Virus record (IMG/VR): IMGVR_UViG_3300023180_000232
Coordinates: 1 to 32,190 of that record
Reading direction: 5' to 3' (one strand)
Origin: a virus
Length of the DNA: 32,190 nucleotides
A model generated the notes under the pieces. The model had not been told where the DNA came from and made no database searches. It saw only the letters and a program-made list of their open reading frames with translations. Of this stretch, positions 1 through 32,190 are shown piece by piece. Both the position numbers and the translations under genes were made by a program. How positions within the stretch are numbered: position 1 is the stretch's first letter; each line of letters begins with the position of its first letter.

Positions 1-2071
1 CAACAGTTTGCACCAGAGTTGTGATATCAGCCCAGGTTAGCGCATCAACGTCAGTACCAGCCGAAATATCGACATTGCCGACGCTGCCATTGTTCAAGAT
101 ACCTGTGGGTTGACCAGAGGAACCAGAACCTTGGATAGCGTAGTATTCGATCTTATCGGCAATAGAGCGAAGAAGGTCGTCTTGCACGATTTGCTCGATT
201 GATGGGATCGACTCAAGAGCCAACAAACGCGATACTTGAGCATATGCACCAAGTGTGCGTGGCTGAAGCGTTACAGCCGCATCTGTTGGAGACTGATCGG
301 AAACATCAGCAGCTTCTTCAACAAATCCCGCTGCTGCACCCGTAGCTATCTTAGGGATGGAGATGCGGTTTGTTAAGCCACCCATGAAAGTTACACCAAG
401 AGCGGCCATAACTTGCTTTGCGCGAAGAGCTTCGATGAAAAGATCACCACGCTGGATGGTTGGAACAAAGCTATCTGATACGTTTTCGCCAGTGATACCG
501 CCAGTGGCAGCAGTTGTCATAACGCCAGATCGCCATGCAAAATCAGGAACATATACACCCTGCGATGCTTTGCCTGTGCGACGCTCGATTTCTTGGTGCA
601 TTTCGCGCTCGAAACCAGCTTCCGACCAATCGCCACGAACCTGTGCTTGAACCATACGGCCCAAAGAATACTGGCGCTTTTCTGCTGGCTTGGCTTCGAC
701 TGCTGCTGGATTTACATCAAGAGGCTTGCTCTCAAGTGCGTCCAACAACTCACCCCGGAATTGCTCGACAGAGATGCCGCGCTCCAGAGCTTTGTCACCA
801 AGATCTGCTTTGTTATGACGGCGAGCGAGTTTCATTATCTCGCTTGCGTTGCGATGAGCGACCTGAGCAGCCTCAGCCCGTACCTCATCGAGATTTACTT
901 CATCAGCCATTTTGGCCTCCTTTACTTCGATGGTTTGGTTTAAGGGTTGCGGAGCCGACCGCCCTACCCCGACATTTTGACTTCTGTCAGCGGGTATTGA
1001 AACGATTGAAATCTCCATTGGAGTTGTCCGAACCCGATAGATCTCCTCGGAATCGTCTTTCTCCTCGATCCGCCCGTCAATACGATATCCGACTGAGATA
1101 TTTTGCCGAATTCCGTCGAGCACGTCAGTAAACACTTCTGAAGAAAGTGACGATCTTCCGAACCTCACTGTAGCGCGAAGACGACGCGCACCTTCATCCA
1201 AGTCTACCGATTCCACAACGCCGATTTGTCGCTCCATATCATGATCGAGTAGGAGCGGCGCACGACCACTATTTAAAAATGAAAGATCCATTGATCCGGC
1301 GCGATGGTCGATTACTTCCATACCAAAGCTGCGCTCAACAGGCTCTTCACTAGAAACCCCAAGTCTGACAGTCCGGCGTTCTTCATCGATCACTCCAGGC
1401 TCAAAATGGAATGAACGCTGTTCGAGGTTGGATCGATCAAAGCGCTCTACCTCTTCCTCTTCACGCTCTACTGTCGCTGCTTCAAATTCTATTGGTTCCA
1501 ATTCATGTTCCTCCAGCCATTCTCGCGCTTCGCCTTCGCTAAACACATCAGCATCAAATCGAACCGCTTGAAGCTCACTTTCACCCTCTTTTATTCCATA
1601 GATGAAATCTACGCCAGTGGCGGCATTCTCTCTAGCGAACTCATCGTATTGAGCCGGATCAGTTATTCGAGCGGCGTGTTCATTTGGATAAGGTCTTGCC
1701 TCTTCTTGCATATAACCTCGCTCCTCTTCATCTATGTTCTTCATGCGTTCAACGCGAGCATTTGCCCAGGATTGGCCAGAATTACCACCCCATAAAGCCC
1801 AAGCAATTCGCCCAGCACTGGGGTAGCCATCTTCACCAGGAGAATAACCTTCGCCCTGCTTATCAACTTCATGCCTAGCAAAATAGGAAGCCATTCGCTT
1901 CACTGTCTCTGGTGATAACTCTTGGCGATTCACTAATTGACGCGCTCTAGCAACGCCAACAGCAGTTCCACCTCGACCAAATTCAGATCGCCAATCTAGG
2001 CCACGTTGTGCCTCTTCAGCCATCGCCTCAGTTGGTTTGGTATCGATATCGATGCCTTTATACGTTGCCAT
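1..2071 (-). CDS. Prohead protease-major capsid protein fusion, 5' part (runs off the window)
   Basis: One open frame of 690 codons starts at ATG 2071 and has no stop before position 1. Residues about 1-110 form a conserved N-terminal extension containing ALWGGNSGQSWA. Residues about 230-370 look like an S78 (HK97/herpes-type) prohead protease, with His277 in LLLDHDMER, Ser326 in ISVGYRI, and the closing motif PMEISIVSIPAD. From Met388 (ATG 910) the protein becomes an HK97-fold MCP: a charged scaffolding-like delta region, then typical motifs such as ISIPKIATGAAAGFVEE and YYAIQGSGSSGQPTGIL. The start overlaps the portal gene by 14 bp. The protease would cleave the delta region during capsid maturation. 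The 3' part of the gene is at 31871-32190. The fold calls are secure; whether the fusion protein accumulates uncleaved is unknown. Confidence 0.9.
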   Translation of the reverse strand, partial: MATYKGIDIDTKPTEAMAEEAQRGLDWRSEFGRGGTAVGVARARQLVNRQELSPETVKRMASYFARHEVDKQGEGYSPGEDGYPSAGRIAWALWGGNSGQSWANARVERMKNIDEEERGYMQEEARPYPNEHAARITDPAQYDEFARENAATGVDFIYGIKEGESELQAVRFDADVFSEGEAREWLEEHELEPIEFEAATVEREEEEVERFDRSNLEQRSFHFEPGVIDEERRTVRLGVSSEEPVERSFGMEVIDHRAGSMDLSFLNSGRAPLLLDHDMERQIGVVESVDLDEGARRLRATVRFGRSSLSSEVFTDVLDGIRQNISVGYRIDGRIEEKDDSEEIYRVRTTPMEISIVSIPADRSQNVGVGRSAPQPLNQTIEVKEAKMADEVNLDEVRAEAAQVAHRNASEIMKLARRHNKADLGDKALERGISVEQFRGELLDALESKPLDVNPAAVEAKPAEKRQYSLGRMVQAQVRGDWSEAGFEREMHQEIERRTGKASQGVYVPDFAWRSGVMTTAATGGITGENVSDSFVPTIQRGDLFIEALRAKQVMAALGVTFMGGLTNRISIPKIATGAAAGFVEEAADVSDQSPTDAAVTLQPRTLGAYAQVSRLLALESIPSIEQIVQDDLLRSIADKIEYYAIQGSGSSGQPTGILNNGSVGNVDISAGTDVDALTWADITTLVQTV
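908..923 (-). promoter_or_regulatory. Strong internal ribosome binding site and in-frame ATG for separate MCP synthesis
   Basis: On the minus strand AAAGGAGG (923-916) lies 5 nt before ATG 910, inside the protease-MCP frame and in the same phase. It falls exactly at the junction between the protease-like part and the MCP delta region. It should allow a capsid protein starting MADEVNLDE to be made independently of, and in excess over, the protease fusion. In-frame nested starts of this kind are known in lambda C/Nu3. Use of this site is inferred from sequence only. Confidence 0.7.
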
Positions 2072-3536
2072 CATCGCCCCCATCAGTCATGGCCGGAGCT
2101 TTAGGAGCGCCGAAAGGCTCGAAGGTCATATTTAAACCAAATTGAGCGGCAAGTTCCTTATCTCTGCTAATCTGGCTGAATGTTTCTTCAACATCTCTAC
2201 CATAATGACCAGCAACATCTTGCATCGATAAAATTCCATTCTGCAGACCAACGACTGCAGCGTTCATCTCTTTGAGAGGATCGACCCAATTCCATCCACG
2301 GCCTCGGAACATTGCATTATCTGCAAACTTGTCGAGCTTGGTTGCTGGGATTGGAATGGCTCCAAAGTCCATCGCAGTTAGTAACCACTCTCTAAATACA
2401 GGCTCGACAAAATGCTCGATCATAAATTGTTGTAATGCACGATAGCCATCGCGCTCATCCAAAGCACCTTGTCGGATCGATGAGTAATTGACGCTCGATA
2501 GATCGTTCGATAGCGCTGCATAGCTAACACCAAGACCAGAGGCGATACCTCGAAGCATTGCTGACTCAAATTCACCGAAGCCAACATTAGGATGTTTAGG
2601 ATCGAACATCTCGAGACCATACCCGGCAGGCAGAGCGTGCCAAGATCCAGGCTGGGTATCTATGACAGGCTCGTAGTTACCGTTCCCATAACTATCATCT
2701 CCGACATATTCATCACCGCCCGGCGAAGTTATGATACCCATCTTCGATGCACTAATTCTAGCAGCAATCAATTCGGCTTCTCTAAATGCCATCAGTTGTT
2801 TCATCGCTGACAATGCTGGTGTCATAAATGGCTCGCCGCGTGTTTGATGCGATCTACTTGGCATATAAATGTGAAGGATTTCTTCAGCCGGGACTCGAAC
2901 ATGACGCTGCTGGTGGTTGGTGAAATAACGATCACCAGGATGAGCGGTTAGCACCCAATAAGCGACGATCCGATGAGAGCGGTTCATTTCCACACCCATC
3001 CGAATATGACCACCATTGTCGAGCGTTTCGTTCTTCTTTTCGTCGATCAAATCCGCTTCGAGAAGCTGTAACGCAAAACCATCACGATATTGCTTGCCTC
3101 GAACCTTACGAACAAAGCACTCGCCATCTCTGGCCATCGTTTCGATAACGTGACGCTGTAGATCGAGCCATGACATTTTTCCATCGATGGTTGGGTTTCC
3201 TAATCTACCCCAAGCACGAAAAGCGTTCTCTATGATTGTATTGCCAGCTTGATCTAGCGAACCATCAGAATTACGAGCCTTAACTTGCAGATGAAAACCT
3301 CGATCACCAACCACGTTAGTCTTTAGAAGTTGCATATAGCGTCGAGCATATTCGTTATCGCGTACTAATTCTCGACTGCGATTACGTAGTGTTTCTAATG
3401 TGAATCTTAATTCACTATCGGCACTGTTGCTCGATCCACCAAAATCACCAAAAAGCCGACCACCTCTAGCTCCGGCATATGAACGTCTTCTTAGCTTTGT
3501 CTCTTCTTTTCGGCGAAACCGATCCCAAAAGGCCAT
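2058..3536 (-). CDS. Phage portal protein, lambda gpB family
   Basis: This 492-aa protein has the usual length and motifs of lambda-family portals. The basic N-terminus (WDRFRRKEETKLRRRS) is followed by the family hallmark of ordered polar residues RSRELVRDNEYARRYMQLL and NVVGDRGF, then PAEEILHIYMPSRSHQTRGEP and the late helix region SYAALSNDLSSVNYSSIRQG. A dodecamer of this protein forms the DNA entry vertex of the capsid and docks the terminase. It lies 2 bp after the gpW-like gene and overlaps the protease-MCP start by 14 bp, which implies translational coupling. I see no ClpP-type protease domain here; that job is in the next gene. Confidence 0.95.
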   Translation of the reverse strand: MAFWDRFRRKEETKLRRRSYAGARGGRLFGDFGGSSNSADSELRFTLETLRNRSRELVRDNEYARRYMQLLKTNVVGDRGFHLQVKARNSDGSLDQAGNTIIENAFRAWGRLGNPTIDGKMSWLDLQRHVIETMARDGECFVRKVRGKQYRDGFALQLLEADLIDEKKNETLDNGGHIRMGVEMNRSHRIVAYWVLTAHPGDRYFTNHQQRHVRVPAEEILHIYMPSRSHQTRGEPFMTPALSAMKQLMAFREAELIAARISASKMGIITSPGGDEYVGDDSYGNGNYEPVIDTQPGSWHALPAGYGLEMFDPKHPNVGFGEFESAMLRGIASGLGVSYAALSNDLSSVNYSSIRQGALDERDGYRALQQFMIEHFVEPVFREWLLTAMDFGAIPIPATKLDKFADNAMFRGRGWNWVDPLKEMNAAVVGLQNGILSMQDVAGHYGRDVEETFSQISRDKELAAQFGLNMTFEPFGAPKAPAMTDGGDDGNV

Positions 3537-3538
3537 AT

Positions 3539-4123
3539 CTAAAACCTCGCCACGATTGTTGCGCCAGTTGGCAAGCCTCGACGAATGCGCTCTTTGCGCC
3601 GCTCCATCAATAATTCGCGCTTGTAATAATCACGCCACTGGACAAGCTCTGTTGGAGCCATCTTCGACAGTGATCGACCATTGATCGAATAGCTTAAAAC
3701 ATCAGCATCAGCCCGACCTTGCAGAACTGTCTCAATCTTATCGAGCATAATCTCTGCATGGCTTCGAGGGTCGCTTTGATTGACATCGAGATCAACGATT
3801 GCAGTAAAGTCGCCTCGATCAATTACTATCCGCTCGCTATCGCTATCTCTAACGATCTCAAGTTGCCAATGATAATAGCCTGGAGTGAAAGCAGCACTAT
3901 CGACGCTGGAAACTGTAAACAAATAATCGTCGTTATATGCAGTACCAGTTAGCGTTATTTCACTAGCACCGCCACCAGTGATCCGAGCAACATATGTCGC
4001 AGTGTATAAACTATTGTCATAATCAGTGCCGATATCAGTTCTACGCCACTGGATGCGATCACCCACTACTATTTCGATAGGTTCCGTTGTTGGAGAATTT
4101 GCTGGATCGAATAAATTTGCCAC
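3539..4123 (-). CDS. Head-tail joining protein: beta-rich domain fused to a gpW-like tail
   Basis: This 194-aa protein occupies the gpW position between the large terminase and the portal. Its C-terminal 45 residues (SINGRSLSKMAPTELVQW, a basic YYKRELLMERRKERIRRG stretch, and the final TIVARF) resemble small gpW-type head-tail joining proteins, in which a helical hairpin ends in a beta strand. Residues about 1-115 are unlike classic gpW. They look like a beta-sandwich (GDRIQWRRTDIGTDYDNSLY, FTPGYYHWQLEIVRD) of the kind found in baseplate or fibre domains. The gene ends 2 bp before the portal gene and begins 3 bp after the terminase stop. The connector role is inferred from position and the C-terminus. 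Confidence 0.65.
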   Translation of the reverse strand: MANLFDPANSPTTEPIEIVVGDRIQWRRTDIGTDYDNSLYTATYVARITGGGASEITLTGTAYNDDYLFTVSSVDSAAFTPGYYHWQLEIVRDSDSERIVIDRGDFTAIVDLDVNQSDPRSHAEIMLDKIETVLQGRADADVLSYSINGRSLSKMAPTELVQWRDYYKRELLMERRKERIRRGLPTGATIVARF

Positions 4124-4126
4124 CCA

Positions 4127-5950
4127 CTACCTCCAACTAGTTGCAAAGTTGCGTCGCACTCTTGGCACAACCCGCTCGGTTTGTTGCTGCGGTGGCTTCT
4201 CCCTTGCCTCCGCTTCTTTCTGCGATAGCGCTTTCATGTTTATGTTTGCAATCGCAAAAGCTGCTAATGCATACACTCTTAAATCCAGCGCTTCATTCCT
4301 GGCCCTTGTCTTTTTCCACTCGCGCTTTCTAAAACCCTTCGAGAACTTAGTAACGATTTGCTCTGCCGTTAATTGCTCAAAATACTCATCGTCATAACGC
4401 GCTGGAAAATGACAATACCCAGGTCCAGGGATGTTAATCTTTAAACGCGCGTATATCAACTCTTTCGCAGTGTCAACTCCAACGGGGAAAAGTCTGATCT
4501 TTCCAATATTGTTTCTAGCGGGTCTTCCGACAATCGGTTTACTCTCTCCGGCAATACCCTTAACCGCAAATATTCCGCGCCTTTCACGGGGTCTAACAAA
4601 GTCATAAACCGCTTGTGTGTAATGACCGCCACTGTCGATTGCAGCGCATCTAATATTTAAAAGTTTTCCATCATCACGCTCGAACTTCTGTCCTAAGTAT
4701 AAATCTAAATCTCTCCAAATTTGCGGAGCGCTAGGGTCGCCATAAATGATATGGTGATCGATGCTCCACGTTTCAGCCTCATTGACGCCATGACCTAAAA
4801 CCTCAATCTCTAATCTGTCGTTCTGCGTATCGATGCCAGCAGTTAGCATTAAAACATCGTTTGGAACGCCATCGTAATCTTCGCCGCGACCAGGGATTTC
4901 GTCATCCTTAACCCCTTCACCTTGCTCCTCCCACGTCTCACCGAGAAAGGTATTAATCCACACCCTCAAAGTCTCTGGCATTTTCTTAGCTTCGAGAAAG
5001 TCTCTAGCAGCGTCACCCAATGCAATCCAGGGTGAATACAGGCCACTCAGTCTAAATCCGGCGGTTGTGTTTCCAGGCTTGTCAGCGATCCATTCACCTC
5101 TTGAGATAGCTTTGTATCGAGCCGCATCATGCCAAGTTGAGCCGCAACATTCACAAACATAAATCGCTTTCGTCGGCTCACCATCCGGCCAATGCACTTG
5201 TGACCATTTTAGCGTTTGCTTTTCGCCACAATCAGCACATGGAACCCAGAACTGACGTTGATCGCTATCGAGATATTCTGCCTCAATACGGCTTGCGTCC
5301 TTAACAGTTGGCGTTGAAACGATGACAATCTTGGAGTTCCAAAAGGTTGTAGCTCTTTTTTCTGCAAGCCGGAGAGGATCGCCCTCAGTTCCGGCGCTAC
5401 TAGGCCATCTATCCAGTTCGTCAGCAAGCACAACTCGAATTGGACGAGAGGCAAGCCCTGCTGCTGAATTACTGCCAACGATGTTGATTGATCCCCCTGG
5501 GAATTGCTTCGATAGAGTTGTGTTACCGCTATCTCTAGATCGAGGATCTTTAACTTTACCTTTAAGCGCTGGTGTGTCTCGAAGCATTGGAGCCAATCGA
5601 TCTTTCGAGAAAGCCTGTCCCATAGAGAGTGTCGGCTGCACGCAGAGTATCGGGCTTGCATCCTGATCGATACAATAGCCGATGATGTTTAGCAGCACTT
5701 CAGTTTTGCCAACTTGAGCCGATGACATAACGATTACGCGCCTAACAGTTGGATCGCTGCAAGCATCCATGATTCCGCGACTATACTCAGCGCGAGAAGT
5801 GTACCAACGCCCAGGCTCCGCAGATGACTCAGGGGATAAACGCCTTTCAGCGTCAGCCCATTGGCTCACCGTCATCACTGGAGGCGGCTTTAGCATCTCT
5901 GCCACTTGCATCATAAGACGCATCATCTGTGACTTCTTGTGCATACTCAT
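4127..5950 (-). CDS. Terminase large subunit, lambda GpA family
   Basis: The packaging motor and nuclease, 607 aa. It shows an ATPase domain with a Walker A-type motif at 76-83 (SSAQVGKT), Walker B VVLADE at 173-178 and a coupling motif VSTPT at 211-215. A CxxC pair at 238/241 and 266/269 forms a predicted zinc ribbon. The C-terminal RNase H-like nuclease has Asp374 (GIDTQND) and Asp439 (AAIDSGGH). The family usually cuts at cos sites. The annotated start overlaps the small terminase by 98 bp; internal methionines at residues 9-19 could be the true start, but a GGGTGG stretch before ATG 5950 supports the long form. The protein binds the small subunit and the portal. Confidence 0.96.
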   Translation of the reverse strand: MSMHKKSQMMRLMMQVAEMLKPPPVMTVSQWADAERRLSPESSAEPGRWYTSRAEYSRGIMDACSDPTVRRVIVMSSAQVGKTEVLLNIIGYCIDQDASPILCVQPTLSMGQAFSKDRLAPMLRDTPALKGKVKDPRSRDSGNTTLSKQFPGGSINIVGSNSAAGLASRPIRVVLADELDRWPSSAGTEGDPLRLAEKRATTFWNSKIVIVSTPTVKDASRIEAEYLDSDQRQFWVPCADCGEKQTLKWSQVHWPDGEPTKAIYVCECCGSTWHDAARYKAISRGEWIADKPGNTTAGFRLSGLYSPWIALGDAARDFLEAKKMPETLRVWINTFLGETWEEQGEGVKDDEIPGRGEDYDGVPNDVLMLTAGIDTQNDRLEIEVLGHGVNEAETWSIDHHIIYGDPSAPQIWRDLDLYLGQKFERDDGKLLNIRCAAIDSGGHYTQAVYDFVRPRERRGIFAVKGIAGESKPIVGRPARNNIGKIRLFPVGVDTAKELIYARLKINIPGPGYCHFPARYDDEYFEQLTAEQIVTKFSKGFRKREWKKTRARNEALDLRVYALAAFAIANINMKALSQKEAEAREKPPQQQTERVVPRVRRNFATSWR

Positions 5951-6413
5951 TCACCCACCCAGATAATTCTTCTAACGCTTCATAGATTTGATCTTGGATC
6001 ATTTGCTTGCAGATCGAGGGGTTGTCTTCAACCGCAACAACCGGAGCTAATTTAGCTGGCATGGCAAGCAATCGAGATTTGCAAGAGGCGATCACCTCGG
6101 ACCATGCATCAGAAACATCTTCAATCGATACAAGTGATCCGCGTTTTTCTTCAAGCTCAATTTCAACAAGCTCTGCTTCCGCCGCTAATTTACGACCACG
6201 CTCTGCATTTAGATCAACGACATTCGGACCAGCGATATATTTACTAGCAGCCGGGATAACATCTCGAAGCAAATAATATTTACGATTACCGCGCGTTTCG
6301 ATGGGATTTATGCCAGTCAAAATTTCGCGCATCTTGCGATTATCGATGCCTAATTCTGCTGACAATCGTCCCGGTGTGTATCGGTCTGATCCGATCTCTG
6401 GCTTGGCAGTCAT
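5853..6413 (-). CDS. Terminase small subunit, Nu1-like
   Basis: A 186-aa DNA-recognition subunit directly upstream of the GpA-type terminase. The N-terminus (RYTPGRLSAELGIDNRKMRE, then RKYYLLRDVIPA) fits the winged-helix fold of Nu1, in which a MerR-like helix-turn-helix binds the cos region. Residues about 70-105 are a charged helix rich in Glu and Lys (AERGRKLAAEAELVEIELEE) that would mediate oligomerisation. The acidic C-terminus (SSDDGEPMG) would contact the large subunit. The 98-bp overlap with the large subunit is longer than usual and may mean that the latter starts further in. Confidence 0.85.
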   Translation of the reverse strand: MTAKPEIGSDRYTPGRLSAELGIDNRKMREILTGINPIETRGNRKYYLLRDVIPAASKYIAGPNVVDLNAERGRKLAAEAELVEIELEEKRGSLVSIEDVSDAWSEVIASCKSRLLAMPAKLAPVVAVEDNPSICKQMIQDQIYEALEELSGWVNEYAQEVTDDASYDASGRDAKAASSDDGEPMG

Positions 6414-6559
6414 GTGATCCCTCTTTGAAATTTTCTGTCGCTAAAAAAGTATCGGGGTCGCGCGTTACCCGCATAGAGGACCGTTTGGAAGGACCCGCAA
6501 GCCAAAAAATAATCATTTTTGAAATTATATTTCAATTTTTACCCGCTTTCTTATTTTTT
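6414..6559. promoter_or_regulatory. Intergenic region before the packaging operon: candidate cos site and late promoter
   Basis: This 146-bp gap lies just upstream of the small terminase, the usual position of cos in phages with GpA-type terminases. A GC-rich island at 6450-6500 contains a GGGT...ACCC dyad around a CGCGCG core (6455-6470) and a GGACC...GGACCC pair (6478-6496), in otherwise AT-rich DNA. Next to it is a perfect inverted repeat TGAAAT-TAT-ATTTCA (6520-6534) that includes a consensus TATAAT on the minus strand (6529-6524). A good -35 box is missing. Both assignments are positional inferences; the cohesive ends cannot be located from sequence alone. Confidence 0.35.
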
Positions 6560-7234
6560 TTAGGAAACTGGGGTTCGTTTGAATGAGTCCATCTTTGTTC
6601 CTTTTTTGAAATGCTTTGCGGTCTTGATTGCTCTGTCAAATTGTTTGTTAAAGTTGCGCCCCAGGTCACGTCTAAAGATTACACTACCATCTTCAAAGAA
6701 CATAAAATTCTTATCAATCTTTACAGCGGTCTCAAACGTGTAAAGTCTTTTGATTGGTAGACGCGCCTTGCCTTCTCTCTGCCAGATACCAAACGCACCA
6801 GATGGCATCGTTGTCACAAATGTCCTTGGTTTGTTTACTACCTTCCTTGCCCTCCATGCATCAGGTACACCGCGACCACGCCTTCGATCTTTAATCTGCC
6901 ATGATGGAACAGCGAGATGACCTGACCTTGGTTTCTTTATTCCACCTTCAGCGTGTAGATTAAGATTTCCTCTATAAAGCCCTCTAATCTTTACCTGATA
7001 TAGTGATGCATGAAGATCGCGCTTCTTAGCTTTCTTTACTCGAAATGATTGGCCAGCAAATCTTTTGTCTCGAACAGCAAACGCTCGATCAAATGTCTTA
7101 CCAACAATCTGTTTACGCATTGCAAATGCCGTGTCGTTCAAAGTATTCGCAAAAGCAAATGGAAGCTGCTTTCTTTGAAAGTTATCCAGCCTCCTCTCCA
7201 ACTCCAAGTAATTCGCTTTGACGTTCAACTCCAT
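6560..7234 (-). CDS. Minor tail protein Z-like (gpZ family), outside the tail module
   Basis: A very basic 224-aa protein. The N-terminal part KQLPFAFANTLNDTAFAMRK carries the 'LPFA.A.ALNDTA' signature that I associate with prophage minor tail protein Z, which completes the head-proximal end of the tail. GAFGIWQREGKARLPIKRLY also fits that family. A clear GGAGGTGAG ribosome binding site precedes ATG 7234. Its location is odd: it sits upstream of the terminase, next to DNA-metabolism genes, whereas in lambda Z lies between FII and U. A tail completion role is likely from the family resemblance and has moderate support. Confidence 0.65.
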   Translation of the reverse strand: MELNVKANYLELERRLDNFQRKQLPFAFANTLNDTAFAMRKQIVGKTFDRAFAVRDKRFAGQSFRVKKAKKRDLHASLYQVKIRGLYRGNLNLHAEGGIKKPRSGHLAVPSWQIKDRRRGRGVPDAWRARKVVNKPRTFVTTMPSGAFGIWQREGKARLPIKRLYTFETAVKIDKNFMFFEDGSVIFRRDLGRNFNKQFDRAIKTAKHFKKGTKMDSFKRTPVS

Positions 7235-7493
7235 GCGTTATCTCACCTCCACAACCAGCATAACCAGCAAGATCTACCCAGCTATCTCGATGATCTGGTG
7301 TTTGAATCAATCGAGCCATCTTCAGTGCCGCCAAGCATAGAGCAACTTGAGCTGGTGTCACGTCCTTCTCTAACAGCACAGACCAAAGCCCAGCAATCCT
7401 ACCAAAATTCTGTTCGACAGTGCCATAGCTCGAACCACGCTCCGAAACAGCGTTCATTGCGTCAGTTAAAAGATTGAACCTTTCTTTGGACAT
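7182..7493 (-). CDS. DUF6378-like phage protein
   Basis: This 103-aa protein matches a small family common in phage nucleotide and early regions. Its pattern is a start like ERFNLLTDAMNAVSERG, then SSYGTVEQNFGRIAGLWSVL, VTPAQVALCLAALKMARL, and DHRDSWVDLAGYAGCGGE. No enzymatic activity is established for the family as far as I know. The alpha-helical layout with conserved E, K and D residues recalls MazG/dUTPase-like all-alpha NTP pyrophosphatases, but this is only a speculative fold comparison. The gene overlaps the gpZ-like gene by 53 bp and has a GAGGGG ribosome binding site. Confidence 0.7.
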   Translation of the reverse strand: MSKERFNLLTDAMNAVSERGSSYGTVEQNFGRIAGLWSVLLEKDVTPAQVALCLAALKMARLIQTPDHRDSWVDLAGYAGCGGEITHGVERQSELLGVGEEAG

Positions 7494-7562
7494 AAAACCC
7501 CTCTCAAATCAATTTTAAGCGGCCTACAGTGGCCATCTCTAAGTTTCTGCTACGACCATGCC

Positions 7563-8168
7563 CTAGAATGGCACATCATCATTCAGTGACGCTCTCTGGC
7601 CTTTTTCGGAAATTTCTTTGATCGATGCATCTGGCATCAAATCTTTAACCTCCCCGATCCAACGACCCGCATCGTCAGCAGCAATAATAGCAGCAATCTC
7701 TCTTGCGCTAAAGCATCGAACTCCATGTTTTTTGCTGTAAGCTCCGGCTTCTGCGTCAGTTCTGCAAATAGCAATCACGCTACCATCAGGCATTGGAGCC
7801 TCGAAGCAATCGCCTTGAATCGGTTTCTCTCCATTAGCGATAGCTGCTTCAGCAAGGATTGCATACGAGCGAGCTAAACCAGCACAAGCCTTCTCGACGC
7901 GCTCAACCGATCTATCAGCAAGAGCGGTTGTTAGCCGATCCATCTGTTGCAGATATTTCACCGCAAGATCGGGACCAGCGATCTCTGGCAATCTTCCCAC
8001 GCCCCACTCAGCTTCGTATTGCGAACAAACTCGATCATGCTCTGCCATTGCCGCTCTTATTCGATCAGCCTGTCTTTCCGATCCAAGAAATTCTCTCCAG
8101 ATTGATCCTGGTGCTTCTGGTGCTCGTTTAACTTGTCTTCTCTTTTTCAAAACTCTCTCCATTGCCAT
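7563..8168 (-). CDS. Unknown protein with an SSB-like C-terminal tip
   Basis: A 201-aa protein I do not recognise. The N-terminus is strongly basic (VLKKRRQVKRAPEAPGS) and the middle is helical (residues about 35-115). A compact alpha/beta segment follows (GDCFEAPMPDGSVIAICRTD, then AEAGAYSKKHGVRCFSAREI). It ends in NDDVPF, which closely resembles the DDDIPF tip by which bacterial SSB recruits replication and repair proteins. It lies immediately downstream of the 10-bp repeat cluster. A role in phage replication, for example as an adaptor that mimics or competes with SSB, is inferred from the tip and the location. Confidence 0.6.
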   Translation of the reverse strand: MAMERVLKKRRQVKRAPEAPGSIWREFLGSERQADRIRAAMAEHDRVCSQYEAEWGVGRLPEIAGPDLAVKYLQQMDRLTTALADRSVERVEKACAGLARSYAILAEAAIANGEKPIQGDCFEAPMPDGSVIAICRTDAEAGAYSKKHGVRCFSAREIAAIIAADDAGRWIGEVKDLMPDASIKEISEKGQRASLNDDVPF

Positions 8169-8307
8169 GTTTCACTCAATGGTTGCCTTTCCCCCTAAAG
8201 GGAGGAAAAAGGGCAACATCTGAGTATTGAGCAAAAATGTTGCCTAATGTTGCCTATGTTGCCTATTCCGCAATCTAAACCATTGATAACAATAAACAAA
8301 ATGTTTC
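8169..8307. promoter_or_regulatory. Intergenic region with repeat cluster, AT-rich stretch and hairpin
   Basis: This 139-bp gap contains three tandem ATGTTGCCTA repeats, one inverted copy, an AT-rich patch (8283-8302), and a stem-loop TTTCC-CCCT/AGGGAGGAAA (about 8188-8206). The stem-loop lies in the presumed leader of the minus-strand gene starting at 8168. A weak minus-strand promoter (TTGTTT, 16 bp, TAGATT) would fall inside the AT-rich patch, between the repeat groups. The region could be a replication origin or an operator-rich promoter. Confidence 0.5.
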
Positions 8308-8374
8308 CTATAGGTTGCCAATGGTTGCCGTGCGCTTTAACGCCGATTTCAGATGTTGCCTAAGATGTTGCCTA
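8179..8374. repeat. Iteron-like cluster of 10-bp repeats, ATGTTGCCTA
   Basis: There are five exact copies on the plus strand, at 8237-8246, 8247-8256, 8256-8265, 8353-8362 and 8365-8374. Degenerate copies lie at 8179-8188, 8301-8310 (ATGTTTCCTA), 8312-8321 and 8321-8330. One inverted ATGTTGCC is at 8212-8219. Within groups the spacing is 9-12 bp, about one helical turn, so a protein could bind one face of the DNA. The last two copies are inside the 3' end of the HTH gene, where they encode a repeated RQHL. Iterons beside an AT-rich patch suggest a replication origin; an operator array is the alternative. Confidence 0.7.
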
Positions 8375-8727
8375 TTTTTATTTATCTTCTTTGCGTTCAA
8401 TAAAGTGGTAACTGAGATCGATAAAATCCTGCAAATTTCGCGTCTTGAGTGACCTTCTTGAGTTAATCTCTCAACATCTTCCAAAAACTTGCTTGGATCG
8501 ATAGGCAACCTTCCACCCATCCCATATCGGCAAATTGTGCCATTTACAGTGCGATTTATCTGGGGATATGTGATCGAGAATTGGAATGTGTCGCGCTGAT
8601 CTTGCTCGATGGAAACCTCTCGACCCGCCATTTGATTCCTATAAATTAGATCATCAGCAGCATCATCAATGGTTGGATACCAGCAAATCTCTTCGATCTG
8701 ATCTTGCAATTCTAGCTTATAAATCAT
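8308..8727 (-). CDS. Helix-turn-helix protein next to the repeat cluster
   Basis: A 139-aa protein of unknown family. Residues about 88-115 (FLEDVERLTQEGHSRREICR, then ILSISVTTLLNAKK) form a likely helix-turn-helix. The N-terminal part (YKLELQDQIEEICWYPTIDD, FQFSITYPQINRTVNG) is probably a small alpha/beta domain. The 3' end of the gene overlaps the iteron cluster. A protein that binds the repeats, as initiator or autoregulator, would fit, but this is inference. It starts 3 bp after the stop of the small membrane protein gene, so it belongs to the same transcript. Confidence 0.6.
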   Translation of the reverse strand: MIYKLELQDQIEEICWYPTIDDAADDLIYRNQMAGREVSIEQDQRDTFQFSITYPQINRTVNGTICRYGMGGRLPIDPSKFLEDVERLTQEGHSRREICRILSISVTTLLNAKKINKNRQHLRQHLKSALKRTATIGNL

Positions 8728-8730
8728 GCT

Positions 8731-8946
8731 CTATTCTCTCCCTTCGAGCGTTACAAATACCCGGCGCAAAACATATGACCGAGCCATTGATAAAACAAAG
8801 TAGCAGGCTGTTATCCATGTTGCTTCGAGCATCGATGGCTCCAATCCAAACAACGGCAAGCATAGATAAGTGAATAGCCAAGAAACCAGCAAACCGATGA
8901 TGGCATTGGCTTTAGCTTCGATGAAGCTCATTCTCCGGCTTTGCAT
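8731..8946 (-). CDS. Small two-helix membrane protein (DUF7220-like)
   Basis: This 71-aa protein has a basic N-terminus (MQSRRMSFIEAKANAIIG) and two hydrophobic helices at about 15-36 and 44-58. It ends with the basic motif RSYVLRRVF. This layout matches a family of small phage membrane proteins (DUF7220 as I recall it) of unknown role. The ATG overlaps the stop of the upstream gene (TAATG), which indicates translational coupling. It would sit in the inner membrane. Nothing shows whether it acts in lysis, superinfection exclusion or elsewhere. Confidence 0.65.
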   Translation of the reverse strand: MQSRRMSFIEAKANAIIGLLVSWLFTYLCLPLFGLEPSMLEATWITACYFVLSMARSYVLRRVFVTLEGRE

Positions 8947-9197
8947 TATTTCTCTTCTTCGAGCTTTTGTTGCAGATAGGTTTCGATGCTAATTCGACGT
9001 TTCTCAGCAGCCGCTTCTGCGCGATTAAATGCCTCGACTGATAGCGTTAATCGAACCTGTATGCGACGCCTTAATGACCCACGCCTGCAAGCCCTAACTC
9101 GAACACTGGCCTCGTTGCAGCCCAGCATGATCGCAATATCTTTTGGGTGATAACCCGCACCAATTAGATCATCGATCTTTTGTGTGTCGTTACTCAT
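8946..9197 (-). CDS. Small HTH DNA-binding protein
   Basis: 83 aa. I chose ATG 9197 because it forms an ATGA overlap with the stop of the SleB-type gene; an upstream ATG at 9365 would add residues that merely shadow that gene. Residues about 9-35 (DDLIGAGYHPKDIAIMLGCN, then EASVRVRACRRG) form a helix-turn-helix of the sigma-region-4/MerR style. A ribbon-helix-helix-like C-terminus follows (QVRLTLSVEAFNRAEAAAEK, then ISIETYLQQKL). The second half could dimerise as in Arc/MetJ-type repressors. It is a candidate early regulator, and the only one here with two plausible DNA-binding motifs. Confidence 0.65.
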   Translation of the reverse strand: MSNDTQKIDDLIGAGYHPKDIAIMLGCNEASVRVRACRRGSLRRRIQVRLTLSVEAFNRAEAAAEKRRISIETYLQQKLEEEK

Positions 9198-9577
9198 CGA
9201 CGTAACTCCAAATAGAAAATGTGAGTGCCGACTTGCTCGATCTTCTGCATCTTTGGTGACGATGCCCACCCTGGTTGCACCCACTCTGCATGGTAATGCG
9301 TAGCGCCCATATTCTCCCAGGGAGTATCGAAGGCTTCTTGAACTACGCGCATTGAGCGTTCCCATGCCTTGCGCTCTCTAGGCTTGTCGCTCTTACCATC
9401 CCAATAAAATGAGAAAGCGTTGCGCTGCTTTACGACAGAGCAAGCGTCATCTGGAAAGCCACTATGATTCACTCGGTTTTTAATGACATGAACGATTTGG
9501 CGTTGCGCCTCTTCCGGCTCTGAGCGGCTCTCGAAATAAACCGCAAGAGCATAACAAACAAAAGCTGCTTCCAACAT
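9194..9577 (-). CDS. Cell wall hydrolase, SleB-type
   Basis: This 127-aa protein covers the Hydrolase_2 (SleB) catalytic domain. It has ALAVYFESRSEP with the conserved Glu16, then VIKNRVNHSGFPDDACSVV, NAFSFYWDG, GATHYHAEWVQPGW and the closing VGTHIFYLE. SleB-type enzymes cleave peptidoglycan glycan strands as lytic transglycosylases. I see no signal peptide; residues 4-14 are mildly hydrophobic. It lies in the early region, far from the lysis block and the GH24 lysozyme. It could be a second endolysin, a host wall remodeller, or a virion-associated enzyme. A GGGAGAGA ribosome binding site precedes the ATG. Confidence 0.85.
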   Translation of the reverse strand: MLEAAFVCYALAVYFESRSEPEEAQRQIVHVIKNRVNHSGFPDDACSVVKQRNAFSFYWDGKSDKPRERKAWERSMRVVQEAFDTPWENMGATHYHAEWVQPGWASSPKMQKIEQVGTHIFYLELRR

Positions 9578-9655
9578 TTAATCTCTCCCGTATTTGTTGG
9601 ATGGCGTCTCAAAAAGACTAATTAAAACCTCGATCAATGCAAGAAAATTATTCAT
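9578..9655 (-). CDS. Possible 25-aa peptide between early genes
   Basis: A short frame fits exactly between the 74-aa gene and the SleB gene. Its ATG (9655) follows the upstream stop by 2 nt and its TAA directly abuts the SleB ATG. The peptide starts MNNFLALIEVLISLFE, an amphipathic hydrophobic helix, and ends with a polar tail. The tight packing hints at coupled translation, but no ribosome binding site is visible and the length is near chance. Confidence 0.3.
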   Translation of the reverse strand: MNNFLALIEVLISLFETPSNKYGRD

Positions 9656-9657
9656 TG

Positions 9658-9882
9658 TTAAGCTAACTTGTCAGCAAGTACTTTAAGCAATGTTTGCTTC
9701 GTCCAAGCTTTGCAAATCATTTTTGGAACTTCCCCACTTGTATCCCTGGCAACCCAATCAGAAGCTCCACCACCTTTTGTTACAGTGATATGCTCGAAGC
9801 CCTTAACACACCATTCAGCGTGAGCAGTACCGAATCCGTTTCCGAGCCATTCAGTTGAGCTTACCTTGGTTAATTTAAGCAT
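9658..9882 (-). CDS. Small early protein behind a CtrA-type box
   Basis: A 74-aa protein I do not recognise. It is rich in Lys, Gly and Trp (SSTEWLGNGFGTAHAEW, VTKGGGASDWVARD) and probably forms a small beta-rich fold with a C-terminal helix (WTKQTLLKVLADKLA). It has an AGGGAGAAA ribosome binding site and its own promoter region with the palindrome at 9906-9922. As the first gene of a minus-strand unit after a terminator, it is likely expressed early. The function is unknown. Confidence 0.6.
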   Translation of the reverse strand: MLKLTKVSSTEWLGNGFGTAHAEWCVKGFEHITVTKGGGASDWVARDTSGEVPKMICKAWTKQTLLKVLADKLA

Positions 9883-9905
9883 TTGATTTCTCCCTTGTTG
9901 ATGAT

Positions 9906-9922
9906 GTTAATCTAATATTAAC
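9906..9922. promoter_or_regulatory. 17-bp palindromic operator GTTAAT-N5-ATTAAC (CtrA-type box), copy 1
   Basis: This perfect inverted repeat lies 24 bp upstream of ATG 9882. Its proximal half-site, read as GTTAAT on the minus strand, is placed as a -10 element 16 bp from a TTGCCT -35-like hexamer (9944-9939). The element contains TTAA-N7-TTAAC, the published full-site consensus for the alphaproteobacterial response regulator CtrA. An identical palindrome with a different spacer occurs upstream of 10422. Confidence 0.75.
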
Positions 9923-9970
9923 AAACAGGGATTGCAATAGGCAAAAGCAAAAAAAGTGAAAAAAAAGTAA

Positions 9971-9997
9971 AAAAAAAGAGGGGACCGAAATCCCCCC
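9971..9997 (-). terminator. Rho-independent terminator after the two small early genes
   Basis: Read on the minus strand, a GGGGA/TCCCC stem with a 6-nt loop (9995-9980) is followed by TCTTTTTTT (9979-9971). It lies 11 bp after the stop of the 63-aa gene. It would separate the transcript starting above 10422 from the one starting at about 9915. The stem is short but the U-tract is strong. Confidence 0.65.
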
Positions 9998-10006
9998 TTA
10001 ATCCTC

Positions 10007-10198
10007 TCAAGCTTCGTTCATTTTAAGAGCGCGCCGCAATACTCGATCACGCTCTGATTGCTTCAAGCTAGAAATCACATTCAGCACTTTGATCGCATAT
10101 TGCCTCTCATGCTCTGCGAGGAATGTGTATTTCTTAGGCTTCGATAGACCCATCTTTTTGATGGTCTCTGGATCTAGATCTTCGATGTTTAAACTCAT
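10007..10198 (-). CDS. Small early helical protein, unknown function
   Basis: A 63-aa charged protein that looks entirely helical. It begins MSLNIEDLDPETIKKMGLSK and continues with HERQYAIKVLNVISSLKQSE and RDRVLRRALKMNEA, with no cysteines. It follows the 70-aa gene after an 11-bp gap and precedes a terminator, so the two small genes form one unit. Small, highly charged first-expressed phage proteins often act on host machinery, but nothing here identifies a target. Confidence 0.6.
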   Translation of the reverse strand: MSLNIEDLDPETIKKMGLSKPKKYTFLAEHERQYAIKVLNVISSLKQSERDRVLRRALKMNEA

Positions 10199-10209
10199 TA
10201 TTTCTTCCC

Positions 10210-10422
10210 TTATTCAACGTCGATTTGTTCGACAGTAAAAATCACATCATCAGCAGCAAAGAATGTTGAATAAAACCTGTTCATTTCAGTTTTAACAACG
10301 CCACCATGCTCTTTGTTGATGAGGTCAATCACAACGGTAATGGCTTTTTGACGGCCAGAATAATGACCGTGTGTGATGCCATATTCGCCTTTATTGGACA
10401 TTATTTTATAAACGTACTTCAT
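10210..10422 (-). CDS. Small early protein behind the second CtrA-type box
   Basis: A 70-aa protein with no family that I recognise. It begins MKYVYKIMSNKGEYGITHGH, then GRQKAITVVIDLINKEHGG, and ends RFYSTFFAADDVIFTVEQID. This suggests a small alpha/beta fold with a central helix. It has a CGGGAGAAA ribosome binding site and is the first gene of the leftward unit starting at the promoter near 10489-10461. Its short length and promoter position suggest an early host-interaction protein; this is inference. Confidence 0.6.
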   Translation of the reverse strand: MKYVYKIMSNKGEYGITHGHYSGRQKAITVVIDLINKEHGGVVKTEMNRFYSTFFAADDVIFTVEQIDVE

Positions 10423-10449
10423 TTTCGATTTCTCCCGTTATCGATAATT

Positions 10450-10466
10450 GTTAATACAAAATTAAC
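10450..10466. promoter_or_regulatory. 17-bp palindromic operator GTTAAT-N5-ATTAAC (CtrA-type box), copy 2
   Basis: This perfect inverted repeat lies 28 bp upstream of ATG 10422. On the minus strand its distal half-site GTTAAT (10466-10461) sits exactly 17 bp after TTGACG (10489-10484), so it coincides with the -10 of a well-spaced promoter. Binding here should block RNA polymerase. It has the same 12 fixed bases as copy 1, with a different spacer. Confidence 0.75.
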
Positions 10467-10489
10467 ATTATCCTGTAAATAGACGTCAA
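10461..10489 (-). promoter_or_regulatory. Early leftward promoter
   Basis: TTGACG (10489-10484), a 17-bp spacer and GTTAAT (10466-10461) form a sigma70-like promoter for the two small genes at 10210-10422 and 10007-10198. Transcription would start near 10454. The -10 overlaps half of the palindromic operator. The -10 match is imperfect (GTTAAT against TATAAT), which is compatible with regulated use. Confidence 0.5.
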
Positions 10490-10571
10490 CGAAAAAATTT
10501 CACTTTTTTGCAATTATTTTTTATGCATCGATTTAAGTTGCTGATATTGTGTCGAAAACTGGAGAGAAAAA

Positions 10572-10871
10572 ATGTCAAAATGGACCGCTGTAGCGTTTAG
10601 ATCACCAGCAACCGACAATGTTTGGATTGCTTACAACAAACCCGAAACCGTCTCGAAAGCCACAATCGACGCATATATCCGAGCCGACAAAGCTGGTCAT
10701 ATCTGGTTGATGCATCGCAGAGTCGGGAAGATGGGAATGAATTATTTTGAGTTGGTTATTCGGGATAGAAAGAAAGTGGCCCGCCCCAAGGTTCACGGGA
10801 GAGGAACAACCAAGGGACGGGCGCGATCAGTCGAAGCGCCAGGGAAGGAAACGCTCGACCGATTACATTAA
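10572..10871 (+). CDS. Small basic plus-strand protein, unknown
   Basis: A 99-aa protein, divergent from the early leftward unit, with a GGAGAGAAAAA ribosome binding site. The N-terminal half (KWTAVAFRSPATDNVWIAY, HIWLMHRRVGKMGMNYFELV) is predicted beta-rich with a helix at about 30-42. The last 35 residues are basic and disordered (KKVARPKVHGRG, KGRARSVEAPGK), which suggests nucleic-acid binding. Its end overlaps the primase-helicase gene by 4 bp in a convergent layout. A weak promoter (TTGCAA at 10508-10513, 17 bp, ATTTAA) precedes it. I cannot assign a function. Confidence 0.6.
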   Translation: MSKWTAVAFRSPATDNVWIAYNKPETVSKATIDAYIRADKAGHIWLMHRRVGKMGMNYFELVIRDRKKVARPKVHGRGTTKGRARSVEAPGKETLDRLH

Positions 10872-12676
10872 CGGCGCACCCACACAACGCCGTTATCGAT
10901 TGCAATATAGCCTTTTAATTGAAGCGCGTCTCTAGCTTTGGATCGATTTGATGCGGTGGCATCTGGAGCTTTTTTGACGTGTTCCTTGTGCCACGCATTT
11001 ACCGCAATCTCGTTTTTGTTGCTATCGATCAAAAGGTTGTTGAGTGCATCGAAGGCTATTTGTTCTCTTGGCGTCAGTTTCTTCCTCCGATCTCGCTCGA
11101 TGTCACTATCAACCTCGACCAGAACTGCACTCGATCCACCTGAGATAGCCACTTCCTCCAAAACAAACTTCATTGGCATTGGCTCTTGAGCGGCATCTTT
11201 CTGTTTATCGGTCTTTACCTCGATAATACCAACATCGTCTTTCTTAACACTCAGAATAGCGTCACTGGCACCTTCAAGCGCGTTTGAGCCACGAAGGCCT
11301 CTATCGATAGCTTTACCCGCATGATGCACTCCTAGCACCGTTGCTCCGGTTGCTGACATTAACGCTCCACAAGCTCGAACAAACCCACCCATTTCTTTTG
11401 CAGAGTTCTCTTCACCACTAAAGCTTCGAGCGACTGTATCAACGACAATCATCGACACGTTGAATTCGACGTTTGATATGGTGCGGATCAGTTTCTCTAT
11501 ATTTTCCGGTTCGATAAAATCGATGGCTGTTCGCATAAATCGCAAATCACAGTGATCCGAAACCTGATTGTGACTATACCAAGCTCTAAGCCTCTGACCG
11601 ACCCCACCAAAACCCTCAGAAGCTAGGTATATCACACCTCCCTTTTTTGTTTCTTTAGAGCGCCATGAGCGGCCATGAGCGATGCAAAGCGCCATATCTA
11701 GAGCAAGGAACGACTTACCCGCCCCTGGAGTGCCGTAGATCATTGCAAGGCTGTTTTTAGGAATAAGCCCATCGATCAAATATGAAACCGGAGGCATCGT
11801 CATTGCATCTTCAGCGGTTAAAAGCTCATAAAGCTCCGAACCCTCTGGTTCCTCTGCAATCTCGATCTCTGGCTCATCATCCTCTTCTGGATCATATAAG
11901 TTAGTAGCTTTCACCAGTGCTTTTAGCTCTTGGACTGTATTGCCATCACGCAACCAATCAACGATATCACCTTTTGGACCCAATCCCGGCAACTCGACAA
12001 TCTTGATCCAATTACCTTGATGGATGCGTCGAGCAATTTTTAAAGCATGGGCGCGACCAGCATCATCATTATCAGGCAGTATGATTATCTTTCGACCAGT
12101 AAACCATTGATCGAGTTCTGGCTTCCAATTACCAGCACCACCATGCGAAGTCGTTACAAGCAGCCCTTCTTTTCGTAGTGCGTCGCAAGCCTTCTCGCCT
12201 TCAACGATATAAAGATTTTCCATAGGTCGAGAGAGTATGTCCGGTAGATGATATGGTAGCGCTTCGATGCCCTCCATCGAGTTTCGCCATTGACCATCAG
12301 AACCGCGTGATCGTTGCCTAAATGTTTTTGGTTCGTATCGAAGAACCTGATAGCGAACTTCGCCGTTTTCATCAATGTAATCATAAGCGCAAGCCAACCA
12401 CTCATTAGGTTTTACTTTGTCAGCTTGGCCACCTTCGACTCCAAATTTCTGTTCGAGGATTGCACCAACTTGAGCATCAGCCCCTTCTTCGCGTCGGATT
12501 AAATCAACGACGCCACCACCCTCTTGCGCCTCAAAATCAAAATAACACCCGCGCTTTATATCGATGGTCCTAGAGCCATGATTTCCCCAGCGCCATTCAG
12601 TGCCTCTTCTTGATTGCGGCTCTCCCCAGTAAGCTACCGCAACTTCAGCCATTACTTGACCGATGTTTGCTTCCAT
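10868..12676 (-). CDS. Primase-helicase: TOPRIM domain plus RepA/AAA_25 ATPase
   Basis: A 602-aa replication protein. The N-terminal part (to about 140) resembles the DNA-binding region of phage primases without a clear zinc finger. The TOPRIM domain at about 150-240 shows IVEGEK (Glu159) and the PDNDDAGR motif (Asp202/Asp204). A RecA-like ATPase covers about 295-530, with Walker A GTPGAGKS at 315-322, Walker B MIVVDT (Asp413) and a sensor region VLGVHHAGK (His451). The C-terminal 60 residues look like a winged helix. It would prime and unwind DNA for host polymerase, since no phage polymerase is present. It lies downstream of the SSB-like gene across an attenuator-like hairpin. Confidence 0.9.
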   Translation of the reverse strand: MEANIGQVMAEVAVAYWGEPQSRRGTEWRWGNHGSRTIDIKRGCYFDFEAQEGGGVVDLIRREEGADAQVGAILEQKFGVEGGQADKVKPNEWLACAYDYIDENGEVRYQVLRYEPKTFRQRSRGSDGQWRNSMEGIEALPYHLPDILSRPMENLYIVEGEKACDALRKEGLLVTTSHGGAGNWKPELDQWFTGRKIIILPDNDDAGRAHALKIARRIHQGNWIKIVELPGLGPKGDIVDWLRDGNTVQELKALVKATNLYDPEEDDEPEIEIAEEPEGSELYELLTAEDAMTMPPVSYLIDGLIPKNSLAMIYGTPGAGKSFLALDMALCIAHGRSWRSKETKKGGVIYLASEGFGGVGQRLRAWYSHNQVSDHCDLRFMRTAIDFIEPENIEKLIRTISNVEFNVSMIVVDTVARSFSGEENSAKEMGGFVRACGALMSATGATVLGVHHAGKAIDRGLRGSNALEGASDAILSVKKDDVGIIEVKTDKQKDAAQEPMPMKFVLEEVAISGGSSAVLVEVDSDIERDRRKKLTPREQIAFDALNNLLIDSNKNEIAVNAWHKEHVKKAPDATASNRSKARDALQLKGYIAIDNGVVWVRR

Positions 12677-12691
12677 TCCCTTGCTCCCGTG

Positions 12692-12729
12692 AAAATAAAG
12701 AGCGGGACTAACTCTCCAATCAATCCCGC
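12692..12729 (-). terminator. Attenuator-like hairpin between the SSB-like and primase-helicase genes
   Basis: On the minus strand, 12729-12702 fold into a 12-bp stem with a GGAG loop. GCGGGA pairs with TCCCGC, and the inner six pairs are AU or GU. The stem is followed by TCTTTATTTT (12701-12692). This is a good intrinsic terminator, yet the primase-helicase starts only 16 bp further on. It would therefore reduce helicase expression relative to the SSB-like protein unless antitermination occurs. Confidence 0.65.
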
Positions 12730-12739
12730 CCTTAGTTAA

Positions 12740-13381
12740 TTAAAACAACTCGTCGTCATCGCTTTCGACTAGCGGTTTCGGAGGAGGAGGAGGAGGCGGA
12801 GCTTCTTTCTGAGGCGCATCGATGGAACTAGGTCCACTAGCGATTTTGTCCAAAGCATTATTTTCAGTCCAACCAACAATCGAAAATACCGGAGCTTTAA
12901 ACCTAAGTATTCCATTTCTGCCTTCCATTTCGATTGTTTCTGGTTTGCCTATTTCGACGATTGGCATTTTGCCAGGATTAGCGCCTCTCTCTTTAATCCA
13001 TTGATCGTGAAGTTGGCTGATTGCTTTTCTCACTGTTTTTGCAGTGTGACTAAACTGGCGAACTCCGAGTGATTTGTTTCCAAGTGTAATTCTAAATCCT
13101 GGTTTGTGTTCTACACTTGGACGATCTGGAGCGCCTTCGCCATGTTTCGCCATTGCCATATCAACATGGCCTTGACCGATTAAGATCCAGCCCTCTTCGA
13201 TGTTTGCTAGGTCCATAACGACTTTCGCTGGAACATCGATCTCGACTCTGCTTCTAACCCAACCAGAGCCATCGTTTTCAGAATTGTGCGCTAACCATTC
13301 TCCGGTTGTTGCAGCATAAGTGATTATCGGCAAGAAATCGCCACCACCGCCGGAGCGTGGTTCATCTAACATTAAACCCAT
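12740..13381 (-). CDS. Putative phage single-stranded-DNA-binding protein
   Basis: 213 aa. Residues about 15-175 are beta-rich and OB-fold-like in layout, with GEWLAHNSENDGSGWVRS, GWILIGQGHVDMAMAKH and FSIVGWTENN. Then come a proline linker (APPPPPPPKP) and the acidic tip ESDDDELF. An ordered core followed by a flexible Pro linker and an acidic tip ending in Phe is the standard architecture of SSBs. The position between a resolvase-like nuclease and the primase-helicase supports a replication and recombination role. The start overlaps the nuclease gene by 20 bp; ATG at residue 4 is an alternative. Family membership is inferred from architecture, not from a diagnostic motif. Confidence 0.6.
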   Translation of the reverse strand: MGLMLDEPRSGGGGDFLPIITYAATTGEWLAHNSENDGSGWVRSRVEIDVPAKVVMDLANIEEGWILIGQGHVDMAMAKHGEGAPDRPSVEHKPGFRITLGNKSLGVRQFSHTAKTVRKAISQLHDQWIKERGANPGKMPIVEIGKPETIEMEGRNGILRFKAPVFSIVGWTENNALDKIASGPSSIDAPQKEAPPPPPPPKPLVESDDDELF

Positions 13382-13787
13382 TTGGATTTTCTCCCATTAG
13401 TTCAGACGCCACCATTGCAAAAGTTGGAAGTGACATCTCTACCCAGGATCGCCATCCCTCGTCTTTTGTCAAGAAAATATTTATAGGGACCCGCACAATA
13501 GTATCGCATCGATCAAATCGATAAACTAAAGCTGGCCATTTAGACTGCGCTCTAGCGGCGTTGCAAGCCTGTTCCCACCAACCCGATCTAGCTGTAGTTC
13601 CAGAAGCATATCGCTTGCACTCGATCACAAATGGGAAATCAGGATCATCAGGAACTAAATCGCCTCTCGATGCTGATCTGTATTGTTCCAAGTCGCGCTT
13701 AAAACCAACGCCAGTTAAACCATGCAAGATCGAAGCGATTTCTCGCTCATAAGCAGCGCCTTTTGCTCTACCTCCACCCGGCTTCAT
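13362..13787 (-). CDS. PD-(D/E)XK nuclease, Holliday junction resolvase-like
   Basis: 141 aa from ATG 13787, chosen because GGGAGAAAAAAA precedes it; a longer frame from 13895 would cross the divergent exonuclease gene. The nuclease core is clear: KGAAYEREIASIL (Glu14), SRGDLVPDDPD (Asp43) and FVIECKRY (Glu56 and Lys58). Conserved basic residues precede it (GGGRAKG). Phage members of this fold resolve branched DNA before packaging or degrade host DNA. It is divergent from the YqaJ-type exonuclease with a shared 63-bp promoter region, so the two are probably expressed together. Confidence 0.75.
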   Translation of the reverse strand: MKPGGGRAKGAAYEREIASILHGLTGVGFKRDLEQYRSASRGDLVPDDPDFPFVIECKRYASGTTARSGWWEQACNAARAQSKWPALVYRFDRCDTIVRVPINIFLTKDEGWRSWVEMSLPTFAMVASELMGENPNGFNVR

Positions 13788-13850
13788 TTTTTTCTCCCGC
13801 ACCATTTCTTTTAGTATATACTCTTTAAACCAAAAATCGGGAGAAAAGTT
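13788..13850. promoter_or_regulatory. Divergent promoter region with palindrome AGTATATACT
   Basis: The 63-bp gap between the divergent nuclease and exonuclease genes has at its centre a perfect 10-bp palindrome AGTATATACT (13813-13822). It gives a TATACT -10-like hexamer on both strands, about 29 bp from each ATG. No -35 consensus is visible on either side, so an activator or phage factor may be needed. The bidirectional role is inferred. Confidence 0.45.
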
Positions 13851-14807
13851 ATGGTTGGTAAAATTACGCCCAACGACAAAGTATCTGCGTCTCAAATGCC
13901 ATCTTTGTTTGGTTGCAGCCCTTACACCACTCCGAATGGCCTTTTGCGCTCAATCCGCAATTACCGCGATGGTGTTCCTGATGAGTACCAAGCCGGAGAA
14001 GCTGCTGAGTGGGGTAATACCTTCGAGCCGCATATTTTAGAGAAAGCAGCAGAGCGTTTAAGAGTGCGTGATTTAGAAACGCTTCACACAAAACCATTTT
14101 TTGCAGATGGCGTCGATTTAGCAGCAAGCCTCGATGCTAGTGCTTATGCCGACAATTTAACTGTTAAAAATGATGTCGCTGTTTTCCCTCAAGGTGGCGA
14201 TCAGATGATCCTTAATGGCCCTGGTGTTATTGAAGCTAAATTAACTAGCTATGGTCCTGAGATATTTCCACCACCCTGGAGAGGCCCATTGCAGCTACAA
14301 GCTCAGTTGCTTTGCACTGGTTGGACCTGGGGTTGCGTCGCTACGTTGTATCGAGGCATCGATCTGCGTCTTGCTGTTTACTATCGAGACGAAGAGATTA
14401 TCGAGCAAATCAAATTCAAACTCAAAGACTTCTACAACCGCCTCGATGATGGTGATGTATTCCCGCTCGAAAATTCCAAAGATGGCGTCACTGCATACCC
14501 TAGAGCCGAACCAGAAGCGCCAGAAGTAATGATCCCTAAAAGCGGTCTTCACGCCGATGCATTAAAGCAGCTTGTCGATGCTACCAATAGAAAGAAGATG
14601 GCTGAAGCTGAGATCGATGAGGCGCAATCAATCCTGATGAACTTGATGGGTATGCATGAAACCGCGCATGGGTTGATCGACAATACGCATTATAAGCTTA
14701 AGTGGGGTATGCGTAGTTATAAAGCCACGCCGGAGAAAACAACGCCAGCAAAGCCAGCTAGGACAGTGCGTAGTTCGACAATTAGCTTTAAGGCTGTTGA
14801 GGAATAA
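13851..14807 (+). CDS. YqaJ-type viral recombinase/exonuclease (lambda Exo-like)
   Basis: 318 aa. The catalytic PD-(D/E)XK residues are visible: Glu59 in WGNTFEPHILEKAAERL, Asp95 in LAASLDAS, and Glu128 with Lys130 in GVIEAKLTS. A conserved glutamine pair lies in GPLQLQAQLL. The start SASQMPSLFGCSPYTTPNGL is typical of YqaJ enzymes, which process double-stranded ends 5' to 3' for annealing recombination. The ribosome binding site is CGGGAGAAAAG. An annealase of the Beta/Erf/RecT type is not recognisable nearby; the SSB-like protein at 12740 is the only candidate partner. The stop overlaps the next ATG (TAATG). Confidence 0.9.
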   Translation: MVGKITPNDKVSASQMPSLFGCSPYTTPNGLLRSIRNYRDGVPDEYQAGEAAEWGNTFEPHILEKAAERLRVRDLETLHTKPFFADGVDLAASLDASAYADNLTVKNDVAVFPQGGDQMILNGPGVIEAKLTSYGPEIFPPPWRGPLQLQAQLLCTGWTWGCVATLYRGIDLRLAVYYRDEEIIEQIKFKLKDFYNRLDDGDVFPLENSKDGVTAYPRAEPEAPEVMIPKSGLHADALKQLVDATNRKKMAEAEIDEAQSILMNLMGMHETAHGLIDNTHYKLKWGMRSYKATPEKTTPAKPARTVRSSTISFKAVEE

Positions 14808-15304
14808 TGCGGCATCCTACTGATTTTTATCCAACGCCACACCTAATAATTGCTTCACTACTGCACAACCTAAACTGGGATAATCTAAATGTTTGGGAAC
14901 CTTGTGCTGGCGATGGTCGTTTTGCAGAGGCAATCGAACAGTGCTTCGATGTCGATGTTTTAAGCCACGATATAATGTCAGGTTATGATTTCTTTGATTG
15001 GAAAACTGCAAGACGACCGGACGTTATAACCAACCCGCCATTTAAGCAGATAAGACAATTTATCGATCATGCTTTCGAGATTGGCGTTAAGAGGATGGCT
15101 TTGATTTGCCCCGAGCGTTTGTGGGCTTGCCAGAAGGGATATGAGCAAAAGCTGCGACACAATCCTTCGAGGTTTATTAACCTGACTTGGCGTGAGGATT
15201 ATTTGCAAAAGGGAGGGTCACCGGATAGAGCATTGGCTATATCAATTTGGGATCGACCTCACTCCGATCACACTTTATACGAAGTATGGACTAAGCCAGA
15301 TTAG
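14807..15304 (+). CDS. Adenine-N6 DNA methyltransferase-like protein
   Basis: A 165-aa Rossmann methyltransferase. It has motif I VWEPCAGDGRFAEAI (about residues 27-41) and motif IV DVITNPPFKQ (about 72-81), which fits N6-adenine enzymes. The N-terminus DFYPTPHLIIASLL is typical of small phage methyltransferases. No separate target recognition domain is evident, so the specificity cannot be read from the sequence. No partner endonuclease of a restriction system is adjacent, apart from the small nuclease-fold protein that meets it tail to tail with a 14-bp overlap. It is translationally coupled to the exonuclease. It may protect phage DNA or modify host or phage promoters. Confidence 0.75.
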   Translation: MRHPTDFYPTPHLIIASLLHNLNWDNLNVWEPCAGDGRFAEAIEQCFDVDVLSHDIMSGYDFFDWKTARRPDVITNPPFKQIRQFIDHAFEIGVKRMALICPERLWACQKGYEQKLRHNPSRFINLTWREDYLQKGGSPDRALAISIWDRPHSDHTLYEVWTKPD

Positions 15305-15692
15305 TTAAAGAAAGCGCCTCTTTCCAGGTTCGATCTTCGATATCGTCAGCATTGATTTTTGAAACCGACAATCGTCGAGTGATTTGTTTGTTGATTTTTT
15401 CAATATGGAAGAATGCGATTTTTCTTATATCGAGAGCGACACAGGCAACAATATCGCAATCTTCGATGGTTAGAGGTCGTTTTGGTAAGCTCTTGCTGAC
15501 TTGCCATTGATAAGACCAATTATCGTTTGTTTTTAGTGTCGACTTAACCTGTATTCGTAAAATGTCCTGATTCTTAACAGCGACAATATCCATTCCTTCA
15601 GCATCAATGATAGATGGACTCCAACCGAACCCGAATAACACGCTGCAAGTTAAGTGCTCGCCAGCAGTGCCTATATGCTTGGCGCTAATCAA
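15291..15692 (-). CDS. PD-(D/E)XK nuclease-fold protein
   Basis: 133 aa. The sequence GTAGEHLTCSVLFGFGW (Glu12), AEGMDIVAV (Asp35) and LRIQVKST (Gln48-Val-Lys50) fits the PD-(D/E)XK superfamily, in the branch with a QVK variant (group I intron-associated or DUF4365-like nucleases). It starts inside the end of the lysozyme gene (8-bp overlap) and ends inside the oppositely oriented methyltransferase gene. A housekeeping nuclease for host DNA breakdown or branch resolution is plausible. Pairing with the methyltransferase as a restriction-modification unit cannot be excluded. Confidence 0.6.
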   Translation of the reverse strand: MISAKHIGTAGEHLTCSVLFGFGWSPSIIDAEGMDIVAVKNQDILRIQVKSTLKTNDNWSYQWQVSKSLPKRPLTIEDCDIVACVALDIRKIAFFHIEKINKQITRRLSVSKINADDIEDRTWKEALSLTNLA

Positions 15693-16125
15693 TAGCCTCT
15701 AGCCGTTTAGCGTGGCGTTCAGTGCGATTGGTTGCTTGCTTATATAGTTTGCTATCTCTGAGTTGATCCGCTGCGGCTTTCCAGTTCCTAGCCTCGATAG
15801 CTGCTAAGTGCTTTACGAATTTAGAATAGCGTGATCGACCTAATTGAAAGCAAAGTGATGCAACCGTTACTTGTGCCGCTTCAGGCAAATCATCGAAATC
15901 TCGAACTAGCCATTTTGCATCGTTTAGGGCTATCGTCACATCTTGCTTGAATAGCTCTGCAACCCGCTCTTCACTAACTGGCGCTCCAACAGGCCATCCA
16001 AATTCCTTGTCTTGCGGTACTATTCGATGCCCGATGCCTAGCGTCTCTATGCCTTCGCTACATTTATAAACCTCATAAACACAACCTTCGTCATGTTCGA
16101 GGAGTTGGCGCAATAGTTCCATCAT
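15685..16125 (-). CDS. Endolysin, GH24 lysozyme (T4 type) with Cys at the D20 position
   Basis: 146 aa from ATG 16125, chosen for its ATGA overlap with the upstream small gene; ATG 16152 is an alternative. The active site reads LLEHDEG (Glu13, T4 E11), YKCSEG (Cys22 at T4 D20) and TLGIGH (Thr28, T4 T26). Many phage GH24 enzymes have Cys here, and in T4 lysozyme D20C is known to remain active, so the enzyme is probably functional. The C-terminal part has the usual LCFQLGRSRYSKFVKHL and ends with the basic NRTERHAKRL. It cleaves peptidoglycan between MurNAc and GlcNAc. I see no signal or anchor sequence, so release depends on the holins upstream. Confidence 0.92.
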   Translation of the reverse strand: MMELLRQLLEHDEGCVYEVYKCSEGIETLGIGHRIVPQDKEFGWPVGAPVSEERVAELFKQDVTIALNDAKWLVRDFDDLPEAAQVTVASLCFQLGRSRYSKFVKHLAAIEARNWKAAADQLRDSKLYKQATNRTERHAKRLEAID

Positions 16126-16262
16126 TTGCCCTGGCCTCGATATTTCTTCCACGACTTACGCTTGTGTTTATTTGCTGGGCGACTCAATGGTGATTGTCCA
16201 ATCGAAGTTTTCTTTTTAACCGGGATAGGACGCCATACAGTTCCGACAGTTGCTTTTGCCAT
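16122..16262 (-). CDS. 46-aa basic protein of the lysis block
   Basis: The ATG at 16262 overlaps the stop of the 3TM holin gene (TAATG), and the TGA overlaps the lysozyme start (ATGA). The protein reads VWRPIPVKKKTSIGQSPLSR, then a Lys/Arg-rich helix (NKHKRKSWKKYRGQGK), with 17 basic residues. I recall similar small basic proteins just upstream of endolysins in other phages. It has no membrane segment. The role is unknown; nucleic-acid binding or a structural role is possible. Confidence 0.7.
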   Translation of the reverse strand: MAKATVGTVWRPIPVKKKTSIGQSPLSRPANKHKRKSWKKYRGQGK

Positions 16263-16657
16263 TACTTAGATACCCCTTTCGTCTTCTCTAACGTCCTAAG
16301 TCCACCTAATCCGAGCATACCTAGCAGAACCGTTAGAAGCGTATCCATATCAAAAGCTGGCAGAGGACTCATCTCTACGCCAGCAACAGTCACGCCAAAC
16401 AAAATCAATGGCTGAATAACGAAGTGATAAGCAAGAGCAACGCCACAGGTCCATCCGACAAACGGACGCCATCCAGCAACAAAAGCAGATCGAGATGCGG
16501 CTTCAACTTTGTTTACCTCTAGTTGACCTTTAGCGAGTTCTTGCGCGTGACGTTCCGCCATCGTGCTTAACTCAAAAGCGATTCTATTCTTCTGATCTTT
16601 ATCTTCGATGAACTTATCAAGAAGCCCGGTGACCGGACCTATCAATGCTTGGATCAT
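16262..16657 (-). CDS. Holin, GTA-type three-helix family
   Basis: 131 aa. The N-terminal third is amphipathic and charged (LLDKFIEDKDQKNRIAFELS, AERHAQELAKGQLEVNKVEA). After FVAGWRPFVGWTCGVALAYH come further hydrophobic helices at about 77-93 and 104-120. The motif AGWRPFVGW is characteristic of the 3TM holin family found in gene transfer agents and alphaproteobacterial phages (PF11351 as I recall it). It would sit in the inner membrane and time the release of the lysozyme. The ATG overlaps the upstream gene by 4 bp and the stop forms TAATG with the 46-aa gene. Confidence 0.85.
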   Translation of the reverse strand: MIQALIGPVTGLLDKFIEDKDQKNRIAFELSTMAERHAQELAKGQLEVNKVEAASRSAFVAGWRPFVGWTCGVALAYHFVIQPLILFGVTVAGVEMSPLPAFDMDTLLTVLLGMLGLGGLRTLEKTKGVSK

Positions 16658-17019
16658 GTTCCTACCCTTTCATTCGCTACAGGTATATGCTTACCATTAT
16701 GAATATGTAGCTGGTGATCCATTTCTTTCCGAAGCTGCATAACCGAGCTAGTTAATTCAGCCATAGCAATATGGTCCCGGCGCAAGTTCTCAGGACTGTT
16801 CATCTTAGCGAGAATATCTAATCTCTGGGAAGTAACGGATGAGCCATTTTCTAAAATATCGATGCGTTTATCATTAGCCTTCAGCGTCGAATGAATTTCA
16901 GATATTGCTTCTTGCAGATCTTTGATTCGCATCTTGGCAACAGCCGCTCCACCAAAAATCGAAGCAGCGACACCTAGCAATGTTATGATGAGCCTTAGAT
17001 CAACCGTTGCGCCGTCCAT
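16654..17019 (-). CDS. Membrane-anchored coiled-coil protein of the lysis block
   Basis: 121 aa from ATG 17019, which has GGAG 7 nt upstream; a longer frame from 17118 would only shadow the 53-aa gene. An N-terminal helix LRLIITLLGVAASIFGG (about 8-24) spans the membrane. A long coiled coil follows (about 30-105), including IKDLQEAISEIHSTLKANDK and SSVMQLRKEMDHQLHIH. One membrane anchor and a coiled coil fit an i-spanin or a holin regulator such as XhlA. No lipoprotein partner for a spanin is evident. The family is not identified. Confidence 0.65.
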   Translation of the reverse strand: MDGATVDLRLIITLLGVAASIFGGAAVAKMRIKDLQEAISEIHSTLKANDKRIDILENGSSVTSQRLDILAKMNSPENLRRDHIAMAELTSSVMQLRKEMDHQLHIHNGKHIPVANERVGT

Positions 17020-17161
17020 TTCGCATCTCCGAAATCTGCTGCCATATTCTGAGACTGAGCCAAACAATAGATAAAAGCGCAGAAATGCTGGGTAATATCT
17101 CCCAAAACGCACCAGCACTAATGCCTACAGCACTCCAATCAAAGATGCGATTGTCGTTCAT
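17000..17161 (-). CDS. 53-aa small holin-like membrane protein
   Basis: The start at ATG 17161 overlaps the stop of the 31-aa gene (ATGA). The sequence has a polar N-terminus (MNDNRIFDWSAVG), a hydrophobic stretch from about 11 to 40 (ISAGAFWEILPSISALLSIV) and a basic tail (MRNGRRNG). This is the size and charge pattern of class II or III phage holins. It overlaps the coiled-coil gene by 20 bp. Holin activity is inferred from the topology and the lysis context. Confidence 0.65.
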   Translation of the reverse strand: MNDNRIFDWSAVGISAGAFWEILPSISALLSIVWLSLRIWQQISEMRNGRRNG

Positions 17162-17253
17162 TTACCTATCCTCGAAACGATGAGGATTAATAGCACAACT
17201 AGTCCAGCGATCACCAGTTCAGCAGTTGTAAAGAGGTGAACGCCCGGTGGCAT
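17158..17253 (-). CDS. 31-aa single-helix membrane peptide
   Basis: This very short gene is joined to its neighbours by TAATG (17251-17255, after the S74 fibre stop) and ATGA (17158-17161). The peptide starts MPPGVHLFTTAELVIAG and has one hydrophobic helix (about 13-26, LVIAGLVVLLILIV) and a basic end (SRIGK). The precise coupling on both sides argues that it is translated. It may be a pinholin- or antiholin-like partner of the 53-aa protein. Confidence 0.6.
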   Translation of the reverse strand: MPPGVHLFTTAELVIAGLVVLLILIVSRIGK

Positions 17254-18344
17254 TACGGGGTCTCCAATGCATCAAGCCGTGATTTCACAGAAGTCATTTC
17301 AGTTTCCAGCGTTTCAATTTTAACTAACGCTTCGCGTAGTGCAGCGGTAAGCAATGGAACGAGTTTGGATTGATCTATACCTTGATAATCAGGAACGCTG
17401 CGAGTACCCATCACTGCTTCTGTGACTACGTTGCCATCGTCGTCTAATACTGCTGGCGTGACCTCGTACTCTTCGTCTCTCATTCCATCTTGCGTACCAG
17501 TCACAGCTTCTGGAACCACAGCTTGAACTTCGTGAGCTAAGAAGCCGTCTACCGTTCTGTCTGGATCAGCAATGAAGTTAAAGCGATGGACGGGGATTTG
17601 ATTAACTCGATCTATTGCACCAGTAAGATCAACCACGTTTTCTTTAAGACGAGCATCTGATGTAGTATTGTAAGCGACTGAACTTGTAGTAACTCTAATG
17701 TCACCAATTACTGAAGAGTTAGCGTCAAACCTTACTCTATAAGCACCACTTGCTTGAGCATTAGAAAAGACCATTGCACTACTAGTAACGCCTGTCTTTG
17801 TATTTGTTAGCGTAAGTGCGTCGCCTTGAAGACTCATGCGTTCTGCGTTGCTGGTGTAAAATCTAATACGACTATTAGAAGAACTTCCGTCTATCGCTGT
17901 TGTTCCTGACCCCCAATATATCTGCTTGTCATCACCGGATACATTAATGTTGCCGCTGTTGGTGATACGCATGGCTTCGCTAGAACCATTTTTGAATAGA
18001 ATGTTTGCACTGCCTCCAGATCTTAGCGACAAATCATCTGACCCGCTTACCGACAAAATTTCATTTGTTCCATCTGTTCCTAAATCAAATCTTAAATTAT
18101 TCGCGTCTGATAACTCTAATATCGCGGCAGGCGAACTCGTCCCAATACCAACCCGATTGTTCGTGGAATCAACATAGAGCGTATCGGTATCGACACTTAA
18201 ATCGCCAGCAAGCGTCACATTATCACTAGCATCGAGCGTAATCGCAGCAGTAGCGCTTGATGGGTGATTGAGGCTAACAGTTTCTACAACTGCGCTCGCA
18301 CTATCAGTAGCTAGGCCTGTCGTTCCGTTAATCGTTACGGTCAT
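17253..18344 (-). CDS. Tail fibre with C-terminal peptidase S74 intramolecular chaperone
   Basis: 363 aa. The N-terminal 220 residues are beta-rich and repetitive (ITLDASDNVTLAGDLSV, NNRVGIGTSSP), as in shaft and knob regions of trimeric fibres. Residues about 228-363 form the S74 chaperone. TTSDARLKENV contains the catalytic Ser229-Asp230 and Lys234; FLAHEVQAVVPEAV and QGIDQSKLVPLLTAALREAL complete the signature. A final coiled coil follows (ETLETEMTSVKSRLDALE). The S74 domain trimerises the fibre and then cleaves itself off. It is the last fibre gene before the lysis block and was probably exchanged as a unit. Confidence 0.9.
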   Translation of the reverse strand: MTVTINGTTGLATDSASAVVETVSLNHPSSATAAITLDASDNVTLAGDLSVDTDTLYVDSTNNRVGIGTSSPAAILELSDANNLRFDLGTDGTNEILSVSGSDDLSLRSGGSANILFKNGSSEAMRITNSGNINVSGDDKQIYWGSGTTAIDGSSSNSRIRFYTSNAERMSLQGDALTLTNTKTGVTSSAMVFSNAQASGAYRVRFDANSSVIGDIRVTTSSVAYNTTSDARLKENVVDLTGAIDRVNQIPVHRFNFIADPDRTVDGFLAHEVQAVVPEAVTGTQDGMRDEEYEVTPAVLDDDGNVVTEAVMGTRSVPDYQGIDQSKLVPLLTAALREALVKIETLETEMTSVKSRLDALETP

Positions 18345-18529
18345 TGTGCGGCCTCCGCAATGGTTAGTGTGCCAGCCTCAACTTGGCGCAGGATCTCGGC
18401 GTAGTGGCGGTTGGCGGGGTCTAAGGGTACGAACATCTCTTGTCCGTCGATGGTGGCACGGATGATAGAAACTTTATTAGTCATAGAGCTTCTTTGGTAT
18501 TGTGCGTTTGTAATTTGAATATCATTCAT
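18341..18529 (-). CDS. 62-aa tail-fibre accessory protein
   Basis: Starts 3 bp after the stop of the CBM-like fibre and overlaps the S74 fibre gene by 4 bp. The core KVSIIRATIDGQEMFVPLD, then ANRHYAEILRQVEAG and LTIAEA, is of a type I associate with small proteins beside marine phage fibres. A start at the internal Met16 is possible. It probably helps fibre assembly or forms a small tail component; no enzymatic motif is seen. Confidence 0.6.
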   Translation of the reverse strand: MNDIQITNAQYQRSSMTNKVSIIRATIDGQEMFVPLDPANRHYAEILRQVEAGTLTIAEAAQ

Positions 18530-18532
18530 TTT

Positions 18533-19723
18533 CTACAACTCCGCATCTACTTTTATAATACACTGGACAGTCCCGTCTCTGTAAACGACACAGGGGTTTC
18601 CTGTTGTCATTGAGGTAGTATTATTAAAAAGTACATTAGATATTTTCGTACCACTTTGGTCTGGTGAAATTGTTCCACCTGCATTAGCAACAACGCCATC
18701 ATTGACATAAAAGCCATTAGAAGCAGAAGTTAAAGAAAGCGTAGGCTCTGCCCTCATAATAACAGGGTTATTAAGGAACGTATTAGCCTTGCCAGAACCA
18801 CCAATTAAACCTTGACCAAACATAACATAGTCATTACCAACGCCAGACTCTCCACCTTCTTGCCAATAATACCTCTGACACCGTGCAAGCTCATCCCCAT
18901 ACGGGCGATGCTCAAACGGGGTTGCCTGCGAGCCGACCTCTAGTTGGACGCCTGTGATGTAGAAATTGTTGGAAGTGCTATCAGCTAAATTAACATTACT
19001 TGCAGAAACTCTATTTGCATCCGACAGTGATGCCCATGATGTTGCGAGACTTCCAGACGTGTATTGACTACCTGCAGCTAACCAGAAATTTACATAAAGT
19101 GAGGCGTTGTTATCATTTGTAAACGCGCCCGTTGCATCACCAGCGTAAGTTATTGTTTTATATTCCCATGTATTAGCAGCATCAACAGTGTAAGTACTTG
19201 CAATATGTCGGCCGTTATCAACATCACGAAGTTCAATAGTGTATGTTCCTGTCTTCGATGATTTTACCCAAAAAGAAAGCGTTACTGATACAGCGTCAGC
19301 AGTTCCTTTTTTGAGTTGTTGTAAGTCTTGTCCTTCCAGAATCTGAGCAACATATACATAATCTCCTGCTGCAAGCGAAGCGTCTGCGGTAGTACAAGAC
19401 AATCCATAACTCCGTGCAAACCCATCCGGTCCATCAGAAGCTTGAGAAACTGTCCAAGTTCCAGCGGTGTTAACAATAAACTGAAAACGATCTGGACCGT
19501 AGTAACCAGAAGTGGTAACACCAGACGTACTCGCTCCCCTCTGTGCCACGGTCATTGCACCGTTCGTCGCAAGATTCCTCGAACCCCCGATCTGCCCACC
19601 ATTGATCGACGCGATTCCAGAGACATCCTTACCATTAAAGGACGCAGTACCTCCGCTATCCAGTGTAATAGACGCAGAGCCACTACTGGCGTGCTGAAGG
19701 TTAGTGACCTTTAATGTGGACAT
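18533..19723 (-). CDS. Tail fibre with carbohydrate-binding jelly-roll domain
   Basis: 396 aa. A short N-terminal attachment segment (STLKVTNLQHASSGSASITL) resembles those of neighbouring fibres. SRNLATNGAMTVAQRGAS introduces a beta jelly-roll of CBM_4_9 type (about 50-270), with VTLSFWVKSSKTGTYTIEL and the closing YITGVQLEVGSQATPFEHRP. The final 120 residues (ARCQRYYWQEGG onward) form a typical C-terminal receptor module. It likely binds surface glycans of the host. It is coupled to the next gene and belongs to the fibre cassette that lacks the TCGA enrichment of the rest of the genome. Confidence 0.8.
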   Translation of the reverse strand: MSTLKVTNLQHASSGSASITLDSGGTASFNGKDVSGIASINGGQIGGSRNLATNGAMTVAQRGASTSGVTTSGYYGPDRFQFIVNTAGTWTVSQASDGPDGFARSYGLSCTTADASLAAGDYVYVAQILEGQDLQQLKKGTADAVSVTLSFWVKSSKTGTYTIELRDVDNGRHIASTYTVDAANTWEYKTITYAGDATGAFTNDNNASLYVNFWLAAGSQYTSGSLATSWASLSDANRVSASNVNLADSTSNNFYITGVQLEVGSQATPFEHRPYGDELARCQRYYWQEGGESGVGNDYVMFGQGLIGGSGKANTFLNNPVIMRAEPTLSLTSASNGFYVNDGVVANAGGTISPDQSGTKISNVLFNNTTSMTTGNPCVVYRDGTVQCIIKVDAEL

Positions 19724-19725
19724 GA

Positions 19726-20073
19726 TTACTCTCCAAGAAGAGTGGCTAGATCAAGAGCCTTGAGTTCATCAGGTGTAGTAGCAGCTTCGATGCGAGCGTC
19801 ACTTGTAATGTCACGCAGTACTTGCTTTTCAGCAGCAATCTCAGCAGCACCAGAGCCAGCTTCCAACGCCTTCATGTAAGCTACATCAAGGTCAGCTAGT
19901 CTTGGCGCACGTTCGATGCGTAAATTGTCTTTATGGATTGCTTTGGCAGCAGCCATGTCTACTTCAACAACAGCCCCGTTGAACTGCCAAGCACCCCTAA
20001 AGGTACGGTCACTTGGTACTGTTAATGACGACGCATCTCTAACATCGCCATTGATATTGATATAAGTCGTCAT
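19726..20073 (-). CDS. Tail-fibre-associated protein (DUF4376/assembly-like)
   Basis: 115 aa from ATG 20073. That start has an ATGA overlap with the preceding gene and a GGAG nearby, so it is better than ATG 20088. The N-terminal segment TYININGDVRDASSLTVPSD leads into RTFRGAWQFNG, a motif common in fibre-assembly proteins. A helical half follows (EVDMAAAKAIHKDNLRIERA to LKALDLATLLGE). It shares the PSDRxFRxAW motif with the upstream gene. It probably assists fibre folding or attachment. Confidence 0.6.
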   Translation of the reverse strand: MTTYININGDVRDASSLTVPSDRTFRGAWQFNGAVVEVDMAAAKAIHKDNLRIERAPRLADLDVAYMKALEAGSGAAEIAAEKQVLRDITSDARIEAATTPDELKALDLATLLGE

Positions 20074-20480
20074 TGCATAATTCTCCATGCATTGCGGAAA
20101 CTACGGTCACTAGGGATTAGTTCAACAGGCACTATCCGCATAATGCACCTGTTACCTTGATAGTCCCGCCAAACAGCAGGGTCTATGTCTTTCATTACCA
20201 GATACTCGATGGCTTCTTCTTCGCTCATAGCATCGATAGGTTCAGCGTAGGGGTGTTCCTTTGGCTGACCATCAGGTACGTCTCTGTCGCGCTGGTAAGT
20301 ATCAAGAGGTGGTAAAATGCCACCCGCCAATGCACACGCCATCCAATTAGGATCAGGGACAAGCACCTTCGCTGGTTCGTCTGGTGTAGCCGGATCTTCA
20401 AACAAGACACGATACTTAGACTGCACTGGCTCTAGCCGAGATTTAGCTTCTAGTAGTCGATCCCAGAGATGCTGCGTCAT
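20070..20480 (-). CDS. Unknown fibre-module protein with PSDRSFRNAW end
   Basis: 136 aa. An N-terminal helix (MTQHLWDRLLEAKSRLEPV) and an acidic, proline-rich middle (EDPATPDEPAKVLVPDPNW, DVPDGQPKEHPYAEPIDAM) lead to a C-terminus IPSDRSFRNAWRIMQ. That end matches the motif at the N-terminal part of the next protein. The 4-bp overlaps on both sides suggest a role in assembly of the fibres encoded around it. I cannot name a family with certainty. Confidence 0.55.
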   Translation of the reverse strand: MTQHLWDRLLEAKSRLEPVQSKYRVLFEDPATPDEPAKVLVPDPNWMACALAGGILPPLDTYQRDRDVPDGQPKEHPYAEPIDAMSEEEAIEYLVMKDIDPAVWRDYQGNRCIMRIVPVELIPSDRSFRNAWRIMQ

Positions 20481-20857
20481 GCGAGGTCTCCTAGAAGAGA
20501 AACACAGTTAAACTCAGCGTCCCACCCCCCAGCACTATTGGTGTTTACTCGAACCATAACGGTGGATGCGGTAGATAGCGTCGTGTCAATGGCTACAGCA
20601 ATGATGCTAGTATTACTGTTGCTTTCAAATGGGCCACACACACCAGCATAGTTTGCGTTCGCCATTGCGTTGGTAAGACTAGTGTCAAATTTGCCTGTAG
20701 CTTCATCAGTTACACTTGAGAAGTTAAAACTATTAGTAATAGTAACAGTACTACTCGCATTAATGTTGATCCAAGCTCTGGACGAGCCACTTAAGATATA
20801 GTTTGTGCCTACCGTGGTTGTAGAGTCGGAGATGTTTGAGACGGTTAAGGTGCTCAT
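20477..20857 (-). CDS. Short fibre/receptor-binding protein, paralogue 3 of 3
   Basis: 126 aa, beta-rich and rich in Ser/Thr/Asn. The shared pattern of the three paralogues is visible: a start MSTLTVSNI, a SRAWININ strand, then SVTDEATGKFDTSLTNAMAN followed by ANYAG, and the last residues GDLA. Small proteins with the AWVNFNG-type core are frequent in marine phage fibre modules and act as trimeric knobs or adhesins. It is coupled to its neighbours by 4-bp overlaps. It differs from its sister genes mainly in the C-terminal half, where receptor contacts are expected. Confidence 0.65.
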   Translation of the reverse strand: MSTLTVSNISDSTTTVGTNYILSGSSRAWININASSTVTITNSFNFSSVTDEATGKFDTSLTNAMANANYAGVCGPFESNSNTSIIAVAIDTTLSTASTVMVRVNTNSAGGWDAEFNCVSLLGDLA

Positions 20858-21234
20858 GCTAGGTCTCCTGTAAAAGTTCCTGATATATAATCAACATCCA
20901 CAGTAGACCTTGCGCCATTAATTATACCCACGTTTGAAAAAGAAGAAGTATTTGCAGCAGTAAATCCAGAAGTTGGATGAACATCGTTACTTGATACAGC
21001 GGCTCCATAACCACAGGCGTACGGCCCAGAATAATTTGAATTTGCGAAGGAAGATGTAAAATTTACATCATAATTACCTGTGGCATCATCTGTTAAAGAT
21101 GAAACATTCACACTATCTCGTGTAGCAATAGTGCCAGTACCATTAAAGTTAACCCAAGCAGCAGCAACCCCTGAGACTGCACGACTAGCTGTTTCACCTG
21201 TGGCTTTTATATTGGAGACTGTGATTGTACTCAT
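20854..21234 (-). CDS. Short fibre/receptor-binding protein, paralogue 2 of 3
   Basis: 126 aa, the best match of the three to the common marine phage fibre module. It has AAAWVNFNGTGTIATRDSVN, then VSSLTDDATGNYDVNFTSSF and ANSNYSG, with end GTFTGDLA. The length is identical to its downstream neighbour and the N-terminus is nearly identical (MSTITVSNI). The variable middle (CGYGAAVSSNDVHPTSGFTA) is where receptor specificity would lie. The tandem arrangement suggests duplication followed by divergence. Confidence 0.65.
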   Translation of the reverse strand: MSTITVSNIKATGETASRAVSGVAAAWVNFNGTGTIATRDSVNVSSLTDDATGNYDVNFTSSFANSNYSGPYACGYGAAVSSNDVHPTSGFTAANTSSFSNVGIINGARSTVDVDYISGTFTGDLA

Positions 21235-21584
21235 GCTAGGTCTCCGTGGATTGTTATATGGACAGCTCTATCTGCTGAAGTTCCACTATTTGTGTCTGTG
21301 TCTGTGCTGGCAGAAGTGGCTGTTCGTCCACTTATAGCGTGTGTCATTCCTGTGCTGGCAGAAGGTGTACTCACCGCAGAGTAATTGGTATCAGCAAGTG
21401 CTGATATAAAGTTAAAGGTTCTTTGTCCTGTTCCATCGTCAACAACACCAGCTACGTTAAATCCATAAACAACAGTTCCTTGTGTATCAGATGTGGCAAA
21501 GACCTTCGCAGCACTCTGCTTAGTCAGTGCAATAGGTCCAGTGCCAGCAGCGTCGCTGATCGTATCCGCTCTTATCTCAGACAA
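21231..21584 (-). CDS. Short fibre/receptor-binding protein, paralogue 1 of 3
   Basis: 117 aa. It shares the framework of its two downstream neighbours: a start MSEIRADTISDAAGTGPIAL, then AAKVFATSDTQG in place of AWVNFNG, VVDDGTGQRTFNFISALADT with NYSA, and the same GDLA ending. It is the most diverged of the three in its N-terminal half. The start DTISDAAGTGPIALTKQSAA is typical of small fibre proteins of many phages. Coupled on both sides (8-bp and 4-bp overlaps). Confidence 0.65.
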   Translation of the reverse strand: MSEIRADTISDAAGTGPIALTKQSAAKVFATSDTQGTVVYGFNVAGVVDDGTGQRTFNFISALADTNYSAVSTPSASTGMTHAISGRTATSASTDTDTNSGTSADRAVHITIHGDLA

Positions 21585-21864
21585 TGCTCAAGTTCCCTCC
21601 TGCTGCTACAGTCAACGTCACACCGGACGCAACTGCTAGTGGACCCGTGCAACAAGCATTTTCAGTTGCTGCTATCGTGGTGCTTGTTGAAAGAGTTTGT
21701 GCGTTGCTGCGAAACTGCGCTGAGAGAATGTCTCGACTATCCACTGTCGCAAATGTTCCAGCAACGTCTGGTATCGAAATCGAGCGATCCGTGTTCGTGT
21801 TCGGAGCTTCGAGCGTTACCGTTCCAGTGCCGCTATCGTTTCCTTTAACTTTTAATATGCTCAT
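21577..21864 (-). CDS. Small fibre protein with a GVTLTV-type C-terminal cap
   Basis: 95 aa. The N-terminus SILKVKGNDSGTGTVTLEAP, then TDRSISIPDVAGTFAT, is a frequent fibre attachment repeat. The end GPLAVASGVTLTVAAGGNLS is a shorter relative of the ending of the upstream fibre (GPISIDTGITVTIPSGSTW). Both would form a terminal beta-strand cap. It lies 10 bp after that fibre gene. A structural accessory role is likely. Confidence 0.65.
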   Translation of the reverse strand: MSILKVKGNDSGTGTVTLEAPNTNTDRSISIPDVAGTFATVDSRDILSAQFRSNAQTLSTSTTIAATENACCTGPLAVASGVTLTVAAGGNLSIV

Positions 21865-21874
21865 TTGTTAGCTC

Positions 21875-22855
21875 CTACGCCACGGTCCAAGTTGAACCAG
21901 AAGGAATCGTTACTGTTATGCCAGTATCAATCGAAATCGGACCACCACTCAAAGCGTTGTTTCCACTTGTTATACTATAATCAGCATCGATCAAAATGGC
22001 GTGTTCAAATAATCCAGAAGTGGTTGTATTGCCGCCACCAGCACCACCAATAGCGCCCCAGGCAGATCCATCATATCCTTCAAAGCTCGAAGAGGTTGTC
22101 GAAAAGCGCAGGCTTCCAGCAGTAGGGCTTCCACGTTGAGCATCTGATCCGGCTGGTAAATCTATAAAATCAGTCGCTGTGTTTGCTTGACCAGAAAGAT
22201 TGGTGATTGTGACGCCTAAATTAGCTCTAGCTGTAGCCGCATCACTTGCACCAGTTCCACCATCAGCTATTGCTAAATCGGTTATTCCGTCAATCGTTCC
22301 GCCGTTAATGTCGATGCTGGAGAACGTGGAAGTTCCAGTCGATGTAATGTTTCCTGTCACATCACCAGTTAAATTGCCAGTTACATTACCAGTAAGGTTT
22401 CCTGTAACATCACCAGTTACATCTCCATCTTTAAGTAAAACGCCATCGACAGTTACACCAGAAGCAGCAGTCGTTTCGTTGATTGTATCAGTGGTTATGA
22501 TGTCACCGGACGATACAACGATATTTGTTCCACCAGTTGTATTGCCGTTCCCTAAAACCTCAGAAAGTTCATTGTTCGATGTTATCTGACTATCAACATA
22601 AGCTTTGATCGATTGCTGCGTCGCTAATTTTGTCGCGCTATCTGATACCAAAGTATCTTCATCGAGGATGCCATCGACAGTTGTTGTGCTTGCGATAGTA
22701 AGTGATGCGAAATTATCACCAAGAGCGTTTGCAAGTTCCGCCCTAGTGATCCGCATGGTTTCAGCGCCACTGGTATCAACGATAACAAATTCATCATCTG
22801 CTGCGGTTGATGCGCCAGTTAGAGCATTTAGCTGAGATATTTTAAGGTCTGTCAT
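21875..22855 (-). CDS. Tail fibre with tetrapeptide beta-helix-like repeat
   Basis: 326 aa. The N-terminal KISQLNALTGASTAADDEFV, then ETMRITRAELANAL, is the usual tail-attachment module. Residues about 95-170 contain the repeat GDVTGDVTGNLTGNVTGNLT, a shaft of four-residue turns built from G-D/N-x-T. IADGGTGASDAATARANLG is a widespread fibre motif. The C-terminal cap ISIDTGITVTIPSGSTWTVA is a common end of marine phage fibres. It is the second fibre after the tail tip. The codon pattern and the TCGA-rich composition match the backbone, unlike the block that follows. Confidence 0.8.
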   Translation of the reverse strand: MTDLKISQLNALTGASTAADDEFVIVDTSGAETMRITRAELANALGDNFASLTIASTTTVDGILDEDTLVSDSATKLATQQSIKAYVDSQITSNNELSEVLGNGNTTGGTNIVVSSGDIITTDTINETTAASGVTVDGVLLKDGDVTGDVTGNLTGNVTGNLTGDVTGNITSTGTSTFSSIDINGGTIDGITDLAIADGGTGASDAATARANLGVTITNLSGQANTATDFIDLPAGSDAQRGSPTAGSLRFSTTSSSFEGYDGSAWGAIGGAGGGNTTTSGLFEHAILIDADYSITSGNNALSGGPISIDTGITVTIPSGSTWTVA

Positions 22856-22858
22856 AAG

Positions 22859-23458
22859 CTAAACTCCTACCGCAAACCAAGTGACAGAAGATGGCTCACC
22901 GCTCCAGAATAGAGTGAAATTACTTAATCGGGTTGCAAAATCACTTTTTACATAAGGCGTATCCATCGTAAAAGCTCGCGATGCATGTGCTCCTGTGGCG
23001 TGAACAGTATAAACCCTGCTTGAAAATGAGGTCGAATATGAGATTGTTTGCGATGCGGATGACGTTGCAACAGTTCCCCATTGGAACATCAAACCGGATG
23101 CAAGCTTGGTGTAACCATTGGCAGAATTTGAATAAGAGGGGAACGCCCCTTGAACTGTTCTAAGAGGCGTCATTAATTTGGTGTTATTTGTACCAGCTTG
23201 AGCTTCTGCTTGTGATGCATATCCTGGCGCTGGTGTTACAGAGCTTCCAACATCAGCAAAATCTAGCCACGCTGAATTACCTTCGTTTCTGATTTTTAGC
23301 TTATTTGCAGCGCTATCAAACCAAAACTGCCCGGCATAGGTCGTTGATGGTGCGCTCGATCCTAGTGAATTACTAGCAAGCGCTTGCAATGCTGAGTTAA
23401 TGTCGGCTCTAGCAGATGCTGCGGTTTGGTTGGCGATTACAAAGTCATTTTGGCTCAT
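22859..23458 (-). CDS. Tail fibre with gp53-like C-terminal domain
   Basis: 199 aa. The start SQNDFVIANQTAASARADIN, then SALQALASNS, is a well-known adapter of phage fibres. SSAPSTTYAGQFWFDSAANK, followed by LKIRNEG, is the next repeat-like unit. The C-terminal 90 residues (GLMFQWGTVATSSASQTISY to SSVTWFAVGV) match the gp53/gpH-like receptor-binding domain. It lies 1 bp after the tail-tip gene and is probably the fibre closest to the tip. Confidence 0.8.
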   Translation of the reverse strand: MSQNDFVIANQTAASARADINSALQALASNSLGSSAPSTTYAGQFWFDSAANKLKIRNEGNSAWLDFADVGSSVTPAPGYASQAEAQAGTNNTKLMTPLRTVQGAFPSYSNSANGYTKLASGLMFQWGTVATSSASQTISYSTSFSSRVYTVHATGAHASRAFTMDTPYVKSDFATRLSNFTLFWSGEPSSVTWFAVGV

Positions 23459-23459
23459 T

Positions 23460-26141
23460 TTAGTAGCTCACCTGTGCTTCAATTTCGGAAAAAGCTGGGC
23501 TGACGTTATTTGCACTATTGCTTACTTCTAGCTTAAATTCAAACGCTCTGCCAGTTAGTTCACCACCCGAAACAATCGACCAGTTACCCCAAGTTGGAGT
23601 TCCGGCTGGATCGTCATCTGTAGCTCGAACATAGAAGGTGTAATCATAGTCGTTCCATCCTACATTCTCATATGTCCAATCATCGAAGTTACCTAGCCAG
23701 TTATCCCAGCTAAATGCACTAGAAATATCATCCCAATTTACCTCACCAGCCGTTGCATTTGCATGGTGTCTGGTTTCAGCAAAAACCATATCAACCCTTG
23801 CGTTCTCAATACCGCCTAGATCAATATAATCTGAGAATAGGTAAGTTCCTGTCGCTCCGGCTGTTGCAAAGCTACTCATCAGCAGTTCACTAGAAACAAC
23901 CGCCATATTGGTTTTTGTGCCAGTAAATGTTGGATCTTCAGTTTGCGATAGACTAACACCGATGGTTGGAAGATCGCCTGGGAAGATGATGAAATGAGAA
24001 TGGTTTTCGCACTTGTTACCACTTCGATCCACCGCTGCAATAAAATAAGTTCCAGCGCGAGCCGTATAAACAAAAGTTGATGTTGGATGAGCAATACTCG
24101 TTGCAATAACACCAGAGCTATCGAATGTAGCGCCGCTGGTCGCAGATGAGTGACGAATTTCATAATGTGATGCATCGAGGTCAGGAACTGGTGTCCAACT
24201 AATAATTAGATTACCTCGACTAAAGCTATGGTCGAAATCAGTGACATCTGCTGGAGGTGCTGCAAATGGAGTGAAGGTTTGATCTGTTACAGTTGTAAAG
24301 CTGCCATTTAAACCGAGAGGTGATATTGCCCTGGCTCTAAAGTCATACACCTCACCATCGATAAGGTTAACAATTTCATGATCACCAAGCGGTCCTGTGG
24401 ATGCTGTTCTCCACTTTGATGCGTCTTCGCTAGATAGCTTGAATTGTAATTCAACCGATGCAACGCGCGTTGGAGTGCCAGAAGTTATACCAGCAATAAG
24501 AATACCAATAACAGACTGCCTAGTTTTACGCAGTTCCATCGTTATTGTTAAACCAACGCTTGCAACATTAAATGGCGATGGAAGAACTGTATTGTTTGAA
24601 ACAAATTCTTGCTCGTCAGCATCCCAATCAAATACAGCCTCAGAAATCTCTGCAAGCGACATCGATACCGTGAACGACATATCGTTATCGAGCGCAAAAC
24701 TCCAATCAACGACCTCAAATGTTTTCTGCGACCACCCCATTCGCGTATTGGTTAGCTGAATTATATCGCCAATCTTAGCTTTAAAGCCGGATAAACCAGT
24801 AGTTATTCTAACTCGTAGCTGTTCGCGTTGGCGATATAAAGCGATTTTAGCAATACGCTGCGCCCTCGAACTCGTATCTGAAAAAGGTAGAGCTAGATCA
24901 AGTGCGGATTTTTGGTTGTTATCTTCATTTAAAAAGATAGATGATGTTACTGGAGGATAATCGCTTTGCTGATAGTTTGTTTCAGCGCCTCGGAAGATAC
25001 CTCGAACCTCATTAACTTGATCTCGTCTAGATAGGCGAGTTGTTACTTCAACAGGTCCAATTAAATCATTCTCATCAAATGTAAGCGTTGGCGCATCCCA
25101 AGTTCCAGCGCGAGTGCCGAATTTACCTTGGCTATACCAGATCATCCCAGCATACGAAGTCATCATTTGCGTGATAACATCAGATGGATTCGATCCAGTG
25201 GTGAAAGTGCCATTCATCGTATAGCGCTTTTCGGTACCGCCACGGTTCACTGCTATAAGATCATCGCAATCGTTTGCTGCATCTGCGAAAGTTACATCAT
25301 CAATCTCATCACTGTCGCAATCGAGACCATAATCAGCAGTTAAGTAATCTCTAACACATAAAGCTGAATTATCGCTCCAAGCCGTTGTTGATGTTCGAGG
25401 ATCATAAACTTTCTTACCTCGAACCACCGCAGTTAAAGTTGGAACGCCGTTTGGAAATGCTTCCTGATCGAACTTTAGGGCGCAATAAATGTATGCAATG
25501 CCACGCGCTCGATGTTGATCTGTCCAGTTATCGGCAGCTTCATCTAAATCAACATCAGCTAAAATTGGAAGCTCTACACCAAGAGCCTCTGTGTAAAATC
25601 CAAACAAATTAACCGCTGTTTGATCGTCAGTGCCAAGTCGCGTTTCAATGTAAACTTTATCTGCAAATCTTGCTGGAGCGGTACAAACGCCATCAGAACC
25701 AATCGTAATTTGCTCATCATTTAGATAGAACGAAACGTAGCTATCGATTTCATGTCCGGCTACCGCAATCATTCGATGCAATATGGTTTCGTTATTACTT
25801 GTCGATGCGTAGAAAACGACGCCGCCAACCTTAGTTTCACCATAAATGATAGCGTGATCGAGCGCAGATCCTATATTGTTTTGAACAAAGCCGCCTGCTG
25901 TAACCCTCGGTTTTTGAGGTTTAGGCATAAGCGCTTGAGATACAAATCCTATGGCTGCTGAAACGACAAATGCTTGAAAAGCTGCGGCTAAAGTTGCACC
26001 AGCTAAACCAGCGCCAACGCCGGATGCCATAGCTGTGCCTAAAACCGTAAGTGTCACAGGATCAGCAGATGCATTTTCTGGCGCAGTAGCGACTAGAAGC
26101 GCAACAGTCAAAGCAGTAGTGGAAAGTAAGCGCTTTTTCAT
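23460..26141 (-). CDS. Tail tip / host specificity protein, gpJ-like, with signal-peptide-like N-terminus
   Basis: 893 aa. After an unusual N-terminus (below), residues about 80-330 show the phage tip pattern ALDHAIIYGETKVGGVVFYA, GHEIDSYVSFYLNDEQI and ARGIAYIYCALKFDQEAF. Residues about 340-520 form the hub-like domain (RLSRRDQVNEVRGIFRG, YRQREQLRVRITTGLSGFKA). Fibronectin III-like domains follow (about 530-690, ISWTPVPDLDASHYEIRHSS), then a C-terminal beta domain. The first 27 residues (MKKRLLSTTALTVALLVATA, then NASA before DP) look like a Sec signal peptide, and further hydrophobic Gly/Ala segments follow to residue 72. These may form a hydrophobic plug in the tail tip or a true export signal. 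ATGA overlap with the upstream gene. Confidence 0.88.
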   Translation of the reverse strand: MKKRLLSTTALTVALLVATAPENASADPVTLTVLGTAMASGVGAGLAGATLAAAFQAFVVSAAIGFVSQALMPKPQKPRVTAGGFVQNNIGSALDHAIIYGETKVGGVVFYASTSNNETILHRMIAVAGHEIDSYVSFYLNDEQITIGSDGVCTAPARFADKVYIETRLGTDDQTAVNLFGFYTEALGVELPILADVDLDEAADNWTDQHRARGIAYIYCALKFDQEAFPNGVPTLTAVVRGKKVYDPRTSTTAWSDNSALCVRDYLTADYGLDCDSDEIDDVTFADAANDCDDLIAVNRGGTEKRYTMNGTFTTGSNPSDVITQMMTSYAGMIWYSQGKFGTRAGTWDAPTLTFDENDLIGPVEVTTRLSRRDQVNEVRGIFRGAETNYQQSDYPPVTSSIFLNEDNNQKSALDLALPFSDTSSRAQRIAKIALYRQREQLRVRITTGLSGFKAKIGDIIQLTNTRMGWSQKTFEVVDWSFALDNDMSFTVSMSLAEISEAVFDWDADEQEFVSNNTVLPSPFNVASVGLTITMELRKTRQSVIGILIAGITSGTPTRVASVELQFKLSSEDASKWRTASTGPLGDHEIVNLIDGEVYDFRARAISPLGLNGSFTTVTDQTFTPFAAPPADVTDFDHSFSRGNLIISWTPVPDLDASHYEIRHSSATSGATFDSSGVIATSIAHPTSTFVYTARAGTYFIAAVDRSGNKCENHSHFIIFPGDLPTIGVSLSQTEDPTFTGTKTNMAVVSSELLMSSFATAGATGTYLFSDYIDLGGIENARVDMVFAETRHHANATAGEVNWDDISSAFSWDNWLGNFDDWTYENVGWNDYDYTFYVRATDDDPAGTPTWGNWSIVSGGELTGRAFEFKLEVSNSANNVSPAFSEIEAQVSY

Positions 26142-26578
26142 GCAACGCTCCAGTATAGATCGCTTGATTGACGATCCATAAATATCAGCCCTTCAGGTCC
26201 AACGAAAGCGGAATGCCGACGCATCACTACACCAAGCATATACCCCATGACCAGCGTTTCGCCATCTGACTTTCGAGCAACAATACTACCACGCGGCGGA
26301 TAATCTGTCTCTAATGGCTTTAAACGATCACTCAGCGCATCAACGATAGTTGCGCTTGCTTTGTAACCTAATTCCTTACCGCGCTTCCTGAGTAGATATA
26401 GGGCGCTTGTCTGACAATCATAACCACCAATTAAATCATCGAGCGGTCCTTCATCGATCTGAGCTTTGGCGCAATTATTTGCAAATGTTAAACAGTCGTG
26501 CTTACCCCAGCAAAATGGACGATCTCTACACTCATCTATGTATTCAGAAAGGATGAGATCAGCATTAGCACGCCTCAT
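26138..26578 (-). CDS. Tail-tip peptidase-like protein (DUF6950/NlpC-P60-like, gpK position)
   Basis: 146 aa. The segment DRPFCWGKHDCLTFANNCAK has the Cys of an NlpC/P60-like papain fold, preceded by the characteristic WG..DC. RGSIVARKSDGETLVMGYML and HSAFVGPEGLIFMDRQ supply the likely second half, with a conserved His. The position between the L-like and J-like proteins corresponds to gpK, which in lambda carries the NlpC/P60 domain. It may trim peptidoglycan during DNA injection or cleave a tail protein. The family is often annotated DUF6950; the activity is inferred. Confidence 0.75.
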   Translation of the reverse strand: MRRANADLILSEYIDECRDRPFCWGKHDCLTFANNCAKAQIDEGPLDDLIGGYDCQTSALYLLRKRGKELGYKASATIVDALSDRLKPLETDYPPRGSIVARKSDGETLVMGYMLGVVMRRHSAFVGPEGLIFMDRQSSDLYWSVA

Positions 26579-27225
26579 CGACGCCCCCAGAAAAGCTCTC
26601 GATCTTGTAAACCATTAACAAATTGAAATGCCTGATCACCAGTAAATCGAGACTTTTGATCTTCTGACGTATAGCGCCTAACCCTAACTCGCTCTAAATC
26701 AACAAGTCGGCTCTCTAGAGATAAAGATATTTGACTTGAATCACCAGATTCAGTGATGGTCATTTGATCCATATAACCTGAGAAAACTGTGCTTCTAGAT
26801 TTCTCAGTAGAATCAAGCATTAGCTTGCCACCATCTTCCTTCAAAACATAAAAGCCACTTTCAAGCAAAACCGATCCTTTAACAAAAACACCAAATTCAA
26901 CTAGGCATTTTCTACCTTGGTATGGAACAGATAAAGCAAGCGACAAAAGATCGGATGGAATACCAGATAAAGTGAGGTTTGCACCCCTAGCAGATATATC
27001 GGTTGTTTCCTCGAACGCTGAGAAATCTAAAAATTGGCCTGTTCCGATGTAATCTTTTCCGTCAATCGTTACAGTGCCATTTCCCGTCCAAAGGTATAAG
27101 GGCGCAGTTAAAACCTGACCATTACCATCTGTCGTAGTGTCGAACTGCAATTCAACTGTATAAAATGGATAAACGACCCCCTGCGAGATCGCATCAAGCA
27201 TTACTGGATGTAATGTGCGGCTCAT
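26575..27225 (-). CDS. Minor tail protein, gpL-like/DUF2163-type
   Basis: 216 aa. The start RTLHPVMLDAISQGVVYPFY, then TVELQFDT, is followed by APLYLWTGNGTVTIDGKDYI and TTDISARGANLTLSGIPSDL. This is the usual pattern of baseplate hub-distal tail proteins of the DUF2163/L group. GRKCLVEFGVFVKGSVL and SRSTVFSGYMDQMTITESGD continue the beta-sandwich. The end RSRFTGDQAFQFV-like segment is typical. It sits between the M-like protein and the peptidase-like protein, coupled by 4-bp overlaps. Confidence 0.75.
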   Translation of the reverse strand: MSRTLHPVMLDAISQGVVYPFYTVELQFDTTTDGNGQVLTAPLYLWTGNGTVTIDGKDYIGTGQFLDFSAFEETTDISARGANLTLSGIPSDLLSLALSVPYQGRKCLVEFGVFVKGSVLLESGFYVLKEDGGKLMLDSTEKSRSTVFSGYMDQMTITESGDSSQISLSLESRLVDLERVRVRRYTSEDQKSRFTGDQAFQFVNGLQDRELFWGRR

Positions 27226-27845
27226 GAAATTACTTCGACTGCTGGAAATGTTACACCAAACACCGATGCTTCATTGATCGACCAGTTTATTTCGTTAGTC
27301 GATAATCTGAATAAGCCTTTAGCTGCATCAACTGTAACTGTCGCGTTATCTGCTGGCGATGATCGAAGCTCCGGCCATATCTCAAGAGTTGTAGCCCCAA
27401 AGCTATCAGTCGTTGCATCTTTCGTAACTTTATAAAGCTGGCTACTAGCTCCACTGCCAAGCTGAATATAATCGCCTCGCGCCAACCATTTTGATTGATT
27501 GGTTGTGCAACCATCGATGGTTAAAGCATCACCCGTTTGATCTGCACCTCGAACTATTGGAGTTCCGCCACCTTCACCGATTGGAGATGTTGCAAGTGGA
27601 TCACCAAGCAAGAAAGTGCCTGATCGACCTCGAAGCGAAAGTAACCAGCCAACCCAATTTTCTGCATCAGATCGCTTCATTGGAGGAAGGCTAATTTCTG
27701 CTTCCCAGCGTTGACCAGGGTGAACAACCACTTGTTGCCGATAAGTAAATGGACTCATAGTCATCGATGTAACTTGAACCGCTCTCAGATCGATCTTAGC
27801 GATGCCAGTGTGCGTTGGAAGGTCGAGAGGATAGGTGATAGCCAT
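27222..27845 (-). CDS. Distal tail protein, gpM-like
   Basis: 207 aa, immediately downstream of the tape measure (TAATG overlap), which is the place of gpM or the distal tail protein. TYRQQVVVHPGQRWEAEISL, then RSDAENWVGWLLSLRG and TFLLGDPLATSP, is typical of phage distal tail proteins that recognise the end of the tape measure. The C-terminal half is a beta domain (IQLGSGASSQLYKVTKDATT to NWSINEASVFGVTFPAVEV). It would link the tail tube to the J-like tip. Confidence 0.75.
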   Translation of the reverse strand: MAITYPLDLPTHTGIAKIDLRAVQVTSMTMSPFTYRQQVVVHPGQRWEAEISLPPMKRSDAENWVGWLLSLRGRSGTFLLGDPLATSPIGEGGGTPIVRGADQTGDALTIDGCTTNQSKWLARGDYIQLGSGASSQLYKVTKDATTDSFGATTLEIWPELRSSPADNATVTVDAAKGLFRLSTNEINWSINEASVFGVTFPAVEVIS

Positions 27846-29716
27846 TACGCAAACGCAGCAGCATAACTGCCGCCCCTTCTCTTCGCATCTAGGACCGCTG
27901 CTTTAGCTTGCGCTGCGATTTGTGGAGCCATCGACATAACCTCTGCACGAACTGTTTGTTGAATACCAGTTGTTAGATTGACTGTTTGATTTAGCACCAC
28001 TCCATTGCCACCGCTACTGATTGCAGTTTGTCCTCGATTTAATACTCGCTCACCTGTTCTGGCTAAGATCATTCGTTCATCAGATCTAAATCCTCTTGGA
28101 CCCTGACCAACAACGCCACCAGTGTGGAAATCCATCAATCCAGGGAACATGGGTCCGGTACTAGTACCCATTGGAGTTGCAGGCACTCCCTGAGATGCGG
28201 CGAACATAGACAATCCCATTTTAAACAAGCTGCCGATGTTAAAACCACCGCCGCTTTTTCCGCCTTTGCCCATAGTTGTTACTATATCGAGAACCTTTTT
28301 AAGCACTAAGCCTAGAGCATCTTTCCATTTCATCGTGCCAGATATTAAACCGCTGATAGCCTCGTTTGCTGTTTGAATACCATCTTTCATAATATCAGCG
28401 ATTTGCTGCTGTAATTCTTTTTGACGCTCTGCTGCTTTGTTACGAGCGTCCATAGTGCGCTTTACTTCAAACTCTCGCTCAAGATCTTCCATAAGCAATT
28501 TATGCTGGCCTTGAGTTAGCTGCACGTTTTCTTTGCTTAATTCGTGCATTATTTCTTCGTATTTAAGCTGCTTTTCTCTTTCAAAGCTATTAAGCTCCAT
28601 CAATCTTAGTTCGCTTTCTGCAACTATTCGCGATCTATTTTGAGCCTGTAATATTCTTTCTCGCAGCCTTATTTGAATTAAAGACTCGGTTTTAGCTTTG
28701 GTTGACATATATGGATGACCTGAAGGTTGAGGACGAGGACTAATCTCGACCATACCCTTCATTTCTCTAGCTGCCGCCTTTGCAGCAGCAAGTTCTGCAA
28801 TTTTCGTGTTTAGTAAATCAACCATACCTCTAGCAGGTTGACTTGTTTTAGCGATAGTCTCCTGAAGCTCTTCTATCTCAAGTTGCAGTGTTTGGATTTT
28901 TGTTCTTTCGATAATCCCAAGCCAGTAAGCAAGCTCTTGAATGTTTTGAATAATTGTAGGCATGTTTTTCATGAACGCATCAGCAAATGCGATGATTTGA
29001 GGACCAGCTTGTACTAGAGCGTTTGTAAGTTGCTTTTTAATTATCGTCTCAAGCTCAGTGATAGCATCTACGGCTTTCTCACTAGTCCTGAGTACACTTT
29101 CATTTATTATGCCGTTGAACGATCTTAATCGTGCTCCAGCTTTATCAATAGCCGGAATACCCTGATTTAACAGGTTCATCATTTGTGGACCTAATCGTGC
29201 GCCAAATAATCCCGCTGCCAGTGATGCTTTATCTGCTTGGCTCTCTACTTTTGATAGAGCATCAACAACCGCCCTAAAACGAACCACGCCATCTTCGAGT
29301 TTTCCTGACGCTAAGTCTGCTTCTAAACCAAGCAACCTAAACGTATCAGCAGCAGTACCAGTTCCCTTAGTTCTGGCCTCACCAGCGCTCTGCTGTAATT
29401 TACGAAGCGCTTTATCTAGTTCATCGCTTTTTACGCCAGCCAATTCAGCAGCGAAGCGATACTCTTGCAGTGCATCAGTCGTAACTCCGACTTTATCTGC
29501 GATCTTCGCAATATCATCAGCAAAATTCAGAGCTTTTTTAGTGGCAACTAGTACACCAGCACCAAGCGCACCAGCGGCCAAGGTTGTTTTTCTAATTGCA
29601 CCACTAAGAGAAACAGCGGCTTTTCTTGTTGCTGCTAAACGAGTATTTAGAGAGCGAAACGCAGCAGCGGTTTTATCTCTAGCGGTTAAGTCTATTTTTA
29701 GCTGTTGATCCGCCAT
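27845..29716 (-). CDS. Tape measure protein
   Basis: 623 aa, which implies a short tail (lambda's tape measure is 853 aa). The N-terminal half is helical with TMP hallmarks: KIDLTARDKTAAAFRSLN, AADIAKIADKVGV-like NFADDIAKIADKVGV, and ALQEYRFAAELAG. Residues about 75-115 have hydrophobic segments (AAGALGAGVLVATKKAL). A long charged coiled coil covers about 330-450. The C-terminal part is rich in Gly/Met (GGKSGGGFNIGSLFKMGLSM), then FHTGGVVGQGPRGFRSDERM, a conserved end region. The gene start overlaps the T extension of the chaperone by 38 bp. Confidence 0.93.
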   Translation of the reverse strand: MADQQLKIDLTARDKTAAAFRSLNTRLAATRKAAVSLSGAIRKTTLAAGALGAGVLVATKKALNFADDIAKIADKVGVTTDALQEYRFAAELAGVKSDELDKALRKLQQSAGEARTKGTGTAADTFRLLGLEADLASGKLEDGVVRFRAVVDALSKVESQADKASLAAGLFGARLGPQMMNLLNQGIPAIDKAGARLRSFNGIINESVLRTSEKAVDAITELETIIKKQLTNALVQAGPQIIAFADAFMKNMPTIIQNIQELAYWLGIIERTKIQTLQLEIEELQETIAKTSQPARGMVDLLNTKIAELAAAKAAAREMKGMVEISPRPQPSGHPYMSTKAKTESLIQIRLRERILQAQNRSRIVAESELRLMELNSFEREKQLKYEEIMHELSKENVQLTQGQHKLLMEDLEREFEVKRTMDARNKAAERQKELQQQIADIMKDGIQTANEAISGLISGTMKWKDALGLVLKKVLDIVTTMGKGGKSGGGFNIGSLFKMGLSMFAASQGVPATPMGTSTGPMFPGLMDFHTGGVVGQGPRGFRSDERMILARTGERVLNRGQTAISSGGNGVVLNQTVNLTTGIQQTVRAEVMSMAPQIAAQAKAAVLDAKRRGGSYAAAFA

Positions 29717-30226
29717 CGCCTCGACCTTTGCTGCGCTCGTCTTCTAGTTTAACAAAAACGCTCCACTCGATAAACTCTGTTAGCGTCATTTCACGCTCTA
29801 ACTCAGAAACTGTTTTATGTAGACGATCTGCCAGATAAAATAAGAACTGACGTTGATCGTCCTCCCTTAGTTTTTTTCCAGTTCCTCAGTCTTCGATCCC
29901 ATAATCTCTGTGCAAATTCTACTAATCACTTCGATGTCAGCGTGTTCTCTGAGAGCTTTTTTATCACCCGCATTGAACATTTTAGATCCATCTTCAGCTA
30001 ACGCCTTTTGAACAAGTACTTCACACAACGCATCAATCTGGCTTTCGCTATTCCGACTAGCAAAATCAATCCTAGCTTGATCTCGGAGAGTAAACGGCGC
30101 AGCAAAGATAATAAGCGGCCCATCATCGTCACCCCACTCCGGTACACGAATTTCGCGCAATCCTTGAGCGTCGTAATGAGCTTTGATCCTATCGATGACA
30201 TTTGTTTGCTCTTTCTTTTGAGCCAT
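29679..30226 (-). CDS. GT tail assembly chaperone made by -1 frameshift
   Basis: The T frame continues the G gene after a -1 slip at 29876-29870. It adds 63 residues, LREDDQRQFLFYLADRLHK to NRLNR, and stops at 29679. The extension TVSELEREMTLTEFIEWSVF, then VKLEDERSK, is typical of the T domain that bridges the tape measure and the tail-tube subunits. The fusion product would be 182 aa. No separate good start exists for T, so expression by frameshift is the simplest reading. Confidence 0.85.
29867..30226 (-). CDS. Tail assembly chaperone G (zero-frame product)
   Basis: 119 aa. MAQKKEQTNVIDRIKAHYDA, then GLREIRVPEWG, GPLIIFAAPFTLRDQARIDF and EVLVQKALAEDGSKMF, with a helical end EVISRICTEIMGSKTEELEK. 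This fits G-type chaperones, which coat the tape measure before tube assembly. It lies between the major tail protein and the tape measure, the invariant place for this gene. The zero-frame stop follows the slippery heptamer directly. The ribosome binding site is ACGGGAGAA. Confidence 0.85.
   Translation of the reverse strand: MAQKKEQTNVIDRIKAHYDAQGLREIRVPEWGDDDGPLIIFAAPFTLRDQARIDFASRNSESQIDALCEVLVQKALAEDGSKMFNAGDKKALREHADIEVISRICTEIMGSKTEELEKN
29870..29876 (-). other. Programmed -1 frameshift site A_AAA_AAC
   Basis: On the minus strand the last codons of G read GAA-AAA-AAC-TAA, which contains the canonical slippery heptamer A AAA AAC directly before the stop. After a -1 slip, reading continues CTA-AGG-GAG into the T frame, which stays open for 63 codons. 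A GGGAGG lies just downstream. The site is in the position where lambda-like phages shift frame between G and T. Confidence 0.85.
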
Positions 30227-30251
30227 GTTTGTTCTCCCGTTAGACCGACAT

Positions 30252-30279
30252 TGGGTGGGAAATAATTAACCCCCACCCA
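30252..30279 (-). other. Hairpin between the major tail protein and chaperone genes
   Basis: A perfect 8-bp stem TGGGTGGG/CCCACCCA with a 12-nt AT-rich loop lies in the 66-bp gap after the tail tube gene. No U-tract follows, so full termination is unlikely. It could stabilise the tail tube mRNA by blocking 3' exonucleases or attenuate transcription into the chaperone gene. A similar hairpin follows the MCP gene. Confidence 0.55.
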
Positions 30280-30292
30280 GCGCCGTTTAGTG

Positions 30293-30682
30293 TTAGGCAA
30301 CAGTGCCTTCAGTCAAAGCGCCAGTGCCTTGAACTGTTAAAGTAGCTTCAGTCATACCATCAAAGCTGGCGGTAACTGATCGACCCGTTACAAGAGCCGT
30401 TCCAGATAACTTGTGATCGCCCGTTGTATTGCCTTCCATTTGGAAAGAAACTGTGATCGAGCTATCAACAGTCATTGCTTGTTGAGCGGTGTCAGTGTCG
30501 TCAAAGTACACTTCCATCGATCCGCTCCAGCCCTTCATGCCAACCTCAAAGGTTCTGTATGAATCGCCAATGGTGCTGGACTCAATCGGGTCCATCGTTT
30601 CGTCAACAGACCATGATCTAATTTCTCCAACAACGTCAGAGCCGACGAGAACTGTTCCGCCGGAGCCTACAAAAGTCGCCAT
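30293..30682 (-). CDS. Major tail (tube) protein
   Basis: 129 aa, almost wholly beta structure. It starts ATFVGSGGTVLVGSDVVGEI and RSWSVDETMDPIESSTIGDS, followed by VGMKGWSGSMEVYFDDTDTA and TASFDGMTEATLTVQGTGAL. This is the pattern of short TP901-1/GTA-like tail tube proteins. A strong AGGAGG ribosome binding site precedes ATG 30682, as expected for an abundant virion protein. Hexameric rings of it form the tail tube around the tape measure. The hairpin after its stop may raise its mRNA level relative to the genes downstream. Confidence 0.88.
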   Translation of the reverse strand: MATFVGSGGTVLVGSDVVGEIRSWSVDETMDPIESSTIGDSYRTFEVGMKGWSGSMEVYFDDTDTAQQAMTVDSSITVSFQMEGNTTGDHKLSGTALVTGRSVTASFDGMTEATLTVQGTGALTEGTVA

Positions 30683-30684
30683 AT

Positions 30685-30837
30685 CTAATCCTCCTGGCTA
30701 TCTTCGATTAGAGCCATGATTGGCTCGGATTTAGGGCGGTCAGAAGTCCAACCCCGGCTTTCGTAAAGATCTAAACGATCCTCAGAAATCTCTATACCCT
30801 CGCCACCGTTGGGAGGAAAGACCATTATGCGTTTCAT
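30685..30837 (-). CDS. 50-aa conserved-type protein of the connector region
   Basis: The ATG at 30837 makes an ATGA overlap with the tail terminator gene and the gene ends 2 bp before the tail tube ATG. The protein reads MKRIMVFPPNGGEGIEISED, then RLDLYESRGWTSDRPKSEP, with an acidic end (IEDSQED). Small proteins with the layout 'G..IEI.E..L.LY..RGW' are common near the phage head-tail junction, but their role is not known. It overlaps the AGGAGG site of the tail tube gene. Confidence 0.65.
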   Translation of the reverse strand: MKRIMVFPPNGGEGIEISEDRLDLYESRGWTSDRPKSEPIMALIEDSQED

Positions 30838-31277
30838 GCTGCGTTCTCCAGATCGTTTTCAACCGCTGCATATTCTATCACATAAGTTAAGCGAACCATT
30901 CCAGCGGGTCGCTCACCTTCATCGCTATATTCAGCTTCAACTGATTGTAGCCTAATTGTCTTGGCAAGGCCATTCATAGTTATATCACCAGCCATAGCCT
31001 CTTCAACTTCGAGCGCAATCTGATCGAGCGTGTCATCTAAAACTGTCGTCGATACTGCATAGCCCTCGATGATTAAGCTCAGTTCGCGCATTTGTGTTCG
31101 AGGTGGCACAATCGTCGAAACCTCGATGCTTTCATCGCGCGTATAAACGCAAAGTCCAGGAAGGTTCCCAGAAGCCATTGGATATACGCGGCTTGCGTAG
31201 ATGTTAGATCCGGTGGTCGTTAATCCGGTCAAGTCAGTGATCGCTCTATCTCTTAACTGCTTTCTAAGATGCGCCAT
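30834..31277 (-). CDS. Tail terminator, gpU-like
   Basis: 147 aa. The start RKQLRDRAITDLTGLTTTGS, then NIYASRVYPMASGNLPGLCV, and the core MRELSLIIEGYAVSTTVLDD followed by DQIALEVEEAMAG is the usual pattern of phage tail terminators. These cap the tube at the required length and join the head connector. The gene is at the right place between the FII-like protein and the tail tube. TAATG overlap with the upstream gene. Confidence 0.82.
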   Translation of the reverse strand: MAHLRKQLRDRAITDLTGLTTTGSNIYASRVYPMASGNLPGLCVYTRDESIEVSTIVPPRTQMRELSLIIEGYAVSTTVLDDTLDQIALEVEEAMAGDITMNGLAKTIRLQSVEAEYSDEGERPAGMVRLTYVIEYAAVENDLENAA

Positions 31278-31591
31278 TAATCACGCTCCAGAACCAGAGT
31301 TGTGACACCAGTGCCATCCGGTTGAATAACGCGCACTGTGTAATTTATTGAATTAACGACGAGCGCATCGCCAGGAGTAGCAGTAGCAGGCACATCGCTG
31401 GATCGGCACATAAAACGTGGTTCCGCTGAGACAATGCCAACGCCACTTTGCGGATCAACTTCGAGAAATTCATTGTCGTAAATGCCGTTGATTGTGCTGG
31501 TTGCACCGCCATTGAGCGTATAACTCCCAGCGAGACCGAAGTCATCGATTGAGAAAAATACAGCTAGATCGTCGGCAGTTTCAACAGCCAT
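31277..31591 (-). CDS. Head completion protein, FII/gp16-like
   Basis: 104 aa. It reads DDLAVFFSIDDFGLAGSYTL, then TINGIYDNEFLEVDP, SAEPRFMCRSSDVPATATPG and INYTVRVIQPDGTGVTTLVL. This matches the small beta-barrel head-tail joining family of lambda FII and its relatives, with the conserved ATPGD...INYTV..V..DGTG ending. It docks under the portal and connector and provides the binding surface for the tail. It is coupled to the tail terminator by TAATG. Confidence 0.82.
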   Translation of the reverse strand: MAVETADDLAVFFSIDDFGLAGSYTLNGGATSTINGIYDNEFLEVDPQSGVGIVSAEPRFMCRSSDVPATATPGDALVVNSINYTVRVIQPDGTGVTTLVLERD

Positions 31592-31594
31592 TGG

Positions 31595-31810
31595 TTAACC
31601 TTCTGGTGTTTCTATTTCGTCTGCATCAACAGCGCGATTTGATAAAACTGGCCCACGTGAGCGAGTGCGTTTCGCTGCTTTAACTTGCTCCGCTTCACCG
31701 CGAGCGATCATTCTTTCAGCGATATGATCTGGAAGCTCGACACTATCTCCAGGCCACAAGTTGCGACCATGAATTGCAGAGAAAGTCTTTTTAGAAATCG
31801 TTAGCTTCAT
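31595..31810 (-). CDS. Small connector-region protein, HI1506/FluMu-like
   Basis: 71 aa from ATG 31810, chosen for GGAG 7 nt upstream; ATG 31852 lies in a hairpin and has no good site. The sequence KLTISKKTFSAIHGRNLWPG, then DSVELPDHIAERMIARGEAE and a basic stretch AKRTRSRG, resembles the small domain of Mu-like 'FluMu'/HI1506 proteins found beside capsid genes. The role is not established; it may assist connector assembly. It ends 3 bp before the FII-like start. Confidence 0.6.
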   Translation of the reverse strand: MKLTISKKTFSAIHGRNLWPGDSVELPDHIAERMIARGEAEQVKAAKRTRSRGPVLSNRAVDADEIETPEG

Positions 31811-31829
31811 ATTTGCTCCAGGGTGGGTT

Positions 31830-31855
31830 GGGGTGGCAATCGAAACCACCACCCC
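31830..31855 (-). other. Hairpin after the major capsid gene
   Basis: A 7-bp stem GGGGTGG/CCACCCC with a 12-nt loop lies 15 bp after the MCP stop. It lacks a U-tract. It would protect the capsid mRNA 3' end or attenuate the connector genes. Together with the similar structure after the tail tube gene it marks both most abundant virion proteins. Confidence 0.55.
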
Positions 31856-31870
31856 TCGCCATTAGTTAAA

Positions 31871-32190
31871 TCAAGCAGTGCTTACTTCGTCAGTTTTAGC
31901 GAAAGAAACTGCATTGCGGAGAGCAACGTCAACTTCTTGCATTATCGAAATAACCACATCACCGGATTTGCTGTTGGTGTAAGGATCAACAATGACCGAA
32001 GGTGCGCCAAACAAGCCAACCATAAGCTGGCTGAAGTCACCAAAGATCAATGCAGATGCATCTGTACCACCATCACCCGGATTGAGATTAGATGGAACAT
32101 TGCTTGTGAACTCGGCGCGATAACCATAGAGGTTATTCCAAGGATCGTTCAGAAGCATGACGCTATCGGTTGAACCAACGCGAGCGGTGT
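31871..32190 (-). CDS. Major capsid protein, 3' part (5' end outside the window)
   Basis: The frame enters at the window end and stops at 31871. The 106 complete codons read ARVGSTDSVMLLNDPWNNLY, then GYRAEFTSNVPSNL, ALIFGDFSQLMVGLFGAPSV and DPYTNSKSGDVVISIMQEVD. This is the classic C-terminal half of an HK97-fold capsid protein (A-domain and final strands). It continues the gene that runs off position 1: both pieces are in compatible phase, but the spine region between them, about 25 residues by comparison with the family, is not in the window. Confidence 0.92.
   Translation of the reverse strand, partial: TARVGSTDSVMLLNDPWNNLYGYRAEFTSNVPSNLNPGDGGTDASALIFGDFSQLMVGLFGAPSVIVDPYTNSKSGDVVISIMQEVDVALRNAVSFAKTDEVSTA

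Follow-up and report, generated by a model that had tools for sequence, protein, structure and literature searches.

Two copies of the palindrome GTTAAT-N5-ATTAAC lie within 0.56 kb of sequence in the window, i.e., the whole analyzed stretch of 32,190 bases from an IMG/VR virus record, and both are followed by leftward genes (Table 1). These genes form two units. Unit A comprises a 70-aa and a 63-aa gene and ends in a terminator-like hairpin, which separates it from unit B, so that each unit has one palindrome. Unit B contains a 74-aa gene, a 25-codon frame, a cell wall hydrolase, an 83-aa protein, a 71-aa protein that is membrane-bound by appearance, and a 139-aa helix-turn-helix (HTH) protein. 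The 74-aa protein has a 47% homologue in Roseobacter phage CRP-902 and weak ones in giant phages of Caulobacter, CcrSC among them.

Table 1. Features at the palindrome locus (window coordinates).
Feature	Position	Strand	Remarks
HTH protein, 139 aa; second candidate regulator	8308..8727	-	C-terminal HTH (HTH_7, E 6.7e-5)
DNA-binding candidate, 83 aa; favored regulator	8946..9197	-	HTH-like N-terminus; predicted strand-helix-helix C-terminus
Cell wall hydrolase	9194..9577	-	Hydrolase_2, E 2.4e-22
Unit B gene 1, 74 aa	9658..9882	-	homologues in Roseobacter phage CRP-902 and giant Caulobacter phages
Palindrome copy 1, GTTAATATTAGATTAAC on the minus strand	9906..9922	-	exact match; also present in near-identical L012; proposed operator of unit B
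Terminator-like hairpin and T run, between unit A and copy 1	9976..9999	-	
Unit A gene 2, 63 aa	10007..10198	-	weak Plasmid_stab_B match, E 0.0025
Unit A gene 1, 70 aa	10210..10422	-	no family match; 93% homologue in L093 behind a different promoter
Divergent intergenic region, with copy 2 and the putative leftward promoter	10423..10571	.	four-lineage alignment
Palindrome copy 2, GTTAATTTTGTATTAAC on the minus strand	10450..10466	-	exact match; orthologous element in L004, L095, and L101; proposed operator of unit A
Divergent 99-aa gene, far side of the copy 2 promoter region	10572..10871	+	conserved in relatives

The tailed-phage genes of the window include those for a lambda-family portal, a terminase, a GTA-type holin, and a phage lysozyme. 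A reading frame that contains prohead protease and capsid domains (2-2062) is truncated at the left end, and the record may for this reason be a circularly permuted, nearly complete genome. No integrase was recognized among the window proteins scanned, which represent part of the genes. The closest named isolates, by terminase (55-58%) and tail protein (up to 40%), are the Roseobacter phages CRP-406, -811, -821, -822, -823, and -831; a near-identity search of the first 25 kb of the window against phage records gave no match. Nearly all members of the CRP-822-type family are without an integrase, and their predicted hosts include Roseobacteraceae, SAR11, SAR86, KI89A, and Flavobacteriales (PMC12629253). 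A comparison of the primase with genome contigs returned only distant matches, in unrelated bacteria. GANTC is strongly depleted over the whole window (0.28 of expectation), with ratios of 0.34-0.37 in the relatives L004, L095, and L101, 0.04 in contig L093, and 0.00-0.03 in the roseophages CRP-821, -811, and -406 (L108-L110 compared), a depletion that would suit a CcrM-bearing alphaproteobacterial host. TCGA occurs at about twice its expected frequency (1.9-2.1) in the window and the same three relatives, and shows no excess in the roseophage relatives (0.6-0.9).

Occurrence and conservation of the palindrome

The initial annotation located the two palindromes correctly, at positions where both are exact matches, and described them as identical 17-bp elements; the arms are indeed the same, but the spacers differ (CTAAT vs. 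ACAAA), and the gaps to the start codons measure 23 and 27 bases rather than 24 and 28. Its chance expectation of 0.004 agrees with our values of 0.0036 from base composition and 0.0032 from an order-2 model. A scan of the window at zero or one mismatch revealed no site besides this pair. Nor does TTAA-N7-TTAA occur in the window outside the two palindromes. This shorter pattern is not enriched by itself (2 seen, 0.86 expected, with at least 2 in 24 of 100 shuffles), and the weight therefore comes from the complete palindrome and from where it sits. The inverted repeats with arms of six bases and spacers of 0-12 number 81, and GTTAAT-N5 is the sole combination of arm and spacer seen twice among them, the other repeat listed twice (TGTTAA, spacer 7) being the same two sites moved one base outward.

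Protein and pattern searches identified the element in four lineages, namely the window with its near-copy L012, L004 (GTTAAAGTAAGATTAAC, one mismatch), L095 (GTTAATCCGATATTAAC), and L101 (GTTAATTTTGTATTAAC). Few relatives were available because the collections searched contain little of this lineage. When the pattern was combined with a ribosome-binding site, ten contigs matched, of which L094, L096, L097, L099, L102, and L103 were dropped on sequence context only. In L004, L095, and L101, as at copy 2 of the window, the element has the divergent 99-aa gene on one side and the hydrolase operon on the other, and the genes directly behind it differ among the four. Conservation at the same promoters in related phages had been named in the initial annotation as a point on which its proposal could fail, and three further lineages do have the palindrome at this divergent promoter, with one element per locus in the relatives and two in the window. 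In the four-lineage alignment of the copy 2 locus, 11 of the 12 arm positions are invariant, compared with 0 of 5 in the spacer and 16 of the nearest 40 upstream; the difference between arms and spacer corresponds to p = 0.001, a figure that takes the sequences as unrelated though the lineages are kin. Taken as a whole, the palindrome is very probably a conserved regulatory binding site.

The region downstream of the palindrome promoter is a variable cassette spot (window 9583-10422, L004 6641-6760, L095 9611-9960, and L101 8226-9191), which holds lineage-specific small genes or none, followed by the 25-codon frame and the cell wall hydrolase. The leader CGATAAGGGGAGAAATCGAAATG occurs twice in L095, as if a gene had been inserted together with its leader. 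We considered that the palindrome moves with, or is tied to, its downstream gene, and rejected this, as the L093 homologue of the 70-aa gene and the CRP-902 homologue of the 74-aa gene are both without it, and L004, L095, and L101 carry other genes after it.

Promoter placement and candidate regulators

By eye, the alignment places a TTGAC[GT] hexamer 8-9 bases ahead of the palindrome in L004, L095, and L101, and with a spacer of 17-18 bases a -10-like hexamer then falls on the right arm or overlaps it. The same layout was seen by eye in the window, with TTGCAA 9 bases before copy 1 and TTTACA 7 bases before copy 2; a simple consensus promoter scan did not report these by-eye hexamers. For copy 2, the initial annotation had taken GTTAAT as the -10 element with TTGACG 17 bp upstream. 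This arrangement exists and is a possible promoter, but the position of TTGAC in the relatives, at 8-9 bp, indicates that the -10 element lies on the other arm. Under either choice of putative hexamers, the palindrome would overlap the promoter core. Its position between -35-like and -10-like hexamers fits repression.

Two proteins of unit B were considered as the regulator. The 83-aa protein gives weak but consistent matches to HTH-type profiles (D5-like regulator, 1e-4; others about 0.01) in all four lineage members, and its predicted secondary structure is E45-53, H54-66, H71-81. It had no ribbon-helix-helix match by family, sequence, or fold, and none of the structural neighbors of its model were significant. 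The protein is present in four of the four palindrome lineages, with 64-76% identity to the window version; among viral contigs, no remoter relatives were found outside these lineages, and no homologue was detected in L093. The 139-aa HTH protein is equally conserved across the four lineages and has a 34% homologue in L093. A phage-encoded regulator, with the 83-aa protein as a better candidate than the 139-aa protein, is favored by these comparisons with fair confidence, though L093 is a single contrast that differs in much else.

The contig L093 (IMGVR_UViG_3300021958_000454) carries its 93% identical homologue of the 70-aa gene as the second gene behind a promoter that has a different palindrome, TTGACCAG-N4-CTGG; this element lies at 9687-9702 and 10223-10238, before two small genes. 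Because CCAG-N4-CTGG is not rarer than chance in this locus, the element call is based on the recurrence of the 16-mer and on where it lies; it is probably L093's own operator. The CRP-902 homologue of the 74-aa gene, in turn, lies behind yet another shared element and is without the GTTAAT palindrome, so that the latter follows the phage lineage and not the gene. In CRP-902 (L121:2130-2500), the adjacent small genes gp08 and gp07 share an upstream ACTTGCAAT, with CATATAT farther down. One element per phage lineage is what would be expected of lineage-specific regulator/operator pairs, and the few genomes compared suggest such a pattern.

Weighing host CtrA against a phage regulator

CtrA control over phage promoters is already known: in vB_BsubS-Delta, phiCbK, and Cp1R7A-A1, CtrA binds promoters, with either repression or activation as the outcome (PMC9437464). 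For Dinoroseobacter, the consensus site is TTAAC-N5-GTTAAC (PMC7232146), and sites sharing TTAA only are tolerated by CtrA (PMC3692519). In Caulobacter, the full motif starts near -35 in CtrA-activated promoters, and sites near -10 repress (PMC4287350). As a yardstick, we used 21 TTAA-N7-TTAA sites, most of them predicted from sequence (all of those of CcrColossus included): 3 in the initial 10.3 kb of phiCbK, 12 in the initial 17 kb of CcrColossus, and 6 in the Delta gap. The Delta gap has a published length of 1,312, with 30 TTAA and 12 canonical sites, and the exact search used here finds 6. Sphingobium phage Lacusarx was left out because TTAA-N7-TTAA is absent from its first 17 kb. In the yardstick, the inner base is C on 38 of 42 arms (TTAAC-N5-GTTAA), with at least one inner C in each site.

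The initial annotation proposed that the host CtrA governs the window promoters, pointing to TTAA-N7-TTAAC within the element. That loose consensus is matched by all five copies in promoter regions, including the one in L004, whose single change hits a base outside the CtrA requirement. However, the inner C/G is missing from all ten arms of this group (T on nine, A on one), and the placement is unlike that of CtrA-activated promoters. CtrA~P bound at these sites would repress, or less likely activate, both promoters, and would tie the small genes and the hydrolase to the host cell state, in line with the proposal of “lytic deferment.” Such repression and activation have been shown experimentally in other phages (PMC9437464), the relatives infect roseobacters, and the GANTC depletion agrees with an alphaproteobacterial host. 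A CtrA half-site, TTAACCAT, occurs once elsewhere in the window, at 27517. Nonetheless, no dense array of sites in a gap or terminal repeat was found, there being two sites in the 32-kb window and one per relative locus, and TTAA-N7-TTAA is absent from the 22-23 kb read of the roseophages CRP-821, -811, and -406. We consider control by CtrA unlikely. A specific form of it, in which the CRP-822-related lineage would use a variant CtrA box that is AT-rich, fully symmetric, and placed between -35 and -10, with CtrA repressing the hydrolase unit in some cell states, seems slightly less likely still. The conserved bases of the element do not demand CtrA, and a two-fold symmetric dimer would directly explain the whole GTTAAT arm. 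A different host regulator, e.g., of the MarR or LysR class, that recognizes a symmetric site of the GTTAAT type is less likely again: the dyad would suit many dimeric regulators, but a literature search for the motif identified none, and the element tracks the phage lineage while related phages use different repeated elements. A chance palindrome, or a mere AT-rich promoter fragment, might be suggested by the 27-30% G+C of the region and by the unenriched TTAA-N7-TTAA pattern; it is very improbable, given two exact matches where about 0.003 are expected and conservation of the arms but not the spacer in four lineages.

The alternative that the initial annotation had offered, a phage repressor operator with the 83-aa protein as candidate, is better supported by the full symmetry, the four-lineage conservation, and the co-occurrence of the protein. 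We consider it somewhat more probable than not that the palindromes are operators bound by a phage-encoded dimeric regulator, most likely the 83-aa protein. The arms lie one helical turn apart with full two-fold symmetry, and they are conserved while the spacer is free; the genome has two copies, one per unit with a terminator-like hairpin between; and all copies overlap the putative promoter core. In addition, the 83-aa protein is found in all four palindrome lineages and is undetected in L093, which has a different palindrome, HTH-type matches occur in all four members, and the inner positions are unlike those of CtrA sites. Counting against this reading are the weakness of the HTH matches and the mutual relatedness of the four lineages, and it would make the TTAA-N7-TTAAC match a coincidence.

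From the observed sites, their conservation, the layout of the units, and the co-occurrence with the 83-aa protein, we infer the promoter hexamers, binding, repression, autoregulation, and the preference for the 83-aa over the 139-aa protein. In such a phage-encoded system, a dimer bound between the -35-like and -10-like elements of the leftward promoter would block RNA polymerase. The copy 2 operator would govern unit A, with its two small genes up to the terminator, and the copy 1 operator would govern unit B, comprising the 74-aa gene, the hydrolase, the regulator itself, the second HTH protein, and probably further genes. Expressed from unit B, the regulator would shut both promoters upon accumulating (negative autoregulation), so that the units would be kept low or confined to one infection stage.

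Comparison with known systems

Phage repressor operators of the lambda OR/OL type overlap core promoters. The window resembles these in having a 17-base palindrome whose arms are one turn apart and which recurs at coordinated promoters, overlapping the putative RNA polymerase contacts, and a small candidate DNA-binding protein encoded in the same genome. By contrast, the window candidate is not a recognized cI/Cro-type repressor, no integrase was recognized, and there are two single operators at separate units instead of a cooperative cluster. L093 likewise has a lineage-specific palindrome repeated before two small genes, beside a homologous gene, but its palindrome is unrelated in sequence and overlaps a -35-like hexamer, and the contig has a tyrosine-integrase-like gene (8277-9326, named by eye).

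The CtrA-controlled promoters of phiCbK, vB_BsubS-Delta, and Cp1R7A-A1 (PMC9437464) share with the window a TTAA-N7-TTAA before small genes of unknown function. They differ in that the inner bases of the candidate sites in the window are T/A and not C/G, and in that the window has a single site at each promoter, two in all, between the -35-like and -10-like elements. The comparison suggests that matching TTAA-N7-TTAA is by itself a weak test of CtrA control in phages, and the inner C/G sets CtrA-linked phage sites apart from the look-alike in the window. If CtrA binding were nevertheless true, host-state control would reach another phage lineage and a cell wall hydrolase unit. With a phage-encoded regulator, the locus would offer a small, conserved candidate operator and a candidate regulator for phages related to an abundant marine roseophage family.
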